64,000 nucleotides of DNA from Hydrogenovibrio sp. Lineage in GTDB: Bacteria; Pseudomonadota; Gammaproteobacteria; Thiomicrospirales; Thiomicrospiraceae. The stretch covers positions 62,001-126,000 of the forward strand of contig WFMZ01000056.1 of the NCBI GenBank assembly GCA_015484555.1, written 5' to 3'. The translations under genes were made by a program, and so were the position numbers. The notes under the pieces were generated by a model. The model searched no databases, was not told the DNA's origin, and worked only from the letters and a program-made list of their open reading frames with translations. Shown piece after piece: positions 1 to 64,000 of this stretch (the stretch's first letter is position 1; each line of letters begins with the position of its first letter).

Positions 1-521
1 AGCTGACTTGAAAAGTGTATATTTGGCTGACTAGCTACGGCTTTTACCAAAGCTTTTACATTATCAACATCCCACCATATATGGGGATCAACCCCTTTAT
101 CATGGTGGTGAGCTTCAGCCTGTTCCTCTTCATGTTCATGTACTTTTTTAGACGAGATATTTAATAAATCGACTGCTTTTAATAAATGAATATTGGGCTG
201 TTTTGACCACACTAAGTGTGCTGTTTGACTACGTTGCTTCTGATTGTTAAATGCTTTTTGCGCCCAGCCGTCTACTCCCAAACCCACGCTAATTAACAAA
301 TCAGCTTGCTGAATACTAACCAACATAGATGGTTTTAACGTAAAGTGATGCGGAGATGCTTGGCTAGGTAACAAAACAATAACGTGATCATTTTCACCTA
401 ACAAAGGTTTAATGGCCGAAGCAATGGGCGGAATTGATACCACAATAGTAGAGGCTTGTGCCGGAAATGGCATAGCGAAACCTAAAAGCAACCCTAAAAT
501 AATAATCTTAAATTTTTTCAA
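1..521 (-). CDS. znuA: Zinc ABC transporter substrate-binding protein ZnuA (partial, runs off the window)
   Basis: Periplasmic zinc-capturing lipocalin-unrelated SBP (cluster A-1 family) that hands Zn2+ to ZnuB. Reading the minus strand from a TTG codon at 521 gives 173 codons without a stop to the window edge. The start is followed by a signal peptide (MKKFKIIILGLLLGFAMP.., cleavage near AQA). Seen motifs: SPHHFTLKPS, matching the family's first Zn-ligand His; a His/Glu-rich loop around residues 140-155 (HEHEEEQAEAHHHD), typical of ZnuA rather than Mn-type SBPs; and DPHIWWD, the second ligand region. It is divergent from znuCB, the usual arrangement. The TTG start is inferred from the signal peptide; an ATG 16 codons later would remove it. 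Confidence 0.9.
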   Translation of the reverse strand, partial: MKKFKIIILGLLLGFAMPFPAQASTIVVSIPPIASAIKPLLGENDHVIVLLPSQASPHHFTLKPSMLVSIQQADLLISVGLGVDGWAQKAFNNQKQRSQTAHLVWSKQPNIHLLKAVDLLNISSKKVHEHEEEQAEAHHHDKGVDPHIWWDVDNVKALVKAVASQPNIHFSSQ

Positions 522-651
522 AATATTCCTTATTGGATAAATATATCTACAAATAGCTTAAAGAAAAACTAATTTTCCTTAGTCGATAGATTTTAAAATA
601 AAAAACGATCAAGTTAACTATTTTTCTCATTCTTAACATACAATATTTAAC

Positions 652-1500
652 ATGAAAATAAACTCAAACCCTAAAATAAGGTCATTTTTAATTAAAGCAG
701 ATCATATTCATCATTTTTATGATGAAAAAGAAGTGCTATCTAATGTTTCTTTAACCATTAGAGCTAAAGAAATTGTGACTTTAATTGGCCCTAATGGGGC
801 AGGGAAATCGACTTTATTAAAAATATTGCTAGGACTTATCCCCGCGTCCAAAGGAAAGGTGAGTCGACAAGCTAATTTAAAAATTGGCTTTATGCCTCAA
901 AAGGTGCAACTTGACTCTTCTTTACCCTTAACCGTAGAAGGATTTTTAAATTTAGCCAATTCACAGCAACCTCTATTAAGTCGCTTAAAATCCTTACTCC
1001 GCACTGAAGCAACGCCTTTTCAAACTCATGTTATTCAGGCCATGACTTTACTAAAAATTGAAGACCTGGCCAAACAACAAATTAAAAATCTTTCCGGCGG
1101 AGAGTTTCAACGTGTGCTCCTGGCACGAGCTATTGTCTCTAAGCCCGACCTACTGGTTTTAGATGAACCCGTTCAAGGTGTCGATTTACAAGGCCAAACC
1201 GAACTTTACTATTTAATAAACCAAATTAAAGATGAACTGGGATGTGGCATTTTAATGGTTAGCCACGACCTTCATGTGGTTATGAAAAGCACCAACCGAG
1301 TATTGTGTTTAAACCAACATTTATGTTGTTCTGGCCACCCTAGTCAGCTTTCAGAAGACCCTAGTTTTCAAAAAATATTTGGCAATGAGTTTGAAGAGCT
1401 TGCTGTCTATGAACACCACCACAACCCAACACAGTGTGACCATACACATGGTCAACACAGTCAAACGGCCGAACAGAGTCACGGGCATCATCATGATTGA
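652..1500 (+). CDS. znuC: Zinc ABC transporter ATP-binding protein ZnuC
   Basis: Cytoplasmic ATPase that powers ZnuB-mediated zinc import. Walker A GPNGAGKST at residues 46-54, signature LSGGE at 147-151, Walker B LLVLDEP at 167-173, and H-loop His205 are all intact. The protein (282 aa) is longer than a minimal ZnuC because it carries a C-terminal His-rich tail (about residues 255-281, ending HGHHHD). This tail could bind or sense zinc, which is inference. It is divergent from znuA across a 130-bp gap and its last 8 bases overlap znuB. I see no convincing Zur palindrome in the gap, only a direct repeat TTAACAT (14-bp period) touching the start codon. Confidence 0.93.
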   Translation: MKINSNPKIRSFLIKADHIHHFYDEKEVLSNVSLTIRAKEIVTLIGPNGAGKSTLLKILLGLIPASKGKVSRQANLKIGFMPQKVQLDSSLPLTVEGFLNLANSQQPLLSRLKSLLRTEATPFQTHVIQAMTLLKIEDLAKQQIKNLSGGEFQRVLLARAIVSKPDLLVLDEPVQGVDLQGQTELYYLINQIKDELGCGILMVSHDLHVVMKSTNRVLCLNQHLCCSGHPSQLSEDPSFQKIFGNEFEELAVYEHHHNPTQCDHTHGQHSQTAEQSHGHHHD

Positions 1501-2296
1501 TTTAGTGTTAAATCCACCCAATTTCTTAATCATGGCTTTAATAGGCGGTTTATTGGTAGCGCTTATTTCTGCCCCTCTTGGCACCTTTATGGTTTGGCAA
1601 AAACAATCTTACTTTGGCGCCACCCTTGCACACTCTGCCTTGCTGGGCGTTAGCTTGGGCATGATTATGCAGATAGACTTAACCCTAAGTATCTTAGTCA
1701 CGTCAGTCATTATTGGTGTTGCTCTTTTCTATTTAGCTCAAAAAAGTAGCTTATCTTCTGACACATTATTAGGTATCTTAGCCCATAGTAGTTTGGCACT
1801 GGGCTTAGTATTACTTAGCTTTCAACCCAATATTCAGCTAGACCTAATGCGTTATTTATTTGGGGATATTCTAAGCATCAATTTGGATGACATCCAATTA
1901 CTCTCTGCCCTGTTAGTGCTGACACTATTATTTTTTGCTAAATACTGGCAATCACTTTTAAACATTACTTTAAATATAGAATTGGCAGCGGTAGAAGGCA
2001 TTGCTACCAAGTCCATTCAACTAAGCTATATTTTACTATTAGCTTTGCTCATTGCCCTGGCTATAAAGGTGGTGGGGATACTATTAATTACGTCATTACT
2101 CATTGTCCCAGCAGCGGCAGCACACAGGCTTTCTAACACGCCAGAACAAATGTTAGGTTTCACTCTTGTTGGCGGGCTAATTTCTGTCATCTTGGGCTTA
2201 GCCACCTCCATTGGCTTTGATACCCCTGCTGGGCCAAGCATTGTCATGGTAGCCACGGCATTGTTCCTATTAAGCCTACTTAAGAAGGCGCAGTAA
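1493..2296 (+). CDS. znuB: Zinc ABC transporter permease ZnuB
   Basis: Inner-membrane permease of the ABC-3 family, partner of ZnuC and ZnuA. The start MIDLVLNPPNFL at 1493 is chosen because it gives the family length (267 aa) and overlaps the znuC stop by 8 bases, implying translational coupling; the frame is open further upstream, but that part overlaps znuC and looks unlike the family. The protein is almost entirely hydrophobic with about eight membrane segments. The stretches APLGTFMVWQKQSYFGATLAHSA.. and the LLVPAAAAHRLS region are typical of this family. A copy of the dispersed 18-mer lies 15 bases downstream. Confidence 0.92.
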   Translation: MIDLVLNPPNFLIMALIGGLLVALISAPLGTFMVWQKQSYFGATLAHSALLGVSLGMIMQIDLTLSILVTSVIIGVALFYLAQKSSLSSDTLLGILAHSSLALGLVLLSFQPNIQLDLMRYLFGDILSINLDDIQLLSALLVLTLLFFAKYWQSLLNITLNIELAAVEGIATKSIQLSYILLLALLIALAIKVVGILLITSLLIVPAAAAHRLSNTPEQMLGFTLVGGLISVILGLATSIGFDTPAGPSIVMVATALFLLSLLKKAQ

Positions 2297-2311
2297 GGCT
2301 TAATAGGTACC

Positions 2312-2329
2312 CCACCCCTGGCGATTTTT
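2312..2329 (+). repeat. Dispersed 18-mer, single copy A
   Basis: Exact CCACCCCTGGCGATTTTT in the convergent gap between znuB and the nitrobindin-like gene, followed by AAGGTTTT. Single copies cannot form a stem alone. A weak AAGGC/GCCTT stem at 2359-2372 is the only other terminator-like sequence in this gap. Confidence 0.9.
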
Positions 2330-2385
2330 AAGGTTTTCACACCAAGGAAAATGCTAATAAGGCCAAAGCCTTAAAACTTTAGACC

Positions 2386-2937
2386 TTAGACCTTGGTTAA
2401 GGTATTGGTATCCGTATGCTCAAAACTACTTTTACCATAAATATCGACCAAGGTTGTTTGGTGGTAATGAATTTCATTTTCTTGAATGGTTAAGGTCATT
2501 TTAAATGAAGTAGTTTTGGCCTTCTTATGCATAAAAGGAGATTGAATAATATCTGCCGAACAACTCTCAGCATCCGTTGCCACGTCAATCACAATTTTAT
2601 TATCATCTTGAGAGGTAACTGACCCAGTTGCCAACACACAAACTACTCTAGGAAGAACAATAGACTGTATTATCTGGTTTTTAGCTTGATCCCATCCCCA
2701 GTAACCAGTTTGGTTATGAATCATCTTACCATCTGAAATGCGGTAAATCACAACATGGTAATGCAACGCTGCCAGTTCTTGCTGCTCTGCATTCTCAGTA
2801 CAACCTGCTTCTGAAAAGACAATCGTTTCTTCGTATATATTTTCTTCAATACCATCTGGATCTGGTGCAATATCTGTACCTTTGTTGCCTTTAAAAGTAC
2901 CAATAAGCTGTGTTAAGGGGCCGTAGTCAGTTGTCAT
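2386..2937 (-). CDS. Nitrobindin-like / heme-binding beta-barrel (THAP4-like) protein
   Basis: A 183-aa soluble protein without signal peptide or membrane segment. It resembles the FABP/nitrobindin-type beta-barrel family in its order of motifs: N-terminal LIGTFKGNKG, then EETIVF, a central GYWGWD, and alternating beta-strand patterns to the end (TTLVDIYGKSSFEHTDTNTL). Family members bind heme or small hydrophobic ligands, and the ligand here is unknown. The internal ATG at 2937 is preferred over 2943 because AGGA then lies 5 bases upstream. It stands alone between znuB (convergent) and a chemoreceptor gene. The family call is by eye only. Confidence 0.6.
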   Translation of the reverse strand: MTTDYGPLTQLIGTFKGNKGTDIAPDPDGIEENIYEETIVFSEAGCTENAEQQELAALHYHVVIYRISDGKMIHNQTGYWGWDQAKNQIIQSIVLPRVVCVLATGSVTSQDDNKIVIDVATDAESCSADIIQSPFMHKKAKTTSFKMTLTIQENEIHYHQTTLVDIYGKSSFEHTDTNTLTKV

Positions 2938-3023
2938 ATACATCCTATTAATTTCTAGTTATAAAAAAACCAGCATGAACCGATTTCGTTTTTTTCTTTA
3001 ACGCACCGCATTTAAAATGTAAA

Positions 3024-5492
3024 TTATACTTCAAACATTTCAGACAAATCTTCAAGTAAAGAAATTACTTTATCAGACTGCTCATCCACTTTTTTCAGCC
3101 CAACTTCAATCGCTTCACTGTCTTCAATTTCTTTTGCGTCCATCACATGTTTAATGCCTAAATGCATTTCAGCATGCTCTACTTCTAATTGCTTCATTAG
3201 ATCAAGGTGCATAAATTCAACCCCTTCAGCATACAACCACTTCCCTAAAATACAAGCAGTATGGTCGGTTGCCACTTCATAACTAACACCAACATCAATG
3301 TCATTCACAAAGCTTCTGATTTTAGCTTTCCAAGCCAGATGCGCTTCTATCATTTTACCAAACTGACGCCCCTCTGCTGAAGATTGCATATGCTCTACTC
3401 TGTCAATAAGGGACCTATCTATCCTGAAGTTACTCACCAGTTGAAGTAATTCATTTGCTTGCTGCGTTAAGTCTTGTGTTGCTGCTGCAGATTCTTCCAT
3501 GGAAGACACATTAGTATGACCACTGGCTTCCAACTCTTGAATAGCCTGACTGATAGAGGCAATATCTGAGGCTTGCTCGTTACTACTCACAGCAATATCA
3601 GATACGACTGAAGACATTTTTTCAATAGAGCCTTGAATATTTTTCATAGCACTACTGGTTTCTCGTACATAAGCGACACTTTCATTACTGATAGAAACCG
3701 AATTTTCAATTAACTTTTTAATATCTGAAGCCGCATCAGACGACTTTCCTGCCAAACTACGAACTTCACTAGCCACCACGGCAAACCCTCTACCATGTTC
3801 ACCCGCTCTTGCTGCCTCTACTGCCGCATTAAGCGCTAACAAGTTTGTTTGAAAAGCAATACCATCAATTAAGGTTGTAATGTCATTAATTCGCTCGCTA
3901 GCCGCCGTCATTCTATCCATAGAATTCAAGGCGTTAGTCATGATTTCCACCCCTTCTGCCAACTGGGTTTGTGCCAATTTTGTTTCGTCGTTCGCACTAC
4001 TTGCATTCGAAGCATTCTGCTGAACACTTAGGGTCAATTGCCCCATCTTCTCGGCATTTTCTTCTAAAGCCTGTACTTCATCTTTAATGCAAGTTGAGAC
4101 GGTTTGAGAACCTATTGCAATTTGAGAGGTTTCTGCTACGACAAGTTTTGTCACGGCTTCTACGCGTGCAATCATTGAAGCAATATTTTGAATAGAGGTA
4201 TTTAAACTGTCACTTAAAGCAGCCATTTTGCCATAATATTTTCCAGAAACATGTTGAGTTAAGTCACCATCACTCATCCCCGACTGCACCATAGAAACTT
4301 CTGAAACAAAGGAATCAAGCCCTTCTATTGTTTGGTTAATACCCGACTCTAATTTAACAAAGTCCCCTCGCGTTTCTGAATTAACGCGGTTTGAGAAATC
4401 CCCTTTTGAAAGGGCTTCTAAAACAGTGGATATTCCATTTACTGTCCCACTTAAACGTTCCATGGCAAGATTCAAGTCAGCAGACACACTAGCATAGTCA
4501 CCACGCAACTCAAAACCTTCATTTTTAACGGTTAATAAAACCCCCTTTCTTAGGTTAGAGGCGGTGCCTCTTAAAATAACAACCATGTTGAAGATTTGAT
4601 CGTAAGATTCGTTAACCCCATTTTTAAGCGTTAAAAAGTGACCTTGATATTCATGTTCAATTTTACGACCGAACTCACCTTTTGCCATTTCGTCCATCAC
4701 CATATTAACATCATCTATCGCATGTTGAATGGTACTGAGTAAATCATTAATGGCTTCGCCTGTCTGACCAATTTCATCTTTAGAGGTGACAGAAACACGG
4801 TAATTCAAATCGCCACTTGAAATAATATTGCGCATTGTTTCACGCATACTTTCAATGGGAACAGTAAAGCTTCTGGCAACAAAAATACCTGCTACCGAGA
4901 ATATAACAATACTCACTCCTAATACTATCCAGAGTATCATGACACCAAAGTTTTGCTGCTTCTCTAGTTCTGATATTGCATTTTTATTTTCATTTTCTAA
5001 AAATTGTTTAAAGTTGCTGACAATATTTGAGAACTCTATAAATTTAGGATTAAACTCTTCTATTAAAATTTCAAGCGCCTCTTCTTTAAAATCTTCATCT
5101 ACTGCTATCTTAAACTCCACAAAAGAGGCATTAGCAGATTTCAAGTTCCCTTGAACTTTTGCATACAACTTTGCTTCTTTGCCTTGCAGCTTAAAGCCAT
5201 CTAATTTTTTCAGTAAAGCACCAATTCTTTGGCTACTCAACTTCAAGTCTGCTCTAACTTGTTTAAGGGCGGTTTCATCTTCAAGTAATAGTAGATTTCT
5301 AAATAATAGCGCGCGCTGATCGGATAAGTTTTTAAACGTATTTAAAGTCTGAATTTTAACATTATTCACTTTAGTGACTTTTTCAACGACTTCATTCGTT
5401 GAATTAAAAACACTTTGTGCAATCATATTTGAAACAAATAAGAATATAACGGCACCCAATATACCAATGAACATTCTTGTTCTAATCTTCAT
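3024..5492 (-). CDS. Methyl-accepting chemotaxis protein with tandem HAMPs and C-terminal CZB zinc-binding domain
   Basis: Membrane chemoreceptor (822 aa). The ATG at 5492 is chosen because GGAG sits 5 bases upstream. TM1 spans about 8-26 and a periplasmic helical bundle about 27-181. TM2 covers about 182-206, followed by a HAMP at about 207-262 and further HAMP-like repeats to about 450. The signalling hairpin tip is at 541-575 ([20 protein letters not shown]..). The C-terminal 100 residues form a CZB domain, with candidate ligands His718, Cys747 (in CILGKWL), His773 and His777. CZB domains bind zinc and in studied receptors sense zinc or oxidants such as hypochlorous acid. No other che genes are adjacent. 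A weak wobble-containing stem followed by T7 lies downstream near 2960. Confidence 0.9.
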
Positions 5493-5613
5493 ACCTACTC
5501 CAACTCTTATTATTTTTGTAATCACTTTAAAAGTAACTTAATTGAACCATACTACCCAAATAGATTAGGCTAAACAAGCGTCTTGTAAATTGAATATACT
5601 AATAACGCTATCG

Positions 5614-5634
5614 AAAAAAACTGCTAACAGCAGT
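5614..5634 (-). terminator. Rho-independent terminator after folA
   Basis: On the minus strand ACTGCT, loop GTT, AGCAGT is followed by T7, just downstream of the folA stop. It ends the lgt-thyA-folA transcript. Confidence 0.8.
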
Positions 5635-5643
5635 CTGTTTTTA

Positions 5644-6156
5644 CTAACTTTTCTTTTCGTAAATATGAAAGGTAAAGGCATAGCTGTGTCGCTCATCTTT
5701 TTCATGAAACTCACTAAAGCTTAATGCCCATTCATTCTTATTCCATTTAGGAAAAGCTGTATCGCCCTTTAAGTCGGCATCAACCTTCGTAATATAAAGT
5801 TTATTGGCAAAAGGTAGCATGCTTCTATACAGTTGTCCGCCACCAATAATCATAACTTCCTCTACCGAATCACAAGATAAAACTGCCTGCTCAATGGAAC
5901 TCATTAGCTCTGCTTTGCCTGCATCATAATCGGCATTACGGCTAATCACGATATTACGGCGATTAGGTAGGGGTCTTGAACCGATAGATTCAAATGTCTT
6001 TCGACCCATAATGACCGTTTTGCCTTGTGTTTCTTTTTTAAAAAACTTTAAATCATCAGGTAAGTGCCAAGGCATATCGCCCTCTAGGCCAATAATATTA
6101 TTGACATCCATCGCTGCAATTAAAGAGAGGTTATAGCCTGAGAGTGTTCCTTTCAT
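5644..6156 (-). CDS. folA: Dihydrofolate reductase
   Basis: Reduces dihydrofolate with NADPH, regenerating the cofactor consumed by ThyA. The 170-aa protein has the DHFR core: NNIIGLEGDMPWHLPDDL with the catalytic acidic residue (Asp35, equivalent to E. coli Asp27), GRKTFESIG at 51-59 (NADPH phosphate site), and VMIIGGGQLY. It starts with a TGATG overlap of the thyA stop, so the two are translationally coupled. thyA-folA pairing is common and functionally logical. Confidence 0.95.
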   Translation of the reverse strand: MKGTLSGYNLSLIAAMDVNNIIGLEGDMPWHLPDDLKFFKKETQGKTVIMGRKTFESIGSRPLPNRRNIVISRNADYDAGKAELMSSIEQAVLSCDSVEEVMIIGGGQLYRSMLPFANKLYITKVDADLKGDTAFPKWNKNEWALSFSEFHEKDERHSYAFTFHIYEKKS

Positions 6157-6989
6157 CAGACCGATACCTTCGCTTTAATGTGCGGATGAGACTGATAACC
6201 TTCTATTTCAAAATCTTCAAATTTATAATCAAAGATACTATCAGGTTGACGTTTAATCGTTAAGGTTGGTAAAGGATAAGGGCTACGTGTTAACTGTAAC
6301 TCGGTTTGTTCAAGTGTATTGTTATACAAGTGTACATCACCGCCTGTCCAAATAAAGTCACCAACTTCCAACCCTGTTTGTTGCGCAACCATATGGGTTA
6401 GTAAAGCGTAACTGGCAATATTAAAAGGCACGCCCAGAAAGGTATCTGCACTGCGTTGATACAGCTGACAAGATAACTTACCCTCCGACACATAAAATTG
6501 GAAAAAGGCATGGCAGGTTGCTAAAGCCATTCGTCCTTGCGCCACGTTCTCTTGAGGAGAAATTGATTCATCAGGTAAATCGGAGGGGTTCCAAGCTGAG
6601 ACAATCATACGGCGGCTATTTGGGTTGTTTTTTAAGGTGTCGACTATTTCAGCAATCTGATTAATGGTTTCGCCATTTGGCTTTTCCCAACTCACCCATT
6701 GTTTACCATAAATAGGGCCTAAATCACCTGTTTCGGTCGCCCATTCATCCCAAATTCGTACACCATTTTCTTTTAAATAGGCATTATTCGTATCACCCTT
6801 TAAAAACCAAAGTAGCTCATAAATAATTGATTTTAAATGTAGTTTTTTAGTGGTCACCATAGGGAAACCATCTTGCAAGTTAAAACGCATTTGATAACCG
6901 AAAACTGAACGTGTACCAGTACCAGTACGATCACCCTTTTCACTACCTTGGCTTGAAATATGGCTTAATAACGCTAAATATTGTTTCAT
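6156..6989 (-). CDS. thyA: Thymidylate synthase
   Basis: Makes dTMP from dUMP using methylene-tetrahydrofolate. Recognised by the N-terminal [13 protein letters not shown] phosphate-binding loop, the DEWA segment, [11 protein letters not shown] (118-134 region) and the catalytic Cys159 in [11 protein letters not shown], followed by [18 protein letters not shown]. At 277 aa it is slightly longer than the 264-aa E. coli enzyme because of a short insert (about residues 138-153) before the catalytic Cys. It lies 13 bases after lgt, in one operon with lgt and folA. Confidence 0.97.
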
Positions 6990-7002
6990 TAAATTATCTC
7001 AA

Positions 7003-7812
7003 TTATTTTTGAAAAACAGCACGTTTAGTCGCCCAAATAAACATGGCTCCACCAATGATAATCATGGGTATGGATAAAACTTGCCCCATGGTTAACCAAC
7101 CATCAAACAGATAACCCAAAGGTTCTTCTGGTACTTTATAAAATTCTATTAAAAAACGAAACACGCCATAAACAGTCAGGAATAAAGCGGTTGTCGTACC
7201 TAGTGCTCGTTTTTGGCGAGTGTAAATATACAAGATAACCAACAAAACCAAACCTTCCAAAAAAGCTTCTAATAATTGAGTAGGGTATTTGCTCACGACT
7301 TCACCTAGTTGGCTATCATAAACGCGCATAGTCAATTGATTCCCCATGCCTTCTACGGTTCTACCCCAGAGCTCACCATTGATAAAGTTACCAATACGCC
7401 CAAAAAATAAACCGATTGGCACCATTAAGGCAACAAAGTCTGATACCACAAAAATAGAGACTTTCATTTTTTTACGGGCAAACCAGAACATGGCTAGCGT
7501 AACGCCTAACAAGCCACCGTGAAAAGACATACCGCCTTCCCACACTTTTAAAATGGCCCAGGGGTTGTTTATATAATAGCCAGGGTCATAGAAAAATATA
7601 TGCCCTAATCGCCCGCCAATCATGACACCTAGTGCACCAAAGAATAGAAAATCACTGACATAATCTGCTGTCCAATACTGTGACCTTTTGGCTTCACGCG
7701 TACCCAGCAACCAAAATCCTAAAAAACCCAATAAATACATTATCCCATACCAATGAATTTGTAATGGGCCTAATGCAATGGCAATCGGATTAATATCAGG
7801 GTAAATCCACAT
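7003..7812 (-). CDS. lgt: Phosphatidylglycerol-prolipoprotein diacylglyceryl transferase Lgt
   Basis: Inner-membrane enzyme that lipidates the lipobox Cys of prelipoproteins. The Lgt signature GRIGNFINGELWGR is at 139-151 with its catalytic Arg, and HWYGIMYLLGF is near the N-terminus with the conserved His. About seven membrane segments. The start at 7812 (MWIYPDINPIA) gives the usual length of 269 aa. An upstream in-frame ATG at 7842 has no Shine-Dalgarno. lgt-thyA is a classic gammaproteobacterial pair. Confidence 0.96.
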   Translation of the reverse strand: MWIYPDINPIAIALGPLQIHWYGIMYLLGFLGFWLLGTREAKRSQYWTADYVSDFLFFGALGVMIGGRLGHIFFYDPGYYINNPWAILKVWEGGMSFHGGLLGVTLAMFWFARKKMKVSIFVVSDFVALMVPIGLFFGRIGNFINGELWGRTVEGMGNQLTMRVYDSQLGEVVSKYPTQLLEAFLEGLVLLVILYIYTRQKRALGTTTALFLTVYGVFRFLIEFYKVPEEPLGYLFDGWLTMGQVLSIPMIIIGGAMFIWATKRAVFQK

Positions 7813-7917
7813 AAAACTAAGTACCTTTTTATCTGTTAACATTTAGGAAAAGCAAGTTAGTTAACTTCTTTTCAGCCTAGACGGGCTAGTGTACTAAAAG
7901 TATCAGATTGCGTATAT

Positions 7918-7943
7918 AAAAAAGGCCTATACAGACCTTTTTT
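7918..7943 (-). terminator. Bidirectional-type terminator between the second chemoreceptor gene and lgt
   Basis: AAAAAAGG, 10-base loop, CCTTTTTT. It reads as a stem plus T-run on both strands. Since both flanking genes are on the minus strand, it should end the chemoreceptor transcript. Confidence 0.65.
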
Positions 7944-7968
7944 AAACGTTAGTATTAATGTTAACTCT

Positions 7969-9981
7969 TTAAATTTTAAACTGCTTTACCAAGTTTTCTA
8001 ACTTATCGGCAATTTGTTGTAATTGCATGGCTGAATTCTCAGTATTCCCTGTTTCTTCTACCGTCTTTTCTGAAATATCATGTATTTCATTAATCTGTAA
8101 GTTAACATCTTGAACTAAGTTGTTTTGTGATTGGGCTGAAGACAACATTTCATTGTTCATACTATTAATATCATCAATCAAAATCACCACGGGATTCAGT
8201 ACCTTTTGCGCTTTCATTACCGCGTCATAACCCAATTTAGTCGTTTTTTGACCTTGGCTCACCACATCTACTGTTGCATCGGTGGCTGAACGAATTTTAT
8301 CAATCACTCGCTCAATCTCTAAGGTCGACTCTTGAGTTCTCTGCGCTAAACTTCGCACTTCATCCGCGACCACAGCAAAGCCTCGGCCCTGCTCACCTGC
8401 ACGCGCTGCTTCAATCGCTGCGTTTAAGGCTAATAGGTTAGTTTGGTCTGCAATCTCACGAATAACATTAATCACCGTACTAATAGTTTGGCTATCATCA
8501 TTTAGCTGAACCACCGCTCGGGTAATTTCTTCCATACCATCTGAAACTTCTTGAATAGTCTCCGCAGCACCACTTACCACTTCACCGCCCTCTTTGACTC
8601 TTGAAACAGCTTGAGTGGTTGCTAAAGAGGTATTATTAGAATGATCTTCTACCTCTTTGGCTTTTTGTTCCATCGTTGACATAGAAGCACTTAATATTTC
8701 AGAAACCTGTACCTGCTTAATCACGCCTTCTTTCGTTGAATGCGTCACGGCCATTAAGTCTTGTGAAGACCTTTCTAAGTCATGAACCGTTTGGGTAACA
8801 TCTCGTAAAGTATGTTGAATTCTTTCTATAAAGATATTAAAGAACCTGGCAAGATCTGCCAACTCATCTTTACCTTTTACGGTTAGGCGACGGGTAAGAT
8901 CTCCCTCACCTTGTGCAATACCTTTCATGGCTTCTACAATTTTATCTACTGGCTTAGTCACTGATGTCGTCACTTTTTTCGATACAATCATACCTATGAT
9001 TTGCCCAAGTAAAGACAGGGAGAGTAATAAGATTAAATTCCTTAAAGTGCTGTCTGCAACATCGGTCGAGGTATTGACCATATCAGCAACTGCTTGCTCT
9101 TTAATCTTAATAACCAAACGCTCAACATCATTATAAAGTGGTGCTAACTGATTTTTCATCACCCAAATATCCATACGCCACTTAGGGCCTTGATGAATTT
9201 CTTGTAAACGCATAAAATCTTCACGGTATTCTGTGTAGGATTCTAAAAGAATACCGACACCCTCTTCTTCTTCAAGCGTTAACTCTAAATTTTTCTCTTC
9301 TGTAATTTTAATTAAAGAGTTTTCAACTTCATTTAAATAGTTATCAACATTAGAAGACATTGCTGCCGTTCTAAAGGCAACATAACCACGTAAGCTACTC
9401 ATTACATTTAGCCATGAATTTTGTAACTTTAATAAAGTCAGAAGCATGGTTTGACGATCAGCAGACAAATCATTTAGTTCTGAATCAAGCATTAGGTTAA
9501 TTTGCTGTTGAATAATTTTTGCCTTGCCAGACATATTTTCATCAACAAACTTAAAAGCAGGGTACTTAAGGCTGCGTTTGTTCGTCATGTTTTCAACTTG
9601 ATCAACGATAGCAGGAAATTTTTTAAGAGAGGCTTTTGCTTTCGCAAGCTCTTTGGATTGAGAAGCTTCTAACTTAGGTTCCATCGCATTTAATACGGAC
9701 ACAGCATGAGTATATTCAGCCTGGTAATCGACTAAAAACTGCTTTTCACCCGTTAGCATATAAAAGCTTAGTTGATTCATAGCCTTTTGCAATGAATTCA
9801 ACATCTTACTCGCATCTAAAGCAATGGGTTGTTTCACTTCGACTACTTCAGTGATATTAGTTCGTACAATATATAAGTTAACCACAGCTTGAATGGTAAT
9901 CACTGCCAAAACAATCCAGATAGCGCCAAAACCAAAGCGCATTTTTTGTTTCAGAGTTAATTTGCTTAAAAACTTTTCCAT
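7969..9981 (-). CDS. Methyl-accepting chemotaxis protein (HAMP + MCP signal domain, large helical sensor)
   Basis: Membrane chemoreceptor (670 aa). TM1 lies at about 15-38, followed by a long periplasmic region (39-312) that is nearly all helical and resembles double four-helix-bundle (HBM/PilJ-like) sensors. TM2 is at 313-334, HAMP at about 335-390, and the cytoplasmic signalling hairpin tip at 508-545 ([20 protein letters not shown]..). Ligand unknown. No C-terminal CheR-tether pentapeptide is seen (ends NLVKQFKI). It follows murG on the same strand across a gap of 138 bases holding a dispersed repeat copy. No other chemotaxis genes are nearby. Confidence 0.92.
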
Positions 9982-10059
9982 AACGAGTCCACTTAATTGA
10001 CTTAATTTTACGATACTGGCTCTAAAGCAATATAAATGCCAATAGACTAATCAAAGGCA

Positions 10060-10077
10060 CCACCCCTGGCGATTTTT
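10060..10077 (+). repeat. Dispersed 18-mer, single copy B
   Basis: Exact CCACCCCTGGCGATTTTT followed by GGCTTTG, between the 3' end of murG and the start of the downstream chemoreceptor gene. It is not part of a hairpin. Confidence 0.9.
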
Positions 10078-10119
10078 GGCTTTGCATTGAGTCAATATCC
10101 TAGAGCCTTATGAATAAGA

Positions 10120-11226
10120 TTAGTTTTGAACTAAATCGTTTAAAGCTTTCACAATTTTAGAACAGGATTCTGTATGTGCCCTAGCTCTTATTTGCTCAGA
10201 AGCTTTTATCGTTTTTTCATCTGAGAGCCAGCTTGCCATTTTTTGTGCCAACAAATCTGCATTCAAATCTGATTGTTGAATAATTTCCCCTCCACCTAAT
10301 GCAACCAAAGCTTGTGCATTCACCGTTTGATGATCATCAACAGCATGAGGGTAAGGCACCATAATGGCAGGCCTTGCGGTAGCCATCAATTCTGAAACGG
10401 TTAAGGCTCCTGAACGACAAATAACCAAATCTGCCGTCTGATAAGCTGACAACATGTCATCAATAAAGGGAACGACTTGAATATTGTCGGCAGTTGCATC
10501 ACTTAACAAACCCGCTTGTTGATAAAAGCTTTGTGCCTCTGCTAAGGTTTTGCTACCGGTTTGGTGCAGCACCTTAATTTGTACTTTATCGCTCCATAAT
10601 GTGTTTAACAAAGCTAAGGCTTCTGGTACGCTTTTATTCAATGCCAAGGCGCCACGGCTACCACCCACCACCAAAATATGAAACACCTTTTTCTTAGCAT
10701 TATTAGCGGACATAAGAACAGGAACCTGCTCAAGACCTGTGCGAACAGGGTTACCAATTTGTAATACATTTTTAGTTTTAATTGTTTGTTGCGGAAAGGC
10801 GGTAATCACTATGTCTGCAATATGGGATAACAAACGGTTGGTTAGCCCCGGAACGGCATTTTGTTCATGCAAGGCCAGCTTAATCCCTAAAGATTTTGCC
10901 GCCAAACCACCTGGCCCACAAACAAAGCCACCCATACCTAAAACCAAACTAGGCTGCTCTACTTTCATAATCAGCCTGGCTTGCAAAAATGCTCTAAAAA
11001 TATTAACGGGAGCAAGGAGCCAGCCTTTTAAACCATTGCCTCTTAAGCCTTTAATAGAGATGGCTGAAAAAGGAATATTAGCTTGTTCAACCCATTCTTT
11101 TTCCATTCCGCCTTCGGTGCCTAGCCAACAAACGTCTGTTTTTTGAGTTGAAAACTCTTGTGCCAAAGCAATGCCGGGGAAAACATGCCCACCGGTTCCT
11201 CCTGCCATAATCATAATTTTCTGCAT
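10120..11226 (-). CDS. murG: UDP-GlcNAc:undecaprenyl-PP-MurNAc-pentapeptide GlcNAc transferase MurG
   Basis: Peripheral inner-membrane glycosyltransferase that converts lipid I to lipid II. The glycine loop GGTGGH is at residues 9-14, followed by the second loop region LGMGGFVCGPG, the C-domain GGSRGA, and the CRSGALTVSELMA nucleotide-binding stretch with the family's conserved acidic residue. The 368-aa length is normal. It is the last gene of the dcw cluster here. The usual followers murC, ddl, ftsQ and ftsA are absent from the downstream sequence. Confidence 0.96.
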   Translation of the reverse strand: MQKIMIMAGGTGGHVFPGIALAQEFSTQKTDVCWLGTEGGMEKEWVEQANIPFSAISIKGLRGNGLKGWLLAPVNIFRAFLQARLIMKVEQPSLVLGMGGFVCGPGGLAAKSLGIKLALHEQNAVPGLTNRLLSHIADIVITAFPQQTIKTKNVLQIGNPVRTGLEQVPVLMSANNAKKKVFHILVVGGSRGALALNKSVPEALALLNTLWSDKVQIKVLHQTGSKTLAEAQSFYQQAGLLSDATADNIQVVPFIDDMLSAYQTADLVICRSGALTVSELMATARPAIMVPYPHAVDDHQTVNAQALVALGGGEIIQQSDLNADLLAQKMASWLSDEKTIKASEQIRARAHTESCSKIVKALNDLVQN

Positions 11227-11251
11227 GTTATTACTTCTTTGTTATTGTCGC

Positions 11252-12412
11252 TTAGGATTCTTCAACCGGATGGCGAATTTCATAGTCCACCCTTAGCACC
11301 AACGCTAGGGCAATAATAATCATTAAAGCACTAGAACCACCGTAACTCATTAAAGGTAAGGTTAGTCCTTTGGTCGGGAACAATCCTAGGTTTACGCCCA
11401 TGTTAATCATAGCTTGTAAAATAATCCAAATACCCACACCATAGGCGATTAAGCCACCAAAGAAGTTGGCTTTATCAAAGGCTTTACGACCAATTCGAAA
11501 ACAACGAAATAAGATAAATAGGTAAAGCCCTATTAATAACATTACACCAATTAAGCCAAATTCTTCGGCGTAAATTGAGAATAAAAAATCGGTATGAGCA
11601 TCAGGTAAATAAAGCAGTTTTTGTACAGACTCGCCAATACCCACACCAAACCATTCACCCCGCCCACTGGCAATTAAAGCTTGTGTCAGTTGATAGCCTT
11701 TTCCAAAAGGATCTGACCAAGGGTCTAAAAAATTGGTTACCCTAGCCATTCGATAAGGTGAAGTGATGACCATCACCACTAACAACACCACCATTGGGAA
11801 AACAGTGAAAACAAAGAAGCGCCAAGGCGCACCCGCAATCAGTAGCATGCCTGAGATAATGACCGCCACCACAAACGTGCTACCAAAGTCAGGTTCTAGC
11901 AATAACAACACAGCCATAATTCCAAAGGGAAGCCCTAAACGAAAAACAGACTTAAAGTTTTCTTGCACTTCGCTAGCATGACGCGTTAAATAGCCCGCCA
12001 TGAAAATAACCACGGCCATTTTCATAAACTCTGATACTTGGAAGTTCATAATAACCAAAGGTAACCAACGCTTTGAACCATTAATTTCTCGACCAATAAT
12101 CAATACTAGCACCAATAAAACAATGCCCAACAAGAATAGCTTAATTCGGTTATCCTCCCAAAACCGAAGTGGAGTTCGTAAGACAATATAACCCACAAAA
12201 GCCCCCAACCCCATTGACATTGCTTGACGAACTAAATAATGAATGGGTTCGCCGAATCTTTTTTCACTAATCGCAATAGAGCTTGAACCGACCATGGTTA
12301 ACCCTAAGGTCATTAACACTAGCACGGCGCCAATCAACCAAAAATCCACTGGCCACTGCTCGCTTAAGGCCTTCCAGTCTCGTGGGCGAGAAATACATAA
12401 ATCAGCAGACAT
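11252..12412 (-). CDS. ftsW: Cell-division lipid II polymerase FtsW (SEDS family)
   Basis: Septal peptidoglycan glycosyltransferase of the SEDS family that works with FtsI. About ten membrane segments. The conserved GREINGSKRWL and the large periplasmic loop (GIGESVQKLLYLPDAHTDFLFS) including the SEDS catalytic Asp region are present, as is the C-terminal LPLMSYGGSS. The start at 12412 (MSADLCISRPRDW) is preferred: it overlaps the murD stop by 11 bases and gives 386 aa. A longer in-frame start would extend 29 residues into murD. Confidence 0.94.
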   Translation of the reverse strand: MSADLCISRPRDWKALSEQWPVDFWLIGAVLVLMTLGLTMVGSSSIAISEKRFGEPIHYLVRQAMSMGLGAFVGYIVLRTPLRFWEDNRIKLFLLGIVLLVLVLIIGREINGSKRWLPLVIMNFQVSEFMKMAVVIFMAGYLTRHASEVQENFKSVFRLGLPFGIMAVLLLLEPDFGSTFVVAVIISGMLLIAGAPWRFFVFTVFPMVVLLVVMVITSPYRMARVTNFLDPWSDPFGKGYQLTQALIASGRGEWFGVGIGESVQKLLYLPDAHTDFLFSIYAEEFGLIGVMLLIGLYLFILFRCFRIGRKAFDKANFFGGLIAYGVGIWIILQAMINMGVNLGLFPTKGLTLPLMSYGGSSALMIIIALALVLRVDYEIRHPVEES

Positions 12413-13802
12413 GTTCAACCTGCCCAATATGTTGATGAACCAACTGTTCAAATATTTCGCCACGTTTAATGTAGTTTGTAAATTGATCAAAAGAAGCACA
12501 AGCAGGTGAGAACAAAATAATATCCCCCTCTTCTGCCGCTTGATGCGCAGCCATAATAGCTTCTTCCAATCCTGCCACCTTCATCAAAGCCGTATCATGC
12601 TGTGAGGTTTGCTGTAAGTGTTGGTAAATAAGATCGGCATCTCTGCCAAACAAAACCACTTGCTTGCAGTATTGTGAAACAGCGGGGGCTAAGGCTGAAA
12701 AATCGGCTTCTTTTCCAACGCCACCTGCTAACAAAATAATTTTACCCGTAGCTTGTTTGGCTAAACTATTAATGGCCGTTAGCGTTGCCCCTACGTTAGT
12801 GCCTTTTGAATCATTGACCCACTCAACCCCTTCTTGCACCAATACGGTTTGCGTACGGTGTGGCAAGCCTTTAAATTGCTTTAATACGGTTTGATAATCT
12901 GCTTTGCTAACTTGAAAAGGGCTGGTCAACGCCATGGCTGCCAAAGCATTTAATTGATGGTGTTCACCTTGTAAAGCCATCTCTTTAACAGGCATGACAC
13001 ATTCACCACTTTGGCATAACCAAGCTTCATTTTGCTGGGTTTGAATACCAAAGTAGTGGCTGGGCTCAGAGACATCTTCTTTAAGAGATGTTAAACCAAA
13101 ACTAAGGTGCTTTGCCTTGTCTTGGTAAATTGTATTTTTGGCTTCATCTACGGGCAGTAACGTCCATTCAGCATCATGCAGAATCGTCATTTTTGCTTGA
13201 ATATAATCGGTAATTTTGTCGTATCGATCCATGTGATCTTCACAAATATTCAATACCGTCGCAACGGTAGAGTGAAGGGAATGGGTTGTTTCAAGTTGGA
13301 AGCTAGAGAGCTCCAATACAAAAATATCGTAATCATCACCTGAATTAAGCATGTCTAAAGCAGGTAAGCCAATATTTCCGCCCATGCCCACTTTATAACC
13401 TGCTTCGGTTAATAGCTCGGCAACCAAACTGGTGACGGTACTTTTACCATTTGAGCCAGTAATAGAAATAATAGGCTGGCCGACTGCACGAGAAAAGAGT
13501 TCAATGTCGCCCACCACCGGAATACCCGCCTGAAGGAAAGGCGTTAACCAAGAAGATTTTAAAGATAAACCTGGGCTTAACACAACCTGGCTAACCTGCT
13601 TTTCAAAGCTTTTAGGTAAGGTTCCTGTGATAATTTGTAAATCGGGGTAAAGTGCTTGCAATGTTTCTGTAGAGAAATCTTTACGCGTATCAAATGCTAC
13701 ACAGATTTCCCCTTGGCTAGTTAAATACGTTAGCACACTTTGTCCGGTCAAGCCTAAGCCCGCTACTAATTTCACTTTATTTCCAACCCTGTCATTGAAC
13801 AT
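12402..13802 (-). CDS. murD: UDP-MurNAc-L-Ala:D-Glu ligase MurD
   Basis: Cytoplasmic Mur ligase adding D-glutamate. The nucleotide-binding GLTGQS lies near the N-terminus, the ATP-binding GSNGKST at 116-122, and the C-terminal domain contains HRTQ, NDSKGTN and LLAGGVGKEADF. The 466-aa length is in the family range. It is preceded by a 92-base gap containing the inverted pair of dispersed repeats, the only sizeable gap inside the dcw operon. Confidence 0.96.
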   Translation of the reverse strand: MFNDRVGNKVKLVAGLGLTGQSVLTYLTSQGEICVAFDTRKDFSTETLQALYPDLQIITGTLPKSFEKQVSQVVLSPGLSLKSSWLTPFLQAGIPVVGDIELFSRAVGQPIISITGSNGKSTVTSLVAELLTEAGYKVGMGGNIGLPALDMLNSGDDYDIFVLELSSFQLETTHSLHSTVATVLNICEDHMDRYDKITDYIQAKMTILHDAEWTLLPVDEAKNTIYQDKAKHLSFGLTSLKEDVSEPSHYFGIQTQQNEAWLCQSGECVMPVKEMALQGEHHQLNALAAMALTSPFQVSKADYQTVLKQFKGLPHRTQTVLVQEGVEWVNDSKGTNVGATLTAINSLAKQATGKIILLAGGVGKEADFSALAPAVSQYCKQVVLFGRDADLIYQHLQQTSQHDTALMKVAGLEEAIMAAHQAAEEGDIILFSPACASFDQFTNYIKRGEIFEQLVHQHIGQVEHVC

Positions 13803-13845
13803 TAAATTCTATTAACAAACTATTTAACTATATTAAACCAACCGT

Positions 13846-13893
13846 AAAATCGCCAGGGGTGGTCTCATTAAGACACCACCCCTGGCGATTTTT
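13846..13893. repeat. Inverted pair of the dispersed 18-mer forming a long hairpin inside the dcw operon
   Basis: A reverse copy with one mismatch (13846-13863) and an exact forward copy (13876-13893) face each other across 12 bases, giving an 18-bp stem (AAAATCGCCAGGGGTGGT and its complement). In the minus-strand transcript it begins one base after the mraY stop and is followed by TTTTA, so it could act as a partial terminator, attenuator or mRNA-stabilising stem between mraY and murD. That role is inference. Confidence 0.85.
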
Positions 13894-13894
13894 G

Positions 13895-14980
13895 CTATCG
13901 AATCTTCAAGCTGGCTAAACCAATCACCACCAATAAAATGGTGATGATCCAGAAACGTACAATCACTTGAGATTCATGCCAACCTTTTTGCTCAAAATGA
14001 TGGTGCAAAGGCGCCATTAAAAAGATACGCTTGCCATTTCTAAGCCTGAAAGAGCCGACTTGTAAAATAACCGATACCGTTTCTGCAACAAATATTCCAC
14101 CCATAATGAATAAGATAAGTTCTTGCTTCACACCAATGGCGACCACTCCCAAAGCTGCACCAATAGCCAATGAACCTACATCGCCCATAAAGACTTGCGC
14201 TGGGTGAGCATTAAACCAAAGGAAACCTAGCCCTGCGCCCGCCAATGCGGCACAGAAAATAGCCAGTTCGCCCACGCCGGGGATATAAGGAATATCTAAA
14301 TAGGCAGAAAAATAAACATGACCGGTCACATAGGCAAAAATGCCTAACGCGACTGCAATCATCACCGTTGGCATAATCGCCAAGCCATCTAAACCATCGG
14401 TTAAGTTCACCGCGTTAGAGGTCCCTACGATCACAAAGTAAGATAAAACAATGGTCCAAGCACCCAGGTGAATAAAAGTATCCTTCATATAGGGAATCAG
14501 TAACTGGCTTTCTGCAGGAACATTAGCCAGGGCAAATAAAGCGTAAGCAGAGATTAAACCAATAATAGATTGCCATAAATATTTTGTGCGAGAACGCATA
14601 CCATTTGGATCTTTATAAACCACTTTTTTATAGTCATCAATAAAGCCAATTACCCCAAAACCTAACATGGTTAAGAGGGCTATTAATAAGTAATGATTGG
14701 TTAAATCACCCCACAATAAAACGGCAATAGAAACGGAAAATAAAATCATCACACCGCCCATTGTTGGCGTGCCTGTTTTAACCAAGTGTGTTTGTGGGCC
14801 ATCTAAACGGACTGCTTGCCCAACCTTTAAACGAATTAACCAACGAATGACCTTTGGCCCAATGTAAAAAGAAATACCCAGCGCGGTTAGGACACTCATG
14901 ATGGTGCGCATCGTAATATATTCAAAGACGGCAAAACCTGAAATGTACTGTGAAAGATATTCTGTTAAATATATCAGCAT
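13895..14980 (-). CDS. mraY: Phospho-MurNAc-pentapeptide transferase MraY
   Basis: Polytopic inner-membrane enzyme that forms lipid I from UDP-MurNAc-pentapeptide and undecaprenyl phosphate. Seen: GTPTMGGV early, the FIDDYKK motif with the conserved Asp pair, [22 protein letters not shown], and the C-terminal MAPLHHHFE. About ten membrane segments, 361 aa (E. coli 360). It lies 14 bases after murF. Confidence 0.97.
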
Positions 14981-14994
14981 GCTGTATTCCTAAC

Positions 14995-16395
14995 CTATTG
15001 GTCGTTTGTATAAAAAGTTTTTAGGGTATCAACCACCCTATCCATTTGTGCCGATCTTGACCCTTTTACCAGGCAAGAATCTACTAAATTTTTGTCTATT
15101 AACGTCCGCGCATAATTCGCTAGCGCTGCATGCGTCTCAAACCACTTGGCATTGCTACCAAAATGACTAGGCGTGGCTTTTGCACCCTCGCCATAACACA
15201 GGCAATATTTTACCCCAGATTGCTTTGCAAACTCGGCTATATCGGCATGTGCTTGCAAAGAATCTTGCCCTATTTCAGCCATTGCACCTAGGCACAATAA
15301 AGGTGATTTGGAAATCGAAACTAACGCATTAATTGCCGCTTTGACAGAATCTGGATTAGCATTATAACTATCATCTATTAACAGGCCATTGGGCAATTTA
15401 GTTTGCTGTAAACGGCCATTGATTCCGCTAAAACCTTCAAAAGAATGGGTTAAGCGCTCGATACCCATGCCTGTCATTTTTGAACAGACAATTAAGCTAG
15501 CCAAAGCGTTTAAAGCATTATGTTTGCCTAGCATAGGCAAACTAACAGAATGGCTTTGCTGTTGGTACTTAAACATAAACTGTAAGCTAGTAGCTTGTTG
15601 CGCTACTTCACTGACAACATAGTCCGCTTTTGCATTCAGCCCAAAGCTCACCACTTTTAAAGAAAGTCTATTGGCTTTTTCTACCCAAAACTCGAAACCA
15701 GGCGAATCCATGTTTAACACAATGGTACTGCCTTTAGCCATACCATTCATCATTTCAGACTTGGCCTCAATAACACTTTGCAAGGAACCAAACCCTTCTA
15801 GGTGCGCGCCTGCAGCAATCGTAATTAACGCTACGCTAGGCCGGGTCATTTTGCTTAAGTAATCAATTTCTTTAAGATGATTCGCACCCATTTCAACCAC
15901 TGCAAATTGATGCTGAGCGGTTAGCTGCAATAAAGTTCTAGGCACACCAAAGTCATTATTAAGGTTACCTTGTGTCGAAAGTATTTGAGCATTTGAATAA
16001 TGTTGAGACAATAAATACGACACCATTTCTTTACAGGTTGTCTTGCCATTGCTACCCGTAATAGCCGCAATATTAACTTGTGATAAGTGGTTACGATGCC
16101 AGCGAGCAAAATCACCCAATGCCAAACGCGTGTCCGCCACCAATATTTGTGGAATAGACAAGGGTTGAGTAGAAACTTCTGATACCAAAGCCGCAACCGC
16201 TCCCTGCTCAATAGCAGAAGCGATGAAAGCATGACCATCAAAGTTTTCACCTTTAATGGCAACATACAAACCATGCTTATCGATACAACGGCTATCGGTA
16301 CTTATCGAATCAAAACCAATATCTAAAGTGGTTTGTTCAGGAAAAGCCTTACCATGAGTGGCTTCAACCAACTGTTCAATACGCCACTTTTTCAT
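14995..16395 (-). CDS. murF: UDP-MurNAc-tripeptide:D-Ala-D-Ala ligase MurF
   Basis: Cytoplasmic Mur ligase completing the pentapeptide. The P-loop ITGSNGKTT is at about 112-120. The FDSISTDSR N-domain signature, MGANHLKEI, and DDSYNANPDS are all present, typical of MurF. The 466-aa length is normal. Its first 4 bases overlap the end of murE (ATGA type). Confidence 0.96.
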   Translation of the reverse strand: MKKWRIEQLVEATHGKAFPEQTTLDIGFDSISTDSRCIDKHGLYVAIKGENFDGHAFIASAIEQGAVAALVSEVSTQPLSIPQILVADTRLALGDFARWHRNHLSQVNIAAITGSNGKTTCKEMVSYLLSQHYSNAQILSTQGNLNNDFGVPRTLLQLTAQHQFAVVEMGANHLKEIDYLSKMTRPSVALITIAAGAHLEGFGSLQSVIEAKSEMMNGMAKGSTIVLNMDSPGFEFWVEKANRLSLKVVSFGLNAKADYVVSEVAQQATSLQFMFKYQQQSHSVSLPMLGKHNALNALASLIVCSKMTGMGIERLTHSFEGFSGINGRLQQTKLPNGLLIDDSYNANPDSVKAAINALVSISKSPLLCLGAMAEIGQDSLQAHADIAEFAKQSGVKYCLCYGEGAKATPSHFGSNAKWFETHAALANYARTLIDKNLVDSCLVKGSRSAQMDRVVDTLKTFYTNDQ

Positions 16396-17897
16396 TTGTT
16401 AGCTCGCTTTACAGCATTTTGTATTAAGTCTAAATCACTCATTGGGTGCTTTATGCCTTTAATATCTTGGTAAGTTTCATGGCCTTTTCCTGCCACCACA
16501 ATTACATCATTCTTATTGGCTTGCTGTAGTGCGAAAGTAATAGCTTCTTGCCTGTCATTTAGGGTATATAACTTAGCCGGTGAAGCCGTCAAACAAGCTT
16601 TACTAAACCCTTTCATCACGTCTACAATAATTTGTTCAGGAGATTCAAATCGTGGATTATCATCCGTTAAAATAATTTTATCAGCATAGGTTTCTGCTAC
16701 TTTTGCCATCAACGGTCGCTTGCCTTTATCTCTATCGCCGCCGCAACCAAAAATAACCCAAAGTTTATTTTGTTCTAAATCAATATGTTTTTTTACCGAC
16801 TCTAGCACCATTTTTAAAGCATCAGACGTATGAGCATAGTCTAGTATCACTTTAGGAAGGTTCTGAACCTGTTCCATTCGCCCCGCAACTGGTTTTATGT
16901 CAGTCAACCCTAAACACAAGTCAACAAAACTAGGCTTTGTTTTAAGGTCAAGCGCCATACAAATGGCTAAAGCACATAAGCTATTTTCAATATTAAACCA
17001 GCCAAACAAAGAAGATGAAATAAGCTGACTTTGCTCGCCATAACTGACTTTATAATCTAAGCCATTCAAAGTTAGGTCAATATTATTGGCAACGATATTA
17101 TCTTCGTCTAAAAGACCGTAGGTTATTTTTTGAGACGGTTCATAGCCAACCATGCTAGCTAATTTTTGGCCCAACGAATCGACCGAATTTAACACCCAGC
17201 TATTAGCTTTATAGGTAATAAATAAGGCTTCTTTACAAGCCACATAAGCCTCTTCAGAACCATGAAAATCTAAATGATCTCGACTGACCTGCGTTAAAGC
17301 CAATACATCAAAAGTTAAGCCTTCTATGCGTTTTAATGCAATGGCATGTGAGGAAACCTCCATCACCACCACTTCAACGCTTTGAACCACAAAACTAGCC
17401 AACAAGCGGTTTAAAGCCAGTGGCTCTAAGGTGGTATTTAAAGAGGGCGTTAACTGCCCAACTAAGCCATTGCCAAGCGTCCCTAAAATAGCCGTTTTAA
17501 CCGTTTTATTTAAGAGCTCACCCACATAATGACTCACCGAAGTTTTACCATTTGTACCGGTAATACCCACTATTTTAAGCTGTTGACTTGGGTCGTTATA
17601 AAACCATTGTGCTAACGCAGGAAGCTTTTCAACCAAGTTCTCAACTGCAAGCACTTGCAAGACTGTTTTAGGTACGAGAGAAGTATCAGAAACATCAATT
17701 AAAACAACCTTAGACTGTAACTTTTCTGCCTGCTTTACATAATCTAAACCATGACTTTGCTCACCTTGTAATGCAACAAAAATGGTTTGACTGTTTAGAT
17801 TTTTTGAATCTATTGAAAGGTGTTCTATGCTCATCTCTTGAACCACTGAGCTTGACTTTATTTTTAAAAACTGGCAGAGTTCGGCTAATGTTTTCAT
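16392..17897 (-). CDS. murE: UDP-MurNAc-L-Ala-D-Glu:meso-DAP ligase MurE
   Basis: Adds the third stem-peptide residue. The P-loop GTNGKT is at 114-119, EVSSHA at about 180-185, and FGCGGDRDKGKRP at 383-395. DNPR at 413-416 is the motif that selects meso-diaminopimelate rather than lysine, so the peptidoglycan should be the usual Gram-negative DAP type. 501 aa. It overlaps the ftsI end by 4 bases and murF by 4 bases. Confidence 0.97.
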   Translation of the reverse strand: MKTLAELCQFLKIKSSSVVQEMSIEHLSIDSKNLNSQTIFVALQGEQSHGLDYVKQAEKLQSKVVLIDVSDTSLVPKTVLQVLAVENLVEKLPALAQWFYNDPSQQLKIVGITGTNGKTSVSHYVGELLNKTVKTAILGTLGNGLVGQLTPSLNTTLEPLALNRLLASFVVQSVEVVVMEVSSHAIALKRIEGLTFDVLALTQVSRDHLDFHGSEEAYVACKEALFITYKANSWVLNSVDSLGQKLASMVGYEPSQKITYGLLDEDNIVANNIDLTLNGLDYKVSYGEQSQLISSSLFGWFNIENSLCALAICMALDLKTKPSFVDLCLGLTDIKPVAGRMEQVQNLPKVILDYAHTSDALKMVLESVKKHIDLEQNKLWVIFGCGGDRDKGKRPLMAKVAETYADKIILTDDNPRFESPEQIIVDVMKGFSKACLTASPAKLYTLNDRQEAITFALQQANKNDVIVVAGKGHETYQDIKGIKHPMSDLDLIQNAVKRANK

Positions 17898-19705
17898 TTT
17901 GTCGCCATCACATCTTCAATAGATTTATCGGGGGGAATATTTTTCAGCCTAAGGACATCTTCCATCACTTCTTTAAAGATGGGTGCGGCAACTAAGCCAC
18001 CATAGTAAACACCTCTACTGGGTTCATTCACTGAAACCGCCATAATATAGCGTGGGTTGCTTACTGGAACGATACCCACAAACAAGGAGAGATATTTATT
18101 TTCTTCATAACCGCCCAACTTAGTTTTATGAACCGTGCCTGTTTTACCAGCTACTTGATAACCCTCTAAACTTGCTTTAGGCGCCGTTCCACCCTTTTCA
18201 GTCACGCCCTTCAACATCTGCAAGACACTAGCTGCTACTTCAGCTGAAACCACATGTTTTACATTTTTAACTTTTTCGGTATCACCATCATTCACTTCAT
18301 TTTTTAACAGTGAAATAGGGAGTAGCACTCCTTTATTAGTGAAAATGGTATAAGCCCTTGCCAGTTGCATTAAAGTAATATCGAATCCATAACCAAATGA
18401 AGCTGAAGCTTGATCAATTTTATGCCATTCTGAAGCCGGCCTAACATAACCCAAAGCCTCGCCAGGAAGGTATAAGCCTGAATCTTGCCCAAAACCAATA
18501 TCCTCCATCATTTGTCTCTGTTGATTAGGGCTCATTTTAAAAGCAACTTTAGAAGCGCCCACATTACTCGATTTCTTAAGAATACCCGCGGGGGTTAATT
18601 CCCCATGGTTTCGGGTATCACTAATCCTACTCCCTTGAACCGTGATAGAGCCTGGATTAGTATTAATAATATCATCCACTTTTAGTACGCCTAAATCTAA
18701 GGCTTTCGCAATCACAAAAGGCTTGGTCGGCGAACCCGGCTCAATACGGTTGGCAACCACACCATTTCTAAGCCGAACCCCTTTTAACTGCCCACGGTTA
18801 TTAGGGTTAAAGCCTGGCAGAGCAGCCATTGCCAATATTTCACCCGTTTTAGCATCTAAAATAACTGCCTGTGCTGACTTAGCTTGATGTAGTACGAAAG
18901 CTTTTTTAAGCGCATGATATAAGAAATACTGAATATCGTTATCAATACTAAGATTTAAATCTTTACCTGGTTTCGCTGGCTTAATATTACGTACGAAATC
19001 AATCACTCTTCCCGCACGATCTTTAATCACTTCTTTTTTGCCCTCCTCTCCTCTTAACCAATCATCATAAGTTTTTTCTAAACCCGCAATACCTTGCCCA
19101 TCAATATTAGTAAACCCTATTACATGTGCATTAACAGCACCTGTTGGATAGTAACGCTTATATTGATTTTGAATAAAAACCCCTGGTACATCTAAAGCAG
19201 AAACTAAAGCAGAAACGCTCGGTAAAACGCCACGTTTTATATACATAAAACGACGTTTATGATGGCTAATAATTTTAGGCGTAAGTGTGCTGGGTGCTAA
19301 GTTTAAAGCCCTTAGCATTTCATGATAACGCTCAATATTACGTTCAATATCAGCTTGGCGTTTTTTGAGCTGAGTGTCCGTTAATTTTGCCTTATTAAGG
19401 TCTAATAACAAGGCCGATTCTTGTTGAGTTTTATCTAGATAAAAAGAAAGGATTTTTGGGTCAACCCAGATAGAATCAATCGGTGTACTTAATGCCAACA
19501 GCACGCCATTTCTATCAAAAATATCGCCCCTTGGCGCAGGAATGGTTAAAGCTCGGATTTGTCGTTTGTTCCCCTCTGACTGAAGGAAATCAGATTGAAC
19601 AATTAAAACATCTACAGCCTTAACCGCAACACCTACAAACAACAATACAACTAACCCATACACCAAGATGTCTCGTTGAAACCACTTGTTTGAGCTATAG
19701 TTCAT
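17894..19705 (-). CDS. ftsI: Septal transpeptidase FtsI (PBP3)
   Basis: Class B penicillin-binding protein with one N-terminal membrane segment (about 13-31). A dimerisation domain contains RGDIFDRNG, followed by a transpeptidase domain with SPTK at 325-328 (catalytic Ser325), SSN at 379-381 and KTGT at 521-524. The motif SPTK replaces the more usual STMK/STVK but keeps SxxK. The ATG at 19705 is favoured because AAAGGG lies 6 bases upstream. An in-frame TTG six codons earlier has no such site. It overlaps the end of ftsL by 11 bases. Confidence 0.95.
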   Translation of the reverse strand: MNYSSNKWFQRDILVYGLVVLLFVGVAVKAVDVLIVQSDFLQSEGNKRQIRALTIPAPRGDIFDRNGVLLALSTPIDSIWVDPKILSFYLDKTQQESALLLDLNKAKLTDTQLKKRQADIERNIERYHEMLRALNLAPSTLTPKIISHHKRRFMYIKRGVLPSVSALVSALDVPGVFIQNQYKRYYPTGAVNAHVIGFTNIDGQGIAGLEKTYDDWLRGEEGKKEVIKDRAGRVIDFVRNIKPAKPGKDLNLSIDNDIQYFLYHALKKAFVLHQAKSAQAVILDAKTGEILAMAALPGFNPNNRGQLKGVRLRNGVVANRIEPGSPTKPFVIAKALDLGVLKVDDIINTNPGSITVQGSRISDTRNHGELTPAGILKKSSNVGASKVAFKMSPNQQRQMMEDIGFGQDSGLYLPGEALGYVRPASEWHKIDQASASFGYGFDITLMQLARAYTIFTNKGVLLPISLLKNEVNDGDTEKVKNVKHVVSAEVAASVLQMLKGVTEKGGTAPKASLEGYQVAGKTGTVHKTKLGGYEENKYLSLFVGIVPVSNPRYIMAVSVNEPSRGVYYGGLVAAPIFKEVMEDVLRLKNIPPDKSIEDVMATK

Positions 19706-20099
19706 TTGAACCCTTTGCACCAATACGTTTGTTTAATACTTCAACATTGGCATTGCTTTTAAAAGGCTGGGGAATTGTTTTCAAGTAGATGGTTTGCTGG
19801 CCAGCGGTTTTTTGCCCAATTCGATGCATATGAAGCTGTGTTTTAGCAATAATTTCCACACGAGAAAGTGCAGTTAAATGAGACTTCTCAAGTAATAATT
19901 TACCTTTTTCTTCTTGAAGATTTACTTGCATTAACAGGGCTTTTGCATAGCCTGTTTCTAAGTGTCTGATTTGATGTTGAATTTGAATAATCGCCATTGT
20001 TGTGACGAAAATAACGCCTAAAACAGCCAATGCAACAACCCGGTAAAGATTAAATAAATGTAATCTTTCAGGTTTAGGAGGAGAGTGCACGGCCATCAT
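19695..20099 (-). CDS. ftsL: Cell-division protein FtsL
   Basis: Small bitopic divisome protein (134 aa). A short cytoplasmic N-terminus of about 20 residues is followed by one membrane segment (about 21-43) and a helical, coiled-coil periplasmic part with LEKSHLTALSRVEIIAKTQLHM. The last segment matches the family's conserved RIExxAxxxLxM pattern. Position directly before ftsI supports the call, since FtsL sequences are poorly conserved. Here the gene before it is ftsZ rather than rsmH. Either of the two initial Met codons may be used. Confidence 0.88.
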   Translation of the reverse strand: MMAVHSPPKPERLHLFNLYRVVALAVLGVIFVTTMAIIQIQHQIRHLETGYAKALLMQVNLQEEKGKLLLEKSHLTALSRVEIIAKTQLHMHRIGQKTAGQQTIYLKTIPQPFKSNANVEVLNKRIGAKGSNEL

Positions 20100-20118
20100 C
20101 AGGCGCAGTCTAAATAAG

Positions 20119-21336
20119 CTAGTCTGCTTGTCTTCTTAAGAAAGCCGGAATATCTAAATAGTTTGAACTTGAGTCCACACTAGCAGATACACCACCGTTG
20201 ACAACCATTTTAGGCCTAACCACTTCTGGTGCTTTTTGTGGCGCGACGGGTTGAGTGAGTTCAAAAACCATTGAGTCATTCCCAACAACATCTTCTTTCT
20301 CTGCCGCTTTACTAACTTCTACCGCTTTTAGGTTGGGTTTAAGTAGCTCAGATTTATCTTGTGTTGAAAAGCTACCTTCTTCAGATAAACCTGTCGCAAT
20401 AACCGTTACTCTCACTTCACCATCCATAGACTCATCAATGGTTGTACCCATGATAACCTTCGCATCTTCAGCAACAACATTGTTAATAACATCTCCAACT
20501 TCATTAAACTCACCTAAGGTGAATTCTAAGCCGGAAGTAACGTTAACCAATAAACCACGAGCACCTGAAACTGAAATATCTTCTAATAAAGGGTTTGCAA
20601 TAGCTTGTTCAGCGGCTTTAATAGCGCGATCTTCACCTGATGCATACCCCATTCCCATCATGGCCACACCACGCTCAGACATAACGGTACGTAAATCCTC
20701 GAAATCTACGTTAATCAAACCTGGGCGAGTCACTAACTCTGAAATACCCTGAACAGCACCATGTAAAACTTCGTTAGCATAATCGAAAGCTTTGGCTAAC
20801 ACGAAATCTCTACCCAATACTTTTAATAACTTATCATTTGGTACCGTGATCAAAGAGTCTACATGCTTAGCAAGTTCTTCAATACCGACATCAGCCACTT
20901 TATTACGTCTTTCAAAACTAAAAGGTTTACTAACAACGCCGACCGTTAAAATACCCATCTCACGAGCTATTTCCGCGACAACAGGTGCTGAACCCGTTCC
21001 AGTTCCACCCCCCATTCCTGCGGTAATGAAAAGCATGTCTGCACCACTTAAAGACTCTTTAATCTCTTCAATATTCTCAAGAGCTGCCTCTTTGCCTTTA
21101 TCAGGGTTTGCACCGGCACCCAGTCCGTTATGACCCAACTGGATACAAGTATCAACAACTGAGTTTTTTAAAGCCTGAACATCTGTATTGGCACAAACAA
21201 AATCAACGCCCTCTACTTCTGAACGAACCATATAATCGACTGCGTTACCGCCGCCGCCACCTAAACCGATGACTTTTATGACTGGCATACCTGCATCATC
21301 CGCAAGTGTTTCCTTCAGGTTAAACTTTAAAGACAT
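20119..21336 (-). CDS. ftsZ: Cell-division GTPase FtsZ
   Basis: Tubulin homologue that forms the cytokinetic ring. GGGGGNAVDYM at about 26-36, the tubulin signature GGGTGTG at 109-115, the synergy-loop region NVDFEDLRTVM, and a variable linker are present. The C-terminal tail YLDIPAFLRRQAD is the peptide that binds FtsA and ZipA. 405 aa, strong Shine-Dalgarno AGGGGAG 7 bases before ATG. It is unusually placed between rsmH and ftsL, not after ftsA at the end of the cluster. All motifs are intact, so it looks functional; whether a second ftsZ exists elsewhere cannot be seen. Confidence 0.96.
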   Translation of the reverse strand: MSLKFNLKETLADDAGMPVIKVIGLGGGGGNAVDYMVRSEVEGVDFVCANTDVQALKNSVVDTCIQLGHNGLGAGANPDKGKEAALENIEEIKESLSGADMLFITAGMGGGTGTGSAPVVAEIAREMGILTVGVVSKPFSFERRNKVADVGIEELAKHVDSLITVPNDKLLKVLGRDFVLAKAFDYANEVLHGAVQGISELVTRPGLINVDFEDLRTVMSERGVAMMGMGYASGEDRAIKAAEQAIANPLLEDISVSGARGLLVNVTSGLEFTLGEFNEVGDVINNVVAEDAKVIMGTTIDESMDGEVRVTVIATGLSEEGSFSTQDKSELLKPNLKAVEVSKAAEKEDVVGNDSMVFELTQPVAPQKAPEVVRPKMVVNGGVSASVDSSSNYLDIPAFLRRQAD

Positions 21337-21397
21337 GTGACACTCCCCTTAATTGATCACGTTTTCAAACATCGGGCCATAAGACCCAAATTCTTTT

Positions 21398-22336
21398 TTA
21401 AATTCTTTCTGCTAAGCGCAAAACGGCACTTCTTGAACGAGCATTCTCTTTTGTTTCTGCTTTGCTTGGAAAAATAGGCTTACCTACTTTCTTTAACACC
21501 GGCACAGACACCTCTATCAACACAGGTGAGTCTGGAAACAAGTCTTTAATCGTCGACTGGTCTCTAATAAACTGTTTTACGATTCTATCTTCTAACGAAT
21601 GGAAGCTTATTGCTGATAAACGCCCGCCAGACTTAAGCACTTCAACAGATGATTCCAAGACTGTTTTTAAAACGTCCAACTCACGGTTAACGGCAATGCG
21701 AATAGCCTGAAAGCTTCTGGTTGCAGGGTGCTTATTTCTATCCACTTTTGGTGAAGCCTTTTTAATAACCTCTGCCAAATCTAAAGTATTTTCTATTCTG
21801 CCAGCCTGCAAAGCTTCTTTAATTTGTCGCGCAATACGACCTGAAAACTTTTCTTCGCCATACTGTCTTAGAACAAGTGATAAGGTTTTTTCTTCTACCT
21901 TTTCTAGCCACTCTTTTGCACTTTGACCTGTACTTGGATTCATTCTCATATCCAAAGGCCCTTCACGCATGAAGCTAAACCCTCGACTAGCATCATCTAA
22001 CTGTGGAGATGAAACGCCTAGGTCAATTAACAGACCATCGACCTTACCCAGCCAACCTCTATCTTTACAATAATTAACTACCTGCTCAAAACTACCAAAT
22101 TGAATTTCAAAGTTTGAATCTTGGAAGTGCTTGTGAGCAAATTCAATGGCTTCTGGGTCTTGGTCTATTGCTAGTAAGCGACCTTCTGATGACAATTCAT
22201 CTAAAATTTTTCGACTATGCCCGCCTCGCCCAAAAGTACAATCAATATAGATACCATCAGGTTTTATATTCAAGCCCGCAACAGACTCCGACAACAAAAC
22301 CGAATAGTGTTCATTTTTATTTTCTATTGCTTCCAT
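21398..22336 (-). CDS. rsmH: 16S rRNA (cytosine-1402-N4)-methyltransferase RsmH
   Basis: SAM-dependent rRNA methyltransferase (formerly MraW). Early HYSVLLSESVAGL, the SAM-binding DCTFGRGGHSR, DLGVSSPQLDDASRGFSF, KHPATRSFQAIRIAVNREL and ISFHSLEDRIVKQF are all family hallmarks. 312 aa. It starts 2 bases after mraZ. The 61-base gap to ftsZ holds the ftsZ ribosome site but no clear promoter or terminator. Confidence 0.96.
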   Translation of the reverse strand: MEAIENKNEHYSVLLSESVAGLNIKPDGIYIDCTFGRGGHSRKILDELSSEGRLLAIDQDPEAIEFAHKHFQDSNFEIQFGSFEQVVNYCKDRGWLGKVDGLLIDLGVSSPQLDDASRGFSFMREGPLDMRMNPSTGQSAKEWLEKVEEKTLSLVLRQYGEEKFSGRIARQIKEALQAGRIENTLDLAEVIKKASPKVDRNKHPATRSFQAIRIAVNRELDVLKTVLESSVEVLKSGGRLSAISFHSLEDRIVKQFIRDQSTIKDLFPDSPVLIEVSVPVLKKVGKPIFPSKAETKENARSRSAVLRLAERI

Positions 22337-22338
22337 AC

Positions 22339-22797
22339 CTATAAACTCAAATCCGACAAGGCATTACTAACGTCACCCAATGCGGCGCTATCTAACATTT
22401 CAGGACGCGATGCATCCCAAGCTTCTTGAGACCAAAGTTCAAACTTGTTACCTTGGCCTAATAAAATAATATTTTTCTCTAACTTAGCATGCTCACGCAA
22501 CATACTCGGCAACAACAAACGACCTTGAGAGTCCATCTCAACTTCCGAAGCGTGCCCTAATAGTAAGCGCTGAACCATTCTTGCTTGTGGATCCATGTTA
22601 GGCAATGACATTAGCTTACGCTCTATCACCTCCCACTCGTCTAGTGTATAAATTAGCAGGCATGGGCTATGCAAATCAATGGTTATCACCAATTGACTAC
22701 CGCTTGCCTCTTCAATTGAATCACGATAACGCTTCGGAACAGCCATTCTGCCCTTCGCATCCATGTTAATTGAATTGATACCTCTAAAAAACAACAT
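22339..22797 (-). CDS. mraZ: Transcriptional regulator MraZ
   Basis: Ring-forming AbrB/SpoVT-type DNA-binding protein that represses its own dcw promoter. Two tandem MraZ repeats are seen: INSINMDAKGRMAVPKRYR (N-half) and EVEMDSQGRLLLPSMLRE (C-half), each with the DxKGR/DxQGR core. The start at 22797 (MLFFRGINS) gives 152 aa, and the Shine-Dalgarno GGGAG is part of the adjoining operator repeat. A longer in-frame ATG at 22827 would fall inside the operator and is unlikely. Confidence 0.95.
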   Translation of the reverse strand: MLFFRGINSINMDAKGRMAVPKRYRDSIEEASGSQLVITIDLHSPCLLIYTLDEWEVIERKLMSLPNMDPQARMVQRLLLGHASEVEMDSQGRLLLPSMLREHAKLEKNIILLGQGNKFELWSQEAWDASRPEMLDSAALGDVSNALSDLSL

Positions 22798-22800
22798 TAT

Positions 22801-22840
22801 CTCCCACTTATCGCCACTTATCTCCACTTAGCACCACTAT
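22801..22840 (-). promoter_or_regulatory. MraZ operator: four 10-bp direct repeats (AGTGG N5)
   Basis: On the minus strand AGTGG recurs at an exact 10-bp period four times (CCACT on plus at 22804, 22814, 22824 and 22834). A fifth lies 21 bp further at 22855, within the promoter spacer. This matches the known TGG-repeat MraZ box spaced by one helical turn. The array covers the downstream half of the -10 element and runs into the mraZ ribosome-binding site, so MraZ binding should block both polymerase and early elongation. Confidence 0.85.
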
Positions 22841-22864
22841 AGGCAACTTACTCCCCACTGTCAA
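22836..22864 (-). promoter_or_regulatory. Pmra promoter of the dcw cluster
   Basis: Minus strand TTGACA (22859-22864), 17-bp spacer, TATAGT (22836-22841): a near-consensus sigma-70 promoter. It overlaps MraZ repeats and should drive mraZ and the division genes. Confidence 0.88.
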
Positions 22865-22865
22865 G

Positions 22866-23257
22866 CAAGTGGCTAGAAGGGAAACAGGGTATTTTCGTTA
22901 TAGACCAACGACTTACAGTTTATCCGCTCATTAATACTCACAGAACTATAAAAACTTATAACCTTTTATTTCAACGACTTATAAAGCTCTTTGATAAAAA
23001 AAATAAACTAGAGTTAGTAAGCAAATGAACTAATTTTCAACACATCACTACTAGCTTATCTAATACCCGAAAACACAACATATAGTTATAAAGTTTATAA
23101 ATAAACCTGCATATAGTGCTCCAAGTTACTTTAAAAACCCGTGTGATGTAAAGTGGTGTTTTTTTTGAAAAAAATGAAAAAAGTGGGTTAAAAGCCTAAA
23201 AGGACCTCTATCCCTCAAAAAGAACTTTTTATGATTCCGTTAAAAACAGAGGTACTG
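22866..23257. other. AT-rich divergent intergenic region, nothing recognised
   Basis: About 390 bases between the dcw promoter and the rnpB promoter. No ORF with a ribosome site, no tRNA and no strong hairpin are seen. It is rich in A/T runs. Confidence 0.6.
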
Positions 23258-23258
23258 C

Positions 23259-23287
23259 TGGACAAGATTATGAATATTCAGTATAGT
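23259..23287 (+). promoter_or_regulatory. rnpB promoter
   Basis: TGGACA (23259-23264), 17-bp spacer, TATAGT (23282-23287). Transcription should start about 7 bases later, at the 5' end of RNase P RNA. Confidence 0.75.
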
Positions 23288-23294
23288 CTCGCTC

Positions 23295-23671
23295 GGAGAA
23301 GGCTGGACAATCGCGGAGTGTTTTACACTTGGAGGAAAGTCCGGGCACCATAGAGCAGGATGCCAGCTAACGGCTGGGCAGTGTGAACTGACGGCAAGTG
23401 CAGCAGAGAGAAGACCGCCTTGTTATTTATAGCAAGGTAAGGGTGAAAGGGTGTGGTAAGAGCGCACCGCATAACTGGCAACAGCTTATGGCAAGGTAAA
23501 CCCCATCCGGTGCAAGACCAAATAGGGAAACAGGCTCTTATTTATAAGAGCAAGGTGCGGCTCGCACCTTGTTTTCGGGTAGGTTGCTTGAGGAGTGCAG
23601 CGATGTATCTTCCAGATGAATGATTGTCACCAGAAATGGTTACAGAACCCGGCTTACACGCCCTCTCCACC
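23295..23671 (+). ncRNA. rnpB: RNase P RNA, bacterial class A
   Basis: Catalytic RNA of RNase P. The universally conserved blocks are readable in order: GGAGGAAAGTCCGGGC, then CATAGAGCAGGATGCCAGCTAACGGCTGG, GTGCAGCAGAGAG (all near the 5' half), then GGCAACAGC, GGTAAACCCCA.., and near the 3' end ACAGAACCCGGCTTA. The ends CTGGACAA.. and the closing CCCTCTCC pair to form P1. A terminator follows. Divergence from mraZ is common in gammaproteobacteria. The exact 5' end is estimated from the promoter. Confidence 0.96.
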
Positions 23672-23679
23672 TTATTTTT

Positions 23680-23713
23680 AGGCTAATGAAGTGCTGCTTC
23701 CTTAGCCTTTTTC
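23680..23713 (+). terminator. rnpB terminator
   Basis: AGGCTAA-t-GAAG, short loop, CTTC-c-TTAGCCT followed by a T-rich tract (TTTTTCGTTTTT). Confidence 0.75.
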
Positions 23714-23789
23714 GTTTTTAGAAAGCGCACAATACTTTAAACACCATAAAGAAGCGAAAATAGACTTCAAACAAACTAGGCTTTAACAA

Positions 23790-23807
23790 CCACCCCTGGC
23801 GATTTTT
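23790..23807 (+). repeat. Dispersed 18-mer, single copy C
   Basis: Exact CCACCCCTGGCGATTTTT followed by AGCTTTG, between the rnpB terminator and the integrase remnant. Confidence 0.9.
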
Positions 23808-23884
23808 AGCTTTGAAAGCCCCTTTTTCAAACCTAGCTTTATACAAAGCCTTCTTTACAGAGCCATATCTCTTTTATTATCCAT

Positions 23885-24598
23885 CTTGATGAAATAAGAC
23901 GGATGCACATAGATACCATCATTCAACAACGTTTGAAAGAAGGGGTAACAAATGCAACTGTTAATCGATTACTTCAAAAACTTAGAGCCGTATTAAACAA
24001 AGCGCATAAAGAATGGGAGGTTAAGTGTAACCCCCTTAAAAAACGTATACGCTGGTTAAAAGAACCTGAAGCACAAAAGCTAGTTATGGCACTACCGCCC
24101 CACTTAGCCGATATGGCAACCTTAGAGACAAATCTAAGAAAATCTAACATTACCCTACTTCGCTGGGAGCAAGTTGACTTTTCTCAAGGCATTGTTTATA
24201 TCGAGGAGGATGATATTCTTAAAAGTGAACGTGATTTTGTGGTGCCACTATCAGAGATAGCGATAGAAGTGGTTAGAAGACAAAAGGGGAAGCACCCTAC
24301 CAATGTATTTACCTATAAAGGTAAAAGTATTCGTAGAGCCAACACAAAGTCTTTTAAAAAAGCCTGTACTCTCTCTGGCATAGGACATTTACGTTGGCAT
24401 GACTTACGGCATACCTGGGCAACCTAGCATATCCAAAGAGGAACGCCTTTAGAAGTACTTCAAGGGTTAGGTGGATGGTCTGATTATAAAATGGTTAAGC
24501 GTTATGCTCATTTTACTCACCAGCATCTACAGCAGTATGTAAATAAGCCCCCGAGCGCCATACCCACAAATCCCCCCACAAGGACAAATTTTGGGTAA
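23885..24598 (+). pseudogene. Tyrosine recombinase/phage integrase remnant (N-truncated, amber-interrupted)
   Basis: Homology-like sequence begins at about 23885 (LDEIRRMHIDTII.., end of a core-binding domain) and runs in one frame to TAA at 24596. The stretch MHIDTII..AHKEWEV ends the SAM-like domain, and the catalytic domain follows with Arg in ETNLRKSNI, Lys in LKSERDFVVPL, and HDLRH. The frame is then cut by TAG at 24425-24427 directly after TWAT, where relatives usually have Trp. After the stop it continues HIQRGTPLEVLQGLGGWSDYKMVKRYAH with the Tyr nucleophile. Most of the N-terminal arm-binding domain is missing. It lies beside the 3' end of tRNA-fMet, a typical integration site. Confidence 0.85.
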
Positions 24599-24643
24599 AA
24601 AAAAACCTGACTTCTAAAACGTTAAAAACGTATAGAAATCAGG
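24597..24643 (-). terminator. tRNA-fMet terminator
   Basis: Minus strand: CCTGATTTCTA (from 24643) pairs with TAGAAGTCAGG (to 24606) with one G-U pair, 16-base loop, followed by a T9 run. The T-run overlaps the last bases of the integrase remnant. Confidence 0.75.
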
Positions 24644-24654
24644 CTTTTAGAATG

Positions 24655-24731
<77 letters not shown>

Positions 24732-24778
24732 ACAATTTGTTGCTATCAAGACTGACGCTGTCCTTCTTGATGTGGCGT

Positions 24779-24806
24779 ATTATATAGGCTTAGCTAGCTT
24801 TTGCAA
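24779..24806 (-). promoter_or_regulatory. tRNA-fMet promoter
   Basis: Minus strand TTGCAA (24801-24806), 16-bp spacer, perfect TATAAT (24779-24784). The 5' end of the tRNA lies about 48 bases downstream. Confidence 0.75.
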
Positions 24807-24834
24807 GCACTTTATCTATTAAATTTTATTTAGC

Positions 24835-25161
24835 CTATTTAGAAGCTTTCCCTTTCCCTAAAAAGGCTTTTAAATTATAACGATAGATAAATCCAGGGAA
24901 TGAAAAAATAGCAAACATGAATAGGTTAATAGTATAAAACTCCCACCCCTGCTCTTTAACATGCCCCATGACTTTTTCTTCTAATAAGGTACTAATCAAC
25001 CCCATTAAGATAAAGTAACTAAACCACTCTATCAGGCCAACCCAAATACTTTTGGTATTCACGGTAACAAAGATAAAGACTCTATTTGAAAGCAACCAAG
25101 GAACATTGGCTAATACTATCGCAGTAATCAATAATAGGTTAACAGCAAATTCAACAGACAT
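24835..25161 (-). CDS. DUF2818 family small membrane protein (nuo-associated)
   Basis: A 108-aa inner-membrane protein with about three hydrophobic segments (near 5-27, 43-63 and 76-95). The pattern LANVPWLLSNR near the N-terminus and a basic C-terminus match the DUF2818 family, which is repeatedly found right after nuoN in beta- and gammaproteobacteria. Function unknown; an accessory or assembly role for complex I is inference from position. It has its own Shine-Dalgarno (GGAGAG) just after an apparent terminator. Confidence 0.75.
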   Translation of the reverse strand: MSVEFAVNLLLITAIVLANVPWLLSNRVFIFVTVNTKSIWVGLIEWFSYFILMGLISTLLEEKVMGHVKEQGWEFYTINLFMFAIFSFPGFIYRYNLKAFLGKGKASK

Positions 25162-25175
25162 TTTTTCTCTCCAAT

Positions 25176-25210
25176 AAAAAACCTATCAAAGGTTATCTTT
25201 CCAAGATAGG
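25176..25210 (-). terminator. Probable terminator between nuoN and the DUF2818 gene
   Basis: Minus strand CCTATC, 17-base loop, GATAGG followed by T6. The loop is long and the stem short, so read-through into DUF2818 is likely. Confidence 0.5.
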
Positions 25211-25233
25211 CTTTGAGTGTAATAACTTAAAAA

Positions 25234-26670
25234 CTATAAGCTATTGTAAGCCAAATCAATTAGGCTTGAAGGCATCAATCCTAGCACAAGTAGTGAGATG
25301 GCAACGATACTCACTACAATATTTAGCTGATTACTCATCGGCTCTACTTTAGAGCTATCTTCAGGGGCATCAAAGTACATGGCCTTCACTACCATCAGGT
25401 AGTAGTAGGTACTGATAACAGACATGATAACTGCAAAGACGGCTAACCAAACAAAACCTGCATTAATCACCTCTTCTAACACAACAATTTTTGCATAGAA
25501 ACCAATGAAAGGAGGAATACCTGCCATTGAAAACATGACAAACAAAAACATTAATGCCAGCCAGGGGTTGCGTGCATTCATGCCTTTAAAATCAGCAATT
25601 TTATCAAATCCATTACCAATTTTAGCGAGTGCAACGATCATACCAAAACCTGCTACACCCGTAATTGCGTAAACAATAGTGTAAAACATGGCTGAAGAGT
25701 AACCATCTGGGTTAGCTGCAATAACACCTAACAAGATAAAGCCTACATGACCAATACCTGAGTAAGCGAGCATTCTTTTTAAGTTGTCCTGAACAATCGC
25801 CACGACAGCACCGACAATTAAAGACAGTACCGCCAGCATAATTAATAAAGACTGCCACTCTCCAGACAAACCTTGCAGCGCATCTACCAAAATACGATAC
25901 ATCATCGCAAAGGCAGCAATTTTAGGCGCCGTCCCTAGAAATAAGGTAATTGAAGAGGGTGCACCTTGATAAACATCAGGCACCCACATATGGAATGGAG
26001 CCGCACCCAACTTAAAGGCTAAACCAATCACCACAAAAACCAAACCAAATGATAGAACGGTGCTATCAACCTTACCACTAGCAATCACACCAGAGATGGT
26101 ATCAAACTGCACACTACCCGTTGCGCCATAAATCATTGAGAAACCGTACAACATCATTCCAGTTGCTAAAGCACCTAATATAAAGTACTTCATGGCAGCT
26201 TCAAGTGCGGCTTGATTATCTTTTCGCATGGCGATCATGGCATATAAAGACAATGACATAATCTCTAAACCAATAAACATGGTAATCAAATTATAGGCAG
26301 ACACCATCACAAACATACCTAAGATACTGAACAAGCCTAGAGTGAAGTACTCGCCTTTATAAAATTGCTTTTGTAGTAAGTACTCTCTTGAGAACAGAAA
26401 GACTGCGAAGGTGATTAAAAGAATAAACAGCTTCATTACATCCGCAAAACTATCATGAATAAAACTACCATTAAAGGTAATAACTTCTTCAGAGCTAAAG
26501 CTCATAAAGATCAATACCGCAGTAACAATTAAAATTACCTGTGCAGCATAATAGGTTGCAAACTGAAAACGCTTTGACCAGATAGTATCAGCAATTAACA
26601 ATAATGAAGTCAACACTAGCAATACTATTTCAGGCATGGCTGGTGCAAAACTTGGGATAACAAAGTTCAT
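25234..26670 (-). CDS. nuoN: NADH-quinone oxidoreductase subunit N
   Basis: Antiporter-like proton-pumping subunit of complex I, about 14 membrane helices, 478 aa. Conserved stretches are seen: GLEIMSLSLYAMIA with the key Glu, KYFILGALATGMMLYG, FKLGAAPFHMWVPDVYQGAP with the TM7 Lys, and DNLKRMLAYSGIGHVGF. Last of the nuo genes proper, 20 bases after nuoM. Confidence 0.97.
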   Translation of the reverse strand: MNFVIPSFAPAMPEIVLLVLTSLLLIADTIWSKRFQFATYYAAQVILIVTAVLIFMSFSSEEVITFNGSFIHDSFADVMKLFILLITFAVFLFSREYLLQKQFYKGEYFTLGLFSILGMFVMVSAYNLITMFIGLEIMSLSLYAMIAMRKDNQAALEAAMKYFILGALATGMMLYGFSMIYGATGSVQFDTISGVIASGKVDSTVLSFGLVFVVIGLAFKLGAAPFHMWVPDVYQGAPSSITLFLGTAPKIAAFAMMYRILVDALQGLSGEWQSLLIMLAVLSLIVGAVVAIVQDNLKRMLAYSGIGHVGFILLGVIAANPDGYSSAMFYTIVYAITGVAGFGMIVALAKIGNGFDKIADFKGMNARNPWLALMFLFVMFSMAGIPPFIGFYAKIVVLEEVINAGFVWLAVFAVIMSVISTYYYLMVVKAMYFDAPEDSSKVEPMSNQLNIVVSIVAISLLVLGLMPSSLIDLAYNSL

Positions 26671-26690
26671 ATGTTTAACTCACCTAATTC

Positions 26691-28202
26691 TTATAATTTT
26701 GAAGTGGTTGCTTGAACCAATAGGTTCGCAACAGATGTGTGCATCACATCTATAATTGGAGCCGGGAAGACACCTACAAGCACAATTGCAACAGCAAGGG
26801 TTCCCATAATAGCAAATTCACGTGCATTTAAATCTTCAAGCTTTGCAACATTTTCATTGCTGACAGGTCCGAAATAAACTCGTTTAATCAGCCACAAGGT
26901 ATAAGCCGCGCCAATCACTAAGGTTGAAGCCGCAACAATTCCGTACCAAACATTGGCTTTAAATGAAGCCAGGATAACCATAAACTCACCAACGAAACCA
27001 GAGGTACCGGGTAAACCAGCATTTGCCATGGCAAATAAGACCGCAAAGAAACCAAACCATGGCATTTTATTGACCACTCCACCATAGGCACTAATTTCAC
27101 GAGTATGCATTCGGTCATACAACACACCAATCATTAAGAACATGGCGCCTGAAATAAACCCGTGAGAAATCATTTGAATCATCGCCCCTTCCATACCTAA
27201 GCTTGCACCTTGTATACCACCGGTATTTTGGATAATGTCATACGCTAAGAACATACCTAGCGTAACGAAGCCCATATGGGAAATAGAAGAGTAAGCAACC
27301 AGTTTCTTCATATCAGATTGAACGAGCGCCACAATACCAATATAGAAAATGGCGACTAGGGATAAGCCAATCACTAACCAGTCTAAGGTCATCGCTGCAT
27401 CAGGTGTAATAGGTAAACTGAAACGTACAAAGCCATAACCACCCATTTTTAACATAATGGCGGCCAGTACAACAGAACCTGCTGTTGGAGCCTGTACGTG
27501 TGCATCTGGTAACCAAGTATGTACAGGGAACATGGGAACCTTTACCGCAAATGCTGCTAAGAAAGCTAAGAAAATAAGAATCTGAGCCGTCATGCCAATA
27601 TGCATGCTTTGGAAGCCAAGGATAGAGAAGCTACCTGACTGAAAGTATAGGTAAATGAAACTTACCAACATAAATACAGACCCAAGGAAAGTATAGATGA
27701 AGAACTTCATAGTGGCGAATACGCGATCTTTTCCACCCCATTTACCAATCACGATAAACATTGGAATAAGCAAAGCTTCCCAGAACACATAGAATAAGAT
27801 TGAATCAAGTGCAACAAAGACACCGACCATAATACCGCCCATAATCAGGAAGGCACCCATAAACTGTTCAACACGTTCTTTAATAATATCCCAAGCAGAA
27901 GCAATGACTAATACCTGAGTAAAGGTCGTTAACAAGACCAATGGCATTGAAAGACCATCTACACCAAGGTGATACATAATATTAAAATGTGAGATCCACG
28001 GGGTCTTTTCAACAAACTGCATAGAAGCTGTTGTGGTATCAAAGTTTGTCCATAACGGAATAGACACGACAAAGGTGACCACTGTAATAGCAAGCGATAA
28101 CCACTTAGCGAGCGAGGGCTTATCTCGCCCTATAAATAAAACGAATAAACCACCAATAATGGGTAACCAAATTAGCGTGCTTAATATAGGAAAACCGAAC
28201 AT
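26691..28202 (-). CDS. nuoM: NADH-quinone oxidoreductase subunit M
   Basis: Second antiporter-like subunit, 503 aa, about 14 helices. Seen: FYVFWEALLIPMFIVIG with the conserved TM5 Glu, FAVKVPMFPVHTWLPDAHVQAPTAGSV (split: VKVPMFPVHTWLPDAH and PTAGSV) with the proton-channel Lys, SDMKKLVAYSSISHMGF, and PGTSGFVGEF near the end. 26 bases follow nuoL. Confidence 0.97.
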   Translation of the reverse strand: MFGFPILSTLIWLPIIGGLFVLFIGRDKPSLAKWLSLAITVVTFVVSIPLWTNFDTTTASMQFVEKTPWISHFNIMYHLGVDGLSMPLVLLTTFTQVLVIASAWDIIKERVEQFMGAFLIMGGIMVGVFVALDSILFYVFWEALLIPMFIVIGKWGGKDRVFATMKFFIYTFLGSVFMLVSFIYLYFQSGSFSILGFQSMHIGMTAQILIFLAFLAAFAVKVPMFPVHTWLPDAHVQAPTAGSVVLAAIMLKMGGYGFVRFSLPITPDAAMTLDWLVIGLSLVAIFYIGIVALVQSDMKKLVAYSSISHMGFVTLGMFLAYDIIQNTGGIQGASLGMEGAMIQMISHGFISGAMFLMIGVLYDRMHTREISAYGGVVNKMPWFGFFAVLFAMANAGLPGTSGFVGEFMVILASFKANVWYGIVAASTLVIGAAYTLWLIKRVYFGPVSNENVAKLEDLNAREFAIMGTLAVAIVLVGVFPAPIIDVMHTSVANLLVQATTSKL

Positions 28203-28228
28203 ATTTTATTATTTCCTTAACTTCTTAA

Positions 28229-30205
28229 TTACCAAAGGACCCAAGCTAGCATTGCTAGCAGGCCAAAAATCATCACAAAAGCATAGTGATATAGGTAACC
28301 AGTTTGCGCTGTTTTCAATGCTGCCGCACTATGTGCTACAGACATAAATGTATTACGAACCATACCTGTGTCAATCATTTTAATATCAATTGAATTTGTA
28401 AAGAAGCTTCCTAGCTTGCGCATGCCATCTACAAAAACAATTTCATTTAAACGATCAAAGCCAAAAGCATTGTCTAAGACATAAAAGCCTCGCGGACAAG
28501 CCTTCTTAATTTTGCCCGGAATCTCTGGTTTCTTAATATAAAGTAACCACGCCAAGAACACACCAGACAGAGCCAAAATAACAGGCAAGGTGGTTAATGA
28601 GTGAATTACCATATTGAAAGCACCGTGATACTGTCCTTCATAGATTCTACCCAACACATCATGTTCACCCGTTACCTGAATGGCATCAGCAAAATAAGTA
28701 CCTGATAAGATAGGCCCAATTAATGGCCAACCCATCATAAGCGCAGGAATGGATAAGGCGATAAGTGGCCATGTGACCACCCCTGGCGATTCTTTGATTT
28801 CATGAGCCTTCACATATTCAGATTCTTTACCATGGAAGACAAGAAAGAACATTCTAAAGCTATAGAAAGCAGTGACAAATACAGCAATCAACAATAAGAC
28901 CATCGCAAAGCTAGCACCATAAGTATCAGATTCACTAACCGCCAATAAAATACTATCTTTCGAGAAGAAGCCTGAGAAGCCTGGAAAACCGATTAAGGCT
29001 AAAGAACCAATTAGCATGGACCAATAGGTAATCGGCATATACTTCTTCAAGCCCCCCATCTGGCGAATATCTTGAATATGATGCATTGCAAGAATAACAG
29101 AACCTGCTGCTAAGAATAATAAGGCTTTAAAGAAAGCATGTGTTAATACATGGAACATACCTGCCGCATAAGCCGAAGCTCCTAATGCTGCCGTCATATA
29201 ACCTAATTGAGACAAAGTCGAATAAGCAACCACACGCTTAATATCATCCTGAATAATACCCAATAGTCCCATCATAAAGGCCGTTAAGGCACCAATGATC
29301 ATAATAAAGCTTAACGCCGCTTCAGACATTTCATAAGCTGGCGATAAACGAGCAACCATAAAGATACCCGCCGTTACCATGGTCGCCGCATGAATTAATG
29401 CCGAAATAGGTGTTGGCCCCTCCATTGATTCTGGTAACCAAACGTGTAATGGCATCTGTGCTGATTTGCCCATCGCACCAATAAATAACATAATCGCTAG
29501 CACAGTGATCATCGACCACTCCACACCTGGGATAATGGTAATCATGGTGTTTTTATGCGCGGCTAAACCGGCAAAAAACTCATTATAATCAAGTGTATTA
29601 AAATACATCACTACAACGGCAATACCTAGAATAAACCCAAAGTCACCTACTCGGTTAACCAAGAAAGCTTTTAAGTTAGCTTGAATAGCTGACTCTCGCT
29701 TCATATAGAAGCCAATTAAAAGGTATGAAACCAGACCCACGGCTTCCCAACCAAAGAATAACTGTAAAAAGTTATTGGCCATCACTAATGAAAGCATGGA
29801 GAAGGTAAACAGTGAGATATAACTAAAGAAACGCTGATAGTACGGATTATTAGGACCGTAATCATCATCATGATCCATATAGCCTACCGTATAAATATGA
29901 ACCATTAATGAAACAAATGTTACTACCAACATCATGGTTGCAGACAAGCTATCAATCATGAAACCTAGTTCAAATTTAATACCATCTGACACTAGCCAAG
30001 TATAAAGTGAGTCGTTAAAGGGGCTACGCCCTTCTAATACGAATAGATAGAAAACATATGCGGATAGTAGAGTAGACACAGCCACCCCAAAAATAGTAAT
30101 AGTATGTGCACCACGGCGACCAATACGTCTACCAAATAGCCCCGCCGCTACAGCCCCAAACAAAGGGGATAGCAGTATCAGCGTTAGAATAAATTTTAAT
30201 GCCAT
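28229..30205 (-). CDS. nuoL: NADH-quinone oxidoreductase subunit L
   Basis: Third antiporter-like subunit with the long lateral helix at the C-terminus, 658 aa. The motifs FFGWEAVGLVSYLLIGF, GAMGKSAQMPLHVWLPE and PTPISALIHAATMVTAG are intact, as are IKRVVAYSTLSQLGYM and FSGFFSKD. The stretch KESPGVVTWPL (about residues 469-479) carries a one-mismatch copy of the dispersed 18-mer in its DNA. Many relatives have ESPWVV here, so Gly where Trp is usual is a visible local oddity. Confidence 0.97.
   Translation of the reverse strand: MALKFILTLILLSPLFGAVAAGLFGRRIGRRGAHTITIFGVAVSTLLSAYVFYLFVLEGRSPFNDSLYTWLVSDGIKFELGFMIDSLSATMMLVVTFVSLMVHIYTVGYMDHDDDYGPNNPYYQRFFSYISLFTFSMLSLVMANNFLQLFFGWEAVGLVSYLLIGFYMKRESAIQANLKAFLVNRVGDFGFILGIAVVVMYFNTLDYNEFFAGLAAHKNTMITIIPGVEWSMITVLAIMLFIGAMGKSAQMPLHVWLPESMEGPTPISALIHAATMVTAGIFMVARLSPAYEMSEAALSFIMIIGALTAFMMGLLGIIQDDIKRVVAYSTLSQLGYMTAALGASAYAAGMFHVLTHAFFKALLFLAAGSVILAMHHIQDIRQMGGLKKYMPITYWSMLIGSLALIGFPGFSGFFSKDSILLAVSESDTYGASFAMVLLLIAVFVTAFYSFRMFFLVFHGKESEYVKAHEIKESPGVVTWPLIALSIPALMMGWPLIGPILSGTYFADAIQVTGEHDVLGRIYEGQYHGAFNMVIHSLTTLPVILALSGVFLAWLLYIKKPEIPGKIKKACPRGFYVLDNAFGFDRLNEIVFVDGMRKLGSFFTNSIDIKMIDTGMVRNTFMSVAHSAAALKTAQTGYLYHYAFVMIFGLLAMLAWVLW
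28777..28794 (+). repeat. Dispersed 18-mer, copy D, inside nuoL coding sequence (one mismatch)
   Basis: CCACCCCTGGCGATTCTT with one T-to-C difference from the consensus, read on the strand opposite to nuoL. It encodes ESPGVV of NuoL. Confidence 0.85.
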
Positions 30206-30211
30206 GCTTTC

Positions 30212-30517
30212 TTATCCTTTTAGAGAATCTAGGTCGTCAACGTTAATGCTCTTACGATTACGGAACACTAAGACAATAATTGCTAAGCCAATAGCTGCTT
30301 CAGCAGCCGCGACCGTTAAAATAAAGAACACAAATATTTGCCCTGTCACATCATTTAGATAATATGAAAAAGCAACAAAGTTAGTATTCACTGCCAGTAG
30401 CAATAACTCAATCGACATTAAAAGAATAATGATATTTTTTCTATTTAGAAAAATACCGGCCATACTGATCGTAAACAGAACAGCACCAAATATTAGATAG
30501 TCAGATAAGGCAATCAT
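30212..30517 (-). CDS. nuoK: NADH-quinone oxidoreductase subunit K
   Basis: Small three-helix membrane subunit (101 aa). The Glu residues in [17 protein letters not shown] and in [13 protein letters not shown] form part of the proton path. It shares one base with the end of nuoJ (start within the TAATG/TGATG-type overlap) and is followed by nuoL after 6 bases. Confidence 0.97.
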
Positions 30518-31155
30518 TATTTGTCTTCCTCAACTTTAGGGATATCGTGTTCAACCACCGCATCCATTTTGACCATTTTAAAGCGATCTTTCGCATTCGT
30601 TTTAACCTGCTTGTCAATATCTTGATATAAAACCATTGTCGTGGACTGACGCCGTAAGGTGAGTGTAATCGCTGCCACAATACCCACTAATAATAAAACC
30701 GCTGCCAAAATAAAGGCATAAGCATGTTCAGTGTATAAAGGAATGGCCAAGGCTTCTGTATTACTGTAGCCCGCCGAAAAAGGTTCTGGCGGTAGATATT
30801 TCTCTAACCCAAAATGCCCTGGACCAACGACCATGTATAATATGATAAAAACCGCGATGGAAGTTAAAATTCCAATAGGTAAATAGCTTGCAAACTTTTC
30901 TTTAATTTGTGAAACGTTAATATCAAGCATCATGACCACAAATAAGAACAAGACCATTAATGCCCCTACGTACACGAGGATAAGCACCAAGCCTAAAAAC
31001 TCGGCTTGTGCTGTTAGCCAAACACCTGCCGTTGCAATGAAACTTAACACTAACCATAGCGCAGCTTTAACAGGGTTTTTGACGCTAATCATCATCAACG
31101 CTGAAATACTGGCTATGGTAGCAAGTACATAAAATATAAATTCTAAAAATGTCAT
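30517..31155 (-). CDS. nuoJ: NADH-quinone oxidoreductase subunit J
   Basis: Five-helix membrane subunit, 212 aa. The core [24 protein letters not shown] (quoted in part: [18 protein letters not shown]) with the pi-bulge helix is typical. The C-terminus is extended and charged (about 45 residues after the last helix), as in many gammaproteobacterial NuoJ. It lies 24 bases after nuoI. Confidence 0.96.
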
Positions 31156-31179
31156 TCTTTCTCTCTTTATATTACGTTA

Positions 31180-31671
31180 TTAACGGTACTTAGCATCAAC
31201 AGCTCTATCCGCTGCGATTTGTGCTTCGTGCTGATCACCAAACTCAAGTAATCGTTCTTTGGTGATAATACTAGGACCACGCTCATGGAACTCATATTCA
31301 AAAACACGGGTTTCAACTACCGCATCTACCGGACAAGCTTCTTCACAGAAACCACAGTAGATACACTTGAACATATCGATGTCATATTGCGTGGTACGAC
31401 GAGAACCATCTTCTCTTTCTTCAGACTCAATGGTAATCGCATTAGCAGGACAAACTGCTTCACACAATTTACAAGCAATACATCTTTCTTCACCATTGTC
31501 ATAACGACGAAGAGCATGATGCCCACGAAAACGTGGTGATAAAGGTGTTTTTTCTTCTGGGTAACGGACGGTAATTTTCTTTTTAAAGAAATATTTTCCG
31601 GTTAGCACCAGCCCTTGGAATAATTCAATTAGTCCAAAGGTTTTAATTTGATGTTTAACAAATGCAATCAT
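31180..31671 (-). CDS. nuoI: NADH-quinone oxidoreductase subunit I
   Basis: Ferredoxin-like subunit carrying clusters N6a and N6b. The two 4Fe-4S motifs [12 protein letters not shown] and [12 protein letters not shown] are intact. The start at 31671 ([12 protein letters not shown]) gives 163 aa and has AGGA 6 bases upstream. Longer in-frame starts would overlap nuoH by up to about 88 bases and add a non-homologous leader. Confidence 0.96.
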
Positions 31672-31682
31672 AATTAATCCTA

Positions 31683-32747
31683 TTAATTGAACCATGGGCC
31701 AAAGTTTGTGTACTTCATCAACATAACGACAAAGACCCAAACGATGGTGAGCGGAATAAGCACCTTCCAACCTAATCGCATGATTTGATCATAACGATAG
31801 CGCGGGAAGGTTGCACGGAACCATAAGAATAAGAACAGTAAGAAAGCTACTTTTAAAGCAAGCCATACAAAACCATTAACCCATGCAAAGGCAGTCTCTA
31901 GAACAGGGATCCCCTCAAAAGGAGATAACCAACCGCCTAAGAACATAATAGCGGTCATAAATGAGATTAAAATCATCATCGCATATTCTGCTAAAAAGAA
32001 GACGGCGAAAGCCATTCCTGAATACTCTACGTGGAAGCCAGCAACAATTTCAGACTCCCCTTCTGCCACATCAAACGGTGCACGGTTAGTTTCTGCTAAC
32101 CCTGAAATAAAGTAAACGAAGAACATAGGTAGCAAAGGAATCCAGTACCAGTTAACCAGCCCCCCTCTTTGTCCTTCTACAATTTCGGTTAAGTTCATTG
32201 AACCGGCAACCATTAATACGGTTACCAAAGCAAAACCCATCGCAATTTCATAAGATATTTTCTGCGCCGATGCTCGCATTGCGCCTAAGAAGGCATACTT
32301 CGAGTTGGAAGCCCAACCTGAAATAATAATACCGTAGACACCAATAGAAGAAATGGCTAATACATAAAGTACACCCGCATTAATATTAGAAACGACCATA
32401 CCATCTTCGTTAAACGGAATAACCGCCCAAGCAGCAATAGCAGGTGCGATAGCGAGAACAGGCGCAATAATGAAAAGGTATAGGTTTGCTTGTGAAGGCA
32501 ATACGATTTCTTTTAACATTAGCTTTAAAGCATCTGCAATTGGCTGCAACATCCCTAAGTAACCAACTCGGTTAGGCCCCATTCGTACTTGCATAAAACC
32601 AATAACTTTACGTTCTGCCAAGGTTAAATAAGCCACTGCTAACATAAGTGGTAACACCACCGCGACTGCTTGTATAACCAGCGTAATCAGAATAGCTAAC
32701 CAGTCATATAGGAAAGAAGAAAGCCAGCTTTGTAATAAATCAAACAT
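31683..32747 (-). CDS. nuoH: NADH-quinone oxidoreductase subunit H
   Basis: Membrane subunit forming the quinone-chamber and the E-channel, 354 aa. Seen: [41 protein letters not shown] (quoted in part as [15 protein letters not shown]) and the C-terminal [19 protein letters not shown]. The start at 32747 (MFDLLQSWL) follows AAGGGG by 6 bases and lies just past the nuoG stop. Confidence 0.96.
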
Positions 32748-32757
32748 ACTTAACCCC

Positions 32758-34851
32758 TTACGCGTTAGCGACAGCATCGTTAGATGCTTGTAGTGATGGT
32801 GAACGTCTAACCAGTGCGTCGACTGAATAGATAGAAATGGAATCTGCAGCTTCCGTTACCTTAACCAAAGTTGAAGGAAGAGAAAGTTCAGCAAGTGCTA
32901 ATGAAGCAGGGCTGTCTGATAGTTCAGCAAGCACCTGATTAGAGTGAGTTTGATCAAAGCCTTCCAGCTCCAACATATTCCCTAATACTCTAAATATCTT
33001 CCAAGCTGCTTTGGCATCACCTTTTGGCTCTACTGCCATTTTAAATGATTGCTTCAAGCCAGTTGCATTGATATAAGTTCCGGCAATTTCTGAAAAAGGC
33101 GCAATGGGTAACATGACATCAGCATATTCACGCTGAGCTTCTGAATCAAATGCGGTCAAGTTCAAAACAAACTCTGCCTTGTTCATAGCCTCTAATGCTT
33201 GTGAACCCTTAGCGATATCATATTCAACTTCAACCCCTAGGTTGATGAAAGCTTTCATGCCTTGTTGCATCATATCGGCAACATTTTTACCATTTTCAGG
33301 TAAGAAGTTAACCGCATACGCGCCTACATCGTTAGCTGCTAAAGGTAAAACGTTTAAAGTCGCACCCGATAAAGTAGCCACTCTATTTGCCAGCTTCACC
33401 AACTGCCCAAACTGTGAATCCATTTGTGCAATTTGCCCTAACATAATAGAACTTTTAGCCGAATCTAATAATGACTTCGCAATCATTTTCTGTGCATCGG
33501 TTGCCACAATAGAACTGAACAAAGCGCTTTCTTCTTGCTTCATTTCTTCTAGTGCTTTAGCAACGCCTGCCAGTTCCGCAGACATATCAATATTTACCAC
33601 ATCTTGCGTTAAGTCATAGTTCACATCAAAGCTTTCAGGGTTAATCGAAGAAACACTTCTACCCGCTAACTGAGTTTTGCGTAAACGGTGATTTAATAAC
33701 GGTAATTCTTTACGTAAATAAGAACCCACTAACAACGTTGAATCTAGCTTTTCAACTTCTTCAAAACGGTGGTTCAGTTTAGGTTGAATATACCCCTCAG
33801 AATCTAATGAGAAATCTTGCTGGCGTAGGCGAGTATCTAAACTCGTAATCCCTAAACCACGAGCTAGCTTCTGTAGCAACTGTAACTCTTCAACGGTTGA
33901 CGAAGGTGAAGCAATAACGCCCACCTCATCAGCGGTTTCTTTTAAAGCCGATAACTTATCAGATACAAATGCTAAAGCGGTTTCCCAATCTACTTGCTTC
34001 CAAACACCTTTTTCTTTAATCATCGGTGTTGTGAAACGATCGGTACTGTTTAAACCTTCATAAGAATAACGATCTCTATCTGAGATCCAAATTTCATTAA
34101 TAGATTCTTTATCACCAGGCACAACACGTTTTACTTCATTATTTTTTGAATGCAAAATAAGGTGTGAACCCACACTGTCATGCGGTGAAATTCCCTGGTG
34201 AGCCTTTAGCTCCCAAGGACGAGCTGAATAACGGAAAGGTTTTGAGGTTAAAGCCCCTACTGGACATAAATCAATCATGTTACCTGACATTTCAGAGGTA
34301 ATAGATTTTTCAATGTAAGTTCCAATTTCCATCCACTCACTTCGACCTGTTGCACCCAGTTCCATAATACCGCCCACTTCCTGTCCAAATCGAACACAGC
34401 GAGTACAGTGAATACAACGAGTCATATCCGTATGAATAAGTGGACCTACATCCTTATCCCCTAAAATACGTTTGGCTTCTGAGTATTTAGAAACATCATC
34501 ACCATATTCCATAGCAACATCTTGTAACTCACACTCACCACCTTGATCACAAATAGGGCAATCTAAAGGGTGGTTGATTAGCAAAAACTCCATTACCGAC
34601 TTCTGTGCGGCAATCGATTTTGCTGATTTTGTTTGGACTTTCATACCATCTGTAACCGGTGTAGCACAAGCAGGAACCGCTTTAGGCGCCCCTTCTACTT
34701 CTACTAAACACATTCTACAGTTGGCAGCAATCGATAGTTTTTTGTGATAACAAAAACGAGGAATCGTTATTTGAGCATCATCAGCGACATCAATTAACAT
34801 GTCCCCTTCACGAGCTTCAACTATTTGTCCGTTAATTTCAATTTTAACCAT
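32758..34851 (-). CDS. nuoG: NADH-quinone oxidoreductase subunit G
   Basis: Peripheral-arm Fe-S subunit, 697 aa, shorter than the E. coli 908-aa form. The N-terminal ferredoxin domain has [18 protein letters not shown], followed by the HxxxCxxC segment around [33 protein letters not shown] and [10 protein letters not shown] (N5 and further clusters). Behind it is a degenerate molybdopterin-oxidoreductase domain without a metal-binding residue. It electronically links NuoF/E to NuoI. Confidence 0.96.
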
Positions 34852-34916
34852 GTTATAACCTAAACATTAGGGGCTCTAAAGTAAGAACCATAATTCATTA
34901 TTTGGTGCGAGTATTT

Positions 34917-36197
34917 TTATTGTTTATCAAAAATACTGCATCCATGATCAATGTAATGACGGAATTCATCTTCATAATGATCTAAGAAACTCTCAACCGG
35001 AATAGCGGCTGCATCTCCCAGACCACAAATGACACGACCCATAATTTTTCCTGACACATCTTTTAGTAATTCAATGTCTTCTGGGCGACCTTTTCCTTGC
35101 ACAATTCTATGTACCACTCGATACATCCAACCCGTACCTTCTCGGCAAGGCGTACATTGCCCACAAGACTCTTCGTAATAAAACCAAGTTAATCGTTCTA
35201 ATACTTTAACCATGTCTGTGGTTTCATCCATGATAATGACTGAGCCGGCCCCTAAAAAAGAGCCTGCTTTTGCAATGGAATCATAGTCCATGTTCATCGC
35301 CATCGCCGCCTCTTCAGGCAGAACCGATGTTGATGAACCTCCAGGAATAACAGCCTTTAGCTTACGGCCGTCCAAAACACCCCCTGCTAACGCTAAAAGA
35401 TCTTTAAATGGTGTTCCCATTCTGACTTCAAAGTTACCAGGATTATTGACATGTCCAGAAACCGAATAGCATTTTGTACCACCCGCATTTTGGACACCTA
35501 GATCAGAGAACCACTTGCCACCTTTTGCCAAGATCATTGGAATAGAGGCCAGTGTTTCTGTATTGTTAATGGTTGTTGGCTTACCATATAAGCCATAGCT
35601 TGCAGGGAAAGGCGGCTTAAAACGTGGCTGCCCTTTCTTACCTTCGATAGATTCAATCAACGAAGTTTCTTCACCGCAAATATAAGCACCAGAACCTAGG
35701 TGAGTATAAAGATCAAAGTCATAACCTGACTCTAAAATATCTTTTCCTAACAACCCTGCTTCACGTGCTTGATTAATGGCATTGTCAAAGCGCTTATAAG
35801 GCTCCCAAAATTCGCCACGGATATAGTTGTAACCCGCGCTTGCGCCAATTACATAACCCGCAATCATCATACCTTCAACCAAGGCATGCGGATTGTAACG
35901 CATAATATCACGATCTTTATAGGTTCCAGGCTCACCCTCGTCTGAATTACAGACAATATATTTAGGGCCAGGCGCGTTTCTGTTCATGAAACTCCACTTA
36001 AGACCTGTTGGAAAACCTGCTCCACCACGACCACGGATATTAGATAATTTTACTTCTTCAATAATGTCTGCAGGCGTAAGTTCACCAGCTAAAACTTGTT
36101 TCCAGATTTCATAACCACCGTTGGCGACATAAACATCTAAGTCCCAAGAGTTTTCAAGATGGTTTAGGCGATAGCAGTTTTCGTTTTGTATAACCAT
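34917..36197 (-). CDS. nuoF: NADH-quinone oxidoreductase subunit F
   Basis: NADH- and FMN-binding subunit, 426 aa. The FMN/NADH glycine loop is [13 protein letters not shown], with [27 protein letters not shown], and the N3 cluster motif [15 protein letters not shown] followed by [10 protein letters not shown]. It starts 5 bases after nuoE ends and pairs functionally with it. Confidence 0.97.
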
Positions 36198-36201
36198 CTG
36201 A

Positions 36202-36696
36202 CTACTCCAACTCTGTGATTAATTTATCAAGATATTCTGGTGTTAGGTTTTCATGATAATCTTTCCCTAACATCATCATTGGCGCACCACCACAAGCTCC
36301 CAGGCACTCAACTTTCTTAATCGAAAATTTACCATCTGCTGTTACTTGGCCAGGCTTAATGCCTAGCTTATTCTCTAGGTGCGCTAAAATATCATCACTG
36401 CCTCGCAACATACAAGAAATATTAGTACACAAACAAAACTTATGACGACCAACATCTTTATGCTCATACATAGAATAAAAGGTTGCCACTTCATAAACAG
36501 CGATTGGCGTCATCTCTAAATAATCAGCCACTTCATTCATTAACTCGGTGGTTAAACGCCCATTACACTCTTCTTGCACAATTCTTAATGCAGGCATCAC
36601 TGCAGACTGTTTTCGACCTGCAGGATAGTTGGCAATCCAACGATCAATCCTAGCTTTAAGATCGCCTTGAATCACATCTTTAAATACTTCGCTCAT
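36202..36696 (-). CDS. nuoE: NADH-quinone oxidoreductase subunit E
   Basis: Thioredoxin-like subunit with the 2Fe-2S cluster N1a, 164 aa. Ligands are seen in FCLCTNISC and [11 protein letters not shown]. The N-terminal helical part ([15 protein letters not shown]..) is typical. It overlaps the end of nuoD by 4 bases. Confidence 0.97.
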
Positions 36697-37946
36697 CGGT
36701 CAACCTCTCCAAAAACGATATCTTGTGTACCAATAATAGAAACCACATCTGCAATCATATGCCCCTTCACCATTTCATCTAACGAGGCCAAGTGAGTGAA
36801 CCCTGGCGCACGTACTTTCAAGCGGTAAGGCTTGTTCGCACCATCTGATACCATATAAATACCAAACTCACCCTTAGGATGTTCAACAGCAGTATAAGAC
36901 TCACCGCTTGGCACGGTATAACCTTCTGTAAACAACTTAAAGTGATGAATCAATGCTTCCATATTAGATTTTGCATCTTCACGACTAGGTGGTGCCACCT
37001 TATGATCATCCGTCATAACAGGACCATCGTGTGCTTTTAACCATTCGACACACTGCTTAATAATTTTGTTTGACTCTCGCATTTCTGCAACACGTACTAA
37101 ATATCGATCATAACAATCACCGGTGACGCCGACTGGAATATCAAACTGCATTTTGTCATAAACTTCATAAGGCTGTTTTTTACGTAAATCCCAAGCAATA
37201 CCAGAACCACGTAACATCGGACCTGTAAAGCCTAGTTGCAAAGCTCTTTCAGGTGAAACAATACCAATATCAACCGTTCTTTGCTTCCAGATACGATTAT
37301 CGGTTAGTAAAGTTTCATATTCATCAATATAACCAGGGAAACGCTCTGTAAAAGCTTCAATGAAATCTAACAAAGAACCTTCACGAGTTTCATTCAATTT
37401 ATCTAGCTTCTTACCCGAGTGCCATTTTGACTTTTCATATTTTGCCATCGTATCGGGCAAGTCTCTGTAAACACCACCCGGACGATAATAAGTTGCGTGC
37501 ATACGAGCACCCGAAACCGCTTCGTAGCAATCCATTAAGTCTTCACGTTCACGGAAGGCATAAAGGAATACTGTCATCGCACCAATATCTAATGCGTGCG
37601 CACCTAGCCACATCAAGTGGTTCAGTACACGGGTAATTTCATCAAACATAACGCGAATATATTGCGCCCTTTCAGGTACTTCAACGCCAAGCATTTTTTC
37701 AATACCCATCACGTAAGCATGTTCATTTGCCATCATAGAAACGTAATCTAAACGATCCATGTAACCAATAGACTGATTATAAGGCTTATACTCAGCCAGC
37801 TTTTCTGTCCCACGGTGCAATAAACCGATATGAGGATCAGAACGAACAATGGTTTCACCATCTAACTCTAATATCAGGCGTAATACACCGTGAGCAGAGG
37901 GATGCTGCGGACCAAAGTTAAGTGTGTAGTTGCGAATTTCAGACAT
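36693..37946 (-). CDS. nuoD: NADH-quinone oxidoreductase subunit D
   Basis: 49-kDa quinone-site subunit related to hydrogenase large subunits, 417 aa. Seen: [16 protein letters not shown] with the quinone-near His pair, [19 protein letters not shown]-type segment [14 protein letters not shown], and the C-terminal DIVFGEVDR. It is separate from nuoC (8-base gap), not fused as in E. coli. Confidence 0.97.
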
Positions 37947-37954
37947 ATACTTTC

Positions 37955-38638
37955 CTAAACACCTTCGTTGCTTTCAGCAATTTTATCTTCACGAATAACA
38001 CGCGGGACATTCACACGGTTTTCCATGGTGACAGGCTCATAAATACAGCGCTTAGCTTCATGATCATAACGCATCTCTACTTGCCCGACCAAAGGAAAGT
38101 CTTTGCGTAATGGATGACCAATAAAACCATAGTCAGTTAATAAACGACGTAAATCGGGATGACCTTCATAAATAATTCCTAACAAGTCAAATGCTTCACG
38201 CTCAAACCAGTCTGCGCAATTCCAAATAGAAACAACAGAAGGAATGATTGGCATTTGAGTATTTTCCGGGAAAACTTTAACGCGAATACGTAGATTTCTT
38301 GAAATTGAAATCAAGTGATAAACAGAAGCAAAACGACGAGGCTTATTTAGATCTTCAACATTTTCTTCTTCAACGAAATCAAATACGCCACGGCTAAAGC
38401 CTTTATTCGCAGCCGCCATGGTTTCCCAGTTAGCATCACCATAAATAAGGTAATCCACTCCACAGATATCAATTAACTGTTCAAAACCCACGACATCTTT
38501 TAGCTTTGTAAAACAAGCAATAGAGTCTGCTGGTGCAATTTCAATCGTTAATTCATCAAGTGCAATCGTCGAGCTAATAACCGCATCGGCTAGGACATCA
38601 TTCACTTGAGCTTGTAAATCTAATATAGATTGTTTCAT
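37955..38638 (-). CDS. nuoC: NADH-quinone oxidoreductase subunit C
   Basis: 30-kDa subunit, 227 aa. The signature [22 protein letters not shown] (as [10 protein letters not shown] and HPDLRRLL) and [13 protein letters not shown] are intact. It docks against NuoD at the quinone site. 22 bases separate it from nuoB. Confidence 0.97.
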
Positions 38639-38660
38639 AATCGACTATTCTCAGCTTGTC

Positions 38661-39137
38661 TTAGCGTGCGATGGTATTCGTACGTTTAATTTTATTTTGC
38701 AACTGAATAATACCGTATAACAAGGCTTCAGCTGTTGGAGGGCAACCTGGAACATAAATATCAACAGGCACAATACGATCACAACCACGTACAACAGAGT
38801 AAGAATAATGATAATAACCTCCTCCGTTTGCACAAGAACCCATTGAGATAACCCAACGTGGCTCTGCCATTTGGTCATAAACTTTACGCAGGGCAGGCGC
38901 CATTTTGTTAACCAAGGTCCCAGCAACAATCATCACATCAGACTGACGAGGACTAGGTCTAAAAATAATACCAAATCTATCTAAGTCATAACGTGAAGCA
39001 CCGGCGTGCATCATTTCAACAGCACAACAAGCCAAACCAAAGGTCATCGGCCAAAGCGAACCCGTACGTGCCCAGTTAATGAGTTTGTCAGCAGAAGTAG
39101 TAACCACACCTTCTTTTAATACGCCTTCTATTCCCAT
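38661..39137 (-). CDS. nuoB: NADH-quinone oxidoreductase subunit B
   Basis: PSST subunit carrying terminal cluster N2, 158 aa. Tandem Cys pair in [13 protein letters not shown], then [11 protein letters not shown] and [14 protein letters not shown] complete the ligands. The start at 39137 ([10 protein letters not shown]) has AAGGAG 7 bases upstream and overlaps the nuoA end by 10 bases. Confidence 0.97.
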
Positions 39138-39484
39138 TCCAGCGCTCCTTTCTTCCACTCATAAATAAATCCAACGACCAGTAACATTAAAAATGCTGAC
39201 ATAGCCAATAGGCCAAAGGTACCCACTTCATCTAAAACAATTGCCCATGGAAACAGAAATGCAATTTCTAGGTCAAAAATAATAAATAAAATAGCCACTA
39301 GATAAAATCTAACATCAAATTTCATTCGAGCATCTTCAAACGCTTCAAAGCCACACTCGTAAGGAGCATCCTTTTCAGAATCCGGGTTTTGTGGACCTAA
39401 AAGATAACCAATCAACATCGGCCCGATACCAAAAAATATGCCTAGTGCAATAAAGACGATAACGGGTAAATAATTTTCAAGCAT
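39128..39484 (-). CDS. nuoA: NADH-quinone oxidoreductase subunit A
   Basis: Three-helix membrane subunit, 118 aa, first gene of the operon. The loop [21 protein letters not shown] holds the conserved Cys (PYECG) and the [18 protein letters not shown] helix has the conserved Asp/Glu. No clear sigma-70 promoter is obvious in the 60 bases between the upstream stem-loop and the start. Confidence 0.96.
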
Positions 39485-39543
39485 AGGTTACAACCTCTTT
39501 TAACCTAAGTTCATGATAACTGTCATGAAACCTTTAACTTCTT

Positions 39544-39588
39544 CTGAAAAACACTGGTTCAACTAAGATACTAAGTAACCCGTGTTTT
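39544..39588 (-). terminator. Stem-loop with T-run between tRNA-Leu and nuoA
   Basis: Minus strand AAAACAC (39582-39588 side), GGTT and ACT pair across a loop with AGT, AACC and GTGTTTT, followed by further T and C. It likely ends the glmM-tpiA-secG-tRNA-Leu transcript before nuoA. Confidence 0.55.
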
Positions 39589-39663
39589 AGTGAGACCATT
39601 ATTAAAATGATCATCTTGATTTTTTTTAACAATAGCTTTTTGAGCCTACTAAAAAAATTTGTA

Positions 39664-39748
39664 TGGTGCCGATGGCCGGACTTGAACCGGCACAGCTTGC
39701 GCCACTACCCCCTCAAGGTAGCGTGTCTACCAATTCCACCACATCGGC
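39664..39748 (-). tRNA. tRNA-Leu (GAG)
   Basis: An 85-nt class II tRNA with encoded CCA at 39664-39666. Acceptor GCCGATG pairs with CATCGGC, the anticodon stem/loop CTACC-TTGAGGG-GGTAG gives GAG, and a long variable arm and GGTTCAAGTCC T arm are present. It begins 7 bases after the secG stop, as leuU follows secG in E. coli. Confidence 0.96.
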
Positions 39749-39755
39749 AAATGCG

Positions 39756-40073
39756 TTATTCTGGTACAACAGGAACATTCTTCTGCTCTTCTGTCATCTT
39801 AACGACAGCAGGAGCTTGGGTAACACTTTTGTAACCTTTAGATTGCTGAGCCCCTAAATAAGCTAAAGTCAAACTTGTGATAAAAAATAATGCGGCTATC
39901 ACAGAAGTTGCTTTAAGCATAAAGTTATTTGAACCACCACTACCGAAAACAGACTGTGATGAACCACCTCCAAAGTTGGCACCTGCATCGGCACCTTTAC
40001 CATGTTGTAATAAAACTAAAACAATTAAAATAAAAGCTAATACCAAATGAATGGCTAAAACGATTGAAAACAT
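39756..40073 (-). CDS. secG: Preprotein translocase subunit SecG
   Basis: Small inner-membrane subunit of SecYEG (105 aa) with two membrane segments (about 3-22 and 50-71). The connecting segment [24 protein letters not shown] is the family hallmark ([11 protein letters not shown] and SQSVFG). The start at 40073 ([10 protein letters not shown]) lies 1 base after the tpiA stop; the longer reading would overlap tpiA by 41 bases. Confidence 0.95.
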
Positions 40074-40074
40074 A

Positions 40075-40830
40075 CTATTCTCCAGCAGTACAAATGGCAA
40101 TAAAATCGTCGGCATTTAAAGATGCCCCACCGATCAAACCACCGTCAATATCAGGTTGAGCAAAAAGCTCTTTTGCATTACCTGGCTTCACACTTCCACC
40201 ATATTGAATAATGACTTTTTCTGCAACAGCAGCATTTAAAACAGCCAACTGACCACGAATAAACGCATGAACTTCTTGCGCTTGAGCCGATGAAGCTGTT
40301 TTGCCTGTGCCGATAGCCCAAACTGGCTCATAAGCAATAACAATGCGTTCAAACGCATCAATACCTACAGCCTGAATAATGGCATTTAATTGCGTCGAGA
40401 TAACCTTTTCTAAATTACCCGCTTCTCTTTCTTCTAGCGTTTCACCTACACATAAGATAGGCGTAATCCCTGCTTTTAAAGCAGTGACTACTTTTTGTGC
40501 TATCTCTGAATCCGTTTCGCCATAAATGGCTCTGCGCTCTGAATGCCCAATCACAACATATTGACAACCAAAATCTTTCAACATTTCTGCTGATGTTTCG
40601 CCAGTGAAAGCACCTTGAACAGGTTCAATCGCAATATTTTGAGCCCCTAGCGCGATTTTATCTGTCGCTAAACACTTTTGTGCGTAATCGATATAAATAG
40701 TAGGAGGACAAATTGCAACCTTTGTAGCCCCTATTTCAGCAGATTTTTTATTCAAACCTGTCATAAGGTTCATGATAGAAGCTTTACTACCATGCATTTT
40801 CCAGTTACCCGCGACAAAAAGCTGTCTCAT
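40075..40830 (-). CDS. tpiA: Triosephosphate isomerase
   Basis: Interconverts DHAP and glyceraldehyde-3-phosphate. Catalytic residues are all visible: Lys in GNWKMHG (Lys11), His in VIGHSERR and Glu in [11 protein letters not shown], followed by the phosphate loop QYGGSV and GLIGGASL. The start at 40830 gives the usual 251 aa. Position between glmM and secG is common in Pseudomonas-like genomes. Confidence 0.97.
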
Positions 40831-40900
40831 TTCCTTGGTCTCCAAACACAAAATTTCGCCCATTCTAGCGACTTATTCATTAAATTACAATCTTGACAAA

Positions 40901-42235
40901 TCAACAAAACTCACTTTTAACCAAATTAACTAACTTTACGACAACCGGTTCAATCATCTGCAAGGTCTCACCTTCCACCATAACTCTAATTAAAGGCTCG
41001 GTTCCTGAGACCCTTAACAAGACTCTTCCTTTGCCAGCCATGCCTCTTTCAGCTTCTGCGACAGCTTGATTTAATTTTTCGCTTTCTAGCAAATCAACCT
41101 TGCCAACAACTTTTACATTTTCTAAAATTTGCGGAAACTTTGTCATACCAGAACAAATTTCTTTCAAGCTAACCTCTTTTTCAACCAAAATTGAAATAAC
41201 TTGTAATGCCGCAACAATACCATCACCAGTAGAGGTTTTATCTAAACAGAGTACATGGCCAGATGCTTCCGCACCAAACAACCAATTATTTTCAACCAAA
41301 GCTTGCATCACATAGCGATCACCCACTTGAGTTCGAATAAAGCCCATCCCCAGCTCTTTAATCGCTATTTCCAACCCTAAATTACTCATCAAGGTTCCCG
41401 CCACGCCTTCGCAGTCAGCCTGATTGTGCTGCGCAAGAATATATAAAATATAATCACCGTCAACAACACTGCCTTCATGGTCAACAAACATCACTCTGTC
41501 GCCATCACCATCAAAAGCCACACCGAAGTCTGCTTTTTCAGCTAAAACGGTTTGTTGCAACAAGGCCAAGTCTGTTGCACCACACCCCGCATTAATATTC
41601 AAACCATCCGGTTGATCACAAATAGAGACTACATCAGCACCCAACTCTTTAAACACCGAAGGGGCTATGTGGTAAGTTGCACCATTAGCAGAGTCTAAAA
41701 CAACCTTAAGACCACTTAAATTTTTAGGCGCTGAATAGGTACTTTTACAAAACTCAATATAACGGCCTGCGGCATCATCAATTCGCATGGCTTTGCCTAG
41801 CTTAGCGGAATCGACAATCACCATTTCTTCATCAAAAGCCTTTTCTACTTCCAACTCAATGGCATCGGTAATTTTTTTACCTTTTGCGGAAAAATATTTA
41901 ATGCCATTGTCAGAATGCGGGTTATGCGAAGCACTGATAACAATACCAGCATCAGCTGAAAAAGTTTGCGTTAAGTAAGCTACTGCGGGCGTTGGCATAG
42001 GGCCTAATAAATATACATCAACTCCTGCGGCAATAAAGCCTGCTTCTAAAGCAGATTCAAACATATAGCCGGAACGTCGAGTATCCTTCCCAATCATTAC
42101 GGTACTTTCACCATGATCTTTAATAACCTTTCCGGTTGCCCAACCCAACTTTAACACTTTATCAGGTGAAATCATGCCACTACCAACATGATTACGAATA
42201 CCATCTGTCCCAAAATACTTCTTTTTATTACTCAT
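40901..42235 (-). CDS. glmM: Phosphoglucosamine mutase GlmM
   Basis: Converts glucosamine-6-P to glucosamine-1-P for UDP-GlcNAc, feeding the peptidoglycan pathway encoded in the dcw cluster. The phosphorylated active-site Ser is Ser103 in [11 protein letters not shown]. The Mg loop FDGDGDR, the sugar-binding GAEASGH and the C-terminal [12 protein letters not shown] phosphate site are intact. 444 aa. Starts directly after the folP stop. Confidence 0.97.
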
Positions 42236-43105
42236 TTAGTGTCTTCTTTTTTTGAAAAGGGCTTGCTCATTACTAGGCTGACTCAAACAGGTTAATACCT
42301 TTAAAGCCTGACGTGTTTCAAGGACGTCATGTACTCGAATAATTTTAGCACCTTGCTGCACAGCCAATAACGCTGAAACAACACTACCGACCATTCTACC
42401 AGAAAGCTTATCTTCACCGGTAATCTCCGCAATCATTCTCTTCCTAGAAACGCCTACCAATAAAGGCAGACCAAGCCTAGTGAATTTACTTAAATTTTGA
42501 AATAAAGCCATATTATGCTCAAGTGTTTTACCAAATCCAAAACCGGGGTCTAAGATTAGCTGACTTTTATCAATACCCATCGCCACACAAGCAGCAACCT
42601 GTTCTTTAAAAAACTGACAGACCTCTAATACTACGTTGTCATAACTGGGTGACTGTTGCATCGAACAGAAGTCACCTTGCTTATGCATCAAACAAGCCAT
42701 TACACCGGTACTAGCAATCAGTTCTTTCGCACCCAGTGATTGAAGTGCATTAACATCATTCACCAACGATACACCTAATTTAATTGCCTGCTGCATAACA
42801 GGTACTTTATAAGTATCGATTGAAACGGGTAAACCAAACTCTTGAATAGCTACCTCAATAACTGGCAAAACACGATCTAGTTCTTCTGACAAACCAACCG
42901 GATTGGCACCAGGGCGAGTAGACTCGCCACCAATATCCACAATATCGACCTCGGCTTTAGTAAACAAACTTAACTGTTCACGAACCTTATCCAAGGATTG
43001 ATACTGTCCTCCATCCGAAAAAGAATCGGGCGTGACATTCAATACACCCATCAAAACGGGGTTGTTGACAGAAGCTTGACTAAGTTTTTGTTTAAAAGAT
43101 ATCAT
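42236..43105 (-). CDS. folP: Dihydropteroate synthase
   Basis: Condenses pABA with hydroxymethyl-dihydropterin pyrophosphate, target of sulfonamides. Seen: GVLNVTPDSFSDGG near the N-terminus, IDIGGESTRPGA, SIDTYK, LVNDVNA, DPGFGFGKT and GVSRKRMI. 289 aa. It is separated from ftsH by a clear terminator, so folP-glmM may have its own promoter. Confidence 0.97.
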   Translation of the reverse strand: MISFKQKLSQASVNNPVLMGVLNVTPDSFSDGGQYQSLDKVREQLSLFTKAEVDIVDIGGESTRPGANPVGLSEELDRVLPVIEVAIQEFGLPVSIDTYKVPVMQQAIKLGVSLVNDVNALQSLGAKELIASTGVMACLMHKQGDFCSMQQSPSYDNVVLEVCQFFKEQVAACVAMGIDKSQLILDPGFGFGKTLEHNMALFQNLSKFTRLGLPLLVGVSRKRMIAEITGEDKLSGRMVGSVVSALLAVQQGAKIIRVHDVLETRQALKVLTCLSQPSNEQALFKKRRH

Positions 43106-43162
43106 TATTCAAAACATGACTTACCACAACGAGCATCAATAAATTACAGATTAAAAACCCAT

Positions 43163-43185
43163 AAAAAAGCCCCTTAAAAGGGGCT
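43163..43185 (-). terminator. ftsH terminator
   Basis: Minus strand AGCCCCTT, loop TT, AAGGGGCT followed by T6 (43163-43168 side). Strong GC stem just after the ftsH stop. Confidence 0.85.
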
Positions 43186-43206
43186 TATTCACCAATTGAA
43201 ACGAAA

Positions 43207-45171
43207 TTAAGAAAGCTTAGTTTCGCCCTCCTGTGAGTTTGAATCATCAGATAAATCAGATTTAACCAAGTCATCAGCCGACTCAACATTCTGCCCATCT
43301 TCTGGCGCTGAAGTATCATCGTCTTTTGAATCACCAAGATCACCCCAATCTTTCGGCTCACCTGGCGCTTTACCTGCCATTAAGTTTTTAACCTGCTCAG
43401 CATCAATGGTTTCATACTCCATCAGTGCTTCCGTCATGGCATGTAAAACAGACTCGTTTTCTTTCAACAACTTTTCGGCACGTTGATAGTTCTTATCAAT
43501 AAAGAAGCGAATTTCAGTGTCAATTTGCTGAGAAATATCATTAGACACGTTTGCATTACGAGAAGACCCTAAAATAGTATTATCTTCTTCATCTTCATAC
43601 ATTAACGGCCCTAATACAGTCGACAAGCCCCACTTAGTGACCATATTACGTGCAATTTGAGTCGCTCGCATAATGTCATTACTGGCACCAGTCGTCACGG
43701 CATCTTCACCAAAGACCATTTCTTCAGCAATACGACCACCATACAAACTAGAAAGCTGACTCTCTAACTTACGCTTAGAATAACTGTAAGAATCTTCTTC
43801 AGGCAAGTACATCGTCACCCCTAAAGCACGCCCTCTTGGCATGATACTCACCTTATAAACAGGATCGTGCTCTGGCACCAAACAACCTACAATAGCATGA
43901 CCAGCTTCATGACAAGCTGTCATACGGCGCTCTTCTTCACTCATTGCCATGCTCTTGCGCTCAACACCCATTAGAATTTTGTCTTTCGCTTGTTCAAAGT
44001 GCGCCTGCGTGACAGTCCGGTCATTTAAACGTGCCGCAAATAAAGCCGCTTCATTCACAAGGTTTGCTAAGTCAGCACCTGAAAAACCAGGCGTTCCTCT
44101 GGCAATAACAGATGGCTTTACGTCATTCCCTAAAGGCACTTTACGCATGTGTACTTTTAATATTTGTTCACGACCGCGAATATCAGGCAGCCCTACGGTT
44201 ACTTGCCTATCAAAGCGCCCAGGTCTTAATAAAGCAGGATCCAGTACATCTGCACGGTTAGTCGCTGCAATAACAATTACCCCAGCATTGGCTTCAAAAC
44301 CATCCATTTCAACCAGCATTTGGTTCAACGTTTGCTCTCGCTCATCGTTACCACCCCCTGTACCGCTTCCACGACTACGACCCACCGCATCAATCTCATC
44401 AATAAAGATAATACAAGGCGCGTGTGCCTTTGCTTGTTCAAACATATCGCGCACTCGTGATGCACCAACCCCCACAAACATTTCAACAAAGTCTGAACCT
44501 GAAATACTGAAGAATGGCACCTTCGCTTCACCCGCAATAGCTTTTGCTAATAATGTTTTACCGGTTCCAGGAGGGCCTACCATCAAAATACCACGTGGCA
44601 AGCTTCCGCCTAAATTATGGTATTTTTCAGGGTCTTTTAAGAAGTCGACAACCTCGCCAACCTCTTGCTTAGCTTCATCTGAACCCGCAACATCATCTAA
44701 GGTAATTTGAACTTGGTCATCAGTTAGCATTCTGGCTTTGGACTTACCAAAAGACATAGGCCCGCCTTTGCCACCCATACCGCCACCGCCCATAGAGCGC
44801 ATAAAGAATAGCCAAATACCAATTAACAACAGCATAGGGAACCATGAAATAAACATCTGCATTAACAAACTTTCTTTCTCTGGCGCTTTGGCCGTCACCT
44901 TAACACCGTTGTGCAATAAATCGCCCATTAAACCCACATCACCAGGGTTAATCGTTTTAAATGTCTTTCCATTTGAAGTGATACCTTTAATGATGGTACC
45001 TTCAATAGTAACCTGACTAACCAGCCCATTTCTGACTTGGTCTATAAAGCTAGAATAAGCTAACTGTGTGTCTTTCGCCTGCTTTTGATCACTAAAGTGA
45101 TTAAAAATCGACAACATTACAGTAGCAACCACCGCCCAAATTAGTAGATTTTTTAACATATCATTTTTCAT
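43207..45171 (-). CDS. ftsH: ATP-dependent zinc metalloprotease FtsH
   Basis: Membrane-anchored AAA+ protease that degrades LpxC and misassembled membrane proteins. Two membrane segments (about 8-24 and 107-124) flank a periplasmic domain. Walker A GPPGTGKT is at 199-206, Walker [12 protein letters not shown] at about 254-263, second region of homology with RPGRFDRQ, and zinc motif HEAGH at 421-425. A glycine-rich linker ([10 protein letters not shown]) follows TM2. The C-terminus is an acidic, low-complexity tail. 654 aa. Confidence 0.97.
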
Positions 45172-45267
45172 TTATCACCTATGGCATTGGCCATTTGTTA
45201 GTTCAATTTAGTTGGTAAACTTTACCATATTTTTACGTTCAGTTGGTTGTTCCCGAAGCTAAATAAG

Positions 45268-45894
45268 CTAAGGCGCTTCTTTTTTTCCACGTGCCAACAC
45301 ATAAATCTCCTTACTACGGGGACGAGAGGCTTTTGGCTTACGTGTTACGACCTTTGTATATTTCTTTTTTAAATTCCGTAATAGAACATCATAACCTTCG
45401 CCCTGGAAAACTTTCATTAACAAGTCGCCCTTTTTACGAAGTACCTGATCCGCCAAATCAACCGACAATTCCACCAAGTACATAGCACGAGGAATATCTA
45501 CTGCACTATTACCCGTCATATTAGGCGCCATGTCGGACATCACTAAATCAACCTCTCTACCCGCTAAAGAATCAACCAGTGACTGGTAAACTTCATCTTC
45601 TTGAAAGTCTCCTTGAATAAAGGTCACGCCTGCAAAAGGTTCAACTGGCAAGATATCTAACGCAAACACGCGTCCATTACTGCCTACCTTGTGGGTGGTC
45701 CATTGTGACCAACCACCCGGTGCCGCACCCAGATCAACAACAGCCATGCCTTTTTCGAACAACTTATCTTTTTCGTCAATTTCTTGAAGCTTATAAATAG
45801 CCCGCGAACGGTAGCCATCTTGCTTCGCTTTATTAACATAGTAGTCGTCAAAATGCTCTTTTAACCAACTCGCGCTAGATTTACTTCTTGCCAT
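45268..45894 (-). CDS. rlmE: 23S rRNA (uridine-2552-2'-O)-methyltransferase RlmE
   Basis: FtsJ/RrmJ methyltransferase of the ribosome A-loop. Seen: SRAIYKLQEID with catalytic Lys, SAM motif VVDLGAAPGGWSQW, DMAPNMTGN with catalytic Asp, LLMKVFQG with catalytic Lys, and the C-terminal KPKASRPRSKEIYVLA with the Glu. 208 aa, upstream of ftsH as in E. coli and divergent from yhbY. Confidence 0.97.
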   Translation of the reverse strand: MARSKSSASWLKEHFDDYYVNKAKQDGYRSRAIYKLQEIDEKDKLFEKGMAVVDLGAAPGGWSQWTTHKVGSNGRVFALDILPVEPFAGVTFIQGDFQEDEVYQSLVDSLAGREVDLVMSDMAPNMTGNSAVDIPRAMYLVELSVDLADQVLRKKGDLLMKVFQGEGYDVLLRNLKKKYTKVVTRKPKASRPRSKEIYVLARGKKEAP

Positions 45895-45954
45895 GGCTTA
45901 ATTTCTTATACAATACTTTAATCTTATTAAATAATGACAACTTCAGGATTTTCA

Positions 45955-46260
45955 ATGCCAAAATCAAAAAACTTATCAAATACTCAAATTAAATACCTTC
46001 GTGGTCTTGCTCATGGCATTAAGCCAGTTATTATCATTGGTGCAAATGGTATCACTGAATCATTGATGGAAGAACTAGAATCTTCTCTTGACCACCATGA
46101 ACTGTTAAAAGTAAAAATGTCTAGCGCCGAAAGAGAAGATCGTAAAGAATTAATGGCCTATGTGTTAGAAAAAACACAGGCTGACTTAGTGCAGTCAATT
46201 GGTAAAACATTTGTTATTTTCCGTGCAAACGATGAGACTGAGCTACCTTTACCAAAGTAA
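45955..46260 (+). CDS. yhbY: YhbY-type RNA-binding protein (CRM domain)
   Basis: Ribosome-assembly RNA-binding protein, single CRM domain, 101 aa. Seen: LRGLAHGIKPVIIIGANGIT with the GxxG-type loop, and LLKVKMSSAEREDRKE. The start at 45955 (MPKSKNLSNTQ) has AGGA 6 bases upstream. It is divergent from rlmE, the classic gammaproteobacterial arrangement. The perfect 21-bp repeat hairpin follows and probably terminates it. Confidence 0.95.
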   Translation: MPKSKNLSNTQIKYLRGLAHGIKPVIIIGANGITESLMEELESSLDHHELLKVKMSSAEREDRKELMAYVLEKTQADLVQSIGKTFVIFRANDETELPLPK

Positions 46261-46293
46261 AGGCTAGTAAAACAGTCACCATAGTTGAACATT

Positions 46294-46342
46294 AAAAATC
46301 GCCAGGGGTGGTCTAAAGATAAGACCACCCCTGGCGATTTTT
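46294..46342. repeat. Inverted pair of the dispersed 18-mer: perfect 21-bp hairpin, probable bidirectional terminator
   Basis: Reverse exact copy (46294-46311) and forward exact copy (46325-46342). With flanking TCT/AGA the stem is 21 bp without mismatch and the loop 7 bases (46315-46321). T5 ends the stem on both strands. It lies between convergent yhbY and parE, so it should stop both transcripts. Confidence 0.9.
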
Positions 46343-46398
46343 AGGTTTAAATAATTGTGTAAGCTGTATTTAGCATTAAGAAAAAGAGTCTCTTTAAT

Positions 46399-46683
46399 TT
46401 AAAAATATCTCGGGGCATCCATACTTTTATGCAAAATACGTACAATCATAATTCCTTGGCTTATCTTTTTATAGAAAATTAAATGAGAACGGTGCTTAAA
46501 GCACATGTAATCTAAACGAACATATTCAATTTCGTTCCCTAAATCAGGGTTTTCACTAAGAATCTCAAAACATTTTTCTAGCGATTCATGGTAATTGAGC
46601 ATTACCGCAGAACCAAAATTAATAATGAAATAATCAAGAATAGAATCTAAATCAGTACAGGCCTTATTTGAAAGGCTATACAT
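46399..46683 (-). CDS. Type II toxin, RelE/ParE superfamily
   Basis: A 94-aa protein with the ParE-type layout: two N-terminal helices (NKACTDLDSILDYFIINFG) followed by beta strands LDYMCFKHRSHLIFYKKISQGIMIVRILHKSMDA (as RSHLIFYK and IMIVRILHKSMD). The ending RILHKxMD is typical of the family. Gyrase poisoning or mRNA cleavage cannot be decided from sequence. Its start overlaps the antitoxin gene by 8 bases, antitoxin first. Confidence 0.88.
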   Translation of the reverse strand: MYSLSNKACTDLDSILDYFIINFGSAVMLNYHESLEKCFEILSENPDLGNEIEYVRLDYMCFKHRSHLIFYKKISQGIMIVRILHKSMDAPRYF

Positions 46684-46927
46684 CTATGCAGTGCCTTTCT
46701 TTCGCATCACCCATAATATCAGCCATGCTTCTTGCACTTACGCCACTTTTCTCACCATCAATTAAGGCAGAACGAAGTAATCCAATTTTATATTCCTGCT
46801 CCTGGTCATGGCGAATTAATGCTCGTAGATATTCACTATCATTTCCATACTGACCAGAATCAATTTGCGACTTAATCCACACCTCTTGTTGCTCAGTGAC
46901 GGTAATTGTTTTGCGTTGCATTGCCAT
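46676..46927 (-). CDS. Type II antitoxin, ParD-like ribbon-helix-helix
   Basis: An 83-aa protein with an N-terminal ribbon-helix-helix (RKTITVTEQQEVWIKSQI then YGNDSEYLRALIRHDQE) and a short C-terminal toxin-binding tail. Shine-Dalgarno AAGGAG lies 6 bases before ATG at 46927. A 12-bp palindrome CTATAATTATAG upstream is a candidate autoregulatory operator. Together with the downstream toxin it forms a complete ParDE-like module. Confidence 0.88.
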   Translation of the reverse strand: MAMQRKTITVTEQQEVWIKSQIDSGQYGNDSEYLRALIRHDQEQEYKIGLLRSALIDGEKSGVSARSMADIMGDAKERHCIDV

Positions 46928-46966
46928 GACGAACTCCTTCTCTAAAGAAAGTATGATTATATCACA

Positions 46967-46978
46967 CTATAATTATAG
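46967..46978 (-). promoter_or_regulatory. Candidate ParD operator/promoter
   Basis: Perfect 12-bp palindrome CTATAATTATAG, 40 bases upstream of the antitoxin start. A TATAAT-like -10 (within GATATAATCATAC on the minus strand) lies just downstream of it. Confidence 0.45.
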
Positions 46979-47159
46979 CATTTACCCTCATAGCATACAG
47001 GTGTTTACTGTATTTCTGGATGGCTAATAATTTAGATTAACCTCATTAGAAACCTTCGCTACTAATTAGACAACGTAATGGCCATCCCTCCAGATACTTA
47101 TCAAAATAGTAAAATACAACAAGTCAGACGAACTATCCACTAAAAAAGAATGGGCTTGA

Positions 47160-48779
47160 CTATATATTTTTAGCGATTAGCTCAGCCTTTAACAAACCAC
47201 CCTTGGTTAATAGTCTTGCTGAAAATTTAGGATGGCGCCTAGCTTTAAAAGCATCATAAATCAACTTTAACCCCTGTGCTTCAAGCAAAGAAATATTAAC
47301 TTCTGTATCCATTTCAGCGCTTTCAACAAAATCATCAGAAAAACTAGGAGCAATAATCAGCACCTGTGCAACTCGCCGACCTTGGCTTTCACATCTAGTG
47401 ACGTATGCTTTAACTTGTCGCGATGTTGATGAATACTTAGCAAAATCACCATTTTTACAAGTTTTTGCTTCACCTATAATTACATCATCATCACTTAGTG
47501 CAATAATAATATCGGCTTTATCTTTAGCTGTATTAATTACCTTTCGGAAATCTTCATCAACAACAAGGTTAAGTGCTTCAAATATCTCTTTTGTTATTTC
47601 CTCAAACTTAACCCCTATCTCAGCTTCTGCTATTTCAATGCCTGCTGTTTTCAAACTGGCTAAATCTCTTCTGGCAAGCGCGCAATAATTTTCGATTAGC
47701 TTGTCATTCGCATTAGCGAATGACTCTAAAATTAATTGTCGCGCATTACCTCTTTTTGATAATGACATTTTATTTCGTATAATTTTAACTTGCTCATTGG
47801 TTAATAAAAATAAAATATCTACTGGTGTAATACTTAATGCTCGAAGCTTGTCTGTATCAAGCTCTTCTGTATCTTCAAGTTCAAATTCATTTTTCAACAA
47901 TCCTTCAAGTTCTGGAAAGTGGACTTGCAGTGTTGAGTATAGCTCTTTAAAACCTGCTGCACTCAATGCTTCAAACTCACCATTGGCTGATTCATTTAGT
48001 GTATTTATTATGACATCTATCCTATCGTCCAGTGTCGTACCTATCTTATCAAGATTCAAATCTAAATCAGTTATTAATGTTTTGAGCCTTTCTTTTCTTT
48101 GGTTTTGAGTTTCATTTGAACCAAAAATATCACGATGTAATATGTGTCGAATAGCAACACGAGAACTGATTATCTCCTGAATTTTTACCCCCCTTTCAAT
48201 ACCACGCACTTTTTTACCATAATGCTTTAATATATTCGAAAGCTCTGAATCACTAAAGCAACGGAGAATGCGCAAGGTATGTTTATCAGCGAGCTCCTTG
48301 CCTTGTATCTCATTAAGAATAGTGACGACTTCATCTGCAACAAATACTTCTGAGCGTTTACGGTTAATAAATAACACACCCATTTCTCTAAGTTCATTCA
48401 GACCTTCTAATGTATTATTTTGTGGTACTGGGTCAATCATATGTTCTATTGCAGATGCTTCATCCATTGAAATATTTAATCTATCAGCCAGTACATTGAG
48501 AATACTTATTTCATCATCTGTAATTTTGGCTTCACGATTTATTTTTTCATCATTTAGAAATGCGACTTTAAGACAGTCTTGATAAATGCTTAATTGCATT
48601 CCTTTGTTAAAGTCTTCAGTATTTTCACTTGCATCTATTTTTTCTTGAAGTTCTTTAGATGATTTTTTTAATTTACTAAATTCTTCATTGTAAAGAGTCT
48701 CAACCCAAGATGTTCTTGCTATGCTATTGCCATCTCTAGTTAAAATATTAATTAACAAGCCAACTTGAGCCCCTGACAT
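47160..48779 (-). CDS. Orphan protein with C-terminal PD-(D/E)XK nuclease-like domain
   Basis: Not recognised as a named gene. The 539-aa protein is soluble and mostly helical. Residues about 65-115 (KVAFLNDEKINREAKITDDE..) look like a TerB-like helical segment. Residues 180-205 and 325-352 resemble small helix-turn or SAP-like DNA-binding units (LSKRGNARQLILESF). The C-terminal part fits a restriction-endonuclease fold: Glu393/Glu397, Asp423 in KADIIIAL, Glu437-x-Lys439 in IIGEAKTC, then Gln455 on the next helix. No methyltransferase, helicase or other partner is adjacent. A 57-codon ORF lies 50 bases upstream in another frame. A defence role is inference only. No Shine-Dalgarno precedes the ATG at 48779. 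Confidence 0.6.
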   Translation of the reverse strand: MSGAQVGLLINILTRDGNSIARTSWVETLYNEEFSKLKKSSKELQEKIDASENTEDFNKGMQLSIYQDCLKVAFLNDEKINREAKITDDEISILNVLADRLNISMDEASAIEHMIDPVPQNNTLEGLNELREMGVLFINRKRSEVFVADEVVTILNEIQGKELADKHTLRILRCFSDSELSNILKHYGKKVRGIERGVKIQEIISSRVAIRHILHRDIFGSNETQNQRKERLKTLITDLDLNLDKIGTTLDDRIDVIINTLNESANGEFEALSAAGFKELYSTLQVHFPELEGLLKNEFELEDTEELDTDKLRALSITPVDILFLLTNEQVKIIRNKMSLSKRGNARQLILESFANANDKLIENYCALARRDLASLKTAGIEIAEAEIGVKFEEITKEIFEALNLVVDEDFRKVINTAKDKADIIIALSDDDVIIGEAKTCKNGDFAKYSSTSRQVKAYVTRCESQGRRVAQVLIIAPSFSDDFVESAEMDTEVNISLLEAQGLKLIYDAFKARRHPKFSARLLTKGGLLKAELIAKNI

Positions 48780-48829
48780 AATCGGGTAATAGAAATTCTA
48801 CTTTTAAACTCGGTTATTTTTCGGGGGGA

Positions 48830-49003
48830 TTACACCGTGATTTCACTCCCTGACGCATTTTTAATGTGACCATTAATTTTACTAACTGATTTTTCCAGCT
48901 GGTGATCATTAAGCATAGCACCAGAGCATAATTTATCTAAACAAGAAATGAACTTAGATTTTTCTACTTGATTGAGACTTGAAAGGACTTGATTGAGTTT
49001 CAT
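48830..49003 (-). CDS. Small ORF (57 aa), possibly the detached N-terminus of the nuclease-like gene
   Basis: Minus-strand ORF from ATG 49003 to TAA 48830: MKLNQVLSSLNQVEKSKF.., ending ASGSEITV. It is helical and acidic/basic mixed, like the N-terminus of the 539-aa protein next to it. Only a distant GGAG (12 bases upstream) precedes it. The gap to the larger gene has stops in all three frames near 48786-48830, so an ancestral longer gene may have been broken by mutation; or this is a separate small gene. Confidence 0.4.
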   Translation of the reverse strand: MKLNQVLSSLNQVEKSKFISCLDKLCSGAMLNDHQLEKSVSKINGHIKNASGSEITV

Positions 49004-49270
49004 TTTCGGTACCGACTCCGTTAGTTTAATTAACTACACAAGCAATCTTCTACTTAAACAATATTTTTATCAAGCTATACATTGTAAATAATTAAAATCA
49101 GAGGTATTTATGTCTCGGTAGCACACTCATCAAGTGCCGAAGAAGAACATTGACAATTGTAGCCTAAAGCCACTTATTGCTTGGTTTTGCACCTGCTATT
49201 GACTGCTCAAGAGATTTGGTAAAAAAGGAAAGGTAACTAGAGCGGAGATGTTACTCGTTTCAAGCTCTAC
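49004..49270. other. Intergenic stretch, nothing recognised
   Basis: No credible ORF, tRNA or strong hairpin is seen in about 270 bases between the small ORF and the repeat copy near metZ. It should hold the promoter for the nuclease-like gene, but no clear -35/-10 pair stands out. Confidence 0.5.
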
Positions 49271-49288
49271 CCACCCCTGGCGATTTTT
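49271..49288 (+). repeat. Dispersed 18-mer, single copy E
   Basis: Exact CCACCCCTGGCGATTTTT followed by GGGTTTC, 15 bases beyond the metZ stop. Together with the paired copy at 46294-46342 it brackets the toxin-antitoxin/nuclease patch. Confidence 0.9.
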
Positions 49289-49302
49289 GGGTTTCAAACA
49301 AG

Positions 49303-50493
49303 CTAGAAAGCTAAACTATCTAACCCTCTCGCTAAATCTGCTTTAATATCCCTAACTGACTCTAACCCCACTGACACGCGCACCAAGTTGTCCGTAATAC
49401 CCGCTTTTAAACGTGCTTCTGGTTCAACTCGGCAATGGGTCGTCGTGGCTGGGTGCGTAATACTGGTTTTAGCATCGCCTAAGTTAGCGGTAATAGATAG
49501 CATCTCGGTTGCATCAATGACCTTCCATGCATTCTCTTGCCCGCCTTTTACTCTAAACGATAACAAGCCACCCGCACCCGTTTGCTGGACATTCGCCAGC
49601 TCGTATTGTGGATGATTGGTTAAGCCAGGGTAAAATACTGTTTCAACAGCAGGATGCGTATCTAGCCATTCTGCTAAAGCTTGCGCTCTAATGCAGTGGG
49701 CTTCCATACGAACTGACAGCGTCTCTAACCCTTTTAAAAATATCCAAGCATTGAAGGTGCTCATGGTTGGCCCTGCTGTTCGCATAAAGCCTCGAATCTC
49801 TTCGCCAACAACTTCATTAGAACCCACGACAGCCCCACCAATTGCACGACCTTGTCCATCTAAAAACTTGGTAGCTGAATGAATAATAATATCTGCACCA
49901 AGTGCTAAAGGGCGTTGTAAAACAGGCGTACAGAAACAGTTATCAACAATTAGATAAGCATTTGCAGACTTGGATAAGACTGATAAGGCTTTAATATCGG
50001 CCACTTCAGTTAAAGGGTTGGAAGGGCTTTCTAAAAAGAATGCCTTGGTATTGGGTTGAATGGCCGCTTGCCACTCTGCTACATCGGTTTGTGATACAAA
50101 AGTCACTTCCAAGCCAAACTTCGCTAAGTATTTATTGAACAACACCTTCGTGGTGCCAAAAATACTTTGCGATGAAATAATATGGTCACCCGACTCGCAC
50201 AAAGCCATAAAGGTAGACAAAATGGCAGACATACCTGAAGCGGTGCCCACACAAGCTTCTCCGCCTTCCATAAGTGCCAAGCGTTCTTCAAAGGCTCTTA
50301 CGGTTGGATTGGTGAAACGAGAGTAGACATTACCCTCTTCTGCACCACTAAAGCGGTCAGCCGCTTGCTGGGCAGAATGGTAACGAAAGCTAGAAGTTGG
50401 GAAAATAGCTTCACTATTTTCTTGCTCTGCTGTTTGCGTATAGCCGGCTCGAACGGCTAGTGTTTCAATATCGTAATTTTGATCAAGCTTCAT
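49303..50493 (-). CDS. metZ: O-succinylhomoserine sulfhydrylase
   Basis: PLP enzyme of the Cys/Met metabolism family that makes homocysteine directly from sulfide and O-succinylhomoserine, bypassing cystathionine. Seen: YSRFTNPT, GMSAI, DNCFCTPVLQRPLALGAD, the PLP-lysine motif SATKFLDGQGR and SITHPATTTH. The start at 50493 (MKLDQNYDIETL) follows GGAG by 6 bases and overlaps the purF end by 11 bases. 396 aa. The gene choice over metB rests on the purF-metZ pairing known in Pseudomonas-like genomes. Confidence 0.9.
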   Translation of the reverse strand: MKLDQNYDIETLAVRAGYTQTAEQENSEAIFPTSSFRYHSAQQAADRFSGAEEGNVYSRFTNPTVRAFEERLALMEGGEACVGTASGMSAILSTFMALCESGDHIISSQSIFGTTKVLFNKYLAKFGLEVTFVSQTDVAEWQAAIQPNTKAFFLESPSNPLTEVADIKALSVLSKSANAYLIVDNCFCTPVLQRPLALGADIIIHSATKFLDGQGRAIGGAVVGSNEVVGEEIRGFMRTAGPTMSTFNAWIFLKGLETLSVRMEAHCIRAQALAEWLDTHPAVETVFYPGLTNHPQYELANVQQTGAGGLLSFRVKGGQENAWKVIDATEMLSITANLGDAKTSITHPATTTHCRVEPEARLKAGITDNLVRVSVGLESVRDIKADLARGLDSLAF

Positions 50494-52009
50494 CGGACTC
50501 TCCGTTATGAATCCCCACCGGCTCTTGTGCGGTTTCAGGACGTTTAGACTGTGCCCCATCATTTCTGACCAACCCTAAAGAAGCTAAATATTCTTGGGTA
50601 ATATCACCCGTTGCATAGCAACCGCTAAAGCAGGAGGTATCAAATTCTGTAATCGACTTGTTACCCTGCCAAACTGCGTCTACCAAGTCCTCTAAGTGTT
50701 GATAGAACAAGCGATCCGCACCAATGTATTCCGCTACTTCTTCGGTAGTTCGGTTACTGGCTACCAACTCACTGGTAGTTGGCATATCAATACCATAAAC
50801 ATAAGGGTAACGAACGGCTGGTGCTGCTGAAGCAAAGTACACTTTTTTAGCCCCGGCATCTCTTGCCATTTGAACAATTTCACCCGATGTTGTACCGCGC
50901 ACAATAGAATCATCAACCAATAAAACGTTCTTACCTTCAAATTCTAAAGGAATGGCATTTAGCTTTTGACGAACTGATTTTTTACGTAAGGTTTGCCCCG
51001 GCATAATAAAGGTACGGCCAATATAACGGTTTTTAATAAACCCTTCTCTATAAGGTCTTTCCAACGCTTCTGCAACTTGTAAAGCAGAGGTTCTACTGGT
51101 ATCGGGAATAGGCATCACTACATCGATATCATGATCTTTCCAATCTCTTTTAATTTGTTCTGCTAGCTTCTCACCCATTCTTAAACGAGACTTATAAACT
51201 GAAATATCATCAATCATTGAATCTGGACGGGCAAAGTAAACAAACTCAAAAATACAGGGGCTGTATTGCGTCTTTTCGCTACACTGCTGAAAACTAATGC
51301 CGCCTTCTTGTGGGATAGCTACTGCTTCACCTGGTGCTAAATCTTTAAGCAAAGTGTAACCTGCCGCGGTCATTGCTACACTTTCTGAGGCAATCATGTA
51401 AGACATGGAACCATCGTCATTTTGCTTTTCGCCAACACAAATAGGTCTTAGCGCAAATGGGTCACGAAAACCGAATAGGCCGAAAGAAGGAATAACACCC
51501 ACAACAGCATAGCCACCCCGGGCTCTTTTATGCACGCGTTCAATGGCTTTAAAGATATCTTCTGACTCAATCACCAGCTTCTTTTGCTGCATCAATTCAT
51601 GCGCAAAAACATTCAATAATACTTCAGAATCTGAGTTGGTATTAAGGTGTCTTAAGTCTTGCTTATAAAGTTCGGTGCTAAGCTGCTCTGCATTGGTTAA
51701 GTTACCGTTATGCGCCATGGCAATACCGTAAGGCGAGTTGACATAAAATGGTTGAGCTTCTGCACTAGAAGAAGAACCCGCAGTAGGGTAACGTACATGA
51801 CCTATACCAATATTTCCATGTAAATCACGCATGTGTCTAGTACGAAAAACATCCTTTACCATTCCGTTATCTTTACGCTGATACAGACGACCGTTTTCAG
51901 TGGTGACAATACCTGCCGCATCTTGACCGCGGTGTTGCAACACAGTTAAAGCATCATAAATACCTTGGTTAACAGGTGAATTGGAAACGATACCGACTAT
52001 TCCACACAT
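50483..52009 (-). CDS. purF: Amidophosphoribosyltransferase
   Basis: First committed step of purine synthesis. Ntn glutaminase domain begins with the catalytic Cys2 (MCGIVGIV), with QHRGQDAAG and a mature-form start without propeptide. The PRTase domain has VLLVDDSIVRGTTS (PRPP loop). The C-terminus is extended and acidic. 508 aa (E. coli 505). The usual upstream neighbour cvpA is missing here. Confidence 0.97.
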   Translation of the reverse strand: MCGIVGIVSNSPVNQGIYDALTVLQHRGQDAAGIVTTENGRLYQRKDNGMVKDVFRTRHMRDLHGNIGIGHVRYPTAGSSSSAEAQPFYVNSPYGIAMAHNGNLTNAEQLSTELYKQDLRHLNTNSDSEVLLNVFAHELMQQKKLVIESEDIFKAIERVHKRARGGYAVVGVIPSFGLFGFRDPFALRPICVGEKQNDDGSMSYMIASESVAMTAAGYTLLKDLAPGEAVAIPQEGGISFQQCSEKTQYSPCIFEFVYFARPDSMIDDISVYKSRLRMGEKLAEQIKRDWKDHDIDVVMPIPDTSRTSALQVAEALERPYREGFIKNRYIGRTFIMPGQTLRKKSVRQKLNAIPLEFEGKNVLLVDDSIVRGTTSGEIVQMARDAGAKKVYFASAAPAVRYPYVYGIDMPTTSELVASNRTTEEVAEYIGADRLFYQHLEDLVDAVWQGNKSITEFDTSCFSGCYATGDITQEYLASLGLVRNDGAQSKRPETAQEPVGIHNGESDEA

Positions 52010-52040
52010 GGGATTCTCTCTTTAGATAAACAAAGCCAAT

Positions 52041-52673
52041 TTATTGCTTGGCAGGTTGGGTTATTTTAACGAGTTCAGACTGAATATGTAATCCAGAATT
52101 CAATCTTTTTTGATCTTTTAAGGCTTTATCCTTACTAAAGTAAGGGCCAACCCTTACAGAGTAATACTTACTTTTTGGGAAAAACTTAATATAGGCTTCA
52201 TAATCGTACTTTAGGCGCTGATACATATCTTCTGCATCTACTTTTTCTTTGTAGGCAATCAGACGAATAATCCAACTTGGCTTAGCTGCTAAAGCATTGC
52301 TATTACTCTCGGAAGTGAGCAATTTTACGGCTACTTTTTCTATCCGCCTCTCTATTGGCTTGACCGTCAATTTACCCTGCGATTTTTTCGCCACGTCCGG
52401 CTTTACATTGTCACTTTTTACTGACGCGACAGGCCTGGGTGTAGAATACGCTTTCACATCATCAGAAATTAGATAAGCTTTTTTGACCACAGGCTGTGAA
52501 GAGTCCTCGACGTCCACCACGCCATCAGGCTTAAAATTAACCGGATTGTTGTACCAAAATGGCACGACGATAATAAGTAGTAACAACCACACACCCGTGC
52601 CCGTTAAACGGTATTTGAGCAAGATGTTATCAGGAATATTACCCTGTAACTGACCGTGTTTTTCTTCTGTCAT
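52041..52673 (-). CDS. dedD: SPOR-domain protein, DedD-like
   Basis: Bitopic septal protein, 210 aa. A cytoplasmic N-terminus of about 25 residues is followed by one membrane segment (about 27-44), a Lys/Val-rich linker (45-130) and a C-terminal SPOR domain (about 132-205; WIIRLIAYKEKVDAEDMYQRL.. and YYSVRVGPYFSKDKA). SPOR domains bind denuded septal glycan. Position after folC supports DedD. Its first 4 bases overlap the folC stop. Confidence 0.85.
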   Translation of the reverse strand: MTEEKHGQLQGNIPDNILLKYRLTGTGVWLLLLIIVVPFWYNNPVNFKPDGVVDVEDSSQPVVKKAYLISDDVKAYSTPRPVASVKSDNVKPDVAKKSQGKLTVKPIERRIEKVAVKLLTSESNSNALAAKPSWIIRLIAYKEKVDAEDMYQRLKYDYEAYIKFFPKSKYYSVRVGPYFSKDKALKDQKRLNSGLHIQSELVKITQPAKQ

Positions 52674-53986
52674 TTTTCCATTCCTTCAATCAACATACCC
52701 TGTTCAATTAAAGCTTGGTAGCTTTGAGAAACGGTAAAAAAAGAACCCCAAACCAGCACCGACTGAACAGAGGTTTTTAGCATTCTCTGGGTAGCCAGTG
52801 CTACCGAATCATAACTTTGAATAGCCTCCTCGGCTACACCAGCATCTAATAGCATTGTTTTGAGCCTAGACAAGCTACTGTTCCTAGGGATGTTTAAATC
52901 TGCAATATGCCAACATCTAATATAAGGCGCCATTTTTTCAACCATTGCCTGATAATCCTTATCTGCCAACACGGAAAAAACGGCTTCGCCCTTAAAATTT
53001 ATTTCAGCTAAATAGTCAGCCAACACACCTGCTGACTGGGGATTGTGTGCCACATCAACCAACCAGTTTTGATTGTTTAACAATAAAGACTGCAAACGCC
53101 CTGGGTGCTGAATAGATTGCAACCCTTTTTCAATATCCTCTCTAGAAACAGGCAAGGCCGTTGACTTAGCGATCAACTGAATCAAGGCGACCACCCCTGC
53201 CGAATTTTGGCATTGAAAAAGGCCTTTTAAACTAGGATTCGGCAAAGCCTTTAAAGGAGGTATAGATGTCTGATTGCTTTGTAAGTCCCACTGTTGATTT
53301 GCCAGGCTGATTGCCTGAAAATCTTTGCCGGCTTGCCAAAGTTTAATGCCTAGCTTTTTGGCATGTTTCGCAATCGAATTTGGTGGGTTCATATCAGAGC
53401 AGACACTCAGTTGACCTGAACGCATAATACCAGACTTTTCAAAGCCAATTACTTCTCTATCTGATCCCAGCCAATCGCTATGATCAACATCAATAGGCGT
53501 AATCAAACTGGCATCTGCATCAATAATATTCACTGCATCCAATCGCCCGCCCAAACCAACTTCTAAAATTAAAACATCTAAAGGCATTTTGGCAAAGATG
53601 ACCAAGGCAGCCAAGGTTGAAAATTCAAAATAAGTAAGTTTGGTGTCACCTCTTGCCAGCTCTATTTCAACAAAAGCATCAACAATGACTTGATCGACAA
53701 CGGGCGTTTGATTAATTTGATAACGCTCATTAAAACGTAAAATATGAGGCGAGGTATAGCAACCCACTTGGTAACCAGCTGCACGATAAATAGCCGATAA
53801 AGTCGCTACGCTAGAACCCTTGCCATTGGTACCGGCAACACTAATAACATAAGCATTAGATGACAATAAATTTAAGCGTTCTGCAACTTGTGAGACCCTG
53901 TCTAAACCGAGATCAATTTCAGTTGCGTGCAAGGCAAGCAACCAGTCAATCCAAGTTTGCAAAGAAGATTCAGGCGTAGGGGGCAA
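52670..53986 (-). CDS. folC: Bifunctional folylpolyglutamate synthase/dihydrofolate synthase
   Basis: ATP-dependent ligase related to the Mur ligases, 438 aa. Seen: VISVAGTNGKGSSVAT (P-loop), YTSPHILRFNERYQI, LEVGLGGRLDAVN, DHSDWLG and the C-domain VDVAHNPQSAG. The segment QNSAGVVALIQL is encoded by a diverged copy of the dispersed repeat at 53191-53210. Order accD-folC-dedD is standard in this class. Confidence 0.96.
   Translation of the reverse strand: MPPTPESSLQTWIDWLLALHATEIDLGLDRVSQVAERLNLLSSNAYVISVAGTNGKGSSVATLSAIYRAAGYQVGCYTSPHILRFNERYQINQTPVVDQVIVDAFVEIELARGDTKLTYFEFSTLAALVIFAKMPLDVLILEVGLGGRLDAVNIIDADASLITPIDVDHSDWLGSDREVIGFEKSGIMRSGQLSVCSDMNPPNSIAKHAKKLGIKLWQAGKDFQAISLANQQWDLQSNQTSIPPLKALPNPSLKGLFQCQNSAGVVALIQLIAKSTALPVSREDIEKGLQSIQHPGRLQSLLLNNQNWLVDVAHNPQSAGVLADYLAEINFKGEAVFSVLADKDYQAMVEKMAPYIRCWHIADLNIPRNSSLSRLKTMLLDAGVAEEAIQSYDSVALATQRMLKTSVQSVLVWGSFFTVSQSYQALIEQGMLIEGMEK
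53191..53210 (+). repeat. Diverged copy of the dispersed motif inside folC
   Basis: CCACCCCTGCCGAATTTTGG. The first nine bases match, then G-to-C and one inserted or substituted A. It may be a decayed or emerging copy, or coincidence. Confidence 0.4.
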
Positions 53987-54059
53987 GGGTATACTCTTTG
54001 TAAATTATCGAACTTTAAAAAGGAGAGGGCTACCTCACCAGAAAATCACTTTTATCGAG

Positions 54060-54914
54060 TTAAGCTGTTTTTTGTAGCAACATGCGACAAACAGAAGCAA
54101 TTTCTTTATTCAGTTCATGACGATGGACAATCATATCTAAAGCTCCATGTTCTAATAAAAACTCTGAACGCTGAAAACCTTCTGGTAATTTTTCACGTAC
54201 TGTTTGCTCAATAACACGAGGGCCAGCAAAACCAATTAAGGCCTTAGGCTCACCAATATTAATATCGCCTAACATCGCGAAACTAGCAGAAACACCACCC
54301 ATAGTTGGGTCGGTTAGCACAGAGATAAAAGGCAAACCTGCTGCTCGTAATTTACCTAGTGCCGCACTGGTTTTGGCCATTTGCATTAATGAGAACAAGG
54401 CTTCTTGCATTCGTGCGCCACCAGACATAGAGAAAATCACCAAAGGAGAGCGATCTTTAATTGCTTCATCTACCGCTCTGACAAACTTTTCACCCATCAC
54501 AGAGCCCATTGAACCGCCCATAAAGCGGAAGTCAAAAGCACCAGCAATAACTTCTAGCCCGTCAATTCTACCTTTTAAGGTAATAAAATTCTCTTTCTCA
54601 CCCGTTGCTTTTTGGGCTTGTGCAAGACGTGTTTTATAAGCTTTGATATCTTTAAACTTTAATCTATCGACAGGAGATAAGTTTGCATTTAGCTCTAGGC
54701 TTGAACCCTCATCTAAAAAGGCCGCCAATCTAGCCCTGCCACCTAAACGCATGTGATGATCACACTTAGGGCAAACTTCTTTATTGCGAGATACTTCTGA
54801 ACGATACAGCGTACTTTCACACTTAGGACACTTAACCCACAAGCCTTCCGGCACGGTTTTCTTTCTATCTGTTACTTGCTTAATGCTCGGTAATATTTTT
54901 TCAAACCAGCTCAT
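54060..54914 (-). CDS. accD: Acetyl-CoA carboxylase carboxyltransferase subunit beta
   Basis: Beta half of the carboxyltransferase making malonyl-CoA. The N-terminal zinc ribbon has Cys29, Cys32, Cys48 and Cys51 (WVKCPKCES.. and [10 protein letters not shown]). The crotonase-like domain shows [35 protein letters not shown] and [11 protein letters not shown]. The start at 54914 ([12 protein letters not shown]) has GGAGAAG upstream; the TTG four codons earlier overlaps that site. 284 aa. Confidence 0.97.
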
Positions 54915-54958
54915 CTTCTTCTCCAAACCATAAGGGATTCATCCCCTTACATATTAAC

Positions 54959-55780
54959 TTATAATTCGTTATCTGCCTTATCAACAGCTTGCTTAAATTC
55001 GATCATTTTTTGGGTAATAGCATCAATAATGGCTGACTTACCTGCATCCATATTATCTTCAATTAACTGCACTAAAGAGGAGCCCACAATAATGGCATCG
55101 CCAACCTTAGCCATTTGATAAGCGGCTTCACCATTTCGAATACCAAAACCAATACCTATCGGTAAGCCTAGGCGTTCTCTAATATGGTTTACATGTTGGG
55201 TAACACCCTGCACATCTAAATCTTTAGAACCGGTCACACCTTTTAAAGAGACATAGTAGGCGAATCCAGCACCTTGCTCATTCACCGCTTTCAAGCGTGA
55301 ATCTGGCGTAGTTGGTGATACCAAGAAAATTCGATCTAAATCTTGTGACGACAAAGCTTCTAAGTAGCCTGCCGTTTCTTCTGGCGGCATATCAACCGTT
55401 AACACAGCATCTACGCCGGATTCGCGGGCTTGCTTAGCAAAGGTTTCATAGCCCTTGGCTTCGATCGGGTTCAAATACCCCATTAATACCACCGGCGTCA
55501 CATCATCAAAACTTCTAAATTCTTTAACCATGACCAACACATCCGTCAAACTCACGTTATGTGTTAAGGCACGTTCTACTGCTTTTTGAATAACCGGACC
55601 ATCTGCCATTGGGTCTGAAAAAGGCACGCCTAATTCTAATATATTCGCCCCTTCTTTAACTAAGGTCCTCATTAAATCCAAGGTCATATCTGGATGCGGA
55701 TCACCCGCGGTAATATAAGGAATTAAGGCTGTTTTATTAGCCGATTTTAAAGCGGCTAAGGTACTTTGTATTCTACTCAA
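54959..55780 (-). CDS. trpA: Tryptophan synthase alpha subunit
   Basis: Cleaves indole-3-glycerol phosphate. Catalytic Glu49 ([11 protein letters not shown]) and Asp60 (MADGP) are present, with [16 protein letters not shown] and [11 protein letters not shown]. 273 aa. It overlaps trpB by 4 bases, consistent with the stoichiometric alpha/beta complex. Confidence 0.97.
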
Positions 55781-56994
55781 AACTCAAACCCTTCAATTTT
55801 GGCAACCGTGTCCATGTCCTTGTCTCCACGTCCGGACAAGTTCACAATAATAGTTTGCTCTTTGTTCATAGTTGGTGCTAATTTAGTTGCATACGCAATG
55901 GCATGACTAGATTCTAGCGCAGGAATAATTCCTTCCAATCGCGTTAAATCTCTAAACCCTTGCATGGCTTCATCATCTGTAACTGCCACGTATTCTACTC
56001 GACCAATGTCTTTCAACCAACAATGCTCAGGGCCCACCCCTGGGTAATCTAGCCCTGCAGAGATTGAATGGGTGCCTAAAATCTGGCCATTTTCATCTTG
56101 CATTAAATAAACACGGTTGCCATGTAAGACACCCGGCTTACCTTTACATAAAGGAGCAGCATGATCTGGCGTATCTAAACCACGACCCGCTGGCTCTACG
56201 CCATACATTTTAACACTCTCATCTGACAAGAAATCATGAAACAAACCAATGGCATTAGAGCCGCCGCCAACGCAAGCTACAAGCGCATCGGGTAAAGCAC
56301 CTTCGTGCGCTTGAAGCTGTTTTTTTGCTTCCACACCAATAATTCTCTGGAAATCACGCACCATCGCTGGATAAGGGTGTGGACCTGCAACAGTACCAAT
56401 GATATAAAAGGTATCATCAACATTGGTTACCCAGTCTCTCATCGCTTCATTCAAGGCATCTTTTAAGGTTTGTGTACCCGATTCAACGGCCACGACTTTA
56501 GCGCCTAGCATTTTCATACGAGCCACATTAGGTGCTTGACGAATAACATCTTCAGCACCCATATAAACAACGCATTCTAACCCTAATCGAGCCGCTACGG
56601 TGGCACTGGCAACACCATGTTGCCCTGCACCGGTTTCGGCAATAATTCTTGTTTTACCCAGACGTTTAGCCAATAAAGCTTGACCAATGGTATTATTTAT
56701 TTTGTGCGCACCAGTATGGTTTAAATCTTCTCGTTTAAGATAAATCTTAGCACCACCCAATGAATCTGACCAACGCTTGGCATAATACAACGGACTAGGA
56801 CGTCCAACGTAATTAACCAAGTCATCGTTCAACTCTTTTAGGAAGTCGGGATCACTTTTAACAGACTCGTACTGCTGTTCTAACTCTGCTAAAGCCGTCA
56901 TTAGGGTTTCTGGCGCAAACTTGCCGCCATAGATACCGAAATGGCCATGTTTATCTGGATACTGGGAATAATCTATGTTCATATCTTTTTTCAT
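55777..56994 (-). CDS. trpB: Tryptophan synthase beta subunit
   Basis: PLP enzyme joining indole to serine. The PLP Lys is Lys98 in HTGAHKINN, with [28 protein letters not shown] and the C-terminal SGRGDKDM. Two possible starts (residue 1 or Met5 at 56982) give 405 or 401 aa. 13 bases separate it from trpF. Confidence 0.97.
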
Positions 56995-57007
56995 CTTTAT
57001 TCTTTGG

Positions 57008-57640
57008 TTAGCAACTCATCGAGTTGGCTATAAAATTTTGTATTTTGGTCGCAGACTTAACACCCTCTGAAGCTTCAACGCCGCCGCTGACATCGACTGC
57101 CCAAGGGTGAATGATATTAATAGCCTCTTGCACATTGTCTGCCACTAAACCACCCGCAAGCACAATGGGTATATTCAACTCGCTCGTCGCCTGCTCATTC
57201 AACCATTGCCAATTAAAGGATTCACCTGTTCCACCAGGGATACCTTTTACATAGGTATCAAATAAAACCGCTTGTGCTGAAGGATAACCAGACATAACCT
57301 CTAACAAGCTCGTATCACTTTGAATACGAATTGCTTTGATATAAGGGCGGTTAAACTGCTGGCAAAAATCTTCTGGCTCATCACCATGAAACTGCAACAG
57401 GTCAACTTGCGTATTGGCAATCACACTTTCAACCAATGCTTTTTCAGGGTTCACAAATAAAGCAACCGAGGTCACAAAAGCAGGTAAGCTCGCCACTATT
57501 TCAGTTGCTTGTTCAATACTAACGTGTCGAACACTCTTAGGATAAAATACCAAACCAATTGCATCCGCCCCCGCATTCGCTGCGGCCAACGCATCAGCAA
57601 CATTAGTAATACCACAAATTTTTATTCGGGTTCTAGCCAT
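57008..57640 (-). CDS. trpF: Phosphoribosylanthranilate isomerase
   Basis: Amadori isomerase of tryptophan synthesis, 210 aa. Catalytic Cys in KICGIT and Asp in LFDTYVKG, plus [17 protein letters not shown] and VDVSGGVE. The start at 57640 ([10 protein letters not shown]) lies just past the truA stop; a GTG five codons earlier overlaps truA. Only trpF, trpB and trpA are here; the early trp genes are elsewhere, as in pseudomonads. Confidence 0.96.
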
Positions 57641-57642
57641 GC

Positions 57643-58428
57643 TTAAGGGTTCCACAATAAAGTATCTAACAAATTCTCGGGTAAATCATATTTTTCAGGG
57701 TAAAACGCATTCACAAAATATAAACCATCAGCCGGCGCGGTCATGCCGGCAAGTCGTCTATTTTTAGCATCCAACACTTCTGCCATCCAATCAATTGGCT
57801 TCGCGCCCTTACCCACTTTAATTAAGCTGCCGGCAATGTTGCGAACCATGTGGTGTAAAAAAGCATTCGCTTTGATATCAATAAAAATAAAATCGCCATT
57901 CCGAATCACACTAATAGATTGCATATCACGATTAGCATGTGCGGCCTGGCAAGACGACGCCCTAAAAGAGGTGAAGTCATGCTCGCCCACTAAGGCTTGT
58001 GCCGCTTGATGCATGGCATTTTCATCTAGTCGTTGTCGCACCCAAGTTGCTCTGCTGGCTAAAATGGCCGCTTGAACATTACGATTATAAATCACGTAAC
58101 GATACTGCCTTGCAAAGGCTCGAAAACGAGCATTAAATTCATCGGGTACTTGGCGTAACCAAGTGATACGAATATCTCTAGGTAACTTAGTATTTGCACC
58201 TTCTATCCAGGCATTGTCATGACGCACAACGGTGGTTTCAAAATGAACCACTTGACCAATGGCATGAACACCTGTATCGGTACGCCCTGCACATTGCACT
58301 GATACTGGCTCGTTTGCAATATTGCTTAAGGCCGCTTCAATCAATTGCTGAACACTTATACAATGCTCTTGGCTTTGCCAACCACAGTATTGCGTGCCCT
58401 GGTATTCAATCCCTAGTGCCATTTTCAT
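57643..58428 (-). CDS. truA: tRNA pseudouridine(38-40) synthase TruA
   Basis: Modifies the tRNA anticodon arm. Catalytic Asp in AGRTDTGVHA, preceded by GIEYQGTQYCGWQSQ, with FRARFAxxRxY-like FNARFRAFARQYRY and FLHHMVRNIAGSL. 261 aa. It lies between asd and trpF, a conserved order, though the fimV gene often found before truA is absent here. Confidence 0.96.
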   Translation of the reverse strand: MKMALGIEYQGTQYCGWQSQEHCISVQQLIEAALSNIANEPVSVQCAGRTDTGVHAIGQVVHFETTVVRHDNAWIEGANTKLPRDIRITWLRQVPDEFNARFRAFARQYRYVIYNRNVQAAILASRATWVRQRLDENAMHQAAQALVGEHDFTSFRASSCQAAHANRDMQSISVIRNGDFIFIDIKANAFLHHMVRNIAGSLIKVGKGAKPIDWMAEVLDAKNRRLAGMTAPADGLYFVNAFYPEKYDLPENLLDTLLWNP

Positions 58429-58447
58429 AACGAGCTATCGTTCAACT

Positions 58448-59470
58448 TTAAATATGGTCTTTAATTAATAGCTCTGCAATTTGCACAGTATTGGTCGCAG
58501 CACCTTTACGAACGTTATCTGCCACCACCCACATGTTCAAGCCTTTATCACAAGAAATATCTTCTCGGATACGCCCCACATAAACAGGGTTGGTATTCGT
58601 TGCATCAGAGACTGCCGTTGGATAACCGCCATCAACCAATTCATCAATCACTTCAATACCATCAAAATTAGTTAATAATGCTTTGGCCTTTTGAGCAGTA
58701 ATCTTTTCTTTTGTTTCAATATGAACCGCTTCACTGTGACCAAAGAAAACCGGCACTCGGACTGCCGTTGGGTTGACTTGAATAGAATCATCACCCATAA
58801 TTTTCTTTGTTTCCCACACCATTTTCATTTCTTCTTTGGTGTAGCCATTTTCCATAAATACATCAATTTGCGGAATAACATTAAAGGCAATTTGCTTAGG
58901 ATAAACTTCCACGTCTACTTTCTTAAGGTTTAGCAGGTTAGCCGTTTGTCTTGCCAGCTCATCAATGCCTTCTTTACCAGAACCTGATACGGCTTGATAG
59001 GTTGATACGTTGATACGAGTAATTCCCACTGCATCATAAATAGGCTTTAACGCAACCAACATTTGAATAGTTGAGCAGTTTGGATTAGCGATAATGCCAC
59101 GATTTTTATAACCAATAACGGCTTCAGGGTTTACTTCAGGTACGATTAACGGAATATCATCGTCATATCTAAATTCAGAAGTATTATCAACAACGATACA
59201 ACCCGCAGCCGCTGCTTTAGGCGCATACTCACGTGAGACGCTTGCACCTGGTGAAAATAAACCAATTTGAACTTTAGAAAAGTCAAATTCAGCCAAATCT
59301 TGAACCGTAATCCAGCTACCGTTAAATTCTAATTTCTTTCCTGCAGAACGGCTACTGGCTAGAAGATAGATATTTCCAACTGGAAACTCACGCTCTTCTA
59401 ATACTTTCAAAATGGCTTCGCCTACTGCACCTGATGCGCCAACTACGGCAATATCATATTTCTTTGTCAT
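58448..59470 (-). CDS. asd: Aspartate-semialdehyde dehydrogenase
   Basis: NADPH-dependent branch enzyme for Lys, DAP, Thr and Met. Nucleotide loop VVGASGAVGEAIL near residue 10, catalytic Cys132 in ANPNCSTIQM, and STYQAVSGSGKEG. 340 aa. Its product feeds both the DAP used by MurE and the homoserine used by MetZ, genes also in this window. Confidence 0.96.
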   Translation of the reverse strand: MTKKYDIAVVGASGAVGEAILKVLEEREFPVGNIYLLASSRSAGKKLEFNGSWITVQDLAEFDFSKVQIGLFSPGASVSREYAPKAAAAGCIVVDNTSEFRYDDDIPLIVPEVNPEAVIGYKNRGIIANPNCSTIQMLVALKPIYDAVGITRINVSTYQAVSGSGKEGIDELARQTANLLNLKKVDVEVYPKQIAFNVIPQIDVFMENGYTKEEMKMVWETKKIMGDDSIQVNPTAVRVPVFFGHSEAVHIETKEKITAQKAKALLTNFDGIEVIDELVDGGYPTAVSDATNTNPVYVGRIREDISCDKGLNMWVVADNVRKGAATNTVQIAELLIKDHI

Positions 59471-59531
59471 ATTATTCTCTTATCTGTTTCCAAAAGCTTT
59501 TATTTAACTACTTTTAAAATTAAATTAGTTT

Positions 59532-60014
59532 TTATTGTTCTGATATATTTTCAGTGGTTTTTTGCGTCAACTTTTCACCACTAGTGGCAAACTTATCCGC
59601 TAACTGTGTAGCCAAGCGAGTTCTTTCGGTTTCAGGAAAGCTAACAATGAGCCCACCCTCGGTCAGTTCACGGCTTTCACCAATAAACTTACCGCCGGCC
59701 TCAATCATCATCTCTCCACAAATCACTTCACCTAGTAACTTACCCGTTGAAAGAATATCAATTTTTTCACAAGCAACCTTGCCTTCAACCACGCCGCTTA
59801 CAACAATAGTCTTGGCTTTTATTAAGCCAGTTACCACACCTGTATCGCCAATGGAAATATCATATTCAGTTTCTACAATGCCATCAATACGACCATCTAT
59901 ATGTAAAGCGCCATCTAAATCGGTTAGCTCTCCGCTTATTTTACATCCCTCAGCAATAATTGTTTTTCCACCATCTGGACGCGATTTTGTACGGCTTGAC
60001 TTAAAGACCCCCAT
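59532..60014 (-). CDS. Bactofilin
   Basis: Polymerising beta-helix cytoskeletal protein (160 aa). The central DUF583 domain (about 18-115) shows the repeating G-hydrophobic pattern: IIAEGCKISGEL, LHIDGRIDGIV, ISIGDTGVVTGLI, IVVSGVVEGKV, IDILSTGKLLGEV. The N-terminus is short and basic and the C-terminus low in structure. Bactofilins position cell-wall enzymes. Its first 79 bases overlap the end of the M23 peptidase gene, so the two are tightly coupled. Confidence 0.92.
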   Translation of the reverse strand: MGVFKSSRTKSRPDGGKTIIAEGCKISGELTDLDGALHIDGRIDGIVETEYDISIGDTGVVTGLIKAKTIVVSGVVEGKVACEKIDILSTGKLLGEVICGEMMIEAGGKFIGESRELTEGGLIVSFPETERTRLATQLADKFATSGEKLTQKTTENISEQ

Positions 60015-60886
60015 GGGACCCCCTTTACACGTTTTATAATTTCATCATATTTATTAATATTCCAGTCCACAAAAGGAACAGGGTTTAATTTTCTTTGTAC
60101 ATAGCTCACCTCATAGTGCAAGTGCGGACCAGAAGACAATCCAGTTGAACCAATATCACCGATACGGTCACCTTTTTTAATCACTTGACCTGTTTTAACA
60201 CGTAGCTTACTCATGTGGCCATATAAGGTCTTAAAGCCATTCCGATGACTAATAATAACTAGGTTACCGTAACCACTTCGCTTATGGTAGCCCGCATACT
60301 CAATAGTACCATTAGCCGTCGCTAAAACAGGATCGCCTATTTTCCCACGATAATCCAAGCCACGGTGAAACTCTTTTTTACCTGTTACTGGGTGAATACG
60401 CCAGCCAAAACCGCTACTAAGTCCTTTAAAATTTTTAACTGGACGCCCATTTGGAAAATCCAATAGCATAATACGTTTTTCCAAAGTGCTTAGCTGCACT
60501 AACTTCACTCTATCTCGAACCGGCGTTTCAGCCTTTGAACTCACGCCAATCAAGTCTTCTAACCCTTGCAAAGTTTGATCTAAAAACTGAATTTGCTTAG
60601 ACTTATTATCCAGTTCTGACTGTAACTTTTGTTTTGCATCATTTAACAAAAGGTAATTGGCTTGATTTTTTTCCAACTCTCCTTTAAAGGAGAGTTGGGC
60701 TTCCATACGTTGGTTTTCAATATTAACGGTTTCTTGGTTTAACCACCAAATCACCGTACCTCCCGATACGATAACCAAAACAATAAAAAGAATAAAGAAC
60801 AAGGCAAACTTTCGAACCAATTGGTTAAATGAAAAGTTTCTCGAACCATGAACATCACTAATCGTAATCGTAAAGCGATCTTTCAT
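59936..60886 (-). CDS. M23-family peptidoglycan metallopeptidase, membrane-anchored
   Basis: A 316-aa endopeptidase-like protein. One membrane segment (about 27-48) is followed by a coiled coil (about 56-112) and an M23/LytM domain (about 158-270). Zn ligands are visible: His174 and Asp178 in HRGLDYRG and His257 in HLHYEV, with His224 and His255 as further active-site residues, so it should be catalytic rather than an EnvC-like activator. Its last 26 codons overlap bactofilin in another frame. M23 plus bactofilin is a known cell-shape pairing. Confidence 0.92.
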   Translation of the reverse strand: MKDRFTITISDVHGSRNFSFNQLVRKFALFFILFIVLVIVSGGTVIWWLNQETVNIENQRMEAQLSFKGELEKNQANYLLLNDAKQKLQSELDNKSKQIQFLDQTLQGLEDLIGVSSKAETPVRDRVKLVQLSTLEKRIMLLDFPNGRPVKNFKGLSSGFGWRIHPVTGKKEFHRGLDYRGKIGDPVLATANGTIEYAGYHKRSGYGNLVIISHRNGFKTLYGHMSKLRVKTGQVIKKGDRIGDIGSTGLSSGPHLHYEVSYVQRKLNPVPFVDWNINKYDEIIKRVKGVPWGSLSQAVQNRVQMVEKQLLLRDVK

Positions 60887-60922
60887 CTTTTGCTTACCTT
60901 GCTTAAAAAAACAATTAAATAA

Positions 60923-61996
60923 TTAAAGTGCTGCGACGACCGCATCACCCATTTCAGAAGTTGACACCTTGGTCATGCCTTCTGAGTAGATATCGCCTGT
61001 TCTTAAGCCTTTATCTAATACTGTGCTCACTGCATTTTCGATTTTAACTGCCAAAACTTCTTGCCCTAAGCTATAACGTAACATCATAGCGGCAGACAAA
61101 ATAGTTGCCAATGGATTTGCAATATTTTGCCCTGCAATATCAGGTGCTGAACCATGGCTAGGCTCATACATGCCTTTATTATTTTCATCTAAAGAGGCTG
61201 AAGCCAACATACCAATAGATCCCGTTAGCATAGAAGCTTCATCAGATAAAATATCACCAAACATATTACCCGTTACCAACACATCAAATTGCTTAGGATT
61301 CAAAACTAACTGCATCGCCGCATTATCAACATACATATGTTTCAGCTCAACTTCTGGATATTCTTTACCCACCTCTTCCATCACTTCACGCCACAGCTCG
61401 GTTACTTCTAAAACATTGGCTTTATCAACAGAAGTCAGCTTCTTATCTCTTTTCATTGCTGCTTGAAAAGCAACATGCGCAATGCGCTTAATTTCAGATT
61501 CTGAATAAACATAGGTATTGTAACCTTGGCGCTCACCATTTTCTAACGTTCGCACGCCACGAGGTTGACCAAAATAGATGCCCCCCGTTAACTCACGTAC
61601 AATTAAAATATCTAACCCCGCCACCACTTCAGGCTTCAGCGTTGAAGCATCCGCTAACTGCTCAAATAAATAAGCAGGACGCAAATTTGCGAACAATGAC
61701 ATATCTGAACGAAGTCTTAATAAGCCTTTTTCAGGTCTAACAGAGATATCTAAAGACTCCCATTTATAACCACCCACCGCGCCTAATAAAATAGCATCGG
61801 CTTGCTGTGCTTTTTCCATCGTTTCATCAGCCAAAGGAACGCCGTGTACATCATAAGCGGCACCACCAACAAGGTCTTCGGACATTACGATATCCAGTCC
61901 ATCACTAATTTTTAAAGCTTCAAGCACCTTAACGGCTTCTGCTGTAATTTCTGGGCCAATTCCATCACCAGGTAATACTAATACTTGTTTTGTCAT
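60923..61996 (-). CDS. leuB: 3-isopropylmalate dehydrogenase
   Basis: NAD-dependent oxidative decarboxylation in leucine synthesis. Seen: [43 protein letters not shown], the [15 protein letters not shown] region and [15 protein letters not shown] with Asp metal ligands, and [18 protein letters not shown] (as [10 protein letters not shown]). 357 aa. Follows leuD after 51 bases. Confidence 0.97.
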
Positions 61997-62047
61997 ATTT
62001 ATTTCCGCTCGTATACTTAAATTTTAAATTTCAGGCTAGCTAACTAC

Positions 62048-62686
62048 TTAGCCAAATAACCAAGGGTTTTTCGCTTGATATTTTTTTTCAAACGCTTTTA
62101 TCTCTGCTTCATGCTTAAGAGTAAGCCCTATATCGTCCAAGCCATTCAACAAGCAATGCTTTCTAAATTGATCTACCTCGAAAGCTAACTTTCCGCCCCC
62201 TTGAGTGGTGATAACTTGCTTCTCTAAATCGACCATCACCGAATAGCCTTTGATATTTTCAGTAGAAGCGAACAAACCATTGATGTTAGACTCACTTAAT
62301 ACAATCGGTAAAATGCCATTCTTAAAGCAGTTATTAAAGAATATATCTGCAAAACTAGGCGCGATAACAACCTCAAAACCATAATCTTTTAAAGCCCAAG
62401 GCGCATGCTCTCGACTAGAACCACAGCCGAAATTTTCACGTGCTAACAGGATTTTACTATCCGCATATTCTGGTTGATTTAAAACAAAGTCTTTATTCAA
62501 GGGACGATGACTATTATCCGAATCAGGCTGACCAATATCTAAATAACGCCATTCATCAAACAAGTTAGGACCAAACCCTGTTCGTTTAATAGATTTTAAA
62601 AATTGTTTAGGGATAATCGCATCTGTGTCAATATTAGCGCGATCCATTGGCGCAACGACAGAACTAATTATTGTAAACTTTTCCAT
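62048..62686 (-). CDS. leuD: 3-isopropylmalate dehydratase small subunit
   Basis: Swivelling domain of isopropylmalate isomerase, 212 aa. Seen: [34 protein letters not shown] and [16 protein letters not shown]. It shares one base with the end of leuC. Confidence 0.97.
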
Positions 62687-64000
62687 TACCCTGCCTCCAA
62701 CATATCACGAACATCAACAAAATGCCCTGCAATGGCTGCAGCAGCAGCCATTGCAGGGCTAACCAAATGAGTTCTACCACCCGCCCCCTGGCGACCTTCA
62801 AAGTTACGATTTGAGGTAGACGCGCAATGCTTTCCATCAGGTAGCTTATCTGCATTCATTGCTAGGCACATTGAGCAACCTGGGTTACGCCATTCAAACC
62901 CAGCTTCGATAAAGATTTTATCCAACCCTTCATCTTCAGCTTGCTTTTTAACCAAACCAGAACCTGGAACCGCCAATGCTTGCTCCACAGAACCGGCTAT
63001 TTTACGACCTTTTAATACTTTCGCCGCCGCTCTAAAATCTTCAATACGCGAATTGGTACAAGAACCAATAAACACATAGTCAGCCGGGATATCTTTAATC
63101 GCCATATCCGCTGTTAAACCCATGTAATCTAACGCGCGCTGAATGGCATCCGCCTTAACAGAATCTTTTTCATTTGTAGGATTAGGCACAGTTGCATTAA
63201 CATCCAATACCATTTCAGGAGAGGTTCCCCAAGAAACTTGCGGCTCTATCTCAGCACCTTCCATTTCAACAACCGTGTCAAACTCCGCATCACTATCTGA
63301 ATGCAAGTCCTGCCAAGCTTTAACCGCAACCTCCCAGTCTTTGCCCTTAGGCGAAAACGGGCGACCCTGAACATAGTCAACGGTCTTATCATCTACCGCA
63401 ACCACCCCTACGCGAGCACCGGCTTCAATCGCCATGTTGCAAACCGTCATACGACCCTCAACAGACATGTCTTCAAAAACCTGTCCACCAAATTCAATGG
63501 CATGACCATTACCGCCTGCGGTACCAATCTTACCAATAATAGCCAAAATAGCATCTTTAGGCGTCACGCCATTACGCAGCTTGCCGTTCACTTTAACCAA
63601 CATGTTCTTCATTTTTTTCTGAATCAAACACTGAGTCGCCAAAACATGCTCTACTTCTGACGTACCTACTCCATGCGCCAAAGCACCTAAAGCACCGTGC
63701 GTTGCGGTATGAGAATCACCACAAACCAATGTCATGCCGGGCAAGGTTGCACCCTCTTCAGGCCCAACTACATGCACAATACCTTGACGGATATCACCAA
63801 TACCGAATTCGGTAATGCCAAACTCTTTAGCATTCATGCCCAGCGTTTGCACTTGAATACGAGAAACAGGATCAACAATATCATCAATAGAGTTAAAGGC
63901 CGTTGTGGGTACGTTATGATCAGGCGTCGCTAAGTTTGCATCTGTACGCCAAGGCTGTCTATTCGCCAACCTCAGCCCTTCAAATGCTTGAGGAGAGGTT
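62686..64000 (-). CDS. leuC: 3-isopropylmalate dehydratase large subunit (partial, N-terminus outside the window)
   Basis: Aconitase-family subunit with a 4Fe-4S cluster. The frame is open to the window edge ([20 protein letters not shown]..), so about the first 35 residues are missing; the apparent Met at 63969 is an internal TTG codon (Leu). Cluster Cys ligands are in IGSCTNSR and in [30 protein letters not shown] has Ala where many homologues have Arg. Confidence 0.95.

Follow-up and report, generated by a model that had tools for sequence, protein, structure and literature searches.

What does a 539-amino-acid open reading frame between two housekeeping genes of a Hydrogenovibrio sp. genome encode, and how did it come to lie there? 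The frame occupies positions 47160–48779 on the minus strand of the 64,000-nucleotide stretch that we analysed, referred to here as the window, and an earlier note on this DNA had read it as an orphan nuclease that might form a single-gene defence system.

The nuclease family and its disrupted copy in the window

The 539-aa frame was confirmed in our check of the window's open reading frames, and a scan of our collection with it retrieved 54 relatives in other species at 57–90% identity. It also matched PHROG_34709, which has a profile length of 614, over its full length (772 bits), and therefore belongs to the same family as this PHROG, to which no function is assigned; these comparisons place the frame far beyond chance expectation. 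No significant match to it was found in Pfam or NCBIfam, and none in PADLOC.

Intact relatives are mostly 614 aa long and extend 75 residues further at the N-terminus, so that the window frame corresponds to residues 76–614 of the full-length family. Part of the remaining N-terminus survives nearby: aligned with homologues, positions 48830–49003 (minus strand) hold a detached, stop-terminated remnant of 56 matching codons (MKLNQV...GSEIT) in a different frame from that of the 539-aa ORF, and a profile search recovered the remnant, with its stop, and the ORF as two separate matches. At their junction, alignment with close homologues reveals approximately 57 bp of replaced DNA (48780–48836, minus strand) that bring in a stop and a change of frame. 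Elsewhere in the genome, contigs C38, C24 and C8 carry 83–96% matches to this stretch, which resembles a second dispersed repeat, CCCCCCGAAAAATAACCGAGTTTAAAAGTAGAATTTCTATTAC, and possibly represents the terminus of an insertion sequence. Since the N-terminal codons are split off by it, the window copy is disrupted, barring an assembly error at this point, a defect that the note had overlooked; this copy probably represents a damaged allele and would be a poor guide to the working system. We detected no relaxed selection on this copy, with 52 synonymous and 15 nonsynonymous private codon changes compared with 55 and 9 in the intact homologue L001 (p = 0.26); a long decay is thus not apparent, and either the copy was damaged recently or its truncated product still has a use. 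Broken copies are common in the family (L003, L014, L034 and L039).

We examined the fold on an AlphaFold2 model of L001 (614 aa, pLDDT 87, pTM 0.75), which Foldseek matched to FokI (E = 6e-4). The C-terminal domain (L001 residues 430–614; window positions 47163–47717, minus strand) aligned in VIA-align with N.BspD6I (2ewf; Z = 13.6, rmsd 3.4, 175 residues) and with FokI (Z = 12.7 and 12.6), followed by HindIII and others at Z ≤ 8.8 and by SduA (8ps5) at Z = 6.5. In an alignment of 40 homologues (A1), D498, E512, K514 and Q530 are invariant, as are E468, E469, S528 and R529. The first four are D423 (47511–47513), E437 (47469–47471), K439 (47463–47465) and Q455 (47415–47417, all on the minus strand) of the window protein, precisely the residues that the note had proposed as a PD-(D/E)XK core, with the three catalytic positions spanning 47463–47513. 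The structure prediction that it had recommended as a check returned FokI/BspD6I-type cleavage domains, and this match together with the invariant active site shows that the nuclease call was right. DNA cleavage is a predicted activity of the enzyme, and the closest known shape, as modelled, is that of a type IIS enzyme without a methyltransferase.

The N-terminal part is less distinctive. Modelled within the full protein and alone (300 aa, pLDDT 85), it consistently, though weakly, matched winged-helix domains (highest Z 8.6 and 7.5, respectively), for example those of Orc/Cdc6, CodY, MarR-type proteins and MukE/MukF, and the region in question (L001 residues 76–234) corresponds to 48303–48779 on the minus strand of the window. 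The TerB-like and SAP-like segments that had been suspected in this protein gained no support from these searches: TerB (PF05099) had no Pfam match at E ≤ 10 and was absent from the N-terminal fold matches listed, all of them weak, and SAP had no match in Pfam or NCBIfam at E ≤ 10. WYL, helix-turn-helix plus peptidase, and STAS/GHKL kinase domains likewise had no Pfam match in the window protein.

FokI and N.BspD6I/R.BspD6I thus share with this family a C-terminal cleavage fold, a D...ExK site and a winged-helix-like N-terminal part, but differ in their middle region and have no detectable sequence similarity to it; an HMM search of PDB sequences for a link to FokI or other solved members yielded nothing beyond two chance matches. 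Shedu (SduA) and other single-gene PD-(D/E)XK defence nucleases are comparable in being single genes with this fold; however, the window protein matched no Shedu profile in PADLOC or Pfam, and its structural match to SduA is clearly weaker than those to BspD6I and FokI.

Insertion and lateral spread of the gene

The nuclease gene lies within a 3.04-kb insertion (3042 bp, 46261–49302) between two convergent genes, which we take from their translations to be yhbY (45934–46260, plus strand) and metZ (49303–50562, minus strand). We compared this site with those of ten congeneric genomes in which a single contig carries both the yhbY- and the metZ-like gene, convergent in all ten, and found that the spacer between alignment ends measures 31–61 bp in nine of them and 243 bp in the tenth. 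The insert, whose G+C content is 0.33–0.36 against 0.39–0.45 around it, consists of the nuclease gene and a ParD/ParE pair, and the congeneric sites are empty of both. The ParD antitoxin gene (46676–46927, minus strand; PF03693, E = 5.5e-12; TIGR02606 above cut-off) follows the nuclease directly, 232 bp past its stop codon, and precedes the ParE toxin gene (46399–46683, minus strand; PF05016, E = 1.1e-14). The toxin–antitoxin neighbour between housekeeping genes was therefore correctly recognised in the earlier note, and no methylase or ATPase partner is present within the window, also as described there.

Both ends of the insert carry a genome-wide 19-bp repeat, ACCACCCCTGGCGATTTTT: a terminator hairpin on the yhbY side (46294–46351) and a half hairpin on the metZ side (49271–49297, plus strand), which together form a 27-nt direct repeat at 93% identity. 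In the window the repeat occurs at 2313, 10061, 13845–13893, 23791, 28778, 46294–46342 and 49272, singly or paired as inverted terminators. The 1.92-Mb genome contains 223 exact copies of its core (223–253 counted), evenly in both orientations, and 28 relatives, 11 congeners included, contain none; the repeat resembles a species-private one of the DNA-uptake or terminator type. Because the core occurs more than 200 times in the genome, we did not read the flanking repeat as a target-site duplication and ruled it out as proof of one. Flanking repeats longer than chance were found in few other loci only (L009, L019 and L048).

Amongst 38 relatives, only the window's own genome carries the gene; in the Pseudoalteromonas family it is present in 45 of 395, always at one place per genome. 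When 369 gammaproteobacterial genomes were searched by profile, three had a member of the family, and remote relatives were absent at E ≤ 1e-5. In the gene tree the window copy groups with those of Pseudoalteromonas denitrificans (L001) and Colwellia (support 100/96) and not with its host's kin, which indicates that it arrived by lateral transfer; the tree points to marine Alteromonadales as the source. Of the copies that we found, most lie in chromosomes and not in phages. The phage records of INPHARED had no match to the nuclease, and plasmid records with it were only three, all Pseudoalteromonas megaplasmids or chromids. In IMG/VR, one prophage record (L175:7980–9842) has the nuclease gene in a moron-like position between Mu-like head and tail genes, opposite to their direction, and a second (L174) has it near tail genes, these phage genes being identified by our reading of their translations. 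Insertion sites differ between genera with no shared flank found, and in other unselected relatives the nuclease lies behind genes that we presume to be rpoD, groEL, gcvP or valS. We found no description of this nuclease in the open-access full-text literature; the family is narrow, sporadic, single-copy and undescribed.

Exchange of genes behind the nuclease stop codon

Across 58 loci, the nuclease has no constant neighbour (the commonest neighbour cluster occurs in 16), no constant second gene and no recurrent methyltransferase, a C5-methyltransferase fragment being present in L133 only. This fits the single-gene system that had been envisaged and distinguishes the locus from type IIS restriction-modification, in which a cognate methyltransferase would be expected beside the nuclease gene. 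Adjacency is nonetheless strongly one-sided: in 43 full-length unselected loci, a co-directional gene lies within 100 bp downstream of the nuclease in 18 and upstream in one (Fisher P = 1e-5), the other 25 having no such gene within 100 bp past the stop codon.

The downstream genes vary from genome to genome, many being defence genes. Profile matches across all loci identify among them SIR2+HerA-type pairs (L010, L057), KAP NTPases of the PDC-S20/PifA kind (L006, L044), AbiD/Abi_2 (L024, and as the second gene in L026), an AAA_13 protein of the PDC-S06 family (L025), a PARIS-like AriA + DUF4435 pair (L043), an nSTAND protein (L036), a putative AbiC/AbiP (L035), an ApeA-like protein (L129), a HATPase + response-regulator-like pair (L005), HipA_2 (L018) and a metallophosphoesterase with an ORC-CDC6-like protein (L056). 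Some are not recognisable as defence genes, such as TetR (L002), an alpha/beta hydrolase (L131) and others without identity. Four cargos directly behind the nuclease (L007:9663–10982, L031:9672–10820, L053:9683–10819 and L045:9729–10688) have no clear Pfam or PADLOC match and are candidates for novel defence genes. The suggestion that the nuclease is itself a defence gene thus gains circumstantial support, from its sporadic lateral spread, its carriage inside one Mu-like prophage and its changing defence neighbours, and stands at that level.

Such an arrangement could arise if the nuclease were a regulator or sensor, its winged helix binding its own promoter and its nuclease-like domain sensing or processing DNA damage to switch on the downstream module. 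CapW/BrxR, CapH+CapP and CapK+CapS are precedents, described as 'controllers of adjacent pathways' upstream of diverse immune operons (PMC13373217), and the nuclease gene too stands directly upstream of diverse immune genes, on the same strand and with gaps of 8–90 bp. Besides its winged-helix-like N-terminus, a conserved (G/C)TAGATTGG element precedes the gene in two clades; however, this motif resembles a plain −10 element (TAGATT), most loci have no downstream cargo, and all the catalytic residues are invariant, although a pure regulator could do without them. The Cap-type controllers also differ in their domains, and the WYL, peptidase and kinase domains are lacking here, while the nuclease has an intact active site and often stands alone. 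We consider a regulatory role, with control of the downstream module in the Cap fashion, to be unlikely.

Alternatively, the locus may simply be part of a defence island, since upstream neighbours also have PADLOC matches in 4–5 of 10 cases; even so, close adjacency remains one-sided. Upstream of the nuclease, L001 (1984–7764) and L003 encode a protein of approximately 1930–1950 aa (11 bp away), which L018 has in the vicinity. Ordinary clustering, in which neighbours change as usual at insertion-tolerant spots and the nuclease has no functional or recombinational role, would suit the many loci without cargo, and exchangeable defence modules between conserved borders are known from island hotspots of Pseudomonas (PMC12629846). 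Here, in contrast, the conserved border is a laterally moving nuclease gene, the same one at unrelated chromosomal sites in many genera.

The position of the border also bears on this explanation. We found cargo swapped between loci that are otherwise 88–99% identical, with divergence beginning at the nuclease stop codon. The Pseudoalteromonas loci L010 and L056 are approximately 98% identical over 9.6 kb up to this codon and 99% identical again from +4055 and +3895, respectively, with SIR2+HerA between the identical parts of the former and the metallophosphoesterase pair between those of the latter. Similarly, four Rheinheimera loci (L035, L042, L043 and L045) have both flanks in common at 88–95% and four different segments between them. 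For 80 pairs that have no cargo in common, alignment stops −6 to +10 bp from the stop codon; in five Pseudoalteromonas loci, the right border coincides with the 3′ terminus of a helicase gene in convergent orientation. A left border that in these 80 pairs always falls within 10 bp of the nuclease stop codon, together with adjacency of 18 versus 1, makes island clustering a rather unlikely account of these loci.

How the modules are exchanged is suggested by the 3′ end of the gene. Between L010 and L056, synonymous differences are clustered in its last ~70 bp, with 98–100% identity in most windows elsewhere, and similar tracts of ~30–100, 300 and 900 bp occur in other pairs. These mosaic ends indicate that part of the nuclease gene enters along with the new cargo, as is characteristic of homologous recombination in which the gene provides one arm. 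Across genera, the 3′ end shows no conservation of synonymous positions, which gives no evidence of a fixed cleavage site there, and we found no convincing copies of this end beyond the cargo.

The same patterns could be produced by a selfish homing-type or mobility nuclease that cuts sites lacking the unit, is copied in by repair and takes defence genes along as passengers, perhaps itself stimulating cassette exchange at its own 3′ end. Its nuclease fold and its laterally mobile, single-copy presence at scattered sites between housekeeping genes agree with this, as do swaps that start at the stop codon and crossovers no more than 30–100 bp from it in several pairs. Different genera, however, share neither an insertion site nor flanking sequence, no fixed self-target is visible in the unconserved 3′-end synonymous sites, no recombinase accompanies the gene, and within Rheinheimera it is inherited in place. 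We therefore regard homing, and with it stimulation of exchange by such an element, as quite unlikely. Active cassette exchange, in which the nuclease would cut incoming or resident DNA at its own gene's end, or close to it, and so provoke module-swapping recombination, seems improbable to us; if true, it would provide a recombinase-free analogue of the integron platform for immune genes.

Proposed role of the nuclease gene

We give about an even chance to the explanation that the gene encodes an orphan FokI-type defence nuclease and serves as a fixed homology arm for the exchange of defence modules, with the copy in the window disrupted. The product would be an endonuclease of ~614 aa, composed of a winged-helix-type N-terminal region, a helical linker and a FokI/BspD6I-type PD-(D/E)XK domain, which most likely acts alone against foreign DNA. 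Because no methyltransferase travels with the gene, the DNA that it cuts or nicks is probably marked by a sequence, modification or structure that is absent from the host. As a single-copy accessory gene, presumably with its own promoter region, it moves among marine gammaproteobacteria, as the tree shows. In many hosts it is the first gene of a short co-directional unit, with an interchangeable and often defence-related gene next to it, which would be expressed together with the nuclease from the promoter region that holds the (G/C)TAGATTGG element. Judging by the mosaic 3′ ends, ordinary homologous recombination would exchange these modules with the nuclease gene as the left arm, altering only what follows its stop codon, as in the swaps described above.

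The exchangeable gene behind the stop codon in the relatives is the most informative feature of this family, and it is invisible from one window. If our explanation is correct, an unannotated family of FokI-type orphan nucleases joins the bacterial defence repertoire, and the exchange of single defence modules without a dedicated recombinase becomes testable. The nuclease stop codon would then be a fixed address for the swapping of defence genes, known as well as unknown, so that scanning this position could reveal new immune systems, of which the unmatched cargos of L007, L031/L053 and L045 would be examples. The nuclease gene may thus mark a place where bacteria exchange immune genes.
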